From Egicoccus sp. AB-alg2 (lineage in GTDB: Bacteria; Actinomycetota; Nitriliruptoria; Nitriliruptorales; Nitriliruptoraceae): DNA of 64,000 bases. This document shows, piece by piece, positions 1 to 64,000 of the stretch (within the stretch, counting starts at the first letter, position 1; each line of letters starts with the position of its first letter). The translations under genes were made by a program, and so were the position numbers. The DNA is taken from positions 186,001 to 250,000 of the forward strand of contig NZ_JBGUAX010000007.1 of assembly GCF_041821065.1 (NCBI RefSeq), written 5' to 3'. Under the pieces are notes generated by a model. That model had not been told where the DNA came from. It was given only the letters and a program-made list of their open reading frames with translations, and made no database searches.

Positions 1-1
1 G

Positions 2-1054
2 CCGGGCGTCGGGTCGGTGATGGAGGTCGCCGGCGGGCGCACGCGGACCAGCCTCGACCTCACCTTCGAGACCTTCGACGCCCCCGCCCGCGTACTGCAC
101 CACGACCTCACGGCCGCGGTGCTCACCTCCGCGCCGGAGCCCGTCGGGACGGCGCCGACCGTCCACGACGTCCCGATCGTCACCGAGCAGGTGCAGGTCC
201 TGCACGACGGCGTCGCCGTGCCGCTGTTCCTCGTCCACCGTGGCGACGTGGCGCCGACCGGCGCGGTGCCGACCGTGCTGTGGGGCTACGGCGGGTTCGA
301 CATCCCGGTCGGCCCGATGCACCGGCCCGGCTGGCGGGCGTGGGTGGAGACGGGCGGGCTGCTCGCCGTGGCCTGCCTGCGCGGTGGCGGCGAGTACGGC
401 CGCGCCTGGCACGACGACGGGCGGCTGCGCAACAAGCAGCACGTGTTCGACGACGCGCTGGCCTGCGCCGCCTGGCTGACCGGCCGTCGACGCGACGAGG
501 TGGCCGCCGTCGCCCTGACCGAGGACACCGACCCGGCCGGGGTGTGGACCGCGCCTTCGCACCTCGGCATCGAGGGGCGTTCCAACGGGGGGCTGCTGGT
601 CGGTGCCTGCCTGACCCAGGAGCCGGAGGCGTTCGGCAGCGCCGTGCCGGAGGTGGGCGTGCTGGACCTGACCCGCTTCCACCGCTTCACGATCGGCTGG
701 GCCTGGATCTCCGACTACGGCGACCCCGACGACCCCGACGACCTCGAGGTGCTGCTGCGCTACTCGCCGTACCACAACGTCGAGCCCGGCATGGGTGGGC
801 CCTGGGGCAGGCCCGGCCGCGCCTACCCGGCGACCCTGATCACGACCGGCGACACCGACGACCGCGTGGTGCCGCTGCACTCCTACAAGTTCGCCGCCGC
901 TCTGCAGCACGCGCAAGGCGGCGAGGCACCGGTCCTGCTCCGGATCGACACCTCCGCCGGGCACGGGGCGGGCAAGCCGGTCGGCAAGCTGCTGGACGAG
1001 CGCGCCGACGTGCTCGCCTTCCACGCCCACCACCTCGGCCTCGCCCCCGGCTGA
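2..1054 (+). CDS. Prolyl oligopeptidase family serine peptidase, C-terminal part (5' truncated)
   Basis: The reading frame is open to the first base of the window, so the N-terminal beta-propeller and probably the true start lie outside. What is visible is the alpha/beta-hydrolase catalytic domain of a family S9A prolyl oligopeptidase. The nucleophile Ser sits in GRSNGG (Ser codon at 581). The acid is in GDTDDRVVPLHS near 851-862, and the His is in AGHGAGKP near 962. All three triad positions are intact. The family cleaves short peptides after proline in the cytoplasm. The first internal starts (GTG 17, ATG 20) are not convincing because the frame continues upstream. The family assignment is secure; the substrate is inferred. 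Confidence 0.9.
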   Translation, partial: PGVGSVMEVAGGRTRTSLDLTFETFDAPARVLHHDLTAAVLTSAPEPVGTAPTVHDVPIVTEQVQVLHDGVAVPLFLVHRGDVAPTGAVPTVLWGYGGFDIPVGPMHRPGWRAWVETGGLLAVACLRGGGEYGRAWHDDGRLRNKQHVFDDALACAAWLTGRRRDEVAAVALTEDTDPAGVWTAPSHLGIEGRSNGGLLVGACLTQEPEAFGSAVPEVGVLDLTRFHRFTIGWAWISDYGDPDDPDDLEVLLRYSPYHNVEPGMGGPWGRPGRAYPATLITTGDTDDRVVPLHSYKFAAALQHAQGGEAPVLLRIDTSAGHGAGKPVGKLLDERADVLAFHAHHLGLAPG

Positions 1055-1089
1055 CCCCGCGGTGACCCGGCCGCCGCGGCTGACGGCCG

Positions 1090-1419
1090 CTAGACGGCGG
1101 CCCGGTGCGTGCCGACGAGGTCGTAGTGCTGCGAGTGGGTGTCGAAGCGGGACAGGAGCCGGCGAGCCGGCTCCGGGACCACGGACGACGTCCCGCCGGG
1201 GCCGGCGAACGCCTCGACCGCCTGCCAGTCCTCGAACCGCATGATCGTGACGAACTCGACCTCGCCGCGGTCGGATCGGGCCCGCCGCACGATCTCGACG
1301 TCGAGGAGGCCGGGGATGCCGCGCCGCAGGATGGCCGGCACGATCGAGCCGTCGACGAGTCGCTCGTAGTCGTCGGCATCCGCCGGGGTCGTCCAGCCGT
1401 GCCAGATGCGAAGGATCAT
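1090..1419 (-). CDS. Antibiotic biosynthesis monooxygenase (ABM)-like domain protein
   Basis: This is a 109-residue protein starting at ATG 1419, with AGGGAG nine bases upstream. It begins MILRIWHGWTTP and carries the short ferredoxin-like pattern of ABM/dimeric barrel proteins (an RIWHG strand, and EFVTIMRFEDW in the middle). Relatives are small homodimeric oxygenases or stress proteins with no fixed cofactor. It is divergent from a MarR regulator, and the intergenic region contains a perfect inverted repeat, so it is probably that regulator's target. The substrate is unknown. An upstream extension of the frame runs through the promoter and into the MarR gene on the other strand and was not used. 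Confidence 0.75.
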   Translation of the reverse strand: MILRIWHGWTTPADADDYERLVDGSIVPAILRRGIPGLLDVEIVRRARSDRGEVEFVTIMRFEDWQAVEAFAGPGGTSSVVPEPARRLLSRFDTHSQHYDLVGTHRAAV

Positions 1420-1441
1420 GGCGTCGCACTCCCTTTGTCGA

Positions 1442-1480
1442 CTTGACAGCACACTGCCATGATGACAGCCTGCTGTCAAG
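1442..1480. promoter_or_regulatory. Inverted-repeat operator between ABM gene and marR-type gene
   Basis: The arms CTTGACAGCA (1442-1451) and TGCTGTCAAG (1471-1480) are perfect 10-bp complements separated by 19 bp. Each arm contains TTGACA reading inward, that is, a -35-like hexamer on each strand. A further GACAGC lies in the spacer. This is the expected place for the MarR protein to repress itself and the divergent gene. Binding is inferred. Confidence 0.65.
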
Positions 1481-1524
1481 AGCCGTGAGCGCGACGCCGA
1501 TGATCGTCGCGGGGAGGTCGGTAC

Positions 1525-1962
1525 GTGACGAATCGGGTCGAGGCCTACCGGCGCCTGGTCGCTGATGTCTACGAACTCGCCGGGATCTCCCGCGAGACCA
1601 GCGAGACGCTCGCCAGCGAGGTCGGTCAGACCGCGGCCCGTTGGCACGTCATGAGCGCCATCAGCGAACAGGCCCTGCCCGTGCCGGCCATCGCCCGGCG
1701 CCTCGGGCTCGCACGCCAGAGCGTGCAGCGCGTGATCGACGACCTCGCCGCGTCGGGGCTGGTGACGACGCGGCCGAACCCCGAACACCGGCGCTCACCG
1801 CTGTTCTCGCTCTCCGAGGAGGGCCAGGCGGTCACCGAGGAGCTCTTCCGCCGCTCCGAGGCCTCACGCGCCGAACTGCTCCGCCGTGCGCGCGTCAGCA
1901 CGGACGACCTGGAGGGCGCCCGTCGGGTGCTGCGCGCACTCGTCGCCGCGTTCGAGTCCTGA
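1525..1962 (+). CDS. MarR family transcriptional regulator
   Basis: This is a 145-residue winged-helix regulator starting at GTG 1525, with GGGGAGG at 1511-1517. The helix-turn-helix is visible around residues 55-85 (ARRLGLARQSVQRVIDDLAA), followed by the wing segment ending in NPEHRRSPLF. The length is typical for MarR dimers. It lies back-to-back with the ABM monooxygenase gene and shares the inverted-repeat operator at 1442-1480 with it. It is probably a ligand-responsive autorepressor that also controls the neighbour. The ligand cannot be read from sequence. Confidence 0.85.
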   Translation: MTNRVEAYRRLVADVYELAGISRETSETLASEVGQTAARWHVMSAISEQALPVPAIARRLGLARQSVQRVIDDLAASGLVTTRPNPEHRRSPLFSLSEEGQAVTEELFRRSEASRAELLRRARVSTDDLEGARRVLRALVAAFES

Positions 1963-2003
1963 CGGGCGCCGACGGACGCTGACACGCCGCGAGCCGCGTC
2001 GCC

Positions 2004-2426
2004 TCAACGTCGACGTTCGGTGGCGGCCACCACGCGCGGGCGCGCCATCAGGGCGGCGATGCCGAGCAGCAGCCCGGCCAGGCTGAACGCGGCGCCGCCG
2101 AGGCCGAGCAGCAGCGGGCCCAGCGGCAGCAGGACCAGCGAGGCGATCAGCAGCCGGCCCAGCACCTGCGGTGAGAGGGCGCGCCAGGCCTGCAGGGCCC
2201 GCCAGCACAGCCACCCGGTCAGCCAGCCGGCGCCGACGGTGAGGAACAGCACACCGAACAGCGGCGCCCCCGACAGCGGCAGACTGCCGCGGGCCGGCGC
2301 ACTGGCCCAGGCGAGCACGAACACCGCGGCCTGGATCATCCCCAGGGTGGCGCCCGCCCAGACCAGGGCATTGGCGAGCCGGCCGTACGGGTGACGGCGG
2401 GGTTCGGGCGCCTCGTGGTAGGTCAT
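2004..2426 (-). CDS. Hypothetical membrane protein, four predicted TM segments
   Basis: This is a 140-residue protein starting at ATG 2426. After a polar N-terminus (MTYHEAPEPRRHPYGR) there are about four hydrophobic segments: near residues 17-42, 53-75, 88-108 and 110-128. A basic tail ends in ATERRR. I do not recognise the family. It lies downstream of sodN on the same strand, but a strong hairpin at 2472-2499 separates them, so it is probably transcribed on its own. Confidence 0.6.
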   Translation of the reverse strand: MTYHEAPEPRRHPYGRLANALVWAGATLGMIQAAVFVLAWASAPARGSLPLSGAPLFGVLFLTVGAGWLTGWLCWRALQAWRALSPQVLGRLLIASLVLLPLGPLLLGLGGAAFSLAGLLLGIAALMARPRVVAATERRR

Positions 2427-2471
2427 GGTGCCGTGCTTGGCTCGGACGGGGGACGGCAGCCGCGAACGGCG

Positions 2472-2499
2472 CGGACCCCGCGTCGAAGCGCGGGGTCCG
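2472..2499 (-). terminator. Intrinsic-type hairpin downstream of sodN
   Basis: CGGACCCCGCG (2472-2482) and CGCGGGGTCCG (2489-2499) form a perfect 11-bp stem with a 6-base loop. It begins about 20 bases past the sodN stop. No U-tract follows, which is common for terminators in high-GC actinobacteria. Confidence 0.7.
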
Positions 2500-2519
2500 A
2501 GCCGTGGGTCAACTCCAGG

Positions 2520-2954
2520 TCAGCTGGTCATCCAGTCGGGCTTGCCGCCCTTGGTCTTCCAGAAGATGTCGGCGATCTCGTCGATCTTGCCCAGCAGGTC
2601 GGCGCCCGCCTGCGGGTCCATCGTCTTCTTCGCGTCGCCCGCGGCCTTCGTGGCCTCCCAGAACAGCTGGTGCAGCTGCGGGTACTCCTCGAGGTGGTTG
2701 GGCTTGAAGTAGTCGGTCCACAGCACCCACAGGTGGTGCTTGACCAGGTCGGCGCGCTCCTCCTTGATGATCACGCAGCGCTGCCGGAAGGTGTCGTCGT
2801 CGGAGTCCTGGTACTTCTTGGCGATCTCGTGCACCGACTCGGCCTCGATGCGGGCCTGGGCCGGGTTGTACACGCCACACATCAGGTCGCAGTGGGCGTC
2901 CACGGCCTGCAGGTCGCGGAAGGGGTTCAGAGCATGGAGCAGCGTCGTCAGCAT
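2520..2954 (-). CDS. sodN: Nickel-type superoxide dismutase, with N-terminal propeptide
   Basis: This is a 144-residue precursor starting at ATG 2954, with GAGGAG eight bases upstream. A propeptide of about 20 residues ends VDA and is followed by the nickel hook HCDLMCGVYNPAQARIEAES. His1, Cys2, Cys6 and Tyr9 of the mature enzyme are present, which defines NiSOD; the mature chain would be about 124 residues. The enzyme dismutates superoxide with a Ni centre as a homohexamer. The usual cis-Pro at mature position 5 (HCDLPCG) is Met here (codon 2882-2880), which is unusual. The divergent neighbour is the S26 protease that exposes His1. A TACGCT -10-like box lies at 3002-2997. Confidence 0.93.
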   Translation of the reverse strand: MLTTLLHALNPFRDLQAVDAHCDLMCGVYNPAQARIEAESVHEIAKKYQDSDDDTFRQRCVIIKEERADLVKHHLWVLWTDYFKPNHLEEYPQLHQLFWEATKAAGDAKKTMDPQAGADLLGKIDEIADIFWKTKGGKPDWMTS

Positions 2955-3061
2955 TTGCGTCAGCTCCTCGGTCGGGTAGACGAGCCGGAGGGGCCGAGCG
3001 TAGTCCTGTCCGCCGGCCGCTCGTGCGGCCCAACGCGCACCGTCGGACGAGGGCGATCGTC

Positions 3062-3484
3062 GTGAACCGGCCCAGAAACCCACAATTGCGACGGAGTCGC
3101 AACAACTCCGGACGGTGGCGCCTGAGCGTGCGCGCCGGCGCGTTGGGGGTGGCCTACCTCGCGGCGCTCGCCGTCAACCGCTCGCTGGTCGTCGTCCGGG
3201 GGCCCTCCATGCTGCCCTCGCTGTGGCCCGGCGACCGCGTGGTGACCGTGCCCGCCTTCGGCCGGGTCGACCCGGGCGACGTGGTGGTGGTCCGCGACCC
3301 GGCCGAGCCAGGCCACCTCGTGGTCAAGCGGGTCCACACCGTCGACGAACACGGGGTCGACGTCCGCGGCGATCACCCGGCCGCCTCCACCGACAGCCGC
3401 GTGTGGGGGCCGCTGCCCCGGCGGGCGATCCGCCGTCGCGTCCTGCGGCGCTGGCCCGACCTCCGCACGCCGATGCGCCGCTGA
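3062..3484 (+). CDS. sodX: Nickel-type superoxide dismutase maturation protease (S26 signal peptidase-like)
   Basis: This is a 140-residue membrane protease of family S26. One N-terminal hydrophobic segment (around LGVAYLAALAVNRSLVVV) precedes the catalytic Ser motif GPSMLPSLWPGDRVV. The general-base Lys lies in HLVVKRVHTV, followed by the conserved GDHPAASTDSR segment. The start chosen is GTG 3062, eight bases after GAGGG; GTG 3023 is an in-frame alternative without a ribosome site. It is divergent from sodN. The known role of this subfamily is to cleave the SodN propeptide so that His1 can bind nickel; assignment to that role rests on the pairing. Confidence 0.88.
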   Translation: MNRPRNPQLRRSRNNSGRWRLSVRAGALGVAYLAALAVNRSLVVVRGPSMLPSLWPGDRVVTVPAFGRVDPGDVVVVRDPAEPGHLVVKRVHTVDEHGVDVRGDHPAASTDSRVWGPLPRRAIRRRVLRRWPDLRTPMRR

Positions 3485-3515
3485 GGCAAGGGCCACTCGC
3501 GGCTGCCCGCCGAGC

Positions 3516-4343
3516 TCAGGGACGACGCGCCACCACCAGCAGTTCCGGGTCGTCGAGGCCGACCTCGCCCGGACGCCGCCGGCCGTACGCGCCGGGCGCC
3601 ACCCCGCGGACCGACGCCATCGACAGGCCGGCGTCGGCCAGCAACCGCTGCACGTCCCGGACCGTGTAGCTGGCGGTCCACAGATCGAAGGTGCGGCGGG
3701 CGTGGTCGGGGCCCCGCACCTCGCTGCGCTGGTGGTGGACGAGGTGCACGGGGTCGAAGGCGTCGCCCGGCACGAGGTGGCGCGCCGCGAACAGCGCGTG
3801 GAAGCAGGTGAGCGCCACCGTGCCGCCCGGGCGGACCGCGGCCGTCAGACCACGCAGCACCGCCGGATCGGAGGTCGGCGAGGTGCCCAGGCCCCCCTGG
3901 CACAGCGACCACGCCACGTCGAAGCTGCCGGCCTCCGCACCGAGGTCCGCGGCCAGGGTGCGCGCGTCGCCGACCCGGACATCGACACCCACGCCGGCTT
4001 CCACGGCGGCGGTCCGGGCGGCGTCCACGAGCCCGGGCGAGACGTCGATGCCGACACCCTCGATGCCGGGATCGGCCGCGAGGGCCCGCAGGTGGCGCGC
4101 GTCGCCGCAGCCGACGTCCAGCACGCGCGTGCCGGCCCGCAGGTCGAGCAGCGCACGCAGGGTCGACGCCTCCTCCGCGGTGCCGGCCGCGAAGGCGTTG
4201 CGGCGGTAGTCGCGGCCCTGGAAGTCGCCGATGGGCACATAGAAGGCCGGCTCGTCGACCCCGGGCACGGCCGGGACGTCGGCCGGGGTGTCGTCGTGAG
4301 CGCGCCACGACGGCGGCAGGACGTCGTCGGCCGGCGCGCTCAC
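3516..4343 (-). CDS. Class I SAM-dependent methyltransferase
   Basis: This 275-residue protein starts at GTG 4343, whose GTGA overlaps the stop of the upstream cca gene by four bases, so the two are translationally coupled. The SAM-binding motif VLDVGCGDARHL is followed by GIDVSPGLVDAA (acidic motif II) and a post-motif VRPGGTVALTCFH. The fold is Rossmann-like, as in Methyltransf_11/25. The substrate is unknown. Coupling to a tRNA-processing enzyme makes RNA a possible target, but nothing in the sequence proves it. Confidence 0.83.
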   Translation of the reverse strand: MSAPADDVLPPSWRAHDDTPADVPAVPGVDEPAFYVPIGDFQGRDYRRNAFAAGTAEEASTLRALLDLRAGTRVLDVGCGDARHLRALAADPGIEGVGIDVSPGLVDAARTAAVEAGVGVDVRVGDARTLAADLGAEAGSFDVAWSLCQGGLGTSPTSDPAVLRGLTAAVRPGGTVALTCFHALFAARHLVPGDAFDPVHLVHHQRSEVRGPDHARRTFDLWTASYTVRDVQRLLADAGLSMASVRGVAPGAYGRRRPGEVGLDDPELLVVARRP

Positions 4344-5887
4344 CCGGCGTCCGTGTCGCCGTCCCGACCGTCGGCGCCGCCGTCCCCACCGGCCGTGTCG
4401 CCGTCGCGGCGGTCCGGTGCGCCGTGGCGGCCGTCGGCCTGGCGCGTGGCCCACCACTCGTCGAGCACCGCGTAGGCCTCGTCCTCGGACATCGGGCCGC
4501 GGTCGAGGCGCTGCTCGAGCAGGAAGTTCCACGCCTCGCCGACGATCGGGCCGGGCCGGATCCCGAGGTGCTGCATGATCTGGTTGCCGTCGATCGGCGG
4601 CCGAAGCGCGTCGAGCTCCTCCTGGTCGCGCAGCTCGACGATGCGGGCCTCGAGCTCGTCGACGTGGCGCTGGATCCGTGCGGCCTTGCGCTGGTTGCCG
4701 GTGGTGACGTCCGCGCGGGTCAGCGCGTTCAGCCGCTCGAGCAGCTCGCCGGCGTCGCGGACGTACCGGCGCACGGCCGCGTCGGTCCACCCCATCTTGT
4801 AGGTGTGGAAGCGCAGGTGCATGCGCACGAGTTCGCTGACGGCCCGGATGGTGTCCTTGTCGAACCGCAGCTCGCGCATCCGCTGGCGCGTCATGCGGGC
4901 CCCGACGACGTCGTGGTGGTGGAAGGTCACGGTGCCGTCGCGATGCAGCTGCTTCGTGTCGGGCTTGCCGATGTCGTGCAGCAACGCCGCGAACCGCAGC
5001 ACGAAGTCGGGACCGTCGGCCTCCGACGCCATCGCGTTCTCCACGACGGCCAGCGTGTGGGCGTAGACGTCCTTGTGGCGGTGCATCGGGTCCTGGCACG
5101 ATTCCAGCAGCTCGAGCTCCGGCAGCACGTGGCGGGCCAGGCCCGTGCGCACCAGCAGCTCGATGCCGGCCCGGGGCCGGATCCCGGTCATCAGCTTCAC
5201 GAGCTCGTCGCGGATGCGCTCGGCCGACACGGTCGCGAGCTCGTCGGCCATCTTCGTGGCCGCGTCGACGGCCTCGGGCGCGGCCTCGGCGTCCAGGACG
5301 GCGGCGAACCGGGCCAGGCGCACCATCCGCAAGGGGTCGTCCCCGAACGAGGTGGCGGGCTCGATCGGGGTGCGCAGGATCCGCCGCTGCAGGTCGCCGA
5401 GGCCACCGTGAGGATCGACGAACGCGAAGTCGGGCACCCGGACCGCCATCGCGTTCACGGTGAGGTCGCGGCGAGCGAGGTCGGCCTCGATCGTGTCGCC
5501 GAACCGGACCTCCGGATGCCGTGACCCGGGCGTGTAGGCGTCGCTGCGGTAGGTCGTGATCTCGATCTTGCGGGCGGGCCTGCCCGGCTCCTCGCGCTGG
5601 CAGGACACGGTGCCGAACTCCGCGCCGGTCAGCCACACCGCGCTGGCCCACGGGCGCACGATCCGCTCCGTCTCCTCCGGCCGCGCGGAGGTGGCGAAGT
5701 CGAGGTCCACCTCGGCCAGCGCGTCGGCGTCGCCGCCGGCGAGCAGCGTGTCGCGCACGGTGCCGCCGACCAGGTGCAGCTCGTGGCCCGCGGCGGCGAA
5801 GCGCTCGCCCAGATCGCGGGCCTCGGGATGCACGTCGACGAGCCGGCCCAGCTGGGCGGCCTGGTCGGGCGTGAGGGCGTCGGACAA
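4340..5887 (-). CDS. cca: CCA tRNA nucleotidyltransferase
   Basis: This 515-residue enzyme would add or repair the 3' CCA of tRNAs. The N-terminal nucleotidyltransferase domain shows HLVGGTVRDTLL (about 38-49) and the catalytic DLDFAT (about 63-68). It is followed by an RNA-binding head region and an HD domain with HDIGKPDTK near residue 305. This architecture matches actinobacterial PcnA/Cca. An extra Asp/Gly/Arg-rich tail of about 30 residues at the C-terminus looks disordered. The gene opens the operon with the methyltransferase. In many actinobacteria it starts the same conserved origin-proximal block, though here the ndh, PH-domain and pilT genes separate it from the NUDIX gene. Confidence 0.92.
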   Translation of the reverse strand: MSDALTPDQAAQLGRLVDVHPEARDLGERFAAAGHELHLVGGTVRDTLLAGGDADALAEVDLDFATSARPEETERIVRPWASAVWLTGAEFGTVSCQREEPGRPARKIEITTYRSDAYTPGSRHPEVRFGDTIEADLARRDLTVNAMAVRVPDFAFVDPHGGLGDLQRRILRTPIEPATSFGDDPLRMVRLARFAAVLDAEAAPEAVDAATKMADELATVSAERIRDELVKLMTGIRPRAGIELLVRTGLARHVLPELELLESCQDPMHRHKDVYAHTLAVVENAMASEADGPDFVLRFAALLHDIGKPDTKQLHRDGTVTFHHHDVVGARMTRQRMRELRFDKDTIRAVSELVRMHLRFHTYKMGWTDAAVRRYVRDAGELLERLNALTRADVTTGNQRKAARIQRHVDELEARIVELRDQEELDALRPPIDGNQIMQHLGIRPGPIVGEAWNFLLEQRLDRGPMSEDEAYAVLDEWWATRQADGRHGAPDRRDGDTAGGDGGADGRDGDTDAG

Positions 5888-5982
5888 CGGAGCAGCGACT
5901 CGCGGCGGGGAACGGGGAGACCCCGCAGGCTAACGGCCCGGGCGGGCCGCTGACGGGTCGCGGTCGGGCCGCCGCGGCCGGG

Positions 5983-7347
5983 TCAGGCCGCCCACCGGCG
6001 GCGGACCCAGCCGTTGCTGGTCTCCACGGTGGCGGCCTCGCGCTGGTCGAGGATCAATCGGGCTGCGTGGTCGGCCCGCAGGTAGTTCCAGATCCAGCTC
6101 ACGAGGACCCCGACCCGGTTCTTGAAGCCGACCAGCTGCAGCAGGTGCAGCCCCAGCCAGGCCAGCCACGCCAGGAAGCCGCGCAGGCGGATGCCGCCCG
6201 GCAGCTCGGCGACCGCCGCCGCCCGTCCGATGGTCGCCATGGCGCCCTTGTCGCGGTAGACGAACCCGCGCGCCGGTGCCCGGTCGAGAACGACCTTCGC
6301 CACGTGGCCGGCCTGCTGCATCGCCACGGGCGCGACCTGCGGCAGCAGCCCGCCCTCTGCAGCCGGGAAGGCCGCCAGGTCGCCGATGGCGTACACGTCA
6401 CGCAACCCCACGACCCGCAGGTGCTGGTCGACGGCCAGGCGGCGGCCGGCCGTCACCGGCACGCCGAGGTGGGCCGCCAGCGGCGAGGCGGCGACGCCGG
6501 CAGCCCACACCAGCGTCCGCGTCGGCAGTACCTCGCCGTCGGTGAGCTGCACGTGGTCCGCGTCCGCCCGCGCCACGCCGATGCCCAGTCGCACGTCGAC
6601 GCCGCGGCGGGTGAGCTGGTCGAGGGCGTGTGCGCTGGACCGGTCGGCGAAGGTGCCCAGGAGCCGCTCGCGCGGTTCGAGCAGAACGATCCGGACCTGC
6701 TCGAGATCCAGCTCCGGGTGGTCGCGCCGCACGACGAGATCGACCAGCTCGGCCAGCGCCCCGGCCAGCTCCACCCCGGTCGGGCCCCCGCCGGCCACGA
6801 CGAAGGTCAGACCGCCGTCGGTCGCGTGGACGGGATCCGCCGAGGCCGCCTCGAACATCGCCAGCACGTGGTTGCGCAACGTCGTCGCGTCGGCCAGCGA
6901 CTTCAACGCGTAACCGTGCTCCGCCACGCCCGGCACGCCGAAGTCCTCCGTGATCGCGCCGGCGGCAAGGACCAGCCGGTCGTAGGCCAGGCTGCCGCCG
7001 TCGGCGAGGTGTACGCGGTGCGTCGTCGGGTCGATGTCGACCACCTCGCCGACCCGGATCTCGACGCCACGACGGCGCAGCGTGGCCCGCAACGAGATAC
7101 CGATGTCCTGCGGCTGCAACCCGGCCGTGGCGACCTGGTAGAGCAGCGGCTGGAAGGTGTGGTGGTTGCGACGGTCGACCAGGGTCACGCGCACGCCAGC
7201 GCGTCGAGCCCGGCGTGTCGACAGTTCCCGGGCCACGCGCAGCCCGCCGAAGCCACCACCGACGACCACGACGTGCAGCGCCGCCTGCCGTGGTTGCGCA
7301 CGTGTGGGTGCGGTGCCCTGGGCAGACGTGCGGTGGCGGTCACCCAT
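5983..7347 (-). CDS. ndh: Type II NADH dehydrogenase (NDH-2)-like flavoprotein
   Basis: This 454-residue pyridine nucleotide-disulfide oxidoreductase has an FAD-binding GGGFGG at about 31-36, a NAD-binding GGGPTG near 183, and the second FAD motif YAIGDLA near 315. The C-terminus is hydrophobic (LRGFLAWLAWLGLHLLQLVG), consistent with NDH-2 membrane attachment. The enzyme oxidises NADH and reduces quinone without pumping protons. Two Rex-type operators lie 93-135 bases upstream, implying repression when NADH is low and induction when NADH is high. NarX-like or other NAD(P)H:quinone oxidoreductases of the same fold are the main alternative. Confidence 0.88.
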   Translation of the reverse strand: MGDRHRTSAQGTAPTRAQPRQAALHVVVVGGGFGGLRVARELSTRRARRAGVRVTLVDRRNHHTFQPLLYQVATAGLQPQDIGISLRATLRRRGVEIRVGEVVDIDPTTHRVHLADGGSLAYDRLVLAAGAITEDFGVPGVAEHGYALKSLADATTLRNHVLAMFEAASADPVHATDGGLTFVVAGGGPTGVELAGALAELVDLVVRRDHPELDLEQVRIVLLEPRERLLGTFADRSSAHALDQLTRRGVDVRLGIGVARADADHVQLTDGEVLPTRTLVWAAGVAASPLAAHLGVPVTAGRRLAVDQHLRVVGLRDVYAIGDLAAFPAAEGGLLPQVAPVAMQQAGHVAKVVLDRAPARGFVYRDKGAMATIGRAAAVAELPGGIRLRGFLAWLAWLGLHLLQLVGFKNRVGVLVSWIWNYLRADHAARLILDQREAATVETSNGWVRRRWAA

Positions 7348-7439
7348 GTCGCACCTCCTTGGTGCCGTCGACGTGCGGCCCGGCGTCGCGGCGAGCGTTC
7401 GAGCTCGGCGACCGTGCCCGGCCCTCTCGGTCGCTCACT

Positions 7440-7457
7440 TCGTGAAGAATTTCACAA
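7440..7457. promoter_or_regulatory. Rex-type operator 1 (proximal to ndh)
   Basis: TCGTGAA-GAAT-TTCACAA matches the 18-bp Rex consensus TTGTGAA-N4-TTCACAA with one mismatch. Rex binds it in the NAD+ form and releases with NADH. It lies about 93 bp upstream of the ndh start, exactly 25 bp centre-to-centre from a second copy. Confidence 0.8.
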
Positions 7458-7464
7458 GGGGGCT

Positions 7465-7482
7465 TTGTGAAGGTTTTCACGA
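7465..7482. promoter_or_regulatory. Rex-type operator 2
   Basis: TTGTGAA-GGTT-TTCACGA is again one mismatch from the Rex consensus, with the mismatch in the mirror position to that of operator 1. It sits between ndh (leftward) and the PH-domain gene (rightward) and could influence either, although ndh is the established kind of Rex target. Confidence 0.8.
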
Positions 7483-7573
7483 GCCGTCCGTCCTGTCAAG
7501 GGTCCGGCCGGCCGACGGGCAGTACGGTGCGCTCGTCGACGCGAATCCCAACTGTCGCCGCCCGGAGTTGCGC

Positions 7574-8326
7574 GTGAGCCACCCCGCCGAGGACCCGACG
7601 AGCCGGCCGCCTCCGCCGCCGGCCGCTGGCGTGCCGCCGCGGACCGCGCCCCCCGTACCGGCATCCGACGCTCCGGCATCCGACGTTCCGGGGCACGACG
7701 CTGCGGGGCCCGGGGCACCGCCGCCAGCCACGCCGGCGCCCGCCAGGCCCGCGCCCGGTGTGGCGCGGCCCGCTGCGCCGGCCACCGCCGCGCCGCAGCG
7801 CGGCACCGTCCCGCCCTCCACGCCCCGGTTGCCGCTCGACGACCGCGAGCGGCGGCTGGACCCGCGCATCGTGCAGGTGTGGCGCGTCGGCAACGGGATC
7901 GGGGCCCTGTTCGTCCTGGGGCCCCCGGCCGTCTTCGCGCCGCTGCTGTTCGGCCGCTGGGGCTACGTAATCACCGTGCTCGCCGCGGCCCTCGCCCTGG
8001 CGTGGATCGTCGCCTGGCCCCGCGCGCAGTACCGTCGCTGGCGATGGCAGCTGACCGACCTGGCGCTCGAGCTGCGCCACGGGGTGGTCGTGCGCCGCCA
8101 CCAGGCGGTCCCCTACTTCCGCATCCAGCAGATCGACGTCGCCCAGGGCCCGGTCGACCGGCTGCTCGGCCTGGCCACGCTGCAGGTCACGACCGCGTCG
8201 GCGTCCGGCAGTGCGGCGCTGCCCGGCATCCCGGCCGACGACGCGCCGGGCATCCGGGTGGAGCTGCTGGCCCGCGCCGCCGAGGCCGTCGGCGAGCACG
8301 AGGGTGAGCTCCGCGATGCCGTCTGA
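7574..8326 (+). CDS. PH domain-containing membrane protein, YdbS-like
   Basis: This 250-residue protein starts at GTG 7574 after a CCGGAG ribosome site. The first 80 or so residues are Pro/Ala-rich and probably disordered. Two adjacent hydrophobic segments follow (about 105-150), then one bacterial PH domain (bPH_2/DUF304) containing WQLTDLALELRHGVVVRRH and the typical RIQQIDVAQGPVDRLLGLATLQV. The organisation is that of YdbS, which pairs with YdbT in Firmicutes. The next gene overlaps it by 11 bases and is the YdbT-like partner. The function of the pair is not well defined. Confidence 0.8.
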   Translation: MSHPAEDPTSRPPPPPAAGVPPRTAPPVPASDAPASDVPGHDAAGPGAPPPATPAPARPAPGVARPAAPATAAPQRGTVPPSTPRLPLDDRERRLDPRIVQVWRVGNGIGALFVLGPPAVFAPLLFGRWGYVITVLAAALALAWIVAWPRAQYRRWRWQLTDLALELRHGVVVRRHQAVPYFRIQQIDVAQGPVDRLLGLATLQVTTASASGSAALPGIPADDAPGIRVELLARAAEAVGEHEGELRDAV

Positions 8327-10061
8327 CCCACGGCCCACGACGCCACCACCGCCGGTACCACCCCCACCGGTACCACCGCCAGGAGGGGCTGGCCCCCGGG
8401 GAGCGATGCCCTCGACCCCGCCGCGCGCCCCGACGCCGTCCGGCCCCACGCGCGGGGCCTGGAGCGGCCCGATGCCCGGCCCGGCCGCCCGGGCTGGCGC
8501 GGCCGGCCGGTGGGCCCGCCCCCGACGACTGCATCCCGCCTCCGTCGTGCTCGGCGTCAACCTGCGCCAACTGCTGCAGGCGGTCGTGTTCCCGCTGTTC
8601 GCCACCCTGGCGGCCGGCGGCATCTTCGCGATCGCGATCATCGGCACGGCCGTGCTGGTCGGCCTGGTGATGCGGATCCTGGCGTGGCAGCGCTTCACGT
8701 TCTCGTTCGACGGCGAGGTCCTGCGCGTCGAGGAGGGCGTCGTCAGCCGGAGCGCCCGGTCCCTGGACGTCGCCCGCGTGCAGCAGGTGGAGATCGATCG
8801 CGGCCCCGTGCAGCGCCTGCTCGGCCTCGCCGCCCTGCGCGTGGAGACGGCCGGCAGCTCCTCCGAGGTGGAGGTCGACCTGCGCGTCGTCACGGAGGAC
8901 GAGGCCGTCGCCCTGCGCCAGGCGATCCGCGAGGGCAAGGCACGCAAGACCGGTTCCGCACCGGCCGACGGCGGTGACCCCGCAGGCGCCGAGGCGGCCG
9001 CCGAACCGGCCGAGCCCGCGAGGCAGGAGCTGCTGGCCGTGCCGCTGGCGCACGTCGTCCTCGCCGCGGTGACCGGCGGGCGGCTGCTGGTGTTCCCGGC
9101 CGTCATCGTCGGTGCCCTGCAGTTCGCCGGGGACGTGTTCGGGCAGTTCCTGGACGACGCGCTGGAGCGGCTGGTGGAGAACGGCACCCAGGGGATGCCC
9201 GGCTGGCGTGACCTGACGCTCCAGGCCGGCCTGCTGGTGGGCGCCGGCGTGCTGCTGCTGTCGGTGGTCGCGGCCGTCGTCGTCGGCATCCTCCAGGACG
9301 CCAACTACCGCGTCAGCCGCGTCGGCGACGACCTGCACGTCCGCCGCGGCCTGCTGTCCACCCGCGAGTCCGTGGTCCCGATCCGCCGCGTCCAGCTCGT
9401 CGAGATCCAGCGCAACTGGCTGCGCCGGCTGCTCGGCTACGGCAACGTCCGGGTCCATTCCGCCGGCGGGTCCGGCGACGCCGACCGGCGCGTGACGGTG
9501 CCGCTGCTCCCGGACGGCCGGGTCGACGACTTCCTGCGCGAGGTGCTCCCCGGCGTGCCGGGGGTCCCGGCGCTGCGTGCCCACCCGAAGCAGGCGCGTC
9601 GCCGGGTGGTGTTCCGCTGGCTGCGTCCGCCACTGGTGCTGGCAGCCGTGGTCTGGGCCTGGAACCCGATCCCGTTCACCCCCTTCGACCTGCCCGACGC
9701 GGCCCGCTACGGCGTGGTGGCCCTGCTGCTGCTCGCGGTGCTGCTGGGGATCGTCGAGCACCGCAACCTGGGCCACGCCCTCACCGAGCGCATCGTCGTG
9801 TCCCGCCGTGGGGCCCTGTCCATCACCACGGGCGTCGCGCCGGTCGTGAAGGTGCAGGCCGCCAGCCGAAGCGCGAACTGGTTCCAGCGGCGGCTCGGAC
9901 TCACCACGGTCGATGCCCATGTCGCGGGACCCGGCGGCGACCTCGAAGTGCTCGACGCCGGCGAGGCGGACGGCGAGCGGCTCTACCGCGCCCTGGTCCG
10001 CCACGCCGCCGATCCCGATCCGGTCGGCCCCAGCGTCGAGGAGGTGCCGGCGGGAGCGTGA
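8316..10061 (+). CDS. Multi-PH-domain membrane protein, YdbT-like
   Basis: This 581-residue protein starts at ATG 8316, overlapping the previous stop, with GAGGGTGAG just upstream. A Pro-rich N-terminus precedes three repeats of the same module: a paired hydrophobic hairpin followed by a bPH_2 domain. The PH cores show VARVQQVEIDRGPVQRLLGL, IRRVQLVEIQRNWLRRLLGY and VVKVQAASRSANWFQRRLGL. This is the YdbT architecture. Translational overlap suggests a membrane complex with the single-PH neighbour. The biochemical role is unknown. Confidence 0.8.
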   Translation: MPSDPRPTTPPPPVPPPPVPPPGGAGPRGAMPSTPPRAPTPSGPTRGAWSGPMPGPAARAGAAGRWARPRRLHPASVVLGVNLRQLLQAVVFPLFATLAAGGIFAIAIIGTAVLVGLVMRILAWQRFTFSFDGEVLRVEEGVVSRSARSLDVARVQQVEIDRGPVQRLLGLAALRVETAGSSSEVEVDLRVVTEDEAVALRQAIREGKARKTGSAPADGGDPAGAEAAAEPAEPARQELLAVPLAHVVLAAVTGGRLLVFPAVIVGALQFAGDVFGQFLDDALERLVENGTQGMPGWRDLTLQAGLLVGAGVLLLSVVAAVVVGILQDANYRVSRVGDDLHVRRGLLSTRESVVPIRRVQLVEIQRNWLRRLLGYGNVRVHSAGGSGDADRRVTVPLLPDGRVDDFLREVLPGVPGVPALRAHPKQARRRVVFRWLRPPLVLAAVVWAWNPIPFTPFDLPDAARYGVVALLLLAVLLGIVEHRNLGHALTERIVVSRRGALSITTGVAPVVKVQAASRSANWFQRRLGLTTVDAHVAGPGGDLEVLDAGEADGERLYRALVRHAADPDPVGPSVEEVPAGA

Positions 10062-10066
10062 GCGCG

Positions 10067-10087
10067 GGCCCGTCGCCCGGACGGGCC
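10067..10087. terminator. Hairpin between convergent genes
   Basis: GGCCCGTC (10067-10074) pairs perfectly with GACGGGCC (10080-10087) around a 5-base loop. It lies between the convergent YdbT-like and pilT-like genes and could terminate in both directions. There is no U-tract. Confidence 0.55.
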
Positions 10088-10092
10088 GGCGG

Positions 10093-11175
10093 TCACGCCG
10101 TGGCCAGTCCCAGGCCGCGCAGCGACACGCGGAAGTCGTGCGGATTCGTGGCGGCCGCCAGGGCGTCGCGTAGCGACACCTCGCCGTTTGCGTACAGCTG
10201 CAGCAGGTGCTGGTCGAAGGTCTGCATGCCGTAGTAGCCGCCCTCGGCGATGGCTTCCTCCAGCCGCGGCAGCTGGGCCGGGTCGGTGACGAACTCGAAC
10301 AGCCGCGAGGTCATCACCAGGACCTCGACGACCGCCAGCCGGCCGGTGCCGTTGGCCCGCTGGACGAGCCGCTGACACACGATGCCCTTCAGCGAGTTGG
10401 CCAACGACAGGCGGGCCTGGTGCTGCTGCTCCTTGGGGAACAGGTCGACGACCCGGTTGATGGTCTCGCGCGCGTCGGTGGTGTGCAGCGTGGAGATGAC
10501 GAGGTGGCCGGTCTCGGCCGCCTGCAGCGCGGCCGTGACCGTCTCCAGGTCCCGCATCTCACCGATGAAGATCACGTCGGGGTCCTGCCGCGACACCGCC
10601 TTCATCCCGGTGACGAAGTCCTCGGTGTCCACGCCGATCTCGCGCTGGTCGATGATCGCGAGCTGGTCGGCGTGGACCACCTCGATGGGGTCCTCCAGCG
10701 TGACGACGTGGCACCGGCGGGTGGTGTTGATGTGCGACAGCATCGCCGCGGTGGTGGTCGTCTTGCCCGAGCCGGTCGGCCCGGTGACCAGCACCAGCCC
10801 ACGGTGTTCCTCGGCGAGCTTGCGGACCGCGGGCGGCAGACCCAGTGAGCCGAAGTCCTGCGCGCCGGGCAGCACCCGCCGGCAGACCAGGCCGACCGAG
10901 CCGCGCTGGCGGAAGGCGTTGATGCGGAACCGGCCCAGCCCGCTGATCGAGTAGGCGAAGTCGGCCTCGCGTGCCTCGTCGAACACGCGGCCGACGCGTT
11001 CGTCCATCATCTCGCGGGCCATGCGCAGCGTGTCGTCGCCGGTCAGGGCCGGCAACTGCTGGACCGCGTGCAGGTCCCCGTCGACACGGATGAACGCCGG
11101 TCCCCCGGCCTTGAGGTGCAGGTCGGAGCCGCCGGCCTGGACCAGCAGGTGGAGGTAGTCGTCGACGCGGTGCAT
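10093..11175 (-). CDS. pilT: PilT-like type IV pilus retraction ATPase
   Basis: This 360-residue hexameric secretion ATPase has a Walker A GPTGSGKTTT near 131-140, an Asp box with VVTLEDPIE, a Walker B DVIFIGEMRD, and the His box STLHTTDARE. The N-terminal PAS-like domain starts with LLVQAGGSDLHLKAGGPAF. The length and the C-terminal helices match PilT rather than PilB/GspE. It would power pilus retraction at the inner membrane. No pilin, pilB, pilC or pilM gene lies in this window, so it is an orphan here. The start ATG 11175 is the only good candidate. Confidence 0.88.
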   Translation of the reverse strand: MHRVDDYLHLLVQAGGSDLHLKAGGPAFIRVDGDLHAVQQLPALTGDDTLRMAREMMDERVGRVFDEAREADFAYSISGLGRFRINAFRQRGSVGLVCRRVLPGAQDFGSLGLPPAVRKLAEEHRGLVLVTGPTGSGKTTTTAAMLSHINTTRRCHVVTLEDPIEVVHADQLAIIDQREIGVDTEDFVTGMKAVSRQDPDVIFIGEMRDLETVTAALQAAETGHLVISTLHTTDARETINRVVDLFPKEQQHQARLSLANSLKGIVCQRLVQRANGTGRLAVVEVLVMTSRLFEFVTDPAQLPRLEEAIAEGGYYGMQTFDQHLLQLYANGEVSLRDALAAATNPHDFRVSLRGLGLATA

Positions 11176-11342
11176 GCTCGAACGGGCTCCCGGCGAAGGG
11201 GCGACGGGCAGCCGGTCGGCTGCCTGCTGTAGGTGTCGACCGGCGGGCGGGAGCGCTTGAGCGGTCGGGCGGCGGGCAGGCGGACCGTCGCCGTCCGGGA
11301 TGGTGTGCTCGGATGCGTCCGGACGGCGAGAGGACGACCCCG

Positions 11343-12530
11343 GTGCACGTCACGGACGCGCAGCGGCGTGCACGCCTGGTCGCCCGCCACCGCCTCGACG
11401 GCTCGGCGCCGGATCCGGTCTCGGCCGCCCGTGCCGTGGTGGCCGTGCACGCCAGCGATCCGGTCACGCCGTACCTCGCCGTCCGGGCGCGGCTGCGAGC
11501 CCCGGCGACGGCGGTGGCGGCGCTGGACGCCGCGCTGTATGACGCCCGCACGTTGTGGCGCCTCCACGCCGTGCGCCGGACCTTGTTCGTCGCCGCGCTC
11601 GAGGACGCCGCGCTGTTGGAGGCGGCCGCCGGAAGGGACGTCGCCGTGAAGGAGCGCCGCCGGGTCCTCGGCTGGCTGACCACCGAACTGGGCGACGCGA
11701 CGGCTGCAGCGGCGTGGCTGGGACGGGTCGAGGACGCCGTGTGCCGAGCGCTCGCCGGCACCGGCGTCGACGGCGGGCTGCGCACCACGGCGTTGACCGA
11801 GGCCGTGCCCGACCTCGCCCTGCCGGTCACGCTCGGGTCGGGCAAGTACACGACGCGCAGCCCGGTGGGCTCCCGGGTGCTGTTCGTGCTGGCCATGGAG
11901 GGGCGCATCGTGCGCGGCCGGCCGGCGGGCTCCTGGCGCGCCAGCCAGTACGCGTGGGCCCTGGCCGAGGAATGGTTCCCGCAGCCGCCTCCCCGCGTCG
12001 CACACCCGGTGGACGCGCGCACCGGCCTGCTGCGCCGCTACCTGGCGACCCACGGGCCGGTGACCCGCACCGATCTGCGCTGGTGGAGTGGCTGGGGCGT
12101 AGGGCGGCTGGAGGCGGCCCTGGCGGCGCTCGACGTCGTGGAGGTCGACCTCGACGGTGGCGGCCGCGGGATCGTGCTGGCCGACGACCTCGACCATCCG
12201 GAGCCCAACCTCGGCAGCGTGGCGCTGCTGCCGGGGCTGGATCCGACGCCCATGGGCTGGAAGGCGCGCGACTGGTTCCTGGGCCCCCACGCGGACCGGC
12301 TCTTCGACCGCAACGGCAACGCCGGCCCGACCGTGTGGGTCGACGGTCGGGTCGTCGGGGGCTGGGGCGTGCGTCGCGACGGCGAGGTGGTCCACCGGTT
12401 GCTCGAGGACGTGGGCGCCGAGGCGACCGCGCGGGTCGCGGTTGCGGCCGGTGAGCTCACGGACTGGCTCGATGGGACCAGCGTGACGCCGCGCTTCCGC
12501 ACGCCGCTGGAACGCGAGCTGACCGCGTGA
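11343..12530 (+). CDS. Winged-helix DNA-binding domain protein (AlkZ/HTH_42 family)
   Basis: This protein has 395 residues from GTG 11343, chosen because GAGAGGA lies about ten bases upstream; ATG 11313 is in frame but lacks a ribosome site. It belongs to the large actinobacterial winged-helix family related to the DNA glycosylase AlkZ. It has the characteristic RHRL start, the LWRLHAVRRTLFV segment, TRSPVGSRVLF, and the conserved LPGLDPTPMGWKAR near residue 295. At the position of the catalytic QxQ of AlkZ it has VHASDP, so glycosylase chemistry is doubtful. The gene is divergent from pilT. Confidence 0.75.
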   Translation: MHVTDAQRRARLVARHRLDGSAPDPVSAARAVVAVHASDPVTPYLAVRARLRAPATAVAALDAALYDARTLWRLHAVRRTLFVAALEDAALLEAAAGRDVAVKERRRVLGWLTTELGDATAAAAWLGRVEDAVCRALAGTGVDGGLRTTALTEAVPDLALPVTLGSGKYTTRSPVGSRVLFVLAMEGRIVRGRPAGSWRASQYAWALAEEWFPQPPPRVAHPVDARTGLLRRYLATHGPVTRTDLRWWSGWGVGRLEAALAALDVVEVDLDGGGRGIVLADDLDHPEPNLGSVALLPGLDPTPMGWKARDWFLGPHADRLFDRNGNAGPTVWVDGRVVGGWGVRRDGEVVHRLLEDVGAEATARVAVAAGELTDWLDGTSVTPRFRTPLERELTA

Positions 12531-12552
12531 CGCCGGGCGGGTCGGGCCGTGT

Positions 12553-13029
12553 TCAGCCCGCCCCGCCGTCGTCGTCGACCTCGACGAGCAGCGTGACCGG
12601 GCCGTCGTTGACGAGGCCGACCTGCATGGAGGTGCGGAAACGGCCCGTGGCGACCTGCGCCCCCAGCCGACGCAGGTGCTCGACGACGCGGTCCACCAGG
12701 GGCTCGGCCTGCTCGGGGCGCGCCGCGGCGACGAAGGACGGCCGCCGGCCCTTGCGGGCGTCGCCGTAGAGCGTGAACTGGCTGACGACCAGCAGCTCCG
12801 CGCCTTCGTCCGCGGCGCTGCGGTTCATGGCGCCGGCGTCGTCCTCGAAGATGCGCAGGTTCCACAGCTTCTCGGCCATGCGCCGGGCGGTCGCCTCGTC
12901 GTCGCTGTGGGTGACGCCGAGCAGCACGACCAGCCCTGCGCCGATCCGGCCGACCGGCTCGTGTGGTCCGCCGCCGTCGGGTGCCGACGTCACCCACGCC
13001 TCGCTGACCCGCTGCACCAGTGCCCGCAT
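12553..13029 (-). CDS. dtd: D-aminoacyl-tRNA deacylase
   Basis: This 158-residue protein of the DTD family hydrolyses D-aminoacyl-tRNAs, recycling tRNA and preventing D-residue incorporation. The active-site motif SQFTLYGD and the substrate-gate motif NDGPVT (family NxGPVT) are both visible, and the N-terminus MRALVQRVSEAWV is typical. The length is slightly above the usual 145-150 because of a Gly/Pro-rich insertion near residue 20 and an acidic tail. It is convergent with the winged-helix gene and divergent from the NUDIX gene. Confidence 0.92.
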   Translation of the reverse strand: MRALVQRVSEAWVTSAPDGGGPHEPVGRIGAGLVVLLGVTHSDDEATARRMAEKLWNLRIFEDDAGAMNRSAADEGAELLVVSQFTLYGDARKGRRPSFVAAARPEQAEPLVDRVVEHLRRLGAQVATGRFRTSMQVGLVNDGPVTLLVEVDDDGGAG

Positions 13030-13101
13030 CCTCGCTCCCGTCTTGGACGACCGACCATGCCGCCGTGTCCGCAGCCGCCCGTGTCGATGGTCCCGGCTCG
13101 C

Positions 13102-13107
13102 TACCCT
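13102..13107 (+). promoter_or_regulatory. -10 box of a probable leaderless transcript (NUDIX gene)
   Basis: TACCCT fits the actinobacterial TANNNT -10 and ends six bases before ATG 13114, so transcription would start at or next to the start codon. No ribosome site is present before that ATG, which agrees with a leaderless mRNA. Confidence 0.5.
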
Positions 13108-13113
13108 CGATCC

Positions 13114-13602
13114 ATGCCCAGGTACCCGACGCGACGCGCCACCTCGGCGGGTGGCGTGGTCTGCGACGACCGGCCCGACGGCCGGCGCTGGGTCCTGCTC
13201 ATCGCCCGCCGCAACGCCGCGGGCAAACCGCAGTGGACGCTACCCAAGGGCGGCATCGAGGTCGGCGAGACCGACGAGGAAGCCGCGCTGCGCGAGGTCC
13301 GCGAGGAGACCGGCCACGGCGCGCTCATCGGCCCGCTGCTCGGCACCATCGACTACTGGTTCGTGTGGCGACCCGACCAGGTCCGCTACCACAAGTTCGT
13401 GCACTACTTCTTCATGTGGTGGGACGGCCAGGAGGCGGGTCCGCGCGACGACGAGGCCGAGCACGTGGAATGGGTGCCGGTCGACGTGGCGATCGTCCGG
13501 CTCGCCCACCGCAACGAGCGCAAGCTGGTGGAGAAGGCCGGCAGCACCCAGCCCGCGCTGGTGCAGCCGGTCCGCGCGGTCGACCTCGGGGCCGACCGGT
13601 GA
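13114..13602 (+). CDS. NUDIX hydrolase
   Basis: This is a 162-residue protein with a complete Nudix box, G-x5-E-x7-REVREETGH, around residues 47-70. The N-terminus (TSAGGVVCDD) and the WTLPKGG lead-in are typical of the NUDIX gene found next to pcnA and the DUF6049 gene in many actinobacteria. It would hydrolyse a nucleoside diphosphate linked to another moiety; the substrate is unknown. Its stop overlaps the start of the next gene (GTGA), so the two are coupled. Confidence 0.88.
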   Translation: MPRYPTRRATSAGGVVCDDRPDGRRWVLLIARRNAAGKPQWTLPKGGIEVGETDEEAALREVREETGHGALIGPLLGTIDYWFVWRPDQVRYHKFVHYFFMWWDGQEAGPRDDEAEHVEWVPVDVAIVRLAHRNERKLVEKAGSTQPALVQPVRAVDLGADR

Positions 13603-15806
13603 CAGCGCGCCACCACCGGGGCCGGCCGGCCCCGCGGGTCCGCTGTGCCTGGACGCTCCTCCTCACCGTCGCCCTGCTGCTCCTGGCGGTCTCACCCGGG
13701 CTCGCGCAACCCGCCGACGCGGGCGCCGACGGCGAGGAGGCCTCGGCCGCGGCGGTGCGCCTCGTCGTCTCCGAGCTGGCCGGCGTCCTCGGCCCCGGTA
13801 CCGCCGTCCTGGAGGGCGACGAACTGGACCCGCGCATGCGCTCGGACGCGGTCGAGGACCTGGCACTGCGGGTGCTCGTGGAGAACGCCGGCGACGCCGC
13901 CCTGGACCGAGCCCGTCTGATCGTGCAGCTGCACCCCCCGGTCGCCTCCCGTGACGACCTGCAGCGCGCCCTCGACGCCGGGCCGGGCACGGAGCCGCAA
14001 CACGTGCTGTACGACGAGCCGCTGCGCGACGGCGAGCCGCTGCGCCCCGGCAGCGTCGCGGGCGTCGCGGCCGACTTCGGTCCGGACGAGATCGCCTGGA
14101 CCGGCGGGGTCCACCCGCTGAGCGTGGCGGTCGTGCGCGGCACCGAGGTGCTGGCACAGGCCGACACGGCGGTGGTCTGGCTCGACCGGCCGGTCACGGA
14201 GCCGGTGCTGACCAGCATCGTGTGGCCGCTCGACGACGTGCCCTGGCGCGGGGTCGGCGGCGACTACCCGCGCGGCGCCGACCGCGCGATCCAGCCCGGC
14301 GGGCGCCTGGACGTGCTGCTACGCACCCTGGAGCGTCGTCCCGACGCTCCGGTGGTGATCGCCCCGGCGGTGCACCTGCTCGAGGACCTGCGTGACCGGG
14401 CCGACGGCTTCACCTCGCTGGGCCGGCAGGCGGACGGGCAGCTCGACACCCGTTTCGTCGACCCGGAGGATCCACCCGCCGTACGGGCGCGCGACACCCT
14501 GCAGCGGCTGCGGGCGGTGGCGCGCCAGCTGCCGTTCGCGCCCGTCACCGGCAGCTACGCCGACGCGGACGTCAACGCCCTGGCCCAGCACGGCGGCGAC
14601 CTGACGGCGCTGGGCGCCGAAGCGGCCGTCGAGGGACGCCGCCGGCTGCTGCCATTGCTCGACCGGGCCCCCGACGCCGCCGTGCACCTGGCCGGCGGCC
14701 CGCTGGCGCCGGAGGTCCTCGACCTCATCCCGGGCGACCAGATCGTCCTGCCGCCCGACGCCGTGACGGACGCGACCGGCGCCAGCCCGGCGCTGCGACC
14801 GCTGCGCTCCTCCTCCGGCCGGCTGCTGACCGGCGTCGTGGCCGACCGCCACATCAGCGATTCGCTGGCGGCGAGCCCCTCCGAGGCCGGGCCGATCGTC
14901 GACGCCCAGCGGGTGGTCGCCCACACGGCGCAGGCATGGTTCCAGGATCCCGCCGAGTCCGGGCGCAGCCTGCTGGTGCTGCCCCCCGACGGCTGGTCGC
15001 CCAGCGCCGAACTGGCGGAACGGCTGCTCGACCAGCTCGACGACGCACCGTGGTTGCGCCTGACGACCCCCAGCCAGCAGGCGGTGCTCGGCCGGCGCGG
15101 CGCCGAGCCGGTCGAGTTGGCGACGGCGACGCAGCCGGCGCTCAGCGCTGCGTTCGCGTCGGCGCTGGAGGATGCCGGCGCCGAGCTCGCGGCGGTGCGC
15201 ACGGCGCTGCCCGACGATGCGACCACGATCGGCGATCGCCGCCCGTCCGAACTGCACGACACACTGCTGCGAGCGACCTCGCGGTGGTACCTCGAGGGCT
15301 CGCCCGCCGAGGCCGAGGCGCTCGTCCGGGACGTCCGCGGCACCGTCGAGCAGACGTTCGGCGAGGTGGTCGTCGCGAGCGGCTCGCGGGTGACGCTGAC
15401 TTCGGACACCGGCCAGATCCCCGTCACGCTCCAGCGGACGCGCGGCGGACCGATCGCCGTGCGCGTCGAGGTGGCGTCTCAGGGGCGGCTGCTGTGGCCG
15501 GAGGGGCAGCGCTCCGAGACGATCGTGCTGACCGAAGGTGCGGCCCAGACGGTCTCCTTCAACACCCGGGCCCTGTCGACCGGCACCTTCAGCGTGGCCG
15601 TGCGCGTCACCGACCCGTCGGGGGCACACACGCTGGAGCGCACCACGCTGTCGGTGCGCTCGGCCGCCATCTCCGGTCCGGCCCTGGCCGCCACGGGCGG
15701 CGCGGTGCTGCTGTTGCTGCTCGCCGGGGCGCTGCGGCGACGCCGCCCGCGGCGACCGCGCCTGGAGGTCGTCGACGACCGCCCAGAGCCCGTGGGACGG
15801 CCCTGA
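13599..15806 (+). CDS. Secreted, membrane-anchored DUF6049 family protein
   Basis: This 735-residue protein starts at GTG 13599, overlapping the NUDIX stop. A signal peptide (CAWTLLLTVALLLLAVSPGLAQ) is followed by a long extracytoplasmic region. A single C-terminal transmembrane helix (GPALAATGGAVLLLLLAGAL) and an Arg-rich cytoplasmic tail close the protein. The position between NUDIX and the kinase, and the overall plan, match the DUF6049 proteins that precede murJ in other actinobacteria. It is presumably linked to the cell envelope; the molecular function is unknown. Confidence 0.8.
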   Translation: MTARHHRGRPAPRVRCAWTLLLTVALLLLAVSPGLAQPADAGADGEEASAAAVRLVVSELAGVLGPGTAVLEGDELDPRMRSDAVEDLALRVLVENAGDAALDRARLIVQLHPPVASRDDLQRALDAGPGTEPQHVLYDEPLRDGEPLRPGSVAGVAADFGPDEIAWTGGVHPLSVAVVRGTEVLAQADTAVVWLDRPVTEPVLTSIVWPLDDVPWRGVGGDYPRGADRAIQPGGRLDVLLRTLERRPDAPVVIAPAVHLLEDLRDRADGFTSLGRQADGQLDTRFVDPEDPPAVRARDTLQRLRAVARQLPFAPVTGSYADADVNALAQHGGDLTALGAEAAVEGRRRLLPLLDRAPDAAVHLAGGPLAPEVLDLIPGDQIVLPPDAVTDATGASPALRPLRSSSGRLLTGVVADRHISDSLAASPSEAGPIVDAQRVVAHTAQAWFQDPAESGRSLLVLPPDGWSPSAELAERLLDQLDDAPWLRLTTPSQQAVLGRRGAEPVELATATQPALSAAFASALEDAGAELAAVRTALPDDATTIGDRRPSELHDTLLRATSRWYLEGSPAEAEALVRDVRGTVEQTFGEVVVASGSRVTLTSDTGQIPVTLQRTRGGPIAVRVEVASQGRLLWPEGQRSETIVLTEGAAQTVSFNTRALSTGTFSVAVRVTDPSGAHTLERTTLSVRSAAISGPALAATGGAVLLLLLAGALRRRRPRRPRLEVVDDRPEPVGRP

Positions 15807-15916
15807 CGGGCGCTGTGCGCGCACGCGGACAGGGTGCGGACGGACGATGCCGAAGCAGGGAAGGACCGCGCGAGCGCACTGCCGCGCGGCCTGGTCGGTG
15901 GTCCGGGGAGGACGTC

Positions 15917-16300
15917 GTGTCCCGGTGGCGCAGCGAGCATGGGGAGATCATCACGAGCTGGCTGGTCCGGCTCGTGCTCATCATGGCCGTTCTCGGCCTG
16001 CTCGCCCACGAGATCGTCGCGGTCGTGGTGAATCGCGTCGCCCTGGACGACAGCCTGCGCGTCGTCGCGCGCGACACCGCCACCACGTACCGTGACACGC
16101 GCTCGTTGGATCGGGCCACCCAGTCCGCCTCGTCGTCGGCCCAGACGGAGGACGCGCGACTGGTCGAGATGCACGAAACCGAGGGCGAGGTCGTCGTCAC
16201 GCTCGAGCGGGCGGCGCGTACAGTGCTGGTCCACCGACTCGGCCCACTACGTGACCTGGCCGTGTCCACCGGCACCGGCCGCGTCCGGTGGGGCTCGTAG
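15917..16300 (+). CDS. Small single-pass membrane protein occupying the murJ position
   Basis: This 127-residue protein starts at GTG 15917, preceded by GGGGAGG. A short charged N-terminus is followed by one TM helix ([23 protein letters not shown]) and an extracytoplasmic domain of about 85 residues. That domain is rich in Thr, Arg and acidic residues and has no cysteine. I do not recognise the family; a TadE/Flp-assembly-like or secretion helper protein is possible. It stands exactly where murJ is expected, 10 bases before the kinase gene, and probably shares its transcript. Confidence 0.65.
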
Positions 16301-16310
16301 AGAGAGGTAC

Positions 16311-17969
16311 GTGGCACAGGATCGACCGGAGCGCGCCAACGCGGCGACGCACGACGACGGGGATGCGCCGACCGTGACCGGCGCGGAGTCGTTCGATGAC
16401 GTCGGCGTCGGCGAGGTCGCCCCGTCGGGCAGCGTGCCCGAGGGCGAGCACCGGCCGTGGCCGGACCGCTCCCACGTCGGCGGTCGCTACCACCTCGAGG
16501 AACCCATCGCGTCCGGCGGCGCCGCCATCGTGTGGCGCGCCTTCGACGAGAACCTGTCGCGCTCGGTCGCGGTCAAGCTGCTGCACCCGCACCACGCCAC
16601 CGACCCGACCGTCGTCGAGCGTTTCGAACGCGAGTCGCGTGCGGCGGCCCAGCTCAACCACCCCAACGCCGTCCGGATCTACGACACCGGCCGGGACGAC
16701 GACCTCGTCTACCTCGTCATGGAGCACGTCGACGGGCCCAGCCTGCGCGACGTGCTGCGCGAACGCGGGGCCCTGGAGCCGATGGTCGTCGCCGCCGTGG
16801 GCGAGCAGGTCGCCTCCGCCCTCGGCGAGGCCCACGCCCACGGGCTGGTGCACCGCGACGTCAAGCCGGCCAACATCCTGCTCGCCTCCGACGGCACGGT
16901 GAAGGTGACCGACTTCGGCATCGCCAAGGCGCTGTCCGGGGCCGACGCGACCCTGACCACACCGGGCACGGTGGTCGGCACGGCGGCCTATGTCGCGCCC
17001 GAGCAGCTCGAGGACGCCAACGTCGACGCCCGGGCCGACATCTACGCCCTCGGGGTCGTGCTCTACGAGTGCCTGACCGGCCGCCCGGCGTTCAGCGGGG
17101 ACACGCCGACGGCCACCGCGGCGATGCGCCTGACCTACGAGCTCATGCCGCCGCGCCAGCTCGTCAACGACATCCCGCGCGCGCTCGACGACGTGGTGGT
17201 CCGCGCCACCCGCCGCGACCGCAACGAGCGCTACGACGACGGTGCCACGATGGCGACCGTGCTGCGCGAGCTCGTCACGGTGAAGCCCAGCGACCTGACC
17301 GCCTCCCTGCTGGGCGACGGCCGCGACCACGACGGCGAGGACTCGTCTCACGACGAGCTGCGCGCCTTCTCCGGTCCGATGCCGGCGACCCGCAAGGAGT
17401 ACACCACGCGGCTGCTCGCGACGGTGGCGGCCAGCGTGATCGTCACCCTCGTGGCCGTGTTCGCGGTGCTGTCGCTGCGCGGCGCGGAGGCGCCCGAGAC
17501 CGCCGCCGCCGTGGAGTGGTCACCGGCCACCGCCGCGGTGTTCGACCCGACCGCCCCCGGCGTGGGTGACAACGCCGGCGAGGCGTCGCTGGCGATCGAC
17601 GGCGACCTGCAGTCGGCCTGGTCCACCAACGGCTACGCCGACGAGGACTTCGAGGGCCTGAAGGACGGGGTCGGCCTGGTCGTCGACCTCGGCGAGCCGC
17701 TGGAGGTTCGCAGCGTCGTCGTACAGCTGGTCCGCGGCGGGGTCGACGTCGAGCTCTACGCCGCCGACACGCTGCCGGACGCCGAGGAAGGCCTGGAGGG
17801 CTGGGGCCCGTACCGGGCGGCACAGTCGGACATCCGCGCGTCGCAGCCCTTCCAGCTGGCGCCGACGACGAAGCGCTACTGGCTGCTGTGGATCAGCGGC
17901 CTGTCCCCCAACGCCAGCGGCCAGTTCACCGCCGAGGTCGCCGAGATCCAGTTCCTCGGCCCCTCATGA
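16311..17969 (+). CDS. Membrane Ser/Thr protein kinase with extracytoplasmic discoidin-like domain
   Basis: This 552-residue protein starts at GTG 16311 after AGAGAGG. After an acidic N-terminus comes a complete Hanks-type kinase domain. It has a glycine loop ASGGAAIVW (about 67), the catalytic Lys in VAVKLL (about 88), HRDVKPAN (about 181), DFGIAK (about 201) and APEQL. One TM helix lies near 366-388, followed by a 150-residue outer domain resembling F5/8 type C folds ([35 protein letters not shown]). This is the kinase-TM-outer-domain half of mycobacterial MviN/MurJ (Rv3910), but with all catalytic residues intact and without the flippase. It probably senses the cell wall. It lies 13 bases before the ECF sigma gene. 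Confidence 0.85.
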
Positions 17970-17982
17970 GCGTCACGTCGCG

Positions 17983-18642
17983 GTGACCACGGCCGCCGAG
18001 CACAGCGACGAGGCGATCCTGGCCCGGTTCGCCGACGCCACGCTGACCCGCTCCCAGCGTGAGGCGGCGTTCCACGAGCTCGTCCGGCGCCACCAGCGGC
18101 GCGTGTTCGCCGTGTGCCTGCGCGTGCTGCGGTCTCCCGCCGACGCCGAGGACGCCGTCCAGGAGACCTTCGTCCGGCTCGCCCGCAGCGCGACCACGTT
18201 CCGCGGCGACGCCAAGCTGTCGACCTGGCTCTACCGGGTCGCCCGCAACGTGTGCACGGACCACGTCCGCTACGACGCCCGGCGGCCCGCCACGCCGGTC
18301 GACGACGTCACGGCCGTGGGCGTCGAGCCGGTCGCCGAGGACGTGCTGGAGGCGCGCGAGACCGCGCTGAGCGTCGAGGCGGCCCTGCAGCACCTGGACG
18401 AACAGTCACGGCTCCTACTGCTGCTCGTCGCGGTCGAGGGCCTGTCGTACGCCGAGGCCGCCGCCGCGGCGGACCTGCCGGTCGGCACCGTGAAGAGCCG
18501 GGTGTCCCGGGCGCGTGTCCGGCTCGGCGAACTGTTGCGGGAGTCGACGGCCACGGACGGCCAGCCGGCCGGCGCCGACGGTGACGAACGTGACCAGCGC
18601 CCGCCGCCCGCCGACCTGCAGACCCGCGGACCACCCGGCTGA
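17983..18642 (+). CDS. sigM: ECF RNA polymerase sigma factor, SigM-like
   Basis: This 219-residue sigma-70 family protein starts at GTG 17983. Region 2 is visible at about 25-95 (RRVFAVCLRVLRSPADAEDAVQ and the -10-recognition TFRGDAKLSTWLYRVARN). Region 4 is at about 130-185 (LSYAEAAAAADLPVGTVKSRV). The position between the kinase and trxB genes is that of sigM in Streptomyces and mycobacteria. A Pro/Gly-rich tail of about 35 residues follows region 4. The anti-sigma gene starts 99 bases downstream. It is unknown whether this sigma or another ECF reads the trxB promoter. Confidence 0.87.
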   Translation: MTTAAEHSDEAILARFADATLTRSQREAAFHELVRRHQRRVFAVCLRVLRSPADAEDAVQETFVRLARSATTFRGDAKLSTWLYRVARNVCTDHVRYDARRPATPVDDVTAVGVEPVAEDVLEARETALSVEAALQHLDEQSRLLLLLVAVEGLSYAEAAAAADLPVGTVKSRVSRARVRLGELLRESTATDGQPAGADGDERDQRPPPADLQTRGPPG

Positions 18643-18741
18643 CACGCGCGGCGGCGGCACGGACGCAACCCGCGCCCGTCCGCCGACGTCCCACCGCCAG
18701 GTTCCCCCACCGACGCCACCGTCGAGGAAACGACCACCCCC

Positions 18742-19734
18742 GTGGACGCCGCCGAGCGCATCGCCGACTACCTGTCGGGCGACCTGTCCCCGGACGAGCA
18801 CGCCGCCTTCGAGGCGGAGCTCGCCCGGGACGCCGCGCTGCGCGCCCGCGTCGCGGACGCACGGCGTGCCGACGACGCGCTGGCCGAGCTGTCGCCGACG
18901 GCGCTGCCGGAGGGCTTCGAGGAGCGCCTGCGTGCGCGGGTCGACGCCGAGCTGGCCGACGTCCTGGCGAGCCCCGACGTGACGGCGCCGGACGACCCGC
19001 GGGCCGCGGCCGAGGCCGAGCTCGGCGCGCGCGACGAGCTGGCCGCCCGGCGCGCCGCCCGCAGCGCCTCGCGCTGGACCGTGCTGGCCGGCGCCGCCGC
19101 CGCGGTGCTGGTCGTCGCCGGTGTCGTGGGCGTCGCCTCGCTGGGCGGCGCCGGGGGCGACGACGCCGCCACGGACATGGCCGCACCCACCGACGCGGGC
19201 GGGGACGCCGGGGAGGCGCCGGCGCAGGAGTCGGCCGACGAAGAGATGTCCACGATGGAGGCGCCGGCCGAGGCACCCGAGGAGGAGAGCGCGGGCGACG
19301 GCGAGATGGAGGCCGACGCGGACGCGCTGACCCTGTACGCCTTCGGGCGCGAGCTGGCCGACGACGACCTCGACGCCCTGCTCTTCACGCCCGAGGTGCA
19401 GGCGTTGGCCTCACGCCAGCTGGACCCGGATGCCGCCGGGCGACTCCGGGCCGCCGAGCCGGCGCCCGAGGCCGCGGAGCAGGACGCGGCCACGGAGCAG
19501 GACGCGGCGACGGCCGACCTGGGCAGCGCCGACGACCGGCAGGCGGCGCAGCGCTGCCTCGACGCCCTGCCCGACGACGCCCTGCCCGCCTACCTGGAAG
19601 CGGCGCGCTACGACGGTCGCGAGGTGGTCGCGGTCGGCCTGGTGACCCTCGACCCCGGTACGCAGCGCTTCACGGTGCCGGAGGTGCGCGTGCTGGACCG
19701 GGAGACCTGCGAGGTGGTCGCCAGCCGCCCGTGA
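18742..19734 (+). CDS. Membrane anti-sigma factor (RsmA-like)
   Basis: This 330-residue protein starts at GTG 18742, with GAGGAAA upstream. The N-terminal cytoplasmic part (about 1-105) has the anti-sigma helical pattern (AERIADYLSGDLSPDEHAAF) but no zinc-binding His-x3-Cys-x2-Cys. A single TM helix (TVLAGAAAAVLVVAGVVGVA) follows, then an acidic Glu/Ala/Asp low-complexity linker of about 90 residues and an outer domain with two cysteines (RCLDA, ETCEV) that may form a disulfide. The function is inferred from its position behind an ECF sigma gene and this topology. Confidence 0.8.
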   Translation: MDAAERIADYLSGDLSPDEHAAFEAELARDAALRARVADARRADDALAELSPTALPEGFEERLRARVDAELADVLASPDVTAPDDPRAAAEAELGARDELAARRAARSASRWTVLAGAAAAVLVVAGVVGVASLGGAGGDDAATDMAAPTDAGGDAGEAPAQESADEEMSTMEAPAEAPEEESAGDGEMEADADALTLYAFGRELADDDLDALLFTPEVQALASRQLDPDAAGRLRAAEPAPEAAEQDAATEQDAATADLGSADDRQAAQRCLDALPDDALPAYLEAARYDGREVVAVGLVTLDPGTQRFTVPEVRVLDRETCEVVASRP

Positions 19735-20147
19735 GTCCGGCGGGAGGGACTCTCCCTCACTCGTTCGATTCACGCCGTGTTCTCGGCCATCCGGCAGCGC
19801 CCGCGAGTGCGCGCAGGTCGGCGGCATCCCCGTGACCACCGGCCCTGCTGGCCGCGCCACGTCACACGGTCGGTGCGCCAGGTCACCGCACGGTCGAGGC
19901 AGCGGCGCGCGGTCGAGGCAGCGGTGCACGGTCGAGGCAGCGGCGCACCCGTGCGCTGCTGGACTGACCATGCGTCGCTCGTTCGACCTCGTGTCCGACG
20001 GTTGGGCGCACCGTCGGCCCCCGGACGTCGGCACGCCGAAACCTGGCCATGCTCAGGGAGTGGGTGGGCGTGCGGTGGGCCTCGCCGTCGCCACCCGCCG
20101 CGAAACCCAGCCGCCGGACCGCGCCAGCGACCAGCGTGACCGAGGCG
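19735..20147. other. 413-bp intergenic region with tandem repeats, no gene seen
   Basis: This region lies between the convergent anti-sigma and zinc-finger membrane protein genes. The only structure is the 3 x 19-bp tandem repeat at 19891-19947 and a weak GGGAG/CTCCC hairpin near 19742-19758. Open frames crossing it have no convincing composition or homology. Confidence 0.5.
19891..19947. repeat. Three tandem 19-bp repeats
   Basis: The unit CGGTCGAGGCAGCGGCGCG is repeated at 19891-19909, 19910-19928 and 19929-19947, differing only in the last four bases and one internal C/T. It lies in the intergenic region after the anti-sigma gene. Confidence 0.85.
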
Positions 20148-20687
20148 TCAGCGCTGCCGCACCACGATCCAGCCGCCGTACATCGCGGCCGGGTAGGCGA
20201 GAAAGGCCAGTTCGCGGACCGTGGTCGGTCCCGCCGCGGTGGCCATGCCGATGGCGACGCTGAAGCCGGCCGCGGTGAGCGCGATCGCGCGGACGTAGGG
20301 CGTGCTGACCTCGTCCGTGGCCCAGTAGACCGCGCGGGCCACCCCCCAGCCGATGACGCCGGCCGAGATGAGGAAGAACGCGCCCCCGATCAGGATCGGC
20401 CCGAGCAGCAGTCCGCCGAGCGCGGCGGCGGCCAGGCCGATGGCGGTCGCCTTCACGGCGGTCGTCGTCGGCAGTCGCTCGCCCGGCGCGGGTGCCGCGA
20501 CCGCGCCCCGGGCCCGCGAGCGGCTGCGGGGGCGAGGCGTCGACGCGCCGTCCTGGCGTGCACAGTCGGGGCACTTGTAGCCGACGGCCGCCTCGACCCC
20601 GCACGACGGGCAGATCGGCGTCTCGCACGCCGAGCACGACAGACGTGTCTCCACGTCGGGATGGCGGGGGCAGGTCGGGGCGTCCAC
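20148..20687 (-). CDS. B-box-type zinc finger membrane protein
   Basis: This 179-residue protein has an N-terminal zinc finger with paired Cys/His residues: CPRHPDVETRLSCSAC, then CPSCG and CPDC, typical of bacterial B-box-like proteins. An Arg/Ser-rich linker and about three hydrophobic segments follow. The start GTG 20687 is preferred over TTG 20705 because a TACCCT -10 box (20700-20695) ends seven bases before it, suggesting a leaderless mRNA. The function is unknown. It is divergent from trxB, and its promoter abuts the SigR-type promoter at 20721-20747. Confidence 0.75.
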   Translation of the reverse strand: MDAPTCPRHPDVETRLSCSACETPICPSCGVEAAVGYKCPDCARQDGASTPRPRSRSRARGAVAAPAPGERLPTTTAVKATAIGLAAAALGGLLLGPILIGGAFFLISAGVIGWGVARAVYWATDEVSTPYVRAIALTAAGFSVAIGMATAAGPTTVRELAFLAYPAAMYGGWIVVRQR

Positions 20688-20720
20688 GTCGCCCAGGGTA
20701 GGCAACCGTTCACCTCGAAC

Positions 20721-20747
20721 GGGAATGCCACCGTGCAGGTGGCCGTT
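20721..20747 (+). promoter_or_regulatory. SigR-class ECF promoter of trxB
   Basis: GGGAAT (20721-20726), exactly 18 bases, then GTT (20745-20747) matches the Streptomyces SigR consensus GGGAAT-N18-GTT with no mismatch. SigR/RsrA controls trxBA under disulfide stress, so the promoter is in the expected place. The leader to trxB would be about 75 bases. Confidence 0.8.
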
Positions 20748-20830
20748 TAGGCTCTCGACGCAGGTGACGGCCGACGGCGGCCGTCACTCCCGCCTGCTCC
20801 CCGCCGTCGTCGACCACAGGTGCCCGCCGC

Positions 20831-21847
20831 ATGTCCCTGACCGTCCCGCCCACTCCCGGTGCCGCAGACCAGGCCCCCGACGCGCGCGTCCACGACGTCG
20901 TCATCATCGGCTCCGGCCCCGCCGGGCTGACCGCCGCGCTGTACACGGCCCGCGCCAACCTCGAGCCGCTGTTGGTCGAGGGCGTCGTCGACGGCGGTCC
21001 GACCGGTGGTCAGCTCACCCTGACCACGGACGTGGAGAACTTCCCGGGCTTCCCCGACGGGATCATGGGCCCCGAACTCATCATGAACATGCGCTCGCAG
21101 GCCGAGCGGTTCGGGACCCGGTTCGTCACCGAGGACGTCACCGCGGTCGACCTCGACGGGCCGGTCAAGACCCTGAAGACCGCTTCCGGGCAAGAGATCG
21201 CGACCCGGTCGCTGATCATCGCCACCGGCGCCAAGCCGCGCCGGCTGGACGTTCCGGGCGAGACCGAGCTGTGGGGCTCGGGCGTGTCGGCGTGCGCGAC
21301 CTGTGACGGGTTCTTCTTCAAGGACAAGCACGTCATCATCGTGGGCGGCGGCGACTCCGCCATGGAGGAGGCGATCTTCCTGACCAAGTTCGCCGCCAAG
21401 GTCTCGGTCGTCCACCGCCGCAGCGAGCTGCGCGCCTCCAAGATCATGCAGGAGCGCGCGTTCAAGAACGACAAGATCGACTTCGTCTGGAACGCCGAGG
21501 TGGCCGAGATCAAGGGCGCCGACGGTCAGGTCAGCGCCGTCGTGCTGCGCGACACCGTCACCGGCGAGACCCGCGACTTCGCGTGCGAGGGGCTGTTCCT
21601 GGCCATCGGGCACATCCCGAACACCTGGCTGTTCGAGGGCGCGCTCGAACGCGACGGCGAGGGCTACCTGCTCGTCGACCAGCCCTCGACCGCCACCAAC
21701 GTGCCGGGCGTGTTCGCCTGCGGCGACGTCATGGACCAGGTCTACCGGCAGGCCATCACCGCCGCCGGCACCGGCTGCCGCGCCGCCATCGACGCCGAGC
21801 GCTTCCTCGCCGAGCACACCTCCGCCGCACCCGACGACCCCCGCTGA
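20831..21847 (+). CDS. trxB: Thioredoxin reductase
   Basis: This 338-residue NADPH-dependent flavoenzyme reduces thioredoxin. It has an FAD-binding GSGPAG near residue 28, the redox-active CATC at about 155-158, an NADPH-binding GGGDSA, and the closing FAD motif FACGDVMD. The length is standard apart from about 20 extra N-terminal residues. trxA follows 106 bases downstream with its own TAGCCT -10-like box (21889). A SigR-type promoter lies upstream at 20721-20747, which points to induction by thiol oxidation. Confidence 0.96.
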
Positions 21848-21953
21848 CCCACCCGAACGGTCGTCCGGTGGGTACGGGCACGGCGGAATAGCCTGTCGCC
21901 TCCGACGCGTTCACCCGCGAGACGTCCCACCATCGACACGAAGGAACACGAGC

Positions 21954-22277
21954 ATGGGCGCGACCCCCGTCACCGACGGCGAGTGGAAGACCGAGGTCCT
22001 CGAGGCCGACGCCCCGGTCCTGGTCGACTTCTGGGCCGAGTGGTGTGGTCCGTGCCGCATGGTCGGCCCGATCGTCGACCAGATCGCCGAGGAGCACGCC
22101 GGCCAGCTCAAGGTCATGAAGCTCAACGTCGACGAGAATCCCGGCACGGCCCGCGAGTACGGCGTCATGTCGATCCCGACGCTGATGGTCTTCAAGGGCG
22201 GCCAGCCCGACAAGCGCATCGTGGGCGCCAAGCCGAAGTCGGCTCTGCTCGCCGACCTCGCCGACTACGTGGGTTAG
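21954..22277 (+). CDS. trxA: Thioredoxin
   Basis: This 107-residue classical thioredoxin starts at ATG 21954. The active site WCGPC has its Cys residues at 31 and 34. The cis-Pro motif SIPTLMVFKGG and buried Asp of LVDFWAEW are present. It is the electron acceptor for the adjacent trxB product and general disulfide reductant in the cytoplasm. It ends at a strong terminator hairpin (22301-22326). Confidence 0.96.
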   Translation: MGATPVTDGEWKTEVLEADAPVLVDFWAEWCGPCRMVGPIVDQIAEEHAGQLKVMKLNVDENPGTAREYGVMSIPTLMVFKGGQPDKRIVGAKPKSALLADLADYVG

Positions 22278-22300
22278 GCCTCGCCAGCCATCCGTCGCGC

Positions 22301-22326
22301 TGCCCCGGGCCCCTTCGCCCGGGGCA
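22301..22326 (+). terminator. Terminator hairpin of trxA
   Basis: TGCCCCGGGC (22301-22310) and GCCCGGGGCA (22317-22326) form a perfect 10-bp stem with a CCCTTC loop, 24 bases after the trxA stop. No U-tract follows. Confidence 0.75.
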
Positions 22327-22380
22327 GTCGCCGTGAGGGGGTGGAACGGCCCCGCACGCACCGTCCGAGGAAACTGCGCC

Positions 22381-22995
22381 ATGCCCGACGTCGTGGAACT
22401 GATCGGCTACCTGGCCTCGGGGCTGATCGTGCTCAGCCTGCTGATGGCGTCCGTGCTGCGACTCCGGGTGGTCAACCTGGTCGGCTCGGCCGTGTTCACC
22501 GCCTACGGCGCGCTCATCGGGTCGCTGCCGGTCGTGCTGACCAACGGCGCCATCGTCTGCATCAACGTCTACTACCTGGCCCGGTTGTGGCGTGACCGCA
22601 CCGGCAACGGCTACTTCGAGGTCGTGGCCAGCGACACGCGCGCGCCCGTGCTGCGCCGTTTCGTCGACTTCCACCTCGACGACATCCGGCGTTTCCAGCC
22701 CGACTTCGCCGGGGTCCGGGACGACCACCTGGCCTGGTTCGTGCTCCGCGACGCCGTCCCGGTCGGCGTGGTGCTCGCCCGCCGCGACGGCGAGGTCGGT
22801 CACCTCGACGTCGACTACGTCACCCCGGCCCACCGCGACTTCACCGCCGGGCAGGTCCTCTTCGGCGCGTCCGGGGCCTTCCGTGGGGCCGGCATCTCGC
22901 GCGTCACCGCGCACGCGGCGACCAGTGACCACCGGCGCTACCTCGCCCGCATGGGGTTCGCCGAGGACGGCCAGCGCTGGCGACGCGAGGTGTGA
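22381..22995 (+). CDS. YgjV-like membrane segment fused to a GNAT-like domain
   Basis: This 204-residue protein starts at ATG 22381 after GAGGAAA. Residues 1-70 form about three TM helices like the Imp/YgjV family (IGYLASGLIVLSLLMASVLR, NGAIVCINVYYLARL). Residues 75-204 resemble a GNAT acetyltransferase (DVDYVTPAHRDFTAGQVLF, a HAATSDHRRYLARMGF end) but lack a clear acetyl-CoA Q/RxxGxG/A loop. The function is unknown. It follows trxA but is separated from it by a terminator. Confidence 0.7.
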   Translation: MPDVVELIGYLASGLIVLSLLMASVLRLRVVNLVGSAVFTAYGALIGSLPVVLTNGAIVCINVYYLARLWRDRTGNGYFEVVASDTRAPVLRRFVDFHLDDIRRFQPDFAGVRDDHLAWFVLRDAVPVGVVLARRDGEVGHLDVDYVTPAHRDFTAGQVLFGASGAFRGAGISRVTAHAATSDHRRYLARMGFAEDGQRWRREV

Positions 22996-23008
22996 CGGCC
23001 GCCCGCCC

Positions 23009-23611
23009 TCACGCCTCCGTTCGCGGCGTCGGCAGCCGCAGACCGACCACCCGGCTTCCGATCCGTACCGCGATCGCGGTCGCCGCGCCGGCGATCACGG
23101 CCAGGGTGGTGTCGATCGGCTGGAGCAGGAAGCAGACGCCGGCGCCCGCCGCGGCCGCGGTCGCGTAGAAGTCACCCGAGCGGTACAGCACGCCGGGTAC
23201 CGCGCCGGTCAACAGGTCGCGGATCACGCCCCCGCCCACGCCGCTGACCGCGCCGGCGAAGACGGTGCCCCAGAATCCGAAGCCGGCCGACAGCCCGCGC
23301 TCGGCCCCGAGCGCCGCGAACAGGCCGAGGCTGACCGTGTCGAACGCGTAGAGCGTGCGCCCCGTGGGCACGAACCGGTGCAGTGCGAACACCATGACGC
23401 CGGTCGCGAACACCAGCCACAGCAGCGTCTCGTCGCGCAGCGCCGTGGGCGGGACGATTCCGACCACCACGTCTCGAATGGAGCCGCCGCCGACCGCCGT
23501 CACCGCGGCAAGCACCAGAACGCCCACGATGTCGAAATCCCGGCGAACCGCGGCCAGCGCACCGGTCACGGCGAACGTGACCGTGCCGACGTAGACCAGT
23601 GCCTGCTCCAC
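23009..23611 (-). CDS. TRIC cation channel family (UPF0126) membrane protein
   Basis: This 200-residue integral membrane protein has about seven TM helices arranged as two copies of the UPF0126/TRIC module. The signatures are TAVGGGSIRDVVVG in the first repeat and SGVGGGVIRDLLTG in the second. Bacterial members are homotrimeric potassium or cation channels. The start ATG 23611 and the length fit the family. It is convergent with the YgjV-GNAT gene and divergent from the amidase gene. Confidence 0.87.
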   Translation of the reverse strand: MEQALVYVGTVTFAVTGALAAVRRDFDIVGVLVLAAVTAVGGGSIRDVVVGIVPPTALRDETLLWLVFATGVMVFALHRFVPTGRTLYAFDTVSLGLFAALGAERGLSAGFGFWGTVFAGAVSGVGGGVIRDLLTGAVPGVLYRSGDFYATAAAAGAGVCFLLQPIDTTLAVIAGAATAIAVRIGSRVVGLRLPTPRTEA

Positions 23612-23733
23612 CGTCGTCCTCCGCTGTGCGCCCGGACCCGCGCATACAAGCTTGCGGCCGCGGCCGGCGTCGCCGCCGCGGCAGGGCGGACGTGACCTCG
23701 GGCTTGCACCGAGGGCCTAACCTCTGCGCCCGT

Positions 23734-24819
23734 ATGGAACTCATCCAACTCGGAACGGCCGGCGCGGAGGTCGAGGACGTCCAGGGACGCCTCGCCGATC
23801 TCGGCATGGCCTGCGACGACGAGACCGGCGTCTTCGGCGAGACGACCCGGGCGGCCGTGCGCGCCTTCCAGCAGCAGCGCGGTCTGCCGGCCGACGGCAT
23901 CGTCGGCCCCGACACCTGGCACGCGCTGGTCGGCGCCTCCTACCGCCTGGGCGACCGGATGCTGTACGTGACCCGGCCCGTGCTCCAGGGCGACGACGTC
24001 CGGGACCTGCAGCGGCGGCTCAACCAGCTGGGTTTCGACGCCGGCTACGAGGACGGCCTGTACGGGTTGCAGACCTTCGAGGCCGTCCGCGAGTTCCAGC
24101 TCAACGTCGGCCTGAACAACGACGGCATCGCCGGCCCGGACACCGTCGACCTGCTGCGCCGCCTCTACCGCCAGCACCAGGAGGCCCCGGCCTACGCGGT
24201 GCGCGAGCGCGAATGGTTGCGCAGTGCCCCACGCCTGTCGATCGCCGGCGTGCGCATCATGATCGATCCTGGACACAGCCCCGAACTGCCCGGGTTCGTC
24301 AACCCCGAGGGCATCGAGGAACAGCGAGTCACCTGGGAGATCGCCGCCCTGCTCGAGGGCCGGCTGGCCGCGCTGGGGGCCCACGTCATCCTCGCGCGTG
24401 GCCCGGCCACCTCCCCCACCCCGTCGGAGCGGGCCCAGCACGCCAACCGCGAGGACGTCGAGGCCATCCTGTCCATCCACTGCAACGGCCTGGCGTCCCC
24501 GGCGGCGCACGGGGCGGCGGCCTACTACTTCGGCCACGACGGGGCCGTGTCCGAGCGCGGCCGGCTGCTGGCCCAACTGGCGGTGGACAAGGTCGTCGAG
24601 GCGACCGGCACGCTCAACTGCCGCACGCATCCCTCCACCACCGCGCTGCTGCGCGAATCGCGCGCGCCGGCGGCGCTGATCGAGCCGGGGTTCCTGACCC
24701 ACCCGTGGGAGGGCCGCAGGCTGGCCGATCCCGGCCACCAGCGCGACGTCGCCGCGGCACTGGCCGACGCGGTCGTGGCCTTCCTGACCGGGGATCGCAC
24801 GCTCGCCGGGGTCGCCTGA
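23734..24819 (+). CDS. cwlM: N-acetylmuramoyl-L-alanine amidase with two peptidoglycan-binding domains (CwlM-type)
   Basis: This 361-residue protein has no signal peptide. Two PG_binding_1 domains lie at about 5-65 (RAFQQQRGLPADGIVGPDTW) and 75-145 (REFQLNVGLNNDGIAGPDTV), followed by an Amidase_3 domain from about 165. The zinc ligands appear intact: His in DPGH, Glu in NPEGIEE, His in SIHCNG, and the catalytic Glu in LIEPGF. The position near trxB-trxA matches cwlM of mycobacteria, a cytoplasmic regulator of MurA rather than a hydrolase. Here the motifs would allow catalysis. A TAACCT -10 at 23718-23723 leaves at most a very short leader. Confidence 0.88.
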   Translation: MELIQLGTAGAEVEDVQGRLADLGMACDDETGVFGETTRAAVRAFQQQRGLPADGIVGPDTWHALVGASYRLGDRMLYVTRPVLQGDDVRDLQRRLNQLGFDAGYEDGLYGLQTFEAVREFQLNVGLNNDGIAGPDTVDLLRRLYRQHQEAPAYAVREREWLRSAPRLSIAGVRIMIDPGHSPELPGFVNPEGIEEQRVTWEIAALLEGRLAALGAHVILARGPATSPTPSERAQHANREDVEAILSIHCNGLASPAAHGAAAYYFGHDGAVSERGRLLAQLAVDKVVEATGTLNCRTHPSTTALLRESRAPAALIEPGFLTHPWEGRRLADPGHQRDVAAALADAVVAFLTGDRTLAGVA

Positions 24820-24826
24820 CGCTGCT

Positions 24827-24844
24827 CCGGGCTGGTCAGCCCGG
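24827..24844. terminator. Hairpin between convergent genes
   Basis: CCGGGCT (24827-24833), loop GGTC, AGCCCGG (24838-24844) lies in the 16-bp space between the amidase and MFS stop codons and extends into the latter. It is a likely bidirectional terminator. Confidence 0.55.
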
Positions 24845-26029
24845 CGACACGCTGGGGCGCAGACGGCGGGCGCCGGTGTTGATGACCAGTGCCCCGAGGG
24901 CCACGCAGCCGGCCCCGGCGAACAGCGCCAGCGCCGGACCGCGCACGTCCACCGCCGCCCCGGACAGCGCGGCCCCGGCGGCCACGCCGAACACGACCGC
25001 GGACTGGGTCCACGACTGCGCCTCGGTCTGGGTGCCGGCCAGCGCCAGGTCGTCGATGAGCTGGAAGGCGCAGATGGTGGTCGGTGCGAGGAACAGGCCG
25101 CCGACGAACAGCGCCACGGCGAACGAGCCCAGCGAGCCCAGCGCCAGCGGCAACAGCGTCAGGCCGAGGGCCATGACCACGACCAGCACGCGCAGGCGCT
25201 GCTCGAGCGTCCCCGGCCAGGACCGGGAGCCGTACACGAGCCCCCCGAGCAGGCTGCCGCCCGCGATCGCGGCCAGCAGGCCACCGGCGGCGTCCGGCTC
25301 CCCGGCCAGTTCGGCCACCGCCGGCACGACGATGTCGATCACGCCGAACACCACCGCGATGCAGGCGAAGGCCAGCACCATCACCCGAATGCCGACCGCC
25401 CGCAGGGCCCCGCCGACGCCGACCGCGTGCACGCGCGGCGGGATCGCCCGCGCCGCCCCGGTCGCCGCGTAGCCCAGGGCGCCGACCATCGCGATGGTGC
25501 CCGCCACGATCACGGCGACCCCACCGCCGAGCCGTGCGTTGATGGCCGCCGCCGCGAGCGGCCCGACGATGAACCCGAGCTCCACGGCGATCGAGGACAC
25601 GGCGAACGCCGTCTCGCGCTGGCGACCCGTGGGGAACAGCCGGGACAGCAGCACACGCGAGCACGCGGTCACCGGTGGCAGGAACAGCCCCGTGATCACG
25701 GTCACCACCACCAGCAGCGGCACCGGCGCTCCCCGGCCGGCGAGCACCGCCAGCGCCGCGGTCCCGGCGGCGTACACCAGTGCGTCCGGCACCAGGAGGC
25801 GGGCCTGTCCGATCCGGTCCGCCAGCCGGCCCTGCACGGGTGAACCGAGCCCGACGCCGATCTGATGGGCGGAGGTGACCAGGCCCGCGGCGGCGTAGCC
25901 GTAGCCGTGGCCGCGCAGCATCAGCACGATCGCGAGGGCGATCATGCCGGGCGTCAGCCGCGAGACGGTCGAGGCGACCAGCGGCCAGCGGGCGTCGGGA
26001 TGGGCGAACAGGTCGCGGTAGGCGCGCAA
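24836..26029 (-). CDS. MFS transporter
   Basis: This 397-residue major facilitator protein has about 12 hydrophobic segments. The loop 2-3 signature is visible as GRLADRIGQARLLVP near residue 65. It is a probable drug or metabolite efflux carrier by general resemblance to DHA1-type MFS; the substrate cannot be inferred. It is the last gene of a leftward group with the GNAT gene (61 bases upstream) and the 55-residue membrane peptide gene. Confidence 0.8.
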   Translation of the reverse strand: MRAYRDLFAHPDARWPLVASTVSRLTPGMIALAIVLMLRGHGYGYAAAGLVTSAHQIGVGLGSPVQGRLADRIGQARLLVPDALVYAAGTAALAVLAGRGAPVPLLVVVTVITGLFLPPVTACSRVLLSRLFPTGRQRETAFAVSSIAVELGFIVGPLAAAAINARLGGGVAVIVAGTIAMVGALGYAATGAARAIPPRVHAVGVGGALRAVGIRVMVLAFACIAVVFGVIDIVVPAVAELAGEPDAAGGLLAAIAGGSLLGGLVYGSRSWPGTLEQRLRVLVVVMALGLTLLPLALGSLGSFAVALFVGGLFLAPTTICAFQLIDDLALAGTQTEAQSWTQSAVVFGVAAGAALSGAAVDVRGPALALFAGAGCVALGALVINTGARRLRPSVSPG

Positions 26030-26089
26030 GCGGGCACCAGCGGGAGCATCGAGGCGGCGCCGGCGTCGACGCCGCGGGAGGCGGACCGC

Positions 26090-26788
26090 TCAGCGTAGCC
26101 CGTGGGGGTCGCCGTCCTCGCCGCGGCTGGGGTGTGCCGAGGGCGCCGGGGCCGGCACCGGTACCCGCACGCGGCGCGGCAGGTGGGCGAGGATCTCCTC
26201 CAGGGCGTGCTCCAGCGACTCCGCCCAGCGCAGGGTGCGGCGGGTGTCGATGCGGAACAACGGGGTACGTGGATGCTCGCCGTGCACCTCGAAGCCCTCG
26301 TGCAGCAACCAGGTCGCGGGTAGGTAGCAGCCCCGCTCCAGCCAGCGGCGGTCCCCGTAGGCCTCCACGGAGGTGATGTCGAGCCGGATCGCCTCCTTGA
26401 GCGCGGCCTGGACCAGCAGGCGGCCGAGGCCCAGGCCGCGCCACTGCGGCTGGACCCACACGGTCGCGAGCAGCAGCGCACCCGGCGAGGGTCGGGGCAC
26501 CAGCGCCGGCCGCGGATGGAAGGCCTCGGCTGGCCCGAACAGCGCGTGCGCGACCACCTCGTCGTCGATCTTGACGACCCGGCCGGCCGAACGCCCGTCC
26601 TGCGCGAGCGCGGAGGCCCAGGCCTGCTTGCGGGTGAGGGGGTCGGACCAGCGGCCGTTGCCGTCGAGCGCGGTGGGCGGGTCGTCCTGGGGGCGGCGGC
26701 CGCCGAGCTCCCAGAACAGGCACTCGCGGCAGTGCGGCGGTAGTTCCTCGACCACCTCGCCGTACAGCGGAACCACGCGGCGCGCCAT
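26090..26788 (-). CDS. GNAT family N-acetyltransferase
   Basis: This 232-residue protein starts at ATG 26788. The acetyl-CoA-binding loop is in VQPQWRGLGLGRLLVQAAL (Q/R-x-x-G-x-G), and a CRECLFWEL motif near residue 20 is typical of the GNAT found close to parB in many actinobacteria. A Pro-rich C-terminal tail is probably flexible. The substrate is unknown. It lies 9 bases downstream of the small membrane protein gene and is probably co-transcribed with it. Confidence 0.8.
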   Translation of the reverse strand: MARRVVPLYGEVVEELPPHCRECLFWELGGRRPQDDPPTALDGNGRWSDPLTRKQAWASALAQDGRSAGRVVKIDDEVVAHALFGPAEAFHPRPALVPRPSPGALLLATVWVQPQWRGLGLGRLLVQAALKEAIRLDITSVEAYGDRRWLERGCYLPATWLLHEGFEVHGEHPRTPLFRIDTRRTLRWAESLEHALEEILAHLPRRVRVPVPAPAPSAHPSRGEDGDPHGLR

Positions 26789-26797
26789 GGGGCCGCC

Positions 26798-26965
26798 TCA
26801 GCCCGGTCCGGGACGCGGCGCGGCGGTGGCCTCGTCGTCGGGTGGCAGCACCCGCAGCGCCAGGCCGGCGGCGATCGCGCCCACCAGGAGGCCGACGACC
26901 GCCCGTCGCCAGCCTCCGGCGGCGACATGGCGGGTCGCCGGTGGTGCCAGCTGGACCTCGGTCAT
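26798..26965 (-). CDS. Small single-pass membrane protein (55 aa)
   Basis: ATG 26965 is preceded at four bases by GAGGAGG, and the frame runs to a TGA at 26800-26798, nine bases before the GNAT start. The product is 55 residues with a basic N-terminus and one hydrophobic helix (AVVGLLVGAIAAGLALRVL), ending in a Pro/Ala/Gly tail. I do not recognise it. The strong ribosome site, the spacing to the next gene and the typical codon use argue that it is real. Confidence 0.6.
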   Translation of the reverse strand: MTEVQLAPPATRHVAAGGWRRAVVGLLVGAIAAGLALRVLPPDDEATAAPRPGPG

Positions 26966-27129
26966 CCGGCCTCCTCGCGACGGCGGGCTCGAGTGGGCCC
27001 GGGCGGAAGGTGTGCCGATGCGCCCTGGGCGGCTCGCTACGCTCGATGCTACCGGCGACGCGGGCGTGCTCGGCAGGGTCGCGCAGCGTCTCGCGACGCC
27101 CTCACGGGGCGACGACCCGAAAGACGTGT

Positions 27130-28419
27130 GTGCGGCTCGACACCGATCCCTACCTGGACCGCTACGCGGGCCGTGTGCAGGGGATGAGTGCGTCGGCGAT
27201 CCGCGCCCTGTTCGCCCTCACCGCGCGGCCGGAGATCGTGTCCTTCGCCGGGGGCAACCCCGCCGTCGAGGCCCTGGACCTCGAGGCGGCCGAGGCGGTG
27301 GCGGCCGCCGTCGTGCGCGAGACGGGTGCGACGGCCCTGCAGTACGGCATCGGGCAGGGCCGCCCGGAGCTGCGCGAACAGCTCGTCGAAGTGATGCACC
27401 ACGAGGACGTGCCGGCCCACGTCGACGACCTGGTCGTCACCGCCGGCGGGCAGCAGGCGCTGGAACTGATCGCCAAGTGCTTCGTGGATCCCGGCGACGT
27501 CGTCATCGCCGAGGGGCCGACCTACGTCGGTGGGATCGGCGCGCTCAGCAGCCACCAGGCCGACGTCCGCCACGTGCCCATGGACGCCGACGGGATGCGG
27601 GTCGACCTGCTCGAGGACCTGCTGCAGCAGCTGCGGGCCCAGGGGCGGCGTGCCAAGCTCGTCTACACGATCCCGAACCACCAGAACCCGGGCGGTGTGT
27701 CGCTGTCGCCCGAGCGCCGCCGACACCTGGCCGAGCTCGCCGAGCGCCACGACCTCCTGATCCTCGAGGACAACCCTTACGGGCTGCTGGACTTCGCCGG
27801 GCGGATCCAACCCTCGATCCGCCAGCTCGTGCCGGACCGCGTCGTCTACGTCGGGACCGTGTCGAAGACGTTCGCCCCGGGGGTCCGCACCGGCTGGATC
27901 GCCGCGCCGCATCCGATCCGGGACAAGCTGGTGCTGCTGCGCGAGGCCGCCGACCTCTGCCCTGCCACGCTGACCCAGATGATCGTCGAGCGCTGGCTGG
28001 CGGAACAGCCCTGGCGCGAGCAGGTCAAGCGCTTCCGCGGGGTCTACCAGGAGAAGGCCGAGGCGATGCTCGGCGCGCTGGACGCGCACATGCCGGCGGG
28101 GGTCACGTGGACGCGCCCCGCCGGGGCCTTCTACGTGTGGATGACCGTGCCGGCGGGCATCGACACGTCCGACCTGCTCGCCAAGGCGATCAACCACCGC
28201 GTCGCGTACGTACCTGGCCGCGGGTTCTACGCCGAGGGCTCGGGCGGCGACCAGCTGCGGCTGTGCTTCTCACAGCCCTCGACCGAACGCATCGTCGAGG
28301 GCGTCGAACGGCTCGGTGAGCTGCTGCACGCCGAGCTCGACCTGGTCCGGGCCGTCTACGGTGCACATGCCCCCACACCGCCGCCGCGCCCCAACGAGGG
28401 CCGCGGCGGCATCGGCTAG
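27130..28419 (+). CDS. PLP-dependent aminotransferase, class I/II (2-aminoadipate/aromatic type)
   Basis: This is a 429-residue fold-type I aminotransferase. The PLP motifs are FAGGNPAVEAL near the start, VTAGGQQALELIAK, PNHQNPGG, LILEDNPYGLL, the Schiff-base Lys in VSKTFAPGVRTGWI, and the Arg-carrying LRLCFSQPS. It resembles the GntR/MocR-type aminotransferase domain without the DNA-binding part. The start is uncertain: GTG 27130 is used, and ATG 27184 is possible. A TACGCT box lies near 27038. It is followed 21 bases later by a ddl-like gene, so a D-amino acid or wall role is possible. Confidence 0.85.
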   Translation: MRLDTDPYLDRYAGRVQGMSASAIRALFALTARPEIVSFAGGNPAVEALDLEAAEAVAAAVVRETGATALQYGIGQGRPELREQLVEVMHHEDVPAHVDDLVVTAGGQQALELIAKCFVDPGDVVIAEGPTYVGGIGALSSHQADVRHVPMDADGMRVDLLEDLLQQLRAQGRRAKLVYTIPNHQNPGGVSLSPERRRHLAELAERHDLLILEDNPYGLLDFAGRIQPSIRQLVPDRVVYVGTVSKTFAPGVRTGWIAAPHPIRDKLVLLREAADLCPATLTQMIVERWLAEQPWREQVKRFRGVYQEKAEAMLGALDAHMPAGVTWTRPAGAFYVWMTVPAGIDTSDLLAKAINHRVAYVPGRGFYAEGSGGDQLRLCFSQPSTERIVEGVERLGELLHAELDLVRAVYGAHAPTPPPRPNEGRGGIG

Positions 28420-28440
28420 CGACCACGCCAGGAGGTCCCC

Positions 28441-29403
28441 GTGCCGTCGAACGTCGCCGTCCTGTCGGGCGGCATCTCGCTCGAGCGCGAGGTGAGCCTG
28501 CGCTCGGGCACCCGGGTCGCCGACGCCCTGGCGGACCGTGGCCACGACGTCACCCGCGTGGACGTGGACGGTGAACTCGTCCACGTCCTGGAGCGCGGCG
28601 GCTTCGACGCGGCGTTCCTGACGCTGCACGGATCGGCGGGCGAGGACGGCACCGTGCAGGCGCTGCTCGAGCTGGTCGGGCTGCCGTACACCGGCCCGGA
28701 CGTGCTGGCCAGCTCGCTCGCGTGGAACAAGCCGATCGCGCAGGGCGTCTACCGCCGCGCCGGCATCCACACCCCCCGCAACGTGACGCTGACGCAGCAG
28801 GCCTTCCGCGAGATGGGCGCCGTGGCGGTGCTCGACCGGCTCGCGGCCGCCCTCGGGTCGCCGGTGGTCGTCAAGCCGGCGACCGGCGGGTCGTCGCTCG
28901 GGCTGACCATCGTCGAGGAGGCGGCCGGGCTGCCCCAGGCGATCGTGGGCGCGTTCAGCTACGCCGACACCGTCCTGCTCGAACAGTTCGTCGCCGGCAC
29001 CGAGGTGGCCGTGACGGTCCTGGACGGCCGCGCGCTGCCGGCGGTGGAGATCCACCCCAAGGAGGGCGCCTACGACTTCGCGGCGCGGTACACGGCCGGC
29101 GCGACGGAGTTCCACGCACCGGCCCGGCTGGATGACGCCGTCGCGCAGGCGTGCGCCGAGGCCGCGGTCGGGGCCTACCGGGCGATCGGGGCGCGCCACA
29201 TCTCGCGTGCCGACCTCGTCGTCGACGCCCACGGCACGCCGTGGCTGCTGGAGCTCGACACCTGCCCCGGCCTGACCGACACCTCGCTGGTGCCACTGGC
29301 CGCCGAGGCGGACGGGCTGTCGTTCGGTGACCTGTGCGAGACCTTGCTGGGCCTCGCGCTGGCCGACGGCGCCCGGGCCGCGACCGTGGACGCCGACGCA
29401 TGA
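28441..29403 (+). CDS. ddl: D-alanine-D-alanine ligase family ATP-grasp enzyme
   Basis: This 320-residue ATP-grasp ligase starts at GTG 28441 after AGGAGG. The N-terminal GGISLEREVSLRSG carries the Ddl Glu. KPATGGSSLG carries the Lys/Ser-Ser positions, and the metal sites are in ADLVVDAHGTPWLLELD. The normal ExNTxPGMT ends here as ELDTCPGLTDTS, with Asp replacing the Mg-binding Asn. Ddl joins two D-Ala for the peptidoglycan pentapeptide. It lies between an aminotransferase and a HAD gene, whose ATG overlaps its stop. It may be the sole Ddl or a paralogue with a different specificity. Confidence 0.85.
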   Translation: MPSNVAVLSGGISLEREVSLRSGTRVADALADRGHDVTRVDVDGELVHVLERGGFDAAFLTLHGSAGEDGTVQALLELVGLPYTGPDVLASSLAWNKPIAQGVYRRAGIHTPRNVTLTQQAFREMGAVAVLDRLAAALGSPVVVKPATGGSSLGLTIVEEAAGLPQAIVGAFSYADTVLLEQFVAGTEVAVTVLDGRALPAVEIHPKEGAYDFAARYTAGATEFHAPARLDDAVAQACAEAAVGAYRAIGARHISRADLVVDAHGTPWLLELDTCPGLTDTSLVPLAAEADGLSFGDLCETLLGLALADGARAATVDADA

Positions 29404-30158
29404 CCACCTCGGAGATCCCGATCGACCCGTCGGCCGCGCCGCCGCCCGACGCGGTCGACGACCACCTGCGCGAGCTCGACTTCGACCCGGAGACCGTCCC
29501 GGACCCGGACGGTCCCTCCCCGCGGACGGTCGTCTTCGACATCGGTGAGGTGCTCGTCGACGAGACCCGGGTGTGGTCGATCTGGGCCGACCTGCTCGGC
29601 GTGTCGCCCCTGACGTTCGCGGCGGTGCTCGGGGCCGCCATCTCCCAGGGCGAGGATCACCAACTCGTCTTCCCGCACCTGGCACCCAACATCGTCTGGG
29701 AGGAGTTCCAGGACGAGCACGAGCGACGCCTGGGTGGTCTGCAGGAACGCGACCTCTACCCGGACGTGCGCCCGTGCCTGGACGAACTGCGCAGCCTCGG
29801 CTTCGAGGTGGCGCTGGCGGGCAACCAGCCCGCGCTACGCAATGCCCAGCTGCGCGCCCTGGACCTGCCCCATGACGTGCTCGCGACGTCCGAGGAGCTG
29901 GGGGTGGAGAAGCCCGAGCTCGCGTTCTTCGAGGGCGTCATGCGTCTGGTCAAGGCGCCGGAGCCGGCCGACGTGCTGTACGTGGGCGACCGCATCGACA
30001 ACGACGTCGAGCCGGCGGCACGATTCGGCATGCGAACCTGCTGGCTGCGGCGCGGACCCTGGGCCCACCTGCAGGACCCGTCCGAGGACCTGGAGATCGA
30101 CCTCGTGCTCGAGGGGCTGGGTGAGTTGCCGCTGCTGTTGTCCGAGTGGCGCGGCTGA
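29400..30158 (+). CDS. HAD superfamily hydrolase
   Basis: This 252-residue protein starts at ATG 29400, with ATGA overlapping the ddl stop. After an acidic, Pro-rich leader of about 40 residues, HAD motif I is VFDIGEVLVDE. The nucleophile Asp is present, but the +2 acid is Gly, as in some FDxGxVL-type members. Motif II is LAGNQP, the motif III Lys is in EKPELAFF, and motif IV is YVGDRIDNDVEPA. A phosphatase role is plausible; the substrate is unknown. Confidence 0.8.
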   Translation: MTTSEIPIDPSAAPPPDAVDDHLRELDFDPETVPDPDGPSPRTVVFDIGEVLVDETRVWSIWADLLGVSPLTFAAVLGAAISQGEDHQLVFPHLAPNIVWEEFQDEHERRLGGLQERDLYPDVRPCLDELRSLGFEVALAGNQPALRNAQLRALDLPHDVLATSEELGVEKPELAFFEGVMRLVKAPEPADVLYVGDRIDNDVEPAARFGMRTCWLRRGPWAHLQDPSEDLEIDLVLEGLGELPLLLSEWRG

Positions 30159-30220
30159 GAAGAGGCGTCGCAAGCGCCCGGCAAGCCCGGGCGCTGCGGC
30201 CGGTACGAGGACGTGACGGG

Positions 30221-30913
30221 ATGAGCACAGGCAAGCAGGCGGCCGGCGAGGCAGCGGCCGAACTGGTCGAGTCGGGCATGCGGCTCGGGCTGGGCACCGG
30301 GTCGACCGTGGCGTTCTTCCTCGACGCCCTCGCGGCCCGGCGCCTGGACGTCGCGGGCGTCCCCACCTCCGAGGCGACCGCGGCCCGCTGCCGCGAGTTG
30401 GGCATCCGGCTGCTGGACATCGACGAGACGACGGAGCTGGACCTGGCCGTCGACGGCGCCGACGAACTCGACCAGCGGCTCCAGCTGATCAAGGGCGGCG
30501 GCGGCGCGCTGCTGCGCGAGAAGGTGGTCGCGTCCCTCGCCGTGCGGTTCGTGGTCATCGCGACCGTCGACAAGCTGGTCGATCGGCTCGGTGCGTCGTT
30601 CCCGCTCCCGGTCGAGGTGGTGCCGTTCGCCCGCCGGCCCGTCCACCATCGGCTGCAGCAGCGCGGCTTCGAGGTGGTCGAGCGCCACGGTGACGCGGGC
30701 CCCTATCGGACCGACAACGGCAACGCCATCCTCGACGCCCGCTTCCCCGGCGGGGTGCAGGATCCGACGGTGCTGGACATCGAGTTGGCACGCATGCCGG
30801 GGGTGGCCGACCACGGGCTCTTCGTGGACCTGGCCACCGACGCGCTACTGGGCGACGATCGCGGCGGCGTACAGCAACTCACCAACGAGTCGACAATCGA
30901 TTTGTCGACATAG
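30221..30913 (+). CDS. rpiA: Ribose-5-phosphate isomerase A
   Basis: This 230-residue enzyme interconverts ribose-5-phosphate and ribulose-5-phosphate in the pentose phosphate pathway. The motifs are GLGTGSTVAFFLDAL (phosphate loop), the catalytic DGADELD and KGGGGALLREK. The length and ATG 30221 start are typical. The last codons contain a palindrome (30889-30909), giving an unusual tail NESTIDLST. It is convergent with parB. Confidence 0.94.
   Translation: MSTGKQAAGEAAAELVESGMRLGLGTGSTVAFFLDALAARRLDVAGVPTSEATAARCRELGIRLLDIDETTELDLAVDGADELDQRLQLIKGGGGALLREKVVASLAVRFVVIATVDKLVDRLGASFPLPVEVVPFARRPVHHRLQQRGFEVVERHGDAGPYRTDNGNAILDARFPGGVQDPTVLDIELARMPGVADHGLFVDLATDALLGDDRGGVQQLTNESTIDLST
30889..30909. 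repeat. Palindrome at the rpiA 3' end
   Basis: GTCGACAA (30889-30896) and TTGTCGAC (30902-30909) are perfect 8-bp arms around TCGAT, inside the last rpiA codons and two bases before its stop codon. A related ATCGAC-TT-GTCGAT palindrome occurs at 35497-35510. The purpose is unknown. Confidence 0.6.
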
Positions 30914-30980
30914 AGACGTTGATGGCGCCGTGGTCGCTCGGATGTCGGTCAGACGTCGAGCGCCCCGGCGCGCCGCCACC

Positions 30981-32060
30981 TCAGGCGTCGGGCCGGGTCA
31001 GCTGGTCGAGGTCCGCGTCGTCCAGCGCGTCGAGGTCCAAGCCGCTGACGTCGTCCAGTCCTTCGAGGTCCGGCGCGTTGACGTCGACGGCGTCGAGGAC
31101 GGCATCGAGGTCGTCGTCCGCGCGCATGCCCTGCGCCTCGGTCACCGCGGCCGCCGCGGCCGGCAGATCGCTGCCGTCGCCCTCCAGGCCGCGAGCGATG
31201 ATGGCCACGACCCGCTCGAGATCGTCGACCGAACCGAACTCGATCTGCAGACGGCCGGTGCGGGCGCCCATGCTGATCTTCACTCGGGTCCGCAGGGCGT
31301 CGGAGAGGTCTTCCTGCAGGTCCACCAGCCCGGGAGCCACCGGGCGGCGACGCGCGCGGGGCGTGGCGGCTGGTTCCTCGACGCGTTCCAGCAGCCGGAG
31401 GCGCACGACCTCCTCGGTGGCCCGCACGGACAGCCCCTCAGCGACGACACGGTCGGCCATCCTGGTCATCTCGGCCGGGTCGTCGATCGCCAAGAGGGCC
31501 TTGGCGTGGCCCGCGCTGAGCACGCCGGCCGCGACACGTCGTTGCACGGCAGGCGGCAGGGCGAGCAGGCGCAGCGCGTTGCTGACGGCCGGGCGTGACT
31601 TGCCGAGTCGGTTCGCGAGCTCCTCCTGCGTGAACCCGAAGTCCTCCAGCAACTGCTGATAGGCGGCCGCCTCCTCGAGCGGGTTCAGCTGCACCCGGTG
31701 GATGTTCTCCACCAGGGCTTCCTTGAGCAGGTCCGCGTCGTCGGTGTGCCGCACGACCGCCGGCACCGTGTCCAGACCCGCCAGCCGCGAGGCGCGCAGG
31801 CGGCGTTCACCGGCGATCAGCTCGTACCTGCCGTCCTCCCGCGGCCGGACGACCAGCGGCTGCAGGACCCCCATGTCACGGATGGACGTGGCGAGGCCAG
31901 CCAACTCGTCCTCGTCGAACACGTCGCGCGGCTGGCGTGGGTTCGGGACGATCTGGTCGACGGCGACCTCGGCCAGGGTCGCCCGCGCCTCCTCGGTCGG
32001 ATCCTCACCGGGCGGGATCAGGGCTGCCAGGCCCCGGCCGAGACCACCACGTCGTGACAT
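30981..32060 (-). CDS. parB: Chromosome partitioning protein ParB
   Basis: This 359-residue CTPase/DNA-binding protein starts at ATG 32060. The N-terminal ParB boxes are GERRLRASRLAG and ENIHRVQLNPLEEA. The central helix-turn-helix is EELANRLGKSRPAVSNALRL. The C-terminal dimerisation region is followed by an acidic Leu/Asp-rich tail of about 50 residues (LDLDALDDADLDQL). It loads at parS and spreads to organise and segregate the origin. It is coupled to parA (TGATG overlap). Candidate parS sites lie 1.7 kb and further upstream. Confidence 0.96.
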   Translation of the reverse strand: MSRRGGLGRGLAALIPPGEDPTEEARATLAEVAVDQIVPNPRQPRDVFDEDELAGLATSIRDMGVLQPLVVRPREDGRYELIAGERRLRASRLAGLDTVPAVVRHTDDADLLKEALVENIHRVQLNPLEEAAAYQQLLEDFGFTQEELANRLGKSRPAVSNALRLLALPPAVQRRVAAGVLSAGHAKALLAIDDPAEMTRMADRVVAEGLSVRATEEVVRLRLLERVEEPAATPRARRRPVAPGLVDLQEDLSDALRTRVKISMGARTGRLQIEFGSVDDLERVVAIIARGLEGDGSDLPAAAAAVTEAQGMRADDDLDAVLDAVDVNAPDLEGLDDVSGLDLDALDDADLDQLTRPDA

Positions 32061-33088
32061 CACGCTTCCTCCTGCACCGAGCTGCGGACGGGGGCGGCAC
32101 CGCCCAGCAGGCGGTCCAACGGGGAGTCCTCGATCGGGGCGATGCCGAGGCCCAGCCGCTCGCCCACCTCGCGCGCGAGTCGCTGGTAGGCGCGCGAGCC
32201 GCGACTGTGGGGGTCGAACACGGTGATCGGCTGGCCGAAGCTCGGTGCCTCGGAGAGCCGCACGGTGCGCGGGATGACGGTGGCGTACGCACGATCGCCG
32301 AAGTAGCCGCGGACCTCGTCGACGACCTGCTGGGACAGGTTGGTCCGCCCGTCGAACATCGTGAGTACGACGCCGCCCAGCTCCAGCTCGCGGTTGAGGT
32401 TGTCCCCGACCAACTGCACCGTCCGCATGAGCTGGCCGAGTCCCTCGAGGGCGTAGTACTCGCACTGGATCGGCACCAGCACCTGGTCCGCGGCCACGAG
32501 TGCGTTGATCGTGAGCAGGCCCAGCGATGGCGGGCAGTCGACGAAGATCACGTCGTAGTCGCCGCGCACGGCGTCCAGGGCGCGACGCAGACGCAACTCG
32601 CGCGAGAACGCCGGTACGAGCTCGACCTCCGCACCCGCGAGGTCCAGCGACGAGGGCAGGACGTCGAGGTTCTCCAGCTCCGTGCGCTGACGCGCCTCGG
32701 TCACCGCCATGCCGTCGACCAGTACCTGGTAGGTGCTGGGCGCGCCCTCGGTGATGCGGTGTCCGAAGCCGGTGGTGGCGTTCCCCTGCGGATCCAGGTC
32801 GACCACCAGCACCCCGGCGCCGAGCTGCGCCAACGCCGCCGCGAGCGACACGGTGGTCGTCGTCTTCCCGACGCCGCCCTTCTGGTTCGCGATGCACATG
32901 ACGGTGGCACGCCGACCGCTTGACGAACCGGTGCCCGGACGCGGGGTGGTCACCGCCTCGACGAGCTCCGGTGGCGGCGGTGGAACCACGGCGCCGGCGC
33001 TGGGACCGCCGGACCCGGCCGGAGGCGCATCGAGGTCGGGTGCCGACGGCCCCTCGATCCCTCGGTTCCTGCCACGTTTCCACGCCAC
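32060..33088 (-). CDS. parA: Chromosome partitioning ATPase ParA
   Basis: This is a deviant Walker ATPase with QKGGVGKTTT, the VVDLDPQGN Walker A' region and VIFVDCPPSLG. An N-terminal extension of about 60 residues, rich in Pro and Gly, precedes the ATPase core. The start GTG 33088 is favoured because GAGGA lies nine bases upstream; GTG 33094 is two codons earlier but too close to that site. rsmG ends just upstream, and its TGA is part of the ribosome site, so rsmG-parA-parB form one operon. ParA drives origin segregation with ParB. Confidence 0.95.
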   Translation of the reverse strand: MAWKRGRNRGIEGPSAPDLDAPPAGSGGPSAGAVVPPPPPELVEAVTTPRPGTGSSSGRRATVMCIANQKGGVGKTTTTVSLAAALAQLGAGVLVVDLDPQGNATTGFGHRITEGAPSTYQVLVDGMAVTEARQRTELENLDVLPSSLDLAGAEVELVPAFSRELRLRRALDAVRGDYDVIFVDCPPSLGLLTINALVAADQVLVPIQCEYYALEGLGQLMRTVQLVGDNLNRELELGGVVLTMFDGRTNLSQQVVDEVRGYFGDRAYATVIPRTVRLSEAPSFGQPITVFDPHSRGSRAYQRLAREVGERLGLGIAPIEDSPLDRLLGGAAPVRSSVQEEA

Positions 33089-33099
33089 GAACACGGTCC

Positions 33100-33723
33100 T
33101 CAGATCGGCGGGCGCGCGATCCTAACAACCAGGGGTGACGGCCCTCCGTCGGTGTCCGCTGCTGCCGTGTCCGCGTCGTTCGGGGTGGCGACGACCCGCG
33201 CCCCGTAGCGACGCACTACCGGCTCCGCCGCGGCCAACTCCTCGGACCATCGCTCGCCCTTGATCGCGTGCAGGACTCCCCCGGGCCGGAGGAAGGGCAG
33301 CGTCCACGGGATCAGGCGCTCGAGGGACGCAACGGCACGGGCGGTCACGAGGTCGAACGAGGCGGCGAGTTCACCCCGCGCGAGGTCCTCCGCGCGGCCG
33401 TTGTGGACCGTGACCGCGAGGCCGAGTCGTGCGGCCGCGTCGCGCAGGAAGTCGGCCTTCTTGCGGGTGCTGTCCAGCAGGTGGATCTCGTACTCGGGTC
33501 GCACGATGGCGACGACCAGACCCGGGAATCCGCCGCCGGAGCCGATGTCCAGCAACCGTTGCGCCCCCGCGGGGAGCCCGCGCGCGAACGCCACCGACTC
33601 GGGGATGTGACGTGTGCGTAGTTCCGACCGTGCGAGTTTGGACACCAGGTTGTGCGGCGATGTCTCGACCGCACGCGTGAAGGCTTCGAGTGCGTCGCTC
33701 TGGCGCGGGGTCAGGGATTCCAT
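33100..33723 (-). CDS. rsmG: 16S rRNA (guanine-N7)-methyltransferase RsmG
   Basis: This 207-residue methyltransferase of the GidB family starts at ATG 33723. The SAM-binding motif is LLDIGSGGGFPGL, followed by IHLLDSTRKKADFL and the conserved VTARAVASLERL. It makes the m7G modification in the 530 loop of 16S rRNA (G527 in E. coli). Three parS-like sites lie 35-118 bases upstream of its start codon. It leads the rsmG-parA-parB operon. Confidence 0.95.
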   Translation of the reverse strand: MESLTPRQSDALEAFTRAVETSPHNLVSKLARSELRTRHIPESVAFARGLPAGAQRLLDIGSGGGFPGLVVAIVRPEYEIHLLDSTRKKADFLRDAAARLGLAVTVHNGRAEDLARGELAASFDLVTARAVASLERLIPWTLPFLRPGGVLHAIKGERWSEELAAAEPVVRRYGARVVATPNDADTAAADTDGGPSPLVVRIARPPI

Positions 33724-33757
33724 GCCGCTGACCCTACTCGGCGGGTGGTCCGCCTCC

Positions 33758-33771
33758 GTTCCACGTGGAAC
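33758..33771. promoter_or_regulatory. parS: parS-like site 1
   Basis: GTTCCACGTGGAAC is a perfect 14-bp palindrome, extended to 18 bp here by CC/GG. It has the CACGTG core of bacterial parS (consensus GTTTCACGTGAAAC) with a symmetric T-to-C change. It lies 35 bp upstream of rsmG. Confidence 0.88.
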
Positions 33772-33801
33772 GGCGCGCTCGAGTCGCGGCGGTGGCGAAG
33801 T

Positions 33802-33815
33802 GTTCCACGTGGAAC
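33802..33815. promoter_or_regulatory. parS: parS-like site 2
   Basis: GTTCCACGTGGAAC, identical to site 1 and 44 bp from it. Confidence 0.88.
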
Positions 33816-33827
33816 GTCTGCTGCGCG

Positions 33828-33841
33828 GTTCCACGTGGAAC
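33828..33841. promoter_or_regulatory. parS: parS-like site 3
   Basis: GTTCCACGTGGAAC, identical, 26 bp after site 2. Confidence 0.88.
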
Positions 33842-34617
33842 GTGGCGCGGCGCCGGCTACGTGAAGCATTTGCGAGCACTGCCCGCTGGACGGGACGTTC
33901 CCCTGCCCGCGCCCCCGATTTCTTCGACCCGGTTGTGAGGCGGCGGCAGACGCCGCCAGCTGCAACGGCCCCAGCGCCACCGGGCCTGGGGCGATGGACC
34001 CCCCCCCCGCTGCGCGCAGCCCGAGACAACGCGACGACCCTCTAGGCGGACGGCCGAGGTACCGCGAGCGGGGCTTGGTCGCTGCCTCGCCCAAGGGGCC
34101 CGACCAATGCCCGCGACGCTTCACGGCGCATCGGGGCGAGGGTCCGCCGGCGGCTTTCGCGCGACGTGCCGGGCGGGACGGGGGCGCCGTCCCGTCGGAC
34201 CTCGTCGACGAGGCGCGACGCTGGCTCGCACGGGCCACCACACTTCGTCCGACGTCACGTTCGCCTCTGGGTAGGCACCGAGTTCACGGCTGGCTGCCGT
34301 CAATACCCCTCGGGAGCACTGCCAGGCCATGTTCCGGACTCGCCACTCTGCGTCGAGACACGAGACCGGGTAGGTGCGCCGGGGCGACTCGGCCGTCGGG
34401 CTCCAGCGGCAGGTGCCCAGCGCATCGGTGCTGGAGGCGGTCGACCCTGCTGTCGGAGGTGGTTCCGGCGGTTTGACGGCCCTCGCCCGGCAAGCGCGCC
34501 GGCGTCGAGCGTGTTGGCGCCCGTGCTCGGCCGGCCCCTGCGCCGTATCCGGGAGCGTCTGCCGGCCGCGCTCCCGATCAAACGGAACGCCCGGTGGCTC
34601 TTCACTCCGGTCCCCGC

Positions 34618-34631
34618 GTTCCACGTGGAAC
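34618..34631. promoter_or_regulatory. parS: parS-like site 4
   Basis: GTTCCACGTGGAAC, identical, isolated inside the gene-free region. Confidence 0.86.
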
Positions 34632-36154
34632 ACGGCGGTGACCGTGACTTCGCCACGCTGACACCCAGTTCCTCAGCGCGTCGAAGCCGCCGTCCGCCAG
34701 CCAGGCGCCACGAGAACAAGCGGCGTGCTGGACAGACCAGCTACCGCGGCAGAGCGGGCGACCGCTGCCGGGCCACTGGCGGGACACGGCCGACGGTGCG
34801 CTGGCTACATCGCAATGGTCGAAGCGGGAAGCGTGCCGGGGCGCAGCCCCCGTCGGCGTGGCCACGGAGCACGTCGGGGTGATCCGGCGGCCTGGTAGCG
34901 CAGGCTGGCCTCTGAGGCGGCGCCGCCCGTCCGACGCTGCCGCATGACGAGCCAGGGCGGACGGGCAACCCCCCGTCGCTTCCCACGCGCCGGCAGGTTC
35001 GTAGGGCCCGGGCCCGGAGACCGCCGTCGGTCGCCACGCCCAGGGATGGAAACCGAGGCGGTGCCGCCCCCCAGGCCGCGATGGGCGGTCGTGTCCCCGG
35101 TCAAGGCTTCGTCGTTCAGGAAGGCGCCCGCCGTGATGATCACGGGCATGCTCGAACGCAAACGACGGTCGCAGGCGTCGGTGCCGCCAGGTGGCGCCGG
35201 ACGCAGCGGGGCGAGACCGGGCAACCCGACAGGATCGATCGAGAAAGCGCGGCCGAGCGCAGTTCCGACTCGGCTTCGGTCTGCGTTCATGGCTGTGCGC
35301 GGTGAACGCTCATCAGGCCGCTGGTGCGGCCTGTGGTGCGCGGGCCGAGACAACGGTCTCCCCGGCAACTCGTCACACGCGGCATCTGAGCGCGTTTCCC
35401 CTGGTCAGCCGGGGTCGACGCGCGGCATGGCGCCGGGAATGTGTGCCGAAGCACCGTCGCACCAGCCTCGCAATGTCGACCTGTCCGTACATCCCGATCG
35501 ACTTGTCGATAGGAAGACAAAAAGCATCCCGCAGCTTGCTCGCCGGCAGCCGAACACCGCGCGCGTCACGCTGCCGCTGGACCGGTCGCAACGCCGTAGG
35601 CGTCGAGTCCGCGCAGCGTCCCGACACCAACATGGCCGCGACCACTGATCGACGCTTGGGCGCCTCGGGAAGGGCGATGCCGCAGTCGCGACGCGGTTGC
35701 GGAGGCGCATCGCGGCGCCGGCGCGAAGGCGACGCGACCGCGTGGCGACGTGTGTCGAACCCCCCCGATGCTCGGCGAAGTCGGACGTCACCGCTCGCCG
35801 CGCCGATGCAGAGCCGGAACCGTGACCAGGCGCGCCGACGACGATGGACGGGCCCGACGCCGTCGACACGGTTGCACCGGTACGTCGTCAGGCCCAGCCC
35901 GGCCCGGACGCCTCGCCGGACGCGGGCGCACCACCGTGGGCCCGTCGCTCCACGGAACGGCTCACCTCATGCACACCTGGTCCGGCTCGCGAGCCGCCGG
36001 GGTGGTCGCGGGCGATCACCACCCGAGCCTGCTGCGCACCCGACGGCACAAGCCCACACGTCGCCTCGACCGGCACCCCGTCGGCCAACGCCTCGACACG
36101 TGGCTCACTGCCAGAGCGCTGGTCGTGGATCCGTCCCGGTCGCGAGCAGCAGGC

Positions 36155-36168
36155 GTTCCACGTGAAAC
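36155..36168. promoter_or_regulatory. parS: parS-like site 5 (asymmetric variant)
   Basis: GTTCCACGTGAAAC is half this window's variant and half the canonical parS. It is 58 bp from the jag stop codon. Confidence 0.84.
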
Positions 36169-36226
36169 GAGAACGGCGGCCGAAGGCCGCCGGTTCTCGA
36201 GGTGAGGGGAGGCGCCGTACGAGCGG

Positions 36227-36955
36227 TCAGTCGTCGAGTTCGATGATCACTCGCCGCGCCGGCTCACGGCCCTGGGAGCGGCTGACGACACCATCGTATT
36301 CGGCGACCAGGTGGTGGATGGCCTTGCGCTCGAAGACGTCCATCGGCTCCAGGCGCACGGGGTCGCCGGTGTCGAGCACCTCGTCGATGGCTTCCTCGGC
36401 CTTCTCCAGCAGCTTCTCCAGGCGACGGGACCGGTAGCCCTCGGCGTCGATCTTGACCCGGGACCGGCGCTGGAACTCGCGCTGCAGGGCACAGCGCACC
36501 AGCTCCTGGATCGCCTCGAGCGTCTGGCCCCGGCGTCCGATCAGCGCACCGCTGCCAATCTCGACGACCTCCACCTCGGCGTGGTCGTCGTGGACCCGGA
36601 TCCGCAGGTCCCCGGGCAGCTCCAGCGCGTCGAGGAGACCCTCGAGGAAATCGGCGGCGGCGTCGGCCTCGTCGTCCAGCGCCTCGGGCGTGATGAGCTC
36701 GGATTCCTCGCTGCGGTCCTCGTCGCCGTCGAAGGCCTCGTCCTCAGCGACGTCGTCGCGCTCGGCTTCGTCGCGTTCCCGGCGGAGATCGCCAGCGACC
36801 GTCAGGTCGACCCGCAGTTCACCAGTGAAGTCGTCGGCCCCCGGGGCGTCGAGGCTCAGGTCGACCTTCTCCGGTGCGCAGTCGAGCAGGGTGGCCACGG
36901 CGGCGGTCAGCGCTTCCTCGAGCGACTCGCCCCGGACATCGATACGTCGGCTCAT
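36227..36955 (-). CDS. jag: Jag/KhpB RNA-binding protein
   Basis: This 242-residue protein starts at ATG 36955. The N-terminal Jag_N domain (RGESLEEALTAAVATLL) is followed by an acidic linker, a KH domain with the GxxG loop as GRRG (VVEIGSGALIGRRGQTLEAI), and an R3H domain at the end (RLEPMDVFERKAIHHLVAE, then GREPARRV). KhpB binds RNA and influences division and wall growth. It is the last gene of the rpmH-rnpA-yidD-yidC-jag operon, 15 bases after yidC. Confidence 0.94.
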   Translation of the reverse strand: MSRRIDVRGESLEEALTAAVATLLDCAPEKVDLSLDAPGADDFTGELRVDLTVAGDLRRERDEAERDDVAEDEAFDGDEDRSEESELITPEALDDEADAAADFLEGLLDALELPGDLRIRVHDDHAEVEVVEIGSGALIGRRGQTLEAIQELVRCALQREFQRRSRVKIDAEGYRSRRLEKLLEKAEEAIDEVLDTGDPVRLEPMDVFERKAIHHLVAEYDGVVSRSQGREPARRVIIELDD

Positions 36956-36970
36956 GACACGTGCTCCAGA

Positions 36971-38128
36971 TCAGCGGTCGCGCGCATCGCCGCCCCGTCG
37001 GGGGAGGTGATCACGCTTCTTCGAGGTTCGAGGTTCCTTGGAGGCCGCCGGCCGCTCGTCGGGCCGACGGTCCCCTGGCTGGTCGGGCTTCTTGCCGTCA
37101 CGACCCGACCGGGCGCTGCCGGTGCCGCGCGTCGACCCGCCGGCCTTGGGGCCACTGCCCGCGTCCTTGCCGTCGCCGCCCTTGCCGTTGCTGCTCTTGC
37201 CGTCGGCACCCTTGCCGTTGGCGCCCTTGCCGTTGGCGCCCTTGCCGTTGGCGCCTTTGCCGTTGGCGCCCTTGCCGTTGGCGCCCTTGCCGTTGCCCTT
37301 GGCCGGCTTGGTGCGTCGAGCGGCCTCACCACCCGGGTGATCGGCGAGCGTGCCGATCTCCGCCTCGTGCTTCACCTCCCGGAGAATGATGGCCTGCTGC
37401 GCGACCTGCCACACGTTCGTGGTGACCCAGTAGAGGAGGATGCCCAGGGGGAAGTTGATCGAGATGAAGGCCAGGAACAGCGGCATGATGTACAGCAGCA
37501 TCTTCTGCTGCTGGGCCATGGGGTTGTCGGCCATCTGGGCGGCGTTGCGCGCCATCATCTGCTTCTGCGACCAGAACATCGTTCCGGACATCAGCACGAT
37601 GAGCAGCCAGCCGGGCCAGCCCGCGGCCCGGACCAGCATCTCCAGGCCGCCCTCGCCGAACGCGGTGAAGAAGTAGAACGGCGCGCCGTTGAGCTCCCCG
37701 CCCTCCTGGCCGGCGTACCGCAGGGTCCAGAACAGCGCCAGGAAGATCGGCGCCTGCAGCAGCAGCGGCAGACAGCTGGCGGCCGGGTTGACGCCCTCGC
37801 GCGAGTAGAGCGCCATCTGCTCCTCGTTGAGCTTCTGGCGCTTCGCGCGGTACTGCTCGGGGTCCTTGCGCAGCAGGTCGCGGTCGACCTTGTACTTCTT
37901 CTGGATCTCCTTCAGCTGCGGCGCCAGCGCCTGCATGGCCCGCATGCTGCGGGTCTGCTTGATGGCCAGCGGCAGCAGCGCGACCCGGACCACGATGGTT
38001 AGCAGGATGATCGCCCAGCCCCAGGCGTTCGCACCCGTGAGCGGCTCGACCAGGTCGTGCAGCAGCGTCAGCAGCGCGTCGAGCGCGCCGATCGTGCTGT
38101 CACGGATGGTCTCCCAGAGAGATCCCAC
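36971..38128 (-). CDS. yidC: YidC/Oxa1 family membrane insertase
   Basis: This 385-residue insertase starts at ATG 38128 and has about five TM helices. The conserved core spans residues 15-240, with the hydrophilic-groove Arg in VVRVALLPLAIKQTRSMRAM and the cytoplasmic hairpin rich in Lys/Glu. There is no large periplasmic domain, as in Gram-positive YidC. The C-terminal 110 residues are a basic low-complexity tail built on a KGANG repeat from 15-bp tandem DNA units (37196-37285), followed by a Ser/Arg/Asp-rich end that may contact the ribosome. It inserts membrane proteins alone or with SecYEG. Confidence 0.95.
   Translation of the reverse strand: MGSLWETIRDSTIGALDALLTLLHDLVEPLTGANAWGWAIILLTIVVRVALLPLAIKQTRSMRAMQALAPQLKEIQKKYKVDRDLLRKDPEQYRAKRQKLNEEQMALYSREGVNPAASCLPLLLQAPIFLALFWTLRYAGQEGGELNGAPFYFFTAFGEGGLEMLVRAAGWPGWLLIVLMSGTMFWSQKQMMARNAAQMADNPMAQQQKMLLYIMPLFLAFISINFPLGILLYWVTTNVWQVAQQAIILREVKHEAEIGTLADHPGGEAARRTKPAKGNGKGANGKGANGKGANGKGANGKGANGKGADGKSSNGKGGDGKDAGSGPKAGGSTRGTGSARSGRDGKKPDQPGDRRPDERPAASKEPRTSKKRDHLPRRGGDARDR
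37196..37285 (-). repeat. 15-bp tandem repeat within yidC
   Basis: The unit CTTGCCGTTGGCGCC (plus strand) is repeated five times at 37211-37285 with a single C-to-T change in the fourth copy. A degenerate copy lies at 37196-37210. It encodes KGANG repeats in the YidC tail and is likely to vary in copy number by slippage. Confidence 0.9.
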
Positions 38129-38134
38129 AGCCTT

Positions 38135-38398
38135 CTACTTCCTCGGGGGGACGGGATCGATCCCGCCCACGTTCCACGGATGACAGCGGCCCACGCGCTT
38201 CGCGGCCAGCCAGCCACCGCGCAGCGCGCCGTGCCGGCGGATGGCCTGCACGGCATACGTGGAGCACGACGGCGAGAACCGACAGCGGGGCTGACGCAGC
38301 GGCGCGGTCGCGCGCCACGCCTCGACGAGTGCCAGCAGCACCAGCGCGAGCGGCGAGCGACGTCGTCGCGCCTCGGGCTGGGCCACCGACGTGTTCAT
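38135..38398 (-). CDS. yidD: Membrane protein insertion efficiency factor YidD
   Basis: This 87-residue protein starts at ATG 38398, overlapping the rnpA stop (ATGA). It has the family signature [19 protein letters not shown] and the [13 protein letters not shown] end. YidD assists YidC-dependent insertion at the membrane. It ends six bases before the yidC start, so the genes are tightly coupled. Confidence 0.94.
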
Positions 38399-38742
38399 GC
38401 CTTGCCGTCCAGGGCGTCCAGACCGCCAGCGAGGTGGCGGATCTCGTCCAGCACGGCGTCCAGTCGGCTCTCCGCACACCCGGCCCGCGCGATCAGCACG
38501 ACGTCGAGGCCGGCCCGCCAGTCGACGTGGCGGGCCGCTTCACGCAACAGGCGTTTGGCACGGTTGCGCGCCACGGCCGAGCCCACGCGACGCGAGGCCA
38601 CGACCGCGATACGCGGGAGGCCGGAGGTGCGCTCGGCACGGACGTGCACCACGGCGAGACGGCCGGCGCGCTGGCGCCGGCCGCGAAGGACCGCAGCGAT
38701 GTCGCGTCCCTCGCGCAGCCGATCGACTGCGACCGGGACCAC
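38395..38742 (-). CDS. rnpA: Ribonuclease P protein component
   Basis: This basic protein, 115 residues from GTG 38742, is the protein cofactor of RNase P for tRNA 5' maturation. The RNR signature is [22 protein letters not shown], and the N-terminal [19 protein letters not shown] is typical. The start is uncertain because no good ribosome site is present; coupling to rpmH, whose stop is five bases upstream, would explain this. Confidence 0.93.
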
Positions 38743-38747
38743 GATGG

Positions 38748-38882
38748 TCAGGCGCTCAGCGACGCGCGACCACGACGCCGGCGGTTCTTGATGATGGCGC
38801 GACCGGCACGGCTGGACATGCGGGCGCGGAAGCCGTGCTTCTTCGCACGGCGACGGTTGTTGGGCTGAAAGGTGCGCTTCAC
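38748..38882 (-). CDS. rpmH: 50S ribosomal protein L34
   Basis: This 44-residue protein starts at GTG 38882: [20 protein letters not shown] and the Arg/Lys-rich remainder are diagnostic of L34. It is the first gene of the leftward rpmH-rnpA-yidD-yidC-jag operon. The upstream spacer to dnaA (divergent) is about 600 bp. A TACGCT -10-like element lies on this strand at 39062-39057. Confidence 0.96.
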
Positions 38883-39182
38883 GGACCGGCCCCCCTGGGG
38901 TGCGGTGATCGGGTGCACACGGCAGGTCGGGTCCGTTCCGAACAAGAGGAGAGATGGACCGCGAGCCAGCACCGGTGCAGGCAGGACGTGCGCAAAAGCG
39001 TACCCGCCCGCGCGCAAGGCGAGCAACCGTCGCGGCGGGTGGGTCGTCGGGCCGGCAGCGTAGACGCATGGGCGCCGGCGTTTCACACCGGGGCAGCTCG
39101 TCCCACCACGGGTGCTGCGACCGTCAGCACGAAGCGGGTTGGATGTCCAGCGGTTGCGCGCGAAGCGTGCGGCGCAGCGCCG

Positions 39183-39191
39183 TGTGGATAA
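39183..39191 (-). promoter_or_regulatory. Perfect DnaA box upstream of the dnaA promoter
   Basis: TGTGGATAA is the complement of TTATCCACA, the strict high-affinity DnaA box. It lies five bases before the proposed -35, a good site for autoregulation. Confidence 0.8.
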
Positions 39192-39195
39192 CTCC

Positions 39196-39225
39196 TTGCG
39201 ACGGCTCGCTCCAGGCGTGTACGGT
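39196..39225 (+). promoter_or_regulatory. Candidate dnaA promoter
   Basis: TTGCGA (39196-39201) and TACGGT (39220-39225) are 18 bp apart, directly after a DnaA box. The leader to GTG 39486 would be about 255 bases. Confidence 0.5.
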
Positions 39226-39353
39226 CCTCGGCCGTTCGCCGTGCGGAGGCGACGCCCGCCCCAGGGGCAAGTCTTTGTGGCGGGCAGCGACAACCTTCGG
39301 CGAACCTTCCCCCCGCGGCCTGCTCTGCGTCGTTTCGGACGGGTGAGCTGCGC

Positions 39354-39383
39354 TTTCCACACCTGTGGACGCTGTTGTGGACA
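39354..39383. promoter_or_regulatory. DnaA-box group in the dnaA leader
   Basis: TTTCCACA (39354-39361), TGTGGAC (39364-39370) and TTGTGGACA (39375-39383) are three box-like sequences in 30 bp. They lie about 100 bp before the dnaA start. Confidence 0.65.
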
Positions 39384-39485
39384 GTGTCTCGCGGGGGGCG
39401 CAGGCACACGCTGCCGACGCGCGTGGAGCGGGTCCCAGGATCGCCGGACCCGGCGGTTCCTCGACCCGGATCGGCAGGAGCAGGT

Positions 39486-41132
39486 GTGTCACGACCCTCG
39501 ACGCTCGATCTCGACGCACTCTGGGGACAGAGTCTCGAGGCGGTCATGGGAACCGTCTCCTCTCCGGCGCAGCGTCAGTGGCTGGCCGCCACCCAACCGG
39601 TCGGCTTCAGCGACGACACGGTCGTGCTGGCCAGTCCGCACTCCTTCGCGCGCGAGTGGCTCGACACCCGTTGCGGGGATCGGATCCGGCAGGCGCTGTC
39701 CGCGGCGGCGGGTCGTCCGCTGCACGTCGTGATCACGGTCCAGCCACGGCCCGAACCGATCGACCACCTCGCCAGCAGTGACGGGGACCGGTCGCCGACC
39801 GGTGCCTCCGAGCAGGCGCGCTCTGCCGACCACCTGGCCGGCGAGTCGTTCACCGCCGCCTCGTACGTCGACACCGACGGCCGTGCGGCCGACACCTTCG
39901 ACGCCGCCCCGGTCACACCCGACCGCGGCCCGAGCCACACGCCGCTCGGGAACGCCGCCGGGAACGCCGCCGGAGAGGCGGCCCGCGAGCGCGACGGGTC
40001 GCCGCCCGACCGACCACTCCAGGCACCGGGTCGCCCCGCCGGCCCGATCGTCTCCCTGCCGGACCGCCCGGTCCGCACCGACGACGTGGAACCGGAGACC
40101 CAGCTCAACCCGAAGTACTCCTTCGACGACTTCGTCATCGGTTCGTCCAACCGGTTCGCGCACGCAGCCGCCAACGCCGTCGCCGAGGCACCGGCCAAGT
40201 CGTACAACCCGCTCTTCATCTATGGCGGCGCCGGGCTGGGCAAGACCCATCTGCTGCACGCCATCGGCCACTACGTGCGTAACCTCTATCCGCGGCTCAA
40301 GGTGCGCTACATCACCACCGAGCAGTTCACCAACGAGTTCATCAACGCCATCCGTGACGACCGGATCACGACCTTCCAGCGCACCTATCGCCAGGCGGAC
40401 GTCCTGCTCATCGACGACATCCAGTTCCTGGAGCAGAAGGAGCGCACGCAGGAGGAGTTCTTCCACACCTTCAACGCGCTGCACAACGCCGAGAAGCAGA
40501 TCGTCATCTCCAGTGACCGCCCGCCGAAGCAGATCCCCCACCTCGAGGACCGGCTGCGCAGCCGCTTCGAGTGGGGCCTGATGACGGACGTGCAGCCGCC
40601 CGACCTGGAGACCCGCATCGCCATCCTGCGCAAGAAGGCGGAGTCGGACCGCCTCGGCGTCGCACCAGAGGTGCTGGAGCTGATCGCGTCCAAGGTGGAG
40701 TCCAACATCCGCGAGCTCGAGGGTGCGCTCATCCGCGTCAGCGCGTTCGCGAGCCTGCAGCGCTCGTCGGCCGACTCGGCGATGGCGGAGATGGTCCTGA
40801 AGGACCTCTTCCCCGACGACCGGGAGCAGGAGGTCTCGGTCCAGCTCATCATGGACGAGGTGGCCGACTACTTCTCGCTGACGGTGGAGGACCTGTGCTC
40901 GCCTTCGCGCAGCCGCCAGCTGGTGACGGCCCGTCAGATCGCCATGTACCTCGCCCGTGAGCTGACCGACCTGTCGCTGCCACGCATCGGCAAGGCCTTC
41001 GGTGGTCGCGACCACACCACCGTCATGCACGCCAAGTCGAAGATCGCCGGCCTCATGCAGGAACGACGCACCATTTATGACCAGGTCCAGGAACTCACCA
41101 ACCGCATCAAGACCCGGGCGCGGCGTCCGTGA
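39486..41132 (+). CDS. dnaA: Chromosomal replication initiator protein DnaA
   Basis: This 548-residue AAA+ initiator starts at GTG 39486 after AGGAG. Domain I is at 1-90 ([22 protein letters not shown]). A long, variable, acidic and Pro-rich domain II runs to about 205. Domain III starts at [12 protein letters not shown] with Walker [10 protein letters not shown] (about 247) and Walker [11 protein letters not shown]. Domain IV ends with the DnaA signature [11 protein letters not shown]. It binds the boxes in the flanking spacers and opens the origin. Confidence 0.98.
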
Positions 41133-41509
41133 CCCATCCACAGTTTCCACAGTCGGCTGTGGACAGCCCGTGGACCGGCCTCGGGACGAGGTGTGCACGA
41201 ACGGTGGACACCGGGGGGTCGGTCGTGGACGGACTGAGGACGGCGGTCTCGCACCGGTGGTGGACGAGGCGTGGACAGGTGGTGGAGAATGTCGGGGCGC
41301 CGTGGAAGCACGCCGATGTGATTCGTCGGGCTGGGGATGCCGACGTCGTTCGTCCCCACACCGTCCACGCCACCGAAACCCCGTTTGACCTGCAGGAACA
41401 AGCCATCATCCACACCGTCCACACCCCCTACGAAGACCACGGGATCTCTCTGTTCTCTCTGGTCTTCCATCAGCGGTGTGCACAACCGCACCGGTAGAGA
41501 GGAAGCCAC
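41133..41509. other. oriC: oriC: dnaA-dnaN intergenic region with DnaA boxes
   Basis: This 377-bp spacer lies in the standard actinobacterial oriC position. Strict TCCACA/TGTGGA cores occur at 41137, 41146, 41158, 41409 and 41418. The variant TGTGCACAA is at 41477-41485, and many GTGGAC half-matches lie between. Boxes in the left half mostly read on the minus strand and those in the right half on the plus strand. A pyrimidine-rich stretch (41445-41467) precedes dnaN. The box assignment is by eye. Confidence 0.85.
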
Positions 41510-42622
41510 GTGAAGCTGCGTGCCGAGCGAGCCGAGTTCGCCGAGGCCGTGTCCTGGGCCACCCGCACCGTCGGTGCCCGGGTCACCCTGCCGGCGCTGT
41601 CCGGTGTGCTGCTCGAGGCCGCCGACGGGCGCCTGGTCTGTCGAGCCACCGACCTCGAGGTGGCGGCGGAGATCTCGATCCCCGTGCAGATCGACCAGCC
41701 GGGGCGGGTGCTGCTGCCCGGCCGGCTGCTCTCGCAGCTGGTGGCGCGGTTCCCCGACGCCCCCGTGCAGCTCACCGGCGAGCCGGACCGCGTGGAGATC
41801 ACCTGCGGTCGGGCGACCTTCCACGTCCGCGGCATGCAGGCCGAGGACTTCCCGGCCCTGGCCCAGCCCGCCGAGGACGCCGCGCAGGGCATCGTCAAGG
41901 CCGACGCGTTCGCCCGGCTCGTGTCGCAGGTGGCGCGGGCCGCCTCCTCGGACGAGGGCCGGCCCGTGCTCACCGGCGTCCACCTGGAAGCCACCGGCGA
42001 GACCCTGACCGCGGCCGCGACCGACAGCTACCGCCTGGCGGTGCGCTCGCTGACGTGGGACCAGGCGGTGGAGGGCACCGCGCTGGTGCCGGCCCGCTCG
42101 CTGCAGGAGGCCGCCAAGGCCGCCAGCGAGGTCGGCGGCGCCGTCACGATCGCGCTCGAGCCCGGTCAGGTGTCGTTCCTGTTCGGTGACCGGCGGCTGA
42201 CGACGAAGCTCATCGAGGGCACGTTCCCCAACTACCGCGCCCTGCTGCCCGACGCCCACGAGACCTCGGTGGTGGTCGAGCGCGCCGCCCTGATCGAGGC
42301 TCTGCAGCGCGTGTCGATCGTGGCGATGGGACAGGCCAACACTCCCGTCAGCCTCACGTTCGGCGACGGCAGCGTCGACCTGCAGGCCAGCAACCAGGAG
42401 ATGGGCGACGCGGCCGAGGCCCTGCCCGCGGAGATCGACGGCGAAGGGCTCACGATCGCCTTCAACCCGGGCTTTCTCCTCTCGGGCCTGGAGGCGACCG
42501 GCACCGAGCACATCCGCGTGGAGTTGCGTGACGGCCTCAAGCCCGCGGTCCTGCGGCCGCACGCCGAGGACGGCCAGGTCGACGACCTGACCTACCTGCT
42601 GATGCCGATGCGCGTCAGCTAG
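41510..42622 (+). CDS. dnaN: DNA polymerase III beta sliding clamp
   Basis: This is a 370-residue three-domain clamp. GTG 41510 is preceded by GAGAGGAAG. Typical segments are GVLLEAADGRLVCRATDLEV, FEVRGMQAEDFPALAQP-like text (here FHVRGMQAEDFPAL), the domain III NQEMGDAAEAL, and a C-terminal YLLMPMRVS. It encircles DNA and tethers polymerase III and other clamp-binding proteins. recF follows 45 bases downstream. Confidence 0.97.
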   Translation: MKLRAERAEFAEAVSWATRTVGARVTLPALSGVLLEAADGRLVCRATDLEVAAEISIPVQIDQPGRVLLPGRLLSQLVARFPDAPVQLTGEPDRVEITCGRATFHVRGMQAEDFPALAQPAEDAAQGIVKADAFARLVSQVARAASSDEGRPVLTGVHLEATGETLTAAATDSYRLAVRSLTWDQAVEGTALVPARSLQEAAKAASEVGGAVTIALEPGQVSFLFGDRRLTTKLIEGTFPNYRALLPDAHETSVVVERAALIEALQRVSIVAMGQANTPVSLTFGDGSVDLQASNQEMGDAAEALPAEIDGEGLTIAFNPGFLLSGLEATGTEHIRVELRDGLKPAVLRPHAEDGQVDDLTYLLMPMRVS

Positions 42623-42667
42623 CTCGGCTTGCGGCCCGGCCACCCCCGTCCCCGTCAGGAGCTCCGC

Positions 42668-43831
42668 GTGCACGTGCGTCGCCTGGAACTGCGCGACGTG
42701 CGGTCCTACGAGCAGGTTCGGCTCGACCTGCCGGCCGGCGTCTGCGTGCTGATCGGACCCAACGCCCAGGGCAAGACCAACCTGCTCGAGGCCGTTCAGC
42801 GGGCCGCGACCGGCTCCTCCCACCGGGTGGCCGGTGACGGCCCGCTCGTGCGTGCCGGCGCCGAGGTGGGCGTGATCCGGCTGGAGGTGGAGACCGACGA
42901 GGGGCGGCGGCGCACGCTCGAGCTCGAGCTCGGATCCGGCCGGCGCACGCGGACGAAGGTCGACGGGCACGACGTGCGACGTGCGGCCGAGGCGCTCGGC
43001 GTGCTGCGGGTCGTGTTGTTCGCTCCCGAGGACGTCGCCATCGTCCGGGGCGATCCGGCCGAGCGCCGCCGCTTCCTCGACGAGCTGCTCGCCCAGCGCC
43101 GCCCCGCGTTCGCGGCCGCCCGCAGCGAGTACGAGCGCGCGCTGCGCCAGCGCAACCAGCTGCTCAAACAGGCGCGGTCCCTGCCGCCCTCGGCGCGCGA
43201 GGCCGCCACCGCGACCCTTGACGTGTGGACCGAGCAGCTCGTCCAGCACGGCACCCAGCTGATCGCGGCCCGGCTCGCCGCGGTGCGCACGCTGGCCGGA
43301 CCGGTCGACCGGTTCTACCGCGACCTCGCCGACCGGCCCGAGCCGGTCGGGCTGACCTACCGGTCCTCGGCCGGTGACCTGGCCGACGTCGGTGCGGGCG
43401 TCGTCCCCGACCCGGCCCCGATCGCCGCGGCCATGCGTGAGGCGCTCGCGCGCGCTGCCGGCGACGAACTGGCCCGTGGCGTGAGCCTCGTCGGTCCCCA
43501 CCGCGACGACCTGGAACTGCACATCGGGACGCTGCCGGCCCGCGGCTACTCCAGCCACGGCGAGGCCTGGTCGCTGGCACTGGCCCTGAAGCTCGCGACG
43601 TTCGAGGTGCTGGCCGACGTCGGCGATCGACCCGTCGTGCTCCTCGACGACGTCTTCGCCGAGCTGGACGCGATCCGCCGCAAGCGGCTGGCCGCGGCCT
43701 GCGAGCGCTTCGATCAGGTCCTGGTCACGGCCGCGGTCGAAGAGGACGTCCCCCTGCAGGGTGCCAAGGTGGACGTGCGGATCGAGGACGGCCGTTCCTC
43801 CGTCTCGCCGCGCGCCGGCGGTGCCACGTGA
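42668..43831 (+). CDS. recF: DNA replication and repair protein RecF
   Basis: This 387-residue SMC-like ATPase starts at GTG 42668 after AGGAG; a second GTG at 42674 is also possible. Walker A is GPNAQGKTNLLEA, the N-terminus RRLELRDVRSYEQV is diagnostic, the signature region is SLVGPHRDDLEL, and Walker B is VVLLDDVFAELD. It loads RecA at gaps with RecO and RecR. Its stop overlaps the dciA start (GTGA). Confidence 0.96.
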   Translation: MHVRRLELRDVRSYEQVRLDLPAGVCVLIGPNAQGKTNLLEAVQRAATGSSHRVAGDGPLVRAGAEVGVIRLEVETDEGRRRTLELELGSGRRTRTKVDGHDVRRAAEALGVLRVVLFAPEDVAIVRGDPAERRRFLDELLAQRRPAFAAARSEYERALRQRNQLLKQARSLPPSAREAATATLDVWTEQLVQHGTQLIAARLAAVRTLAGPVDRFYRDLADRPEPVGLTYRSSAGDLADVGAGVVPDPAPIAAAMREALARAAGDELARGVSLVGPHRDDLELHIGTLPARGYSSHGEAWSLALALKLATFEVLADVGDRPVVLLDDVFAELDAIRRKRLAAACERFDQVLVTAAVEEDVPLQGAKVDVRIEDGRSSVSPRAGGAT

Positions 43832-44400
43832 CCGGCGCTCAGGGCAACCGGCGCGGTGGCCGGCGAGGTCGCGAGGGCCGCGCAGCCGAGCGGCGCGATC
43901 CGACGGTCGAGGCCCGCCGTGCCGGCTGGCAGGACCGCGACGAGCAGGTCTATGCCCGCAAGCGCGCCCGTCAGGCCCGCGACCGCGCGGCGCTCGAGCG
44001 GCGGGCCTTCGACCCGTCACCCCCCTCCGACGACGACTGGACGGTCGCCGAGGAGGAGACCGACGGCATCCGCCGCATCAGCCGGCCGACGGCGATCGGC
44101 GACAGCCTCCAGACCTTCGTGCGCCGCAAGGGGTGGGAGGAGCGCCTGCGCGGGGCGAGCGCCTGGTCGCACTGGGAGCAGATCGTCGGGCCGGAGCTGG
44201 CCGCCCGCTGCGAACCCGTCCGGCTCGCTGGCGGCACGTTGGTGATCCGTGCCGAGTCGCAGGTGTGGGCGACCCAGCTGCGGTACCTGACCACCCAGCT
44301 GCTCGCCAACGCCCGGGCCGTGCTGGGCGAGCAGGCGGTCCGCGAGCTGCGGCTGACCGTCGGACCACTCGAGGGTCGGCGGGAGCCGGACGCCCGCTGA
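43828..44400 (+). CDS. dciA: DciA-type helicase loader (DUF721)
   Basis: This is a 190-residue protein. The first 90 residues are highly charged and probably unfolded. The DUF721 domain starts around RRISRPTAIGDSLQTFVRRKGW and includes WSHWEQIVGPELAARCEPVRL and LRYLTTQLLANA. DciA loads or regulates the replicative helicase DnaB in bacteria lacking DnaC. The overlap with recF implies co-translation. In many actinobacteria gyrB follows directly; here three genes intervene. Confidence 0.87.
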   Translation: MTGAQGNRRGGRRGREGRAAERRDPTVEARRAGWQDRDEQVYARKRARQARDRAALERRAFDPSPPSDDDWTVAEEETDGIRRISRPTAIGDSLQTFVRRKGWEERLRGASAWSHWEQIVGPELAARCEPVRLAGGTLVIRAESQVWATQLRYLTTQLLANARAVLGEQAVRELRLTVGPLEGRREPDAR

Positions 44401-44580
44401 GCACCGCCGGGAACCGACCGGCGCCGTCCAGCGACCACCTCCTCGACATCGTCTTCGCGCTTCGGTGTCGAAGGTCCCTCGTGCCGAGGACCGTTCTGCC
44501 CTCGCCGCGGGTCGGGCGCCACGACACGCTTCCCGCAGCCCGCCCGTGGCTCCCGGCCACCCCCGGAGGAACGACCTGCC

Positions 44581-45102
44581 GTGTTGACCGCTGTCGTCGA
44601 GCGCACGCTGGCCTTGCTGGCGCTGCTGGCCATCGGTGTCTCCGTGGCCTGCGTCGTCGCGCTCGTACGCGGTCGCGTGCCCGCGGTCCTGCGGGACCAG
44701 GCGCTGTGGCTGGCCACCGCCGTCGCGATGGTCTGCACCGGCGGGTCGTTGTACCTCTCCGAGATCGCCGGCTACCTGCCCTGCGTGCTGTGCTGGTACC
44801 AGCGCATCGCGATGTACCCGCTCGTGGTCGTCGTCGGCGTCGCCGCACTGCGCCGGGACGTCAGCGCCTGGCTGACCACCCTGCCGATCGCCGCCATCGG
44901 TGCCGGTGTCGCCGCCTGGCACGTCGCGGTGGAGCGCTGGCCGTCCCTCGGCGGCGGCGTCTGCGACGCCGCCGCGCCCTGCACGATCCGTTGGGTCGAG
45001 GAATTCGGCTTCCTGACCATCCCGACGATGGCCCTCATCGGCTTCGTCACCATCTCCCTGCTCGTGCTGGTCGCCCGCCGTGGCGCCGCCGAGTGCCGTT
45101 GA
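44581..45102 (+). CDS. DsbB/BdbC-like disulfide bond formation membrane protein
   Basis: This 173-residue protein starts at GTG 44581 after GGAGGAA and has about four to five TM helices. The first redox pair is the CxxC in YLPCVLCWYQRIAMYPLVVV, a DsbB signature, and the second pair is VCDAAAPC near residue 130. It would reoxidise a thiol oxidase outside the membrane, passing electrons to quinone. The next gene, 20 bases on, encodes a membrane-anchored thioredoxin-like protein that could be its partner. Confidence 0.87.
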   Translation: MLTAVVERTLALLALLAIGVSVACVVALVRGRVPAVLRDQALWLATAVAMVCTGGSLYLSEIAGYLPCVLCWYQRIAMYPLVVVVGVAALRRDVSAWLTTLPIAAIGAGVAAWHVAVERWPSLGGGVCDAAAPCTIRWVEEFGFLTIPTMALIGFVTISLLVLVARRGAAECR

Positions 45103-45122
45103 CGCCCCACAGGAGGGCTGCC

Positions 45123-45794
45123 ATGAACGCCACGACGACCCGTCGACGTCCACCGGCGAAGAAGAAGATCGCCCCCTCGCGGCTCCCGCTGCTGCTCGGC
45201 GGGCTGGCCGTGCTGGCCCTGGCGGTCGTCATCGCCGTCCTCACCACCTCGGACACCGCCTCCGCCGTGCATGTGGCCGACCTCGCCGGCAGCCCGGAGG
45301 TCCGCTCCGACCCGCTGCCGCCCTTCGGGGGCGACCCGGCGAGCGACCCGGCCACCGGCCAGCGCGCCCCGCAGGTCGACGGGCAGGGGCTTGCCGGCAC
45401 CGCCAACGGCGGGCGGGACGTCACGATCGGCGAGGCCGGTACGCCGCAGCTGCTGGTGTTCCTCGCCTCCTGGTGCCCCGCCTGCCAGGCCGAGCTGCCC
45501 GAGCTCGTCGAGTGGCTCGACGCCGGCAACCTGCCCGACGACGTCGAGCTCACCGCCGTCGTCACCGGCCTGGACGACACCCGCCCGAACTGGCCACCGA
45601 CCGACTGGCTCGAGCGCGAGGGCTACACCGGCGCCACCATCGTCGACGACGCCGACGGCACGATCGCGCAGACCTACGGCATGTCGGGCACCCCGTTCTG
45701 GGTCGCCGTCGACGCCGACGGCCAGGTCGTCGCCCGCGCGGCCGGACAGCTGCCCATGCCCCAGGTCCAACGACTGGCCGACGCGATTTCCTGA
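45123..45794 (+). CDS. Membrane-anchored TlpA-like thioredoxin domain protein
   Basis: This is a 223-residue protein. A basic N-terminus and one TM helix (LPLLLGGLAVLALAVVIAVL) anchor an outer thioredoxin-fold domain with the active site ASWCPACQAELPEL and the cis-Pro region GMSGTPFWVAVDADG. The CPAC motif is closest to TlpA/ResA reductases, but pairing with a DsbB-like gene suggests it may act as the thiol oxidase. A REP-like element directly follows the stop codon. Confidence 0.85.
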   Translation: MNATTTRRRPPAKKKIAPSRLPLLLGGLAVLALAVVIAVLTTSDTASAVHVADLAGSPEVRSDPLPPFGGDPASDPATGQRAPQVDGQGLAGTANGGRDVTIGEAGTPQLLVFLASWCPACQAELPELVEWLDAGNLPDDVELTAVVTGLDDTRPNWPPTDWLEREGYTGATIVDDADGTIAQTYGMSGTPFWVAVDADGQVVARAAGQLPMPQVQRLADAIS

Positions 45795-45796
45795 TT

Positions 45797-45863
45797 GCGC
45801 CGGGTTCCTCGTCGACGGTGGCATGAGCCGTTCGCGCGGCGGTCCGGAACGGTCACCCGGCGC
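45797..45863. repeat. REP-like element, diverged copy
   Basis: GCGCCGGGT (45797-45805) and ACCCGGCGC (45855-45863) are perfect inverted ends of a 67-bp unit. Next to the ends it has GGGTTCCTCG and CGGTCACCCGG, as in the two copies at 53.4 kb. It begins three bases after a stop codon and could fold as a terminator. Confidence 0.6.
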
Positions 45864-45963
45864 GCCGGGTTGCTCTCTGGCGGTCCGCGGGCGGTGCCTC
45901 GCCCGCGGGGTGCCCGTGCGCAGGTGCGTTGCGTCGGGCGGGCCGGGCGGCCACGATGCGCGG

Positions 45964-46887
45964 GTGCCGGAGCTGCCTGACATCGAGGACTACCTCGCCG
46001 CCCTGCGGCCGCGGGTCGTCGGCGCACGCCTCGACCGGTTGCGCATCACCGGCTTCTCGCTGCTGAAGACCTTCGACCCGCCGGTCTCGGCCATCGAGGG
46101 GCAGCGGATCACCGATCTGCGGCGGCTGGGCAAGCGGATCGTGTTCGTCTTCGACGACGTGCCCGGAGCGCCCGAGCCGCTGTTCGCCGTGCTGCACCTG
46201 ATGATCGCCGGGCGGCTGCGGTGGCGCGAGGCGGGAGCCAAGATTCCCGGCAAACTCGGCATGGCGGCCTTCGACGTCTCCGACGGCCCGCTCGGCGACG
46301 GCACCCTGCTGCTGACCGAGGCGGGCACGAAGAAGCGCGCGTCGTTGCACGTCGTGCGTGGCGAGGCGGCGCTGGCCGAGCACGACCGCGGCGGGGTCGA
46401 CCCGCTCTCCGTCGACCTGGACGGCTTCGCCGAGCAGTTGCGGCTGGAGAACCGCACGCTCAAGCGGGCACTGACCGATCCCCGTCGCTTCTCGGGCATC
46501 GGTAACGCGTTCAGCGACGAGATCCTGCACGCGGCGCGCCTCTCCCCCGTCAAGCGCACGCGGCAGTTGACCGACGAGGAACTCGCACACCTGCACGCGA
46601 CGACACGGACGGTCCTGACGGACTGGATCCGTCGGCTGCGCGAACGCACCGGCGACGGGTTCCCCGAGGAGGTGACGGCCTTCCGGCCCGACTTCGCCGT
46701 CCACGGCAAGTACGGCGAGCCGTGCCCCGTGTGCGCCACCACGGTCCAGCGCATCCGCTACGCCGACAACGAGACCAACTACTGCCCGCGGTGTCAGACG
46801 GAGGGCAAGCTGCTCGCCGACCGCAGCCTGTCGCGCATCCTCAAGGAGGACTGGCCGAAGACGGTCGACCAACTCGAGGGCGCCTGA
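45964..46887 (+). CDS. Fpg/Nei family DNA glycosylase
   Basis: This is a 307-residue base-excision enzyme. After Met removal the N-terminus is PELPDIEDYL, giving the catalytic Pro1 and Glu2; PELPE is more usual. The H2TH region is visible in LKRALTDPRRFSGIGNAFSDEIL. The C-terminal zinc finger has all four Cys in CPVCATTVQRIRYADNETNYCPRC. The start is GTG 45964. It excises oxidised bases with AP-lyase activity. Whether it is 8-oxoG (Fpg/MutM) or pyrimidine (Nei) specific cannot be decided; the LLKTFDPP region differs from classical Fpg. Confidence 0.88.
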   Translation: MPELPDIEDYLAALRPRVVGARLDRLRITGFSLLKTFDPPVSAIEGQRITDLRRLGKRIVFVFDDVPGAPEPLFAVLHLMIAGRLRWREAGAKIPGKLGMAAFDVSDGPLGDGTLLLTEAGTKKRASLHVVRGEAALAEHDRGGVDPLSVDLDGFAEQLRLENRTLKRALTDPRRFSGIGNAFSDEILHAARLSPVKRTRQLTDEELAHLHATTRTVLTDWIRRLRERTGDGFPEEVTAFRPDFAVHGKYGEPCPVCATTVQRIRYADNETNYCPRCQTEGKLLADRSLSRILKEDWPKTVDQLEGA

Positions 46888-46934
46888 CGCCACAGGGATG
46901 CCCAACGGTGCGAGGACAGCCGTCCTCTGCCTAG

Positions 46935-49162
<2,228 letters not shown>

Positions 49163-49163
<1 letters not shown>

Positions 49164-49405
49164 TGCGTCGTGCCCTGCTGTGGCTCGGTGCCGGCGTGCT
49201 CGCGCTGGTCGTGCTCGTGCTGGTCACCGCACCCGAACTCGTCGGCGCCGACCTGTCGGGTGTCGCGGGTCTGCTCGGCATCGTGCTGCTCGCCGGGGTG
49301 CCGGGCGTCCTCCTGATCGGATGGCTCGCCGCCCGCCGCGCCCGCCGCGGCGATCACACGACCCCCGATCCTGGTGGCAACGGTGCCCTGCGGAGGAGGA
49401 CCTGA
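49163..49405 (+). CDS. Small two-helix membrane protein coupled to gyrB
   Basis: This 80-residue protein starts at ATG 49163, overlapping the gyrB TGA by one base. Two hydrophobic helices (ALLWLGAGVLALVVLVLV and LLGIVLLAGVPGVLLIGWLA) are followed by a basic tail. I do not recognise the family. It sits between gyrB and gyrA and must be on the gyrase transcript. Confidence 0.65.
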
Positions 49406-49719
49406 TGGATCGCACGCTGCGCGCCGCCGTGCTGGCGGCCTTCATCGGGTTCGCGACCGTCGCCGGGCTCGGAACCTTCCTCGGCTTCGACCCCAGCGGC
49501 TCCCTGCTCGCCGGCGTCGTTGTCGCGCTCGTCGCCGGGTTGCTGATCTGGGCCGCCGCCCGGCGCGCCGAGACGTTCCACCAGCCGACGCCGCCCTCCC
49601 CCGGCTTCCCCGGCCCGCCCGACCGGCCCGACGGCACGCCGTCGGACCCCTCGGACCCGGCCTTCGGGAGCGCCGACGCGCCGCCGACGGACACCACCCG
49701 CGACGACGACGAGCGCTGA
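49405..49719 (+). CDS. Small membrane protein with Pro/Asp-rich tail, between gyrB and gyrA
   Basis: This 104-residue protein starts at ATG 49405, overlapping the previous stop (TGATG) and preceded by GGAGGA. Two helices (AAVLAAFIGFATVAGLGTFL, SLLAGVVVALVAGLLIWAAA) are followed by about 45 residues rich in Pro, Asp and Ser. The family is unknown. The chain of stop-start overlaps from gyrB through both small genes implies coupled translation. Confidence 0.65.
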   Translation: MDRTLRAAVLAAFIGFATVAGLGTFLGFDPSGSLLAGVVVALVAGLLIWAAARRAETFHQPTPPSPGFPGPPDRPDGTPSDPSDPAFGSADAPPTDTTRDDDER

Positions 49720-49774
49720 TCACGCGCCCGCTCGCGACCACCACTCGACTCGCTACCGCTGACGGAGGACCCCC

Positions 49775-52483
<2,709 letters not shown>

Positions 52484-52512
52484 GCTCCGACGACTCTCGA
52501 GGGAGCACGCCC

Positions 52513-53238
52513 GTGGCGAGACGCCGCTCGACCGTGAAGCGCATCGACCCCTGGTCGGTGCTGAAGTTCGGCTTCGTCGTCAACCTCGCGCTGCTGGCGG
52601 TCGGCCTGCTGGTCGCCGCCATCGTGTGGATGATCATCGACCGGCTGGAACTCGTCGACCAGGCCTGCTCGATCGCCCTGGACGTCGGGTTCACCGCCTG
52701 TGGGGTCAACGCCGGCAACCTGTTCCGGGCGCTGATCCTGCTCGGGCTGCTGTGGGTGGTGGTACAGACTGCCGTCCTGGTCTTCCTGGCCTTCCTCTAC
52801 AACCTGATCGCCGACCTGACCGGCGGGCTCACGTTCGGGATCGTCGACGACACGCCCGCCGGGCCGGCCCGCACGGTCGGCCCGCGCGCCGGCGCCGCGG
52901 CGGGTGCCGGCGCGGCGACCACCGGCCGCCGCAGCGGGGAGTTCGACCGGCCCGCGCAGCCACGCGGCACCGGCGACTTCGACCGGCCCGGGCAGGCACG
53001 AGGGACCGGCGAGTTCGACCGGCCCGGCGGCGAGCCACGCCACCAGGCGTCCACGCCCACGCGCGAGCCATTCGGTCGAGCGGGTGCGCAGACCGGGCGG
53101 CCGCCCGTCCCACCGCTGGGTGCCGACCCCGACGGCACCGGCTCCTGGACCGACGGTTTCGTCATCGACGAAGGCGCCCCCACGGGCCAGCGTCCCAGCG
53201 ACAACGAACGCGACGACGACCTGTTCGGGCCCCGTTGA
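52513..53238 (+). CDS. DUF3566 membrane protein
   Basis: This 241-residue protein starts at GTG 52513, 29 bases after gyrA. The DUF3566 core (residues 1-110) starts with VKRIDPWSVLKFGFVVNLA and holds two TM helices flanking a short outer loop with two Cys (QACSIALDVGFTACG). The C-terminal 130 residues are disordered, with FDRP-containing repeats (GEFDRP, GDFDRPGQARGT). The gyrA-DUF3566-tRNA-Ile order is widely conserved in actinobacteria. The function is unknown, perhaps in envelope growth. Confidence 0.85.
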   Translation: MARRRSTVKRIDPWSVLKFGFVVNLALLAVGLLVAAIVWMIIDRLELVDQACSIALDVGFTACGVNAGNLFRALILLGLLWVVVQTAVLVFLAFLYNLIADLTGGLTFGIVDDTPAGPARTVGPRAGAAAGAGAATTGRRSGEFDRPAQPRGTGDFDRPGQARGTGEFDRPGGEPRHQASTPTREPFGRAGAQTGRPPVPPLGADPDGTGSWTDGFVIDEGAPTGQRPSDNERDDDLFGPR

Positions 53239-53312
53239 GCCCGGTTCGCCACGTCGCCGGCGGCTCGGTACGCTGCGCGTCGCCGCGGGGCCCTGGCGCC
53301 CCGCGTTCGCAC

Positions 53313-53387
<75 letters not shown>

Positions 53388-53420
53388 CTTCCGGTTGCCG
53401 CCGGGTTCCTCGGTTCCACT

Positions 53421-53491
53421 GCCGCCGGGTTCCTCGGCGGCGCTGGCGCGAAGCCGCAGGGTGGGCAGGACACGAACCGTCACCCGGCGGC
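53421..53491. repeat. REP-like element, copy 1 (71 bp)
   Basis: GCCGCCGGGT (53421-53430) and ACCCGGCGGC (53482-53491) are perfect 10-bp inverted ends. The interior shares GCGAAGCCGC and GACACGAACCGTC with copy 2. A head-only fragment (GCCGCCGGGTTCCTCGG) precedes it at 53397-53413. Confidence 0.8.
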
Positions 53492-53514
53492 GCTCGTCCC
53501 GCGCCGCCATCGCT

Positions 53515-53585
53515 GCCGCCGGGTTCCTCGGTCACGTCGGTGCGAAGCCGCTCGGTCGACGCGACACGAACCGTCACCCGGCGGC
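53515..53585. repeat. REP-like element, copy 2 (71 bp)
   Basis: This has the same 10-bp inverted ends and the same 71-bp length as copy 1, 23 bp further on in the same orientation. Differences are concentrated in two central blocks. Confidence 0.8.
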
Positions 53586-53753
53586 CCTCGTCCGCGCCAG
53601 CCGCGCGGTTCCGCGCTTCTCTGTGGCGGCCTCGGCGTTCTCTACCCCTCGGCCGGATGTCCGGCCCACACCGGGTGCGCGCTGCGCACCGGTGGCTAGG
53701 CTCGGGCGCGACCGCGTCCCACTGACGCCGCCGACATTGCGGGGAGGCACCCG

Positions 53754-54053
53754 ATGGCCAAGACCGAGAAGCTCAGCAAGAAGGTCGCGAAGCTCGAGAA
53801 GAAGGCCGACGCGCTGCGCAAGCAGGCGGAGAAGAAGGGCAAGCAGCTCACCTCCCAGGCCGGCGACACGTTCGACACCCTCACCAAGGAGGCCAAGTCG
53901 CGCGTCGGCAAGGAGCAGGAGGAGGAGTCCGGCGGCGGCAAGGGCCGTTTCGCCCTGCTGCTGGCGGTGCTCGCCGGGGTCGCCGTGGCCCTGAAGCGCA
54001 AGCGTGACCAGGAGCTCGACGAGGCCCTCTGGGAAGAGCCCCGCTCGGTCTGA
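53754..54053 (+). CDS. Lys-rich coiled-coil membrane protein
   Basis: This is a 99-residue protein starting at ATG 53754 after GGGGAGG. Residues 1-35 are a heptad-like Lys/Glu/Ala coiled coil (KLSKKVAKLEKKADALRKQA), then a charged linker, one TM helix (RFALLLAVLAGVAVALKR) and an acidic end. It resembles small actinobacterial envelope or nucleoid-associated proteins of unknown role. A TAGGCT -10 lies at 53697-53702. Two hairpins terminate it. Confidence 0.7.
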   Translation: MAKTEKLSKKVAKLEKKADALRKQAEKKGKQLTSQAGDTFDTLTKEAKSRVGKEQEEESGGGKGRFALLLAVLAGVAVALKRKRDQELDEALWEEPRSV

Positions 54054-54058
54054 CCTCG

Positions 54059-54080
54059 GCGTCGGCCTCGACGCCGACGC
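54059..54080 (+). terminator. First hairpin after the coiled-coil gene
   Basis: GCGTCGGC (54059-54066), loop CTCGAC, GCCGACGC (54073-54080): a perfect 8-bp stem beginning five bases past the stop. Confidence 0.6.
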
Positions 54081-54083
54081 AAC

Positions 54084-54115
54084 GCGTCGCGGCGGATGAC
54101 CGCCGCGACGCTTTT
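54084..54115 (+). terminator. Strong intrinsic terminator with U-tract
   Basis: GCGTCGCGGCGG (54084-54095), loop ATGA, CCGCCGCGACGC (54100-54111), then TTTT: a perfect 12-bp stem with a U-tract. The T-run abuts the stop codon of the convergent MarR gene. Confidence 0.9.
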
Positions 54116-54642
54116 CACCGCTGGCCCGGTCCGCCGTCCTGGTGGCCGGGCCGCGTGCGTGTCCGCTCCGGCGGCCGGTCGGCAGCCGGCAGCTCCAAGG
54201 AGCGCACCAGCGCGTCGAGGAAGCGCTCGACCACCCGTTGCTCGGCCTCGGACAGCCCGGCGACGACTCGGTCGATGCGACCCACCAGCTCCCCGAAGTA
54301 GCCGCCCGCGGTCGCCCTGGCGGTCGGACTGATGCCGATGCGGCGTCGCCGGCGGTCGTGCCGATCCGGCCGACGCTGCACGTGTCCCGCCCGCTCCAGC
54401 CGGTCCACCAGCCGCGTCGTCGCCCCGGTCGACAGCTGCAGGGCCTTGGCGAGTTCGCCGGCGGTCATCGGTCCGTCGGCGCGGGCGAGCAGCGACAGCG
54501 CCTGCAGGTCGGTGGGATGCAGGTGCTCCCGGGCGGCGAACCGGGTCCCGGCCGCATGCATCTGTGTGCCCACGGCGTGCAGCAGGGCCACGATGGCGCT
54601 CGCGACGGAGCGGTCCGCTGGCCGCGGGTGCTGCTGTCCCAT
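54115..54642 (-). CDS. MarR family transcriptional regulator
   Basis: This is a 175-residue winged-helix protein. The start ATG 54642 (MGQQHPRPADRS) is preferred to an Arg-rich upstream extension. The helix-turn-helix is around residues 60-90 (MTAGELAKALQLSTGATTRL), with the wing HVQRRPDRHDRRRRRIGI. The C-terminal helices end in a Pro/Arg-rich tail. It is convergent with the coiled-coil gene. No obvious divergent target gene lies next to it; the ABC operon downstream is on the same strand upstream of it and has its own TetR. Confidence 0.82.
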   Translation of the reverse strand: MGQQHPRPADRSVASAIVALLHAVGTQMHAAGTRFAAREHLHPTDLQALSLLARADGPMTAGELAKALQLSTGATTRLVDRLERAGHVQRRPDRHDRRRRRIGISPTARATAGGYFGELVGRIDRVVAGLSEAEQRVVERFLDALVRSLELPAADRPPERTRTRPGHQDGGPGQR

Positions 54643-54823
54643 GGAGGCCGTCCGATGCCGAGGCCGCACGAAGCCGCCACGGCGTCGGCCGCGCCGGCGC
54701 CGCCGCACGTTCCTCCGCGCGCCAGCGGTTCGGACCCACGGTCGGGGCCGGTCGGGTCCGTGGACCCGGACGTGCGGAGGGTGCCGGCCGGCGACGACCG
54801 CCTCGGGCGGACCGGCGCCGCGC

Positions 54824-55498
54824 TCAGCCGGTGATGCGGCCGTCGACGATCTCCACCACCCGGTCCCCCAGGTCGGTCACGCGCTCGTCGTGGGTCACCA
54901 CCACCGACGCCACCCCCCGGTCCTTGACCTCCGAGCGCAGCAGCTCCATGACCTGGCGGCCGAGCTTGGAGTCCAGCGCCGACGTCGGCTCGTCCACCAG
55001 CACCAGCGCGGGGTCGTTCATCAGCGCGCGGCCGATCGCGACCCGCTGGCGTTGCCCGCCGGAGAGCGCGCTCGGCAGGTTGCCGGCCCGGTCCGCCAGC
55101 CCGAGCTCCTCCAGCAGGTCGTCGGCGCGACGCCTGGCCCCGGCGTCCACCCGGCCGCCGCCGAGCTCGCGGACCGCCAGCAGGTTCTCGCGTGCGGTCA
55201 GGAACGGCACCAGGTTGACGTTCTGGAACACGAACCCGATGCGCTCACGCCGGAAGCGGGCCAGTTCCTTCTCCTTCAGCCGGCCGACCTCGTCGCCGCC
55301 GACCGTGATGCGTCCGCGGTCGGCCGCGAGCAGGGCGCCGGCCACCGTCAACAGCGTGGTCTTGCCCGATCCCGACGGACCCATGAGCAGCAGCATCTCG
55401 CCGTCGTCGACCTGCAGGTGCACGTCATCGAGCGCCACGACCTCCTGGTCGCCGGCGCGGTAGGTCTTGCGGACCTCTTGCAGTTCGAGCGCGGGCAT
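54824..55498 (-). CDS. ABC exporter ATP-binding protein (LolD/MacB type)
   Basis: This 224-residue nucleotide-binding subunit has a Walker A GPSGSGKTTLL near 40, Q-loop FQNVNLVPFLT, signature [15 protein letters not shown], Walker B LVLVDEPTSALD and the switch His in VVTHDERV. The sequence is of the type paired with FtsX-like permeases. It lies behind two such permease genes in a three-gene leftward operon (57818 to 54824) started from the TetR-controlled promoter at 57826-57854. Confidence 0.9.
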   Translation of the reverse strand: MPALELQEVRKTYRAGDQEVVALDDVHLQVDDGEMLLLMGPSGSGKTTLLTVAGALLAADRGRITVGGDEVGRLKEKELARFRRERIGFVFQNVNLVPFLTARENLLAVRELGGGRVDAGARRRADDLLEELGLADRAGNLPSALSGGQRQRVAIGRALMNDPALVLVDEPTSALDSKLGRQVMELLRSEVKDRGVASVVVTHDERVTDLGDRVVEIVDGRITG

Positions 55499-55596
55499 CG
55501 GGGTCTCCTGGGAGCGTTGCGGGCGGGCAGGCGGCGCGGACGGGTGGGCGGTACGGGGAGGTGGACGACGCAGACGCCTTCACGGTGCGCGCCGGG

Positions 55597-56691
55597 TCAG
55601 CCGATGGCCCGGGCGGGATCGATGCGCAGGATGCGGCGCAGCACGAGAGCGACCCCCAGGACCGAGGTCAGCAGCGTGGCGACGGCGATGGTCGCCAGCC
55701 GTTGCGGCTCGAGCCGGACGGGCAGGTCGGCGGGCAGCGCCGCCACGATCGCGACGGAGGCGAGCCCCCCGACGACCAGGGCGGCGACGGCGATCACCAG
55801 CGCCTGGACGATGACGCCGGCGACCAGGTCGCGCGAGCGGCCACCGATCGCCTTCAACACGGCGTACAGCCGGGCCCGCTCCAGGATCAACAGGGCGAAG
55901 AAGAGCGCCACCACCAGCAGCACGACCACGAACGTGATGCCGATGATCCCCTGGAACGTGGCCGACTGCTGGGCGACGACCGGTTGCCCGTCGACCAGCC
56001 CGGCCAGGTCGACGGTGGTGGTCGAGCCGGTCGCCTCGTCGATGAGGGCCGCGAGCGTCACGGGATCGGTCCCCTCCGCCGGCGTGACCACCAGCGCCTG
56101 CACCGTGCCGGGCGGCAGGGCCGCCTGGGGGGCGGCCGAACGCTGCAGCTCACGCCAGGCGTCCAGGTCGAGCCAGGCCGTGACGGCGCCCTGTGACACG
56201 TCGTCGGCGATCGCGGTGATGGTCACGGGTTCGTTGCCCGGACCGATGCGCAGCTCGTCCCCGACCTCGCCGGTCGTCAGCCGGGACAGCTGCGCGTCCA
56301 GCACCGCCTCCCCGGCACCCGGCGGGTCGGGCGGTACCTCGGTGCCCGTCTCGTAGCCGAAGACGGCGAGGTCGACCACCTCGCCGCTGTCCGGCACCGT
56401 GCCCGTGGTCACGAACGACGCGATGCCGCCGATCTCGGCCACCCCGTCGACGCCGGCCACGGTCTCGGCGACGTCCTCGTCGAGCAACGAGCGGCCGAGC
56501 TGCAGCTCGGCGCCGTCGTCGATGACCCACAGCCGCTCGCCCTGGGCGCGGAAAGCGCCGGTCTGATTGAGCTCGAGGCCGTCGAGGAAGCCGCCGAGGA
56601 CGACCAACAGGACGACCAGCAGCGTCATGGCGAGACCCACCGGCAGGAACCGGCCGGGGCGGCGTCGCAGTTCACGGAGCGTGAGGCGCAT
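55597..56691 (-). CDS. FtsX/MacB-like ABC permease
   Basis: This 364-residue protein starts at ATG 56691 (MRLTLRELRRRPGRFLPVGL). One N-terminal TM helix, an outer MacB-PCD-like domain of about 200 residues, and three C-terminal helices (the ILERARLYAVLKAIGGRSRDL coupling segment included) are the FtsX plan. It works with the adjacent ATPase and the second permease, probably as a heterodimer exporting a peptide, lipid or drug; the substrate is unknown. Confidence 0.87.
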   Translation of the reverse strand: MRLTLRELRRRPGRFLPVGLAMTLLVVLLVVLGGFLDGLELNQTGAFRAQGERLWVIDDGAELQLGRSLLDEDVAETVAGVDGVAEIGGIASFVTTGTVPDSGEVVDLAVFGYETGTEVPPDPPGAGEAVLDAQLSRLTTGEVGDELRIGPGNEPVTITAIADDVSQGAVTAWLDLDAWRELQRSAAPQAALPPGTVQALVVTPAEGTDPVTLAALIDEATGSTTTVDLAGLVDGQPVVAQQSATFQGIIGITFVVVLLVVALFFALLILERARLYAVLKAIGGRSRDLVAGVIVQALVIAVAALVVGGLASVAIVAALPADLPVRLEPQRLATIAVATLLTSVLGVALVLRRILRIDPARAIG

Positions 56692-56702
56692 GGTCGTCTC
56701 CC

Positions 56703-57818
56703 TCAGCCGAGCCCGGCGGCCTGGGTGGCCTCGACCGGTTCGATCTGCAGGACACGCCGGATGGCGCCGCTGGCCGCGATCACGCCCAGGACCAGGACCG
56801 CGGCCGCCGACGCGGCGATGGTCGAGACCGCCAGCTCCGAACCGAACAGGTCCTGCGTCGCACGCAGCAGCCCGACGGCCAGGCCGGTCCCCAGCAGGAC
56901 TCCGAGCCCGACGACCGTGAGCACCTGTGCGAGCACGAGGCGAACCACGTCGGCGCGCTCGGCCCCGACCGCCCGGAGCAGCACCAGCGCGTCCCGCTTC
57001 TGGACCGTCAGGATCAGGAAGAACACGCCCGTGACGATCGTGACGACGACGTAGAGCAGCACGTAGAGGATGCCGAACGAGCGGCTGATGAGGTCCACGC
57101 CCGGCAGCGCGTCGACCGCTTCCGCGCGGGTCAGCGCCTGGACGTCCGGCACCCGGTCGGCGATGTCCTGGGCCAGGACCTCGACAGCCACCCCGTCGGC
57201 GGCGCGGACGGCCACGAACGAGGCCGGCGCCGCACCGCCCGGCCCGAGCCGGTCGGCCAGCGCCTGCTCGTAGGTGTCGAAGGGCACGTACAGGGTGGTG
57301 GCGACGTTGTAGCTCGCGTCCGCGGCGATGCCGACCACCTCGACGTCGAGGTCGTCGCCGACCTGCACGGTGGCGCCGACGGGGAAGTCCTCGCCGAACC
57401 CGCCGCTGGAGGCCAGGGCTTCGCCGGGCGCCGTCGGCAGCCGCCCCTCGGCGATCGCCGAGGGGGAGCCGGGCGCCCCCGGCGTGATGCCGACGAGGAT
57501 CGCCTCCTCCTCGACCCCGCCGGACGCCGCGACCACGAAGGTCTGTGCGACGGCGGCGGCCTCGGCGACGCCCGACACCCGGGACACCTCGTCGACCGTG
57601 GTCATGGGCAGCACCGACACCACGGGGTTGGCCCGCGCGGTCGCGTCGTAGACGACGACGTCGGCGTCGGCCTGTTCGAGCCCACCCGTGAACCCGGCCA
57701 GCAACGAACCAGCGACGGACTGGAAGAACAGCAGCAGGAACACCAGCAGCCCGACGGCGCCGGCCAGCAGGACGAACCGCAGCTTGGACCGGCGGATCTC
57801 TCTCAGGGCGAGTCTCAT
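56703..57818 (-). CDS. FtsX/MacB-like ABC permease
   Basis: This is a 371-residue protein with the same topology as its downstream neighbour: MRLALREIRRSKLRFVLLAG, an outer domain, then three helices with QKRDALVLLRAVGAERADVV. ATG 57818 is seven bases after a GATACT -10 box, so the mRNA may be leaderless. It is the first gene of the ABC operon, 11 bases before the second permease gene, divergent from the TetR gene. Confidence 0.88.
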   Translation of the reverse strand: MRLALREIRRSKLRFVLLAGAVGLLVFLLLFFQSVAGSLLAGFTGGLEQADADVVVYDATARANPVVSVLPMTTVDEVSRVSGVAEAAAVAQTFVVAASGGVEEEAILVGITPGAPGSPSAIAEGRLPTAPGEALASSGGFGEDFPVGATVQVGDDLDVEVVGIAADASYNVATTLYVPFDTYEQALADRLGPGGAAPASFVAVRAADGVAVEVLAQDIADRVPDVQALTRAEAVDALPGVDLISRSFGILYVLLYVVVTIVTGVFFLILTVQKRDALVLLRAVGAERADVVRLVLAQVLTVVGLGVLLGTGLAVGLLRATQDLFGSELAVSTIAASAAAVLVLGVIAASGAIRRVLQIEPVEATQAAGLG

Positions 57819-57825
57819 ACGGGGC

Positions 57826-57854
57826 AGTATCACGACACTCTGTCGTGTTGTCAA
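57826..57854 (-). promoter_or_regulatory. TetR operator nested inside the ABC-operon promoter
   Basis: On the minus strand, TTGACA (57854-57849), 17 bp, then GATACT (57831-57826) makes a near-consensus sigma-A promoter. Between the two hexamers lies the palindrome CACGACA-CTC-TGTCGTG (57831-57847). A further GTGTCGTG half-site follows at 57859-57866. A repressor bound there would block RNA polymerase. Confidence 0.8.
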
Positions 57855-57895
57855 CACCGTGTCGTGAAAGCTCGCGGCGCGCTAGGCTGCGCGGC

Positions 57896-58495
57896 ATGCC
57901 GTCCATCTGGGGAGAGACACTCGGCGAGCACCGGGCGTTGGTGCTCGACCGGCTGGTGGACGCCTTCGCCCAGCTCGTGCGCGAGCGCGGATTCGAGGCG
58001 ACCACCATGGCCGCGGTGGCCGAACGGGCCGGCCTCGCCCGCAGCGCCGTCTACAACCACGTACGCGACAAGCACGACCTGCTGCTGACGCACACCGCCC
58101 GGGTCCTGGAGCGCACGGCCGCCGACCTGCAGGCCGCGCTGGACGCCGAAGAAGGTGTGGAGCGCAAGCTCGCCCGCTTCGTGCACGTGACCTTCCACAG
58201 CTGGGCCGCGGAACCCGGCGCCGGGCACGACGTCATGGCGAGCCTCGACGAGGACGAGCGCGAACGGCTCCTCCGTCAGCTCGCGCCGATGGGGCAGATG
58301 CTGGCGGACGTCCTGCGCGACGGGGTTCAGAGCGGTGAGCTGGCGGGGGGCCAACCCGAGGAGCTCGCGCGCTTCGTCTTCGCGACCCTGGAGGGCTACC
58401 GCCTGGCCATTGCCTCCGGGGAACTCGATCCGGACCGCACGGCACAGCAGGTGACCCGGCTGGTGCTGCACGGGGTCATCGGCACGCCGGGCTGA
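57896..58495 (+). CDS. TetR family transcriptional regulator
   Basis: This is a 199-residue repressor. The N-terminal helix-turn-helix is FEATTMAAVAERAGLARSAVYNHVRDK at about 35-60 (motif given in part: TTMAAVAERAGLARSAVY), with a ligand-binding C-terminal domain. ATG 57896 follows a TAGGCT -10 (57883-57888) by seven bases, consistent with a leaderless transcript. It is divergent from the ABC exporter operon, whose promoter contains a palindromic operator, so it probably represses that operon until an exported ligand binds it. Confidence 0.87.
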   Translation: MPSIWGETLGEHRALVLDRLVDAFAQLVRERGFEATTMAAVAERAGLARSAVYNHVRDKHDLLLTHTARVLERTAADLQAALDAEEGVERKLARFVHVTFHSWAAEPGAGHDVMASLDEDERERLLRQLAPMGQMLADVLRDGVQSGELAGGQPEELARFVFATLEGYRLAIASGELDPDRTAQQVTRLVLHGVIGTPG

Positions 58496-58630
58496 GTGGT
58501 CGAGGGCCACGGTCCCCGTGCACGGGACAGGCGCCCCTGCCCAGCCGGGCGTCGGATCGTGACCATCGGGGCTCGCGACCGGCTGCCAGGGGGGAGGCGG
58601 CGGATGCCCGCGTGGCCGAACACACGTACG

Positions 58631-58704
58631 ACTTCCACAGGTGTGACCACAGGTGTGGAAGTCCAGGCGTGTTCCTCGTCCACATCCCCACAGGTTTGTC
58701 CACA
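58631..58704. promoter_or_regulatory. Cluster of DnaA-box-like sequences upstream of the peptide ABC operon
   Basis: In 74 bp there are four exact TCCACA/TGTGGA cores (58634, 58654, 58679, and TTGTCCACA at 58696-58704) and two near matches (58646, 58687). The first pair is embedded in an inverted repeat, ACTTCCAC (58631-58638) with GTGGAAGT (58655-58662). The same segment also holds an 11-bp direct repeat CCACAGGTGTG at 58635 and 58647. The remainder of the 58496-58794 gap shows only a TAGGGT -10 (58776-58781). Confidence 0.65.
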
Positions 58705-58794
58705 TGCTCGCGGCCGGGCCGGCCGGTCGCCTCCGCAGCCCGAACGGCCGTGGTCCGTTCGACGGTCCCGCTTCCTAGGGTCTCCTCGACGCCG

Positions 58795-60378
58795 ATGTCA
58801 GGGATGCTCGTGCGCACTCGTGTTCTGGCCCTGTCCGCTGCGTTCGCGCTCTTGCTCACCGCCTGTGGGGACGGCGGCGGGGGCGTGGACCTCGACGACC
58901 CGGGCGCGGAGCCCGACACCGGGGATCCCGGCGTCGAGGGCGAGGGCGAGGCCGCCGGCCCGGAAGGTGGGACGCTCGTCGCGGCCATCGGCGGGGAACC
59001 CGACCAGCTCAACCCGCTGACGACGACCTCGTCGTTCGCGTTCACCGTGCTGGAGAACGTGTACGACACGCTGGTGCAGCCCGGCGAGGACCTGCAGATG
59101 GAGCCCGCGCTCGCCGAGTCGTGGGAGACCTCCGACGACCTGCTGACCTGGGTATTCACCCTGCGTGAGGGCGTGACGTTCCACGACGGCTCCGAGCTGA
59201 CGGCGGACGACGTCGTGGCTTCGATGGAGTACATCCGTGACGAGGGTGCCAACGGCTGGCGGCTGGAGGCCGTCGACGCGTTCGAGGCGACCGACGACTA
59301 CACGGTCACGATGAACCTCAACCGTCCGGCGCCCAACCTGCTCGAGCAGCTCGGGCCCTTCAAGGGCATGGCGATCGTGCCGTCCGAGGCGATCGAGGGC
59401 GGCACGCTGGGTGACGAGGTGGTTGGAACGGGGCCGTTCCAGCTGACCTCGGCCAGCGCCGACGTCATCCAACTCGAGGCCTACGGCGACTACTGGGGCG
59501 AGGGCCCGTACCTCGACGGCATCGAGTTCCGGATCATCCCGGACGAGGGCGTGAAGCTCACCAACCTGGAGACCGGCGAGGTCGACTGGATCGACTCGGT
59601 CCCGCCGGAGCAGGTCGTCGACCTCGAGGGCCGTGACGACCTCGTGATCGGTCGCACCCCCGGCAACGACTACTGGTACATGGCGCTCAACAACGAACGC
59701 GAGCCCTTCGACGAGGTCGAGGTGCGGCGCGCCATCGCGTTCGCGCTCGACCCGGCCGCCATCGCCGAGGCCACCAACTTCGACGCCGCCACGCCCAACG
59801 AGACCGCGATCCCCGAGGGCAGCTTCTGGTACCACGAGTACGCGCCCTTCGGGCACGACCCGGAGCAGGCACAGCAACTGCTCGACGAGGCCGGCGTCGA
59901 CGGGTTGTCGATCGACCTCATGGTCACCAACGAGTTCCCGGAGACGGTGACCGGCGCGCAGGTGATCGCGAGCCAGCTCGGCGAGGTGGGCATCGACGTC
60001 CGAATCCGTACCGAGGACTTCACGACCTGGCTGGCCGATCAGGGCGAGGGCGACTTCGACGCCTTCATGCTCGGTTGGCTCGGCAACATCGACCCGGACG
60101 ACTTCTACTACGCCCAGCACCATTCCGAGGGCGTGAACAACTTCCAGGGCTTCGCGGACCCCGAGGTGGACCAGCTGCTCGACGACGCACGGGTCGAGGT
60201 CGACGACGACGCTCGCAAGGAGCTGTACGACCAGGCGGCCGAGCGCATCGTCGACCAGGCGTCGTACATCTACTTCTACAACCCCGACATCGTCGAGGCC
60301 TGGTCGCCGGCCGTGAGCGGCTACGAGACCCGGGCCGACTCGGCGACCCGTTTCGTGGACACCCGTATCGAGAACTGA
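58795..60378 (+). CDS. Peptide/dipeptide ABC transporter substrate-binding lipoprotein
   Basis: This 527-residue protein starts at ATG 58795; ATG 58804 is possible. The signal peptide ends in the lipobox LLTACGD, so it is a lipoprotein. An acidic Gly/Glu linker of about 40 residues precedes the SBP_bac_5 domain (GGEPDQLNPLTTTSSFAFTV, LTWVFTLREGVTFHDGSEL), which ends in IYFYNPDIVEAWSP. It captures oligopeptides or similar ligands outside the cell and delivers them to the DppB/DppC-like permeases encoded downstream. A hairpin follows the gene. Confidence 0.92.
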   Translation: MSGMLVRTRVLALSAAFALLLTACGDGGGGVDLDDPGAEPDTGDPGVEGEGEAAGPEGGTLVAAIGGEPDQLNPLTTTSSFAFTVLENVYDTLVQPGEDLQMEPALAESWETSDDLLTWVFTLREGVTFHDGSELTADDVVASMEYIRDEGANGWRLEAVDAFEATDDYTVTMNLNRPAPNLLEQLGPFKGMAIVPSEAIEGGTLGDEVVGTGPFQLTSASADVIQLEAYGDYWGEGPYLDGIEFRIIPDEGVKLTNLETGEVDWIDSVPPEQVVDLEGRDDLVIGRTPGNDYWYMALNNEREPFDEVEVRRAIAFALDPAAIAEATNFDAATPNETAIPEGSFWYHEYAPFGHDPEQAQQLLDEAGVDGLSIDLMVTNEFPETVTGAQVIASQLGEVGIDVRIRTEDFTTWLADQGEGDFDAFMLGWLGNIDPDDFYYAQHHSEGVNNFQGFADPEVDQLLDDARVEVDDDARKELYDQAAERIVDQASYIYFYNPDIVEAWSPAVSGYETRADSATRFVDTRIEN

Positions 60379-60388
60379 CCGCGTCGGC

Positions 60389-60412
60389 CCGGACGCGCGT
60401 CGCCGCGTCCGG
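60389..60412 (+). terminator. Intercistronic hairpin after the binding-protein gene
   Basis: CCGGACGCG (60389-60397), six-base loop, CGCGTCCGG (60404-60412): a perfect 9-bp stem 10 bases past the stop, before dppB. It may attenuate or stabilise, giving more binding protein than permease. Confidence 0.6.
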
Positions 60413-60435
60413 CCGCCATCCGACAAGGAGCCGGA

Positions 60436-61389
60436 TTGGGCCGCTACCTCGCCCTGCGGGTCGGACAGGCCGCGCTGGCGTTGTTCGGCGTGTCGATCGT
60501 GGTCTTCGCCCTGATGCACCTCGTCCCCGGCGACCCGGTCCGGGCGGCGCTGGGCACGCGGTTCACCCCGGAGTTGTACGAGGCGCTGGTCGAGCGCTCA
60601 GGCCTCGACCAGCCGTTGGTCGTGCAGTACGTGGACTGGATCGGGCGGGCACTCGTCGGCGACCTCGGGGTCAGCTTCCGCACCGGGCAGCCGGTCACGA
60701 CCATGCTGGCGCAGCGCATCCCGGCGACCGCCCTGCTGGCCGTGGGCGCGATGCTGATCGGGCTGCTGGTCGCCCTGCCGGCCGGCATCGTCTCCGCCGT
60801 GCGCCAGGGCAAGGCCGCCGACTACGCCGCCAACACGTTCTCGCAGATCGGCGTGTCGATCCCGGACTTCTGGTACGGGATCCTGCTGATCCTGATCTTC
60901 GCCCGGGTGTTGGGCTGGCTGCCGCCGGGGGGCTACCGGCCCCTGACCGAGGACCCGGGCGCGGCGCTGCGCTACCTGGTCCTGCCGGCCGTCACGGCCG
61001 GTGTGGTCACCGGCGCGATCCTGACCCGCTTCGTGCGCTCCTCGATGCTGGAGGCCCTCAACGCCGAGCACGTCCGCCTGGCGCGGGCCAAGGGCCTGCC
61101 GTGGCGCTACGTGCTGCGCCACCACGTGCTGCGCAACGCCTGGATCCCGATCGTGACCGTGACGGGCCTGCAGCTCGGGACCCTGCTCGGCGGCATCGTG
61201 ATCGTGGAGATCGTCTTCTCCTGGCCGGGGATCGGCCGGCTCGCCCTGGACGCGGTCGAGACCCGCGACTACCCGGTACTGCAGGGGGCCGTGCTGCTGA
61301 TCGCGGCGGTCTTCCTGGTCATCAACCTCCTGGTCGACCTGCTGTACGCGCGGCTCGATCCGCGCATCCGGGTGGGAGCGTCGACATGA
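60436..61389 (+). CDS. Peptide ABC transporter permease, DppB-like
   Basis: This 317-residue permease starts at TTG 60436 with AAGGAG six bases upstream. It has six TM helices. MGRYLALRVGQAALALFGVS is the classic DppB N-terminus, and the EAA loop lies in HVRLARAKGLPWRYVLRHHVLRNA (key residues A-R-A-K-G-L). It forms the channel with the DppC-like protein. The ATGA overlap with the next gene shows coupled translation. Confidence 0.93.
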   Translation: MGRYLALRVGQAALALFGVSIVVFALMHLVPGDPVRAALGTRFTPELYEALVERSGLDQPLVVQYVDWIGRALVGDLGVSFRTGQPVTTMLAQRIPATALLAVGAMLIGLLVALPAGIVSAVRQGKAADYAANTFSQIGVSIPDFWYGILLILIFARVLGWLPPGGYRPLTEDPGAALRYLVLPAVTAGVVTGAILTRFVRSSMLEALNAEHVRLARAKGLPWRYVLRHHVLRNAWIPIVTVTGLQLGTLLGGIVIVEIVFSWPGIGRLALDAVETRDYPVLQGAVLLIAAVFLVINLLVDLLYARLDPRIRVGAST

Positions 61390-62333
61390 GCCAGATCGAC
61401 ACGGGCGCCGACCGCCAGGAGCAACCGGGTGAGGGGCCCGGCACGCTCGAGCGCCCCAGCGCGAAGCCGGTACCGCGCTGGCGCGAGACGCTGTCGGTGC
61501 TGCTGGCCAACCGCCTGGCGGTCTTCGGGCTGGTGCTGCTCGCGTTGCTGCTGCTGACCGCGATCTTCGCCGACCAGCTCGCCCGCTACCCCATCAACGC
61601 CCAGAACCTCGCCGAACGCTTCTCTCCACCCTCGGGTGAGTACTGGTTCGGGACCGACGAGCTCGGCCGCGACCTCTACAGCCGGGTCGTGATGGGCTCG
61701 CGCATCTCGCTGCAGGTCGGTGCGGTCTCGGTCGGGATCTCGTTGGTGGCCGGCACCCTGATCGGGCTGATCGCCGGCTACCGCGGCGGGTGGGTCGACA
61801 CGGTGTGGATGCGCACCATGGACGTGTTGTTCGCCTTCCCGGTCATCCTGCTGGCGATCGCGCTGGTCGCCGTGCTCGGTCCCTCGCTACGCAACACGAT
61901 GATCGCCGTCGGGATCGTGTTCACCCCGATCTTCGCCCGGGTGGTGCGCGGCAGCGTGCTGAGCGTCCGCGAGGAACTGCACGTCCGCGCCGTGCGGTCG
62001 CTGGGCGCCAGCGACTGGCGGATCATCGGCCGGCACGTGCTGCCCAACGTCGCCGCCCCGATCATCGTCCAGGCTTCGCTGAGCCTCGCGTTCGCGATCC
62101 TCACCGAGGCGGCGCTCAGCTTCGTGGGGGTCGGCGTGCAGCCACCCGACCCGGCCTGGGGCCTGATGCTCTCCGACGCGCAGCGCTACCAGACCCAGGG
62201 GTGGTGGCTGTCGGTGTTCCCCGGCGCCGCGATCTTCCTCACCGTGATGGCCTTCAACCTCCTCGGTGACGGCCTCCGCGACGCCCTGGACCCCAAGCAG
62301 CGCTCCGTGATCGAGTCCCGGGGGGTGGAGTGA
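61386..62333 (+). CDS. Peptide ABC transporter permease, DppC-like
   Basis: This 315-residue permease starts at ATG 61386. A polar N-terminal stretch of 35 residues precedes the first TM helix. [20 protein letters not shown] is diagnostic of the OppC/DppC subfamily. The EAA motif lies in [22 protein letters not shown]. It pairs with the DppB-like protein. Its stop overlaps the next start (GTGATG). Confidence 0.93.
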
Positions 62334-63394
62334 TGACACGGACGGGCGACAGCCGGCAAGAGGTGGTGCTGTCCGTACGCGACCTCGAGGTGTCGTTCGC
62401 GACCAAGCGCGGCCTGGCCCAGGTCGTGCGTGGTCTGGACTACGACCTGCACCGCGGCGAGACGCTGGCGCTGGTCGGCGAGTCCGGTTCCGGCAAGTCG
62501 GTGTCGACCCTGGCGCTCACCAAGTTGATCCCGATGCCGCCCGGGCGCGTGTCGGGGACGGCGCACCTCGGCGACACGGACCTGCTGTCGCTGTCCGAAC
62601 GCGAGTTGCTGGCCGTCCGCGGCCGCCGGGTCGGCTTCGTGTTCCAGGACCCGATGACCTCGCTGAACCCGGTGCACCCGATCGGACGCCAGCTCGTCGA
62701 GGGCATGCGCCACCACCTCGGCGTGTCCGAGCAGGAAGGCCGCGAGCGTGCCGTGGACCTGCTGCGGTTGGTCGGCATCCCGGCCGCGGAGAAGCGCCTG
62801 GACGACTACCCGCACCAGTTCAGCGGCGGCATGCGCCAGCGCGTGGTGATCGCCATCGGGCTCTCGTGCGATCCCGAGGTGCTGATCGCCGACGAGGCCA
62901 CCACCGCCCTCGACGTCACCACCCAGGCCCAGATCACCGAACTCGTCGACCGGCTCCAGGAGGAGCTGGGGATGGCGGTGATCTGGATCACCCACGACCT
63001 CGGCGTGGTCGCGTCGATCGCGGACCGGGTGCTGGTCATGTACGCCGGCGAGATCGTCGAAGAGGCGCCGGTCGACGAGCTGTTCGCCGACCCGCGGCAC
63101 CCCTACACGGTCGGGCTGCTGAAGTCGCTGCCCGTGCTGGGCGCGTTCGAGCGCGAGGACCTGGCCGCCATCCCCGGCCTGCCGCCGGCACCGATCGACC
63201 TGCCGCCGGGCTGCGCCTTCCATCCGCGGTGCACGTACCGGCACGACGAGCGCTGTGCGGTCGAGCGCCCGCCGTTGCGCGAGGTCGCACCCGGGCACCG
63301 CATCCGCAGCTTCTACGAGGTGGCCGAGGCCGACCGGCGCGAGGCCGCGACCGTCGGCGCCGCCGAGCCGGCCGGGGTGGAGGAGCAGGGATGA
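62333..63394 (+). CDS. Peptide ABC transporter ATP-binding protein, DppD-like
   Basis: This ATPase, 353 residues from ATG 62333 (GTG 62330 is also possible), has Walker [12 protein letters not shown], the Q-loop in [11 protein letters not shown], signature [15 protein letters not shown], Walker [15 protein letters not shown] and the switch His in WITHDLGV. The C-terminal oligopeptide-transporter cap has a four-Cys pattern beginning [15 protein letters not shown], which carries an Fe-S cluster in some relatives. It energises the importer with the DppF-like subunit. Confidence 0.93.
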
Positions 63395-64000
63395 ACGACG
63401 CGCTGCTCGAGGTCGACGACCTCCACGTGCACTTCCCGGTGGGGCACCGCCGCCGGGGCGGCGAGCGGTCCGCGGTCCGCGCCGTCGACGGCATCAGCTT
63501 CGACATCCCGCGCGGCCGGACGTTGGGGCTGGTGGGTGAGTCCGGCTGCGGCAAGTCCACGACCGGCCTGGCGGTGCTGCGGCTGCTCGAACCCACCAGC
63601 GGCACGGTCCGCTTCGACGGCACGGACCTGTCCAGCCTGAACCGCAAGCAGCTGCGCCGCTTCCGCCGGCGGGCGGCGATGATCTTCCAGGACCCCTACG
63701 CCTCGCTCGACCCGCGCCGGTCGATCGGTGACGCGATCGGTGAGGCGCTTGACATCCACGGCCTGCACCAGGGCAAGCCGGCCCGCCGCGACCGGATCGG
63801 TGAACTGCTCGAGCGCGTGGGCCTGCACCCCGACACGGCTGGCCGTTATCCCCACGAGTTCTCCGGTGGTCAGCGACAGCGGGTCGGGATCGCACGGGCG
63901 CTGGCGGTCGAACCCGACTTCCTGGTGTGCGACGAGCCGATCGCCGCCCTGGACGTGTCCATCCAGGCGCAGGTGCTCAACCTGCTCGCCGAACTGCAGC
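63391..64000 (+). CDS. Peptide ABC transporter ATP-binding protein, DppF-like (3' truncated)
   Basis: The first 203 codons of the second ATPase of the importer are present; the gene runs off the window end. ATG 63391 overlaps the previous stop. Walker A is [11 protein letters not shown], the Q-loop is [12 protein letters not shown], the signature is [15 protein letters not shown] and Walker B is [14 protein letters not shown]. The His switch and C-terminal cap lie outside. It completes the SBP-DppB-DppC-DppD-DppF operon. Confidence 0.92.

What the first reader, a model, noticed from the sequence alone, without database searches (positions are those of the whole stretch)
7440..7482. Tandem Rex operators controlling ndh
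Two 18-bp sites, each one mismatch from TTGTGAA-N4-TTCACAA with mismatches in mirror positions, are spaced exactly 25 bp centre to centre. Rex control of ndh is known in other Gram-positive bacteria. This predicts NADH/NAD+-dependent control here and possibly of the divergent PH-domain pair.
Basis: partly seen in the sequence, partly recalled or inferred. Interest (0 to 1): 0.58.

Follow-up and report, generated by a model that had tools for sequence, protein, structure and literature searches.

The report
Paired Rex operators before ndh
Two side-by-side binding sites for the NADH-sensing repressor Rex sit at the promoter of a respiratory NADH dehydrogenase gene in an actinobacterium; this is a well-known kind of control, seen here in a little-studied lineage.

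Summary
Two 18-bp sites at 7440-7457 and 7465-7482 are present as described: 25 bp apart centre to centre, one mismatch each to TTGTGAA-N4-TTCACAA, chance expectation 0.09 sites at up to 3 mismatches. The genome encodes one Rex. Only four places in the 4.84-Mb genome match with up to 2 mismatches: these two, one before the GGR-family reductase gene that heads nuoA-D, and one before a whiB gene. Rex binding upstream of ndh2, nuo and wblE is shown in Streptomyces avermitilis (PMC5355995). Tandem sites recur before ndh in 5 genomes (this one included) and a single site in a sixth; spacing is 22, 23 or 25 bp, so 25 bp is not fixed. A TTGACA box 11 bp upstream is conserved in a same-genus genome, placing the -10 inside one site and the start between the two (inference). 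A Crp reading is disfavoured: the A7/T12 pair that marks Rex is kept in 23 of 24 nuo-side cores. Control of the divergent PH-domain pair is unsupported. Ordinary new member of the known Rex regulon, with mildly notable doubled operators. No binding was measured.

The parts
7440..7457 (.). Rex operator A (TCGTGAAGAATTTCACAA), predicted just downstream of the ndh transcription start
   Evidence: 1 mismatch; a counterpart in G003
7465..7482 (.). Rex operator B (TTGTGAAGGTTTTCACGA), predicted to overlap the ndh -10 region
   Evidence: 1 mismatch; a counterpart in G003
7494..7499 (-). candidate -35 box TTGACA of the ndh promoter, 11 bp before operator B
   Evidence: same box and same 11-bp distance in G003; the strict promoter scan found nothing
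7470..7476 (-). inferred -10 position of ndh (AAACCT or AACCTT, 17-18 bp after TTGACA), inside operator B
   Evidence: inference from spacing sequence; not found
5983..7347 (-). ndh, type II NADH dehydrogenase (Pyr_redox_2 + NDH2_C), 454 aa
7523..7528 (+). candidate -10 box TACGGT of the divergent PH-domain operon
   Evidence: lies in a 12-bp block identical in G003; inference
7574..8326 (+). bacterial PH-domain (bPH_2) gene 1, GTG start chosen by a nearby GGAG
8316..10061 (+). bacterial PH-domain (bPH_2) gene 2, three bPH_2 stretches

Best explanation
The two palindromes are operators for the genome's single Rex repressor at the promoter of ndh (type II NADH dehydrogenase). While NAD+ dominates, Rex dimers sit on operator B (over the predicted -10) and operator A (just past the predicted start) and block transcription by occlusion. 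When NADH rises, NADH-bound Rex lets go, ndh is made and NADH is re-oxidised. Shown by sequence: the sites, the rex gene, conservation, and matching sites before nuo and whiB. Inferred from Rex biology: binding, the NADH response, the promoter position, and any cooperation between the two dimers.
For: Sites far above chance (genome-wide 13 versus 2 control). One Rex gene, protein matching solved Rex chains. The only four genome places with up to 2 mismatches lie before ndh (two), GGR-nuoABCD and whiB, three target types shown for S. avermitilis Rex (PMC5355995). Sites upstream of 6 of 25 NDH-2 genes, 5 of them tandem, all six in one 11-row subclade. Of 30 GGR-nuo loci examined, 24 have an exact core, 23 of the 24 with A7 and T12. 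In 41 genomes, 52 sites with up to 1 mismatch against 2 control; rex in 38 of 41.
Against: 19 of 25 NDH-2 genes in relatives have no site, some with 60-65% identity to this one. No site within 400 bp upstream of rex, before atp, and no cydA, so the regulon is smaller than in Streptomyces. The promoter position is inferred; the strict scan found none. G015 has a perfect-core nuo-side site although no rex was found in it. No binding data.
Confidence: 0.92

Rival explanations
1. The sites belong to a Crp/GlxR-type regulator, whose consensus TGTGA-N6-TCACA (recalled) is contained in the Rex consensus.
For: The core matches; the genome has HTH_Crp_2 proteins, one with a recognition helix that looks Crp-like to me from recall (L064).
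Against: A7 and T12, which a Crp site does not need, are kept in 9 of 11 exact ndh cores and 23 of 24 GGR-nuo cores. Crp-type sites show little excess in the genome: 12 versus 6 control, 3 of the 12 being the Rex-like sites. No PF00325 match.
Confidence: 0.05
2. Only one of the two sites is a working Rex operator; the other is a by-product or relic.
For: G005 has a single perfect site before ndh; the second sites in G036 and G003 have 2 mismatches. Spacing varies.
Against: Both sites are equally good in this window, and two are kept in 5 of the 6 site-bearing genes across two families (f1 and f5).
Confidence: 0.2
3. The operators also, or mainly, control the divergent PH-domain pair.
For: They lie about midway in the 226-bp divergent region; G003 keeps both the arrangement and the sites.
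Against: The sites lie upstream of the likely -35 of the PH promoter (block; inference). G005, G028, G030 and G036 have ndh sites without PH genes detected in the fetched flanks, and G010 has the PH genes next to ndh without comparable sites.
Confidence: 0.12

Closest known systems
Rex regulon of Streptomyces avermitilis (ndh2, nuoA1-N1, wblE, atp, cyd, rex-hem; PMC5355995)
   Same: Same 18-bp consensus; Rex binding shown upstream of ndh2, nuo and wblE; operators that overlap promoter elements or lie past the start (passages read)
   Different: Two full sites at ndh here; the nuo-side site lies before a GGR-family gene; no cydA found, no site seen at atp or rex in this genome
Rex control of yjlC-ndh in Bacillus subtilis (named in PMC5355995)
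   Same: Rex represses ndh, an NADH feedback loop
   Different: Other phylum and gene context. Multiple Rex sites at B. subtilis cyd are recalled only; my search for them found no paper

Membership tests
Rex operator (ROP) | Match to TTGTGAA-N4-TTCACAA beyond chance | tested here: met
   two sites, 1 mismatch each, expected 0.09 at up to 3 mismatches
Rex operator (ROP) | rex gene in the same genome | tested here: met
Rex operator (ROP) | Position in the promoter region of a redox gene, conserved in relatives | tested here: met
   only 6 of 25 NDH-2 genes in the class
Rex operator (ROP) | Binding by Rex, released by NADH | not testable with these tools
   needs a gel shift or footprint
Rex regulon of Streptomyces type | Sites at ndh, nuo and a whiB/wblE-type gene | tested here: met
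Rex regulon of Streptomyces type | Sites at rex itself, atp and cyd | tested here: not met
   no cydA; rex, 400 bp; 1500 bp upstream of the atpB match
Crp/GlxR operator | Genome-wide excess of TGTGA-N6-TCACA sites without A7/T12 | tested here: not met
   12 versus 6 control, 3 of the 12 being the Rex-like sites
Crp/GlxR operator | A Crp-family regulator in the genome | tested here: inconclusive
   PF00325 none; PF13545 15 matches, 7 over the cut-off

The most novel reading that the evidence does not exclude
Two full Rex operators at ndh, kept as a pair while their spacing drifts (22-25 bp), make a steeper or two-step NADH switch than the single nuo-side site, so that this lineage shifts between proton-pumping complex I and non-pumping NDH-2 at different NADH levels.
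Probability: 0.2. Interest if true: 0.4.

Novelty: new member of a known kind. Interest (0 to 1): 0.2.

Why it matters
It extends a Streptomyces-like Rex regulon (ndh, nuo, whiB) to a poorly studied actinobacterial lineage and gives a compact test case: one Rex and four best sites, with doubled operators on the non-pumping NADH dehydrogenase and a single one on the complex I side. Otherwise it confirms known biology.

Tried and rejected
Crp/GlxR reading: tested with pattern and family searches and the inner A7/T12 positions; disfavoured, not excluded. Fixed 25-bp phasing: rejected, relatives have 22 and 23 bp. Mirror mismatches as meaningful: rejected, G003 differs. Further targets in the own genome: nine 3-mismatch sites, of which 7 fall inside genes by a crude gene caller and 2 do not; against 2 control matches I treat them as unproven. 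cyd: no cydA family hit. atp: no site in the 1500 bp upstream of the atpB match, although some relatives have sites before an atpI-like gene. Literature: searches for tandem or paired Rex sites, for three Rex sites at cyd and for Nitriliruptor with Rex or redox-sensing found nothing on point in the held library. Structure prediction was not run; sequence matches to solved Rex chains were enough.

Full report
Observation. They are the only matches with up to 3 mismatches in the window (expected 0.09; 0 of 100 shuffles had two). In the whole 4.84-Mb genome there are 13 sites with up to 3 mismatches against 2 for the reversed control pattern; only three sites have up to 1 mismatch, and these two are among them.

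Genes. The sites lie about midway in a 226-bp divergent region between ndh (minus strand; Pyr_redox_2 and NDH2_C) and a pair of bacterial PH-domain genes (plus strand; bPH_2). The genome has a second NDH-2 (G000:C3) with no such site within 350 bp upstream.

The regulator. One gene matches the Rex DNA-binding family PF06971. The 217-aa protein has eight matching solved sequences, seven named Rex and one named AT-rich DNA-binding protein, the best at 1.6e-48. In the printed alignments the helix-turn-helix stretch (VRKDLS, GTRGVGY) and the nucleotide-binding stretch are shared.

The regulon. The third 1-mismatch site in the genome is 166 bp upstream of a FAD reductase with a weak GGR_cat match, followed by genes matching nuoA, nuoB, nuoC and nuoD families. 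The only 2-mismatch site (G000:C4:55826) is about 180 bp upstream of a whiB match at G000:C4:55398-55649. In Streptomyces avermitilis, Rex binds upstream of ndh2, nuoA1-N1 and wblE, uses the same consensus, and NADH reduces its DNA binding (PMC5355995, passages seen; its authors name M. tuberculosis whiB1 as the wblE homologue). So the four best sites in this genome fall on three known kinds of Rex target. A cydA family member was not found, and no site was seen in the 1500 bp upstream of the atpB match or within 400 bp upstream of rex.

Conservation. In 41 genomes of the same class (own included), the pattern with up to 1 mismatch gave 52 sites in 24 genomes against 2 for the control, and rex is found in 38 of 41 (not in G015, G023, G026). 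Of 25 NDH-2 genes from 21 genomes, 6 have sites upstream: tandem in G000, G003, G030, G028 and G036 (second site weaker), single in G005; the other 19 have none. Centre spacings in those five are 25, 23, 22, 23 and 22 bp, so the exact 25 bp is not a rule. The site-bearing genes all fall in one subclade of 11 rows; the label needs at least three changes, so one gain with losses is possible (24 of 25 rows used, G034 left out for an in-frame stop). For GGR-nuo I examined 30 of the 40 matches (39 genomes): 24 have an exact core; G009 and G036 have one with a single core mismatch; G021, G014 and G032 have none; G023 had only 5 bp upstream.

Rex or Crp. GTGA-N6-TCAC is also the heart of a Crp site (recalled). 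What the Rex consensus adds is A at position 7 and T at 12. Both are present in 9 of 11 exact ndh cores (one miss is a far-upstream core in G030, the other the second site of G028) and in 23 of 24 GGR-nuo cores. The genome shows little excess of Crp-type sites (12 versus 6, three of the 12 being the Rex-like ones). It does have HTH_Crp_2 proteins, one with a Crp-like helix by recall, so the rival is unlikely rather than excluded.

Mechanism. In G003 the block CCCTTGACA and the 11-bp distance from TTGACA to the first operator are the same. With a 17-18 bp spacer the -10 would lie inside operator B (7476-7470), the start near 7464 between the operators, and operator A just downstream. That is an occlusion layout, like S. 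avermitilis operators that overlap promoter elements or lie past the start. This is inference: the strict promoter scan found nothing and no start is mapped. For the PH pair, a conserved 12-bp block with TACGGT (7523-7528) suggests a start near 7535, leaving both operators upstream of its -35. PH genes next to ndh were detected only in G003 and G010 besides the own genome (only the fetched flanks of 26 loci were examined), and G010 has just a degenerate site. Direct Rex control of the PH pair is therefore unsupported.

Verdict. It is a new member of the known Rex operator kind, mildly unusual in being doubled at ndh. The lineage is probably class Nitriliruptoria: that is my guess from genome sizes and one Nitriliruptorales record among the named relatives; the genome itself is unnamed.

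Noticed in passing
upstream of whiB in L139-L168 (own genome: L154, site G000:C4:55826-55843): The whiB-side sites are lopsided in a conserved way: of 30 loci examined (of 44 matches), 10 have an exact core, all 10 without A7 but with an intact TTCAC half, and 14 more have GAGAA-N4-TTCACAA; 6 have neither. This looks like a deliberately weakened Rex site or one shared with another regulator.
   Followed up: partly
L074, L079, L084, L088, L090, L097: In six loci from relatives a Rex-like site with one mismatch lies before a short gene of one cluster; two of the six were scanned and match ATPase_gene1, the start of an atp operon by its family. The own genome shows no such site before atpB.
   Followed up: partly
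L078:4317-5171, L080:4044-5582, L093:2165-3592, L068:4178-6052: Other genes next to 1-mismatch Rex-like sites in relatives: a NuoB-like (Oxidored_q6) protein, a PEPCK, a dihydrolipoamide-dehydrogenase-like protein and a biotin carboxylase.
   Followed up: no
L113 (G015): A perfect-core nuo-side site in a genome where no rex was found (88% complete): an assembly gap or a relic.
   Followed up: no
L023 (G000:C3:509692-510939): A second, 54%-identical NDH-2 in the same genome has no Rex-like site within 350 bp upstream, so the two copies are probably controlled differently.
   Followed up: partly

Follow-up and report, generated by a model that had tools for sequence, protein, structure and literature searches.

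IHF/Fis-dependent systems such as datA and DARS2 have been described mainly from Escherichia coli and its relatives, and to our knowledge the limits placed on replication initiation in Actinobacteria are poorly known. DnaA-box clusters of Streptomyces coelicolor, namely D78, H24 and H69, are said to have been reported by Smulczyk-Krawczyszyn in 2006. According to the literature cited in PMC5742627, untimely initiation in S. coelicolor is repressed by a DnaA-box cluster, and clusters of this kind do so in E. coli and Bacillus subtilis (PMC5742627; PMC5295017), loss of the B. subtilis clusters (DBCs) leading to early initiation (PMC5295017). Like the 74-bp array described here, E. coli datA is a non-coding DnaA-box cluster outside oriC whose sequence, spacing and location are conserved within a clade. 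It serves in the IHF-dependent hydrolysis of DnaA-ATP or in titration, and its loss leads to over-initiation. However, datA depends on IHF and is situated more than 450 kb away from oriC (PMC4451416, PMC4585315), whereas the array lies at 12-28 kb, has a different box order and contains no identified IHF site. The B. subtilis DBCs are also clusters outside the origin, some of them oriC-proximal, but several redundant clusters occur per genome, in contrast to the one strongly conserved two-module copy of the array and the one array beside crgA found here. The S. coelicolor clusters D78, H24 and H69 are, like the array, actinobacterial DnaA-box clusters; their locations are not known to match that of the array.

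The array is located in the window (the whole 64-kb stretch of DNA that was analysed) at about 17 kb from oriC (the dnaA-dnaN spacer), as the initial annotation had it. It does contain, within 74 bp, the four exact TCCACA/TGTGGA cores and two near matches that had been claimed (Table 1), and it is the densest 80-bp segment of the window for these cores (4 cores), followed by the dnaA promoter and the dnaA-dnaN spacer (3 cores per 80 bp). A density above that of the dnaA-dnaN spacer had also been put forward, which holds per 80 bp (4 versus 3 cores) and against the whole spacer (5 cores in 377 bp) but not locally, as the spacer packs 3 cores into 27 bp. Chance indeed gives far fewer: in 12 simulated 400-kb sequences of matched dinucleotide composition, 80-bp segments reached 2 cores at most. 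The density scan covered one complete 407-kb contig, the whole genome being covered by pattern searches. Instead of many equally dense clusters, this contig, with 104 TCCACA/TGTGGA cores in total, holds just one other 80-bp segment with four cores (C7:281314), and exact TTRTCCACA sites number 12 in the 4.84-Mb genome. By its GC content, size and gene order, this high-GC genome probably belongs to an actinobacterium of the Nitriliruptoria type. The dense DnaA-box cluster is confirmed, and its density, beyond chance and outside oriC, is a stronger observation than first claimed. The GC skew of the 407-kb contig is weak, with a minimum near 258 kb and dnaA at 225-227 kb, and does not discriminate between the array and dnaA.

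The array is composed of two modules: (i) a triplet of the dnaA-promoter type, with two boxes head-to-tail and a third one opposed, and (ii) a co-oriented trio ending in TTGTCCACA. In brief, boxes A and B are separated by 3 bp (counted between the 9-mers), boxes B and C are opposed with a gap of 2 bp, box D (TCGTCCACA) differs from the perfect TTGTCCACA by 1 base, and several relatives have a full TCCACA at the position of box E. The segment 58631-58662 is nearly palindromic, with arms of 9 bp. Neither a simple terminator nor a sigma-70 promoter was found within the array. An RNA element was rejected: a search against Rfam gave only tRNA and a sub-threshold match over the array, and the pairing of the arms is not kept.

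Table 1. Coordinates, in the window, of the DnaA-box array, its boxes and modules, and the genes and DnaA-box sites around it.
Feature	Position	Strand	Remarks
DnaA box A, ACTTCCACA	58631..58639	+	core TCCACA 58634-58639; from sequence; core kept in relatives
DnaA box B, weak, GTGACCACA	58643..58651	+	near core CCACA 58647-58651; place set by triplet pattern
DnaA box C	58654..58662	-	core TGTGGA 58654-58659; invariant in 14 relatives
DnaA box D, TCGTCCACA	58676..58684	+	core starts 58679; from sequence and relatives
DnaA box E, weak, ATCCCCACA	58684..58692	+	near core CCACA 58688-58692
DnaA box F, perfect TTGTCCACA	58696..58704	+	core starts 58699
Triplet module, TCCACA-N7-CCACA-N2-TGTGGA	58634..58659	+	genome-wide pattern search; dnaA promoter box geometry
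Head-to-tail trio module, TCCACA-N3-CCACA-N6-TCCACA	58679..58704	+	pattern search
dnaA promoter triplet, same geometry as array triplet	39356..39381	-	opposite strand to dnaA
dnaA	39447..41132	+	Bac_DnaA ATPase and Bac_DnaA_C helix-turn-helix
dnaA-dnaN spacer (oriC) boxes	41134..41426	.	cores 41137, 41146, 41158, 41409, 41418
gyrA, last of the dnaA-dnaN-recF-gyrB-gyrA group	49775..52483	+	
KKxx, small lysine-rich protein of no known family	53754..54053	+	usual upstream neighbour in relatives
SBP, SBP_bac_5 peptide-type ABC substrate-binding protein gene	58795..60378	+	neighbour in ~10/30 genomes only

The ligand of the array is very likely DnaA, because the boxes of its left half are arranged exactly as in the dnaA promoter, in a geometry found almost only at DnaA-box sites. 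Indeed, a genome-wide pattern search retrieved the triplet TCCACA-N7-CCACA-N2-TGTGGA only in the array and in the dnaA promoter, and in 41 genomes of the family and class it was located in the dnaA promoter (on the strand opposite to dnaA), in the array or in the array beside crgA. The reversed triplet, used as a control, had no match in these 41 genomes and none in a draw of 198 genomes of the phylum. The triplet itself is present in 63 of these 198 Actinomycetota genomes (about a third), nearly always once per genome, and dnaA was in the expected place beside it at 27 of the 30 loci examined (L174-L203), the other three being L181, which runs to the end of its contig record, L196, which lies beside crgA, and L183. 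The core geometry of the dnaA promoter triplet of Actinomycetota is thus identical to that of the array triplet, but the latter lies away from the dnaA promoter and is joined to a further module. This geometry, the specificity of the trio, the profile matches, the normal helix-turn-helix box-binding domain of the DnaA of this genome (Bac_DnaA_C) and the presence of TTGTCCACA, which is the high-affinity DnaA box of Streptomyces and Mycobacterium (PMC4285127), together make DnaA binding very likely.

The boxes and their spacing are conserved. In a DNA search of 61 genomes with the intergenic region as query, a match was present in all members of the genus, and the array alone, without flanks, was aligned in most of them. 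A profile of the array built from sequence only was searched against 66 genomes of the class and retrieved a single strong copy per genome in 28 of the 35 family members (E<=3e-9), with weaker copies in G005 (1e-7) and G014 (3e-5), which brings the carriers to about 30 of the 35 family genomes. The array is missing, or too weak for profile detection, in the other five (G004, G017, G025, G031 and G033), two of which are poorly complete. Weaker profile matches, as far as they could be placed, are in the dnaA promoter, next to crgA or on the opposite strand of the array. Furthermore, the trio pattern has 19 matches in the 66 genomes, all of them at the array. Identity reaches 96% in the strong cores and 91% in the weak cores, as against 70% in the spacers and 54% in the flanks, a contrast that was not reached in any of 20,000 permutations; invariant core positions are present in the alignment of 14 copies.

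The gene neighbourhood is also largely shared. When the genes are on one contig, they are arranged as dnaA-dnaN-recF-DUF721-gyrB-gyrA-DUF3566-KKxx-(sometimes MarR)-array, on the same strand as dnaA, and the distance from the dnaA start to the array is about 12-28 kb in 10 of the 11 genomes with both on one contig. This tight distance is not universal, since in G005 KKxx and the array are found together (G005:C12:218646-218901) at about 185 kb from dnaA, an arrangement that corresponds to a natural relocation of the pair. The KKxx protein has no match in Pfam or NCBIfam. In the window, MarR, ABC exporter and TetR genes (54115-58495) separate KKxx from the array. G002 and G010, by contrast, have KKxx directly before the array, an indication that the exporter/TetR block came between the two at a later time.

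The array probably helps to control the start of chromosome replication, rather than the adjoining peptide-transport genes, because a single copy is present at the same place in most of the family. On the basis of this comparative analysis, it is fairly probable that the array tunes initiation as a DnaA sink linked to the origin, of the datA/DBC/D78 kind, titration or inactivation of DnaA being, by analogy, a moderately likely outcome. Such a sink is the simplest reading because the array is copied soon after initiation; at 12-28 kb from dnaA, it would be duplicated almost at once. Several DnaA molecules would most likely bind the array cooperatively, the duplicated array would draw DnaA off oriC and the dnaA promoter, and this withdrawal would help to prevent early re-initiation. 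A spacing of 2-3 bp between boxes favours head-to-tail binding in a cooperative manner (PMC8682772), and the pairs A-B and E-F fit it; a high box density near the origin has been described as advantageous for titration (PMC12371093).

Alternatively, DnaA bound at the array could regulate the transcription of a neighbouring gene, either the SBP operon or KKxx, which appears unlikely. Here, about 90 bp separate the end of the array from the SBP gene, and in several relatives the array lies 80-230 bp before SBP. Conservation of the boxes upstream of the orthologous operon, a check that the initial annotation had proposed, is not general: peptide ABC genes adjoin the array in about 10 of the 30 carriers, so that control of peptide uptake, suggested as one role of DnaA at this site, is not the conserved role and the array cannot be regarded as an operator conserved with the operon. 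SBP is not adjacent in G005, G007, G008, G011-G014, G016, G018, G023, G024, G026-G030, G032 and G034, and is 1.3 kb from the array in G022. It is found elsewhere in the genome in G013, G024, G028, G032 and G034, no close orthologue is beside the array in G007, G011, G012, G023, G026 and others, and SBP orthologues also occur without an adjoining array. Control of peptide uptake in this genome itself is possible. As for KKxx, the array has it as a constant neighbour on the upstream side, and such a linkage would also fit a role tied to KKxx; however, the array lies downstream of this gene, away from its promoter.

Another set of explanations is inspired by the DARS loci of E. coli. In a DARS-like reactivation, an opposed pair and a third, co-oriented box would hold ADP-DnaA head-to-head, speed the release of ADP and raise ATP-DnaA before initiation. 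Read on its other strand, the triplet shows a box I, an opposed box II and, 3 bp from II and in the same orientation as II, a box III; this order, orientation and II-III spacing are those of the E. coli DARS1 and DARS2 cores (PMC5742627; PMC8682772). By contrast, the gap between boxes I and II is 2 bp in the array, instead of the 5 bp of E. coli DARS1/2, no IHF/Fis-like partner was identified, and the array has an additional co-oriented trio compared with these cores. Moreover, the same triplet occurs in dnaA promoters, where the usual role of the boxes is autoregulation. DARS-like reactivation is doubtful, with rather little probability. An actinobacterial locus with a DARS-like or dual function is also unlikely: the dnaA-promoter triplet found phylum-wide would have been reused in an origin-linked position and fused to an oligomerising trio, a single array thereby sensing DnaA and switching or sequestering it.

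It is very improbable that the array is the operator of an unrelated dimeric regulator, such as the nearby TetR or MarR, an idea already raised from the inverted repeat. The near-palindrome and the presence of TetR and MarR genes within 5 kb would be consistent with it, but the cores are conserved rather than the palindrome arms, which drift outside the cores without compensation, no TetR gene was found beside the array in the relatives examined, the trio module is not palindromic, and the arrangement matches that of dnaA promoters across the phylum. A TetR operator was also rejected, the TetR gene having its own likely palindrome elsewhere, with a different sequence (CACGACAC...GTGTCGTG at 57832-57866). 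Least probable of all is a secondary origin element, as had been considered, or a detached portion of the origin. The many boxes close to oriC and the known bipartite origins (PMC4285127) could speak for it, but the array lies over 15 kb away from dnaA-dnaN (at 17 kb from the spacer of these genes), this spacer has its own box cluster, and no AT-rich stretch beyond that of the spacer was found at the array.

The other four-core cluster of the contig (C7:281301-281364) adjoins crgA. Within 300 bp of crgA, 85 cores are on the 3' side and 4 on the 5' side at 30 loci of the class, and 52 and 2, respectively, in 27 further actinobacterial genomes (loci L204-L260 in all). The distal triplets of other families were rejected as copies of the array described above, being beside crgA and part of a different array. 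The crgA-side array is a different locus on the same theme that appears across the phylum, where it may be a general control site in the vicinity of a division gene. No paper describing a DnaA-box array beside crgA was found in a literature search.

The 74-bp array, conserved in single copy and with a fixed architecture, offers deletion and binding experiments a well-defined target. Should the DARS-like or dual-function reading be true, the second array, beside the division gene crgA, would couple initiation to division. Furthermore, the resemblance between the array and the dnaA promoter points to a competition of the two for one and the same DnaA complex.
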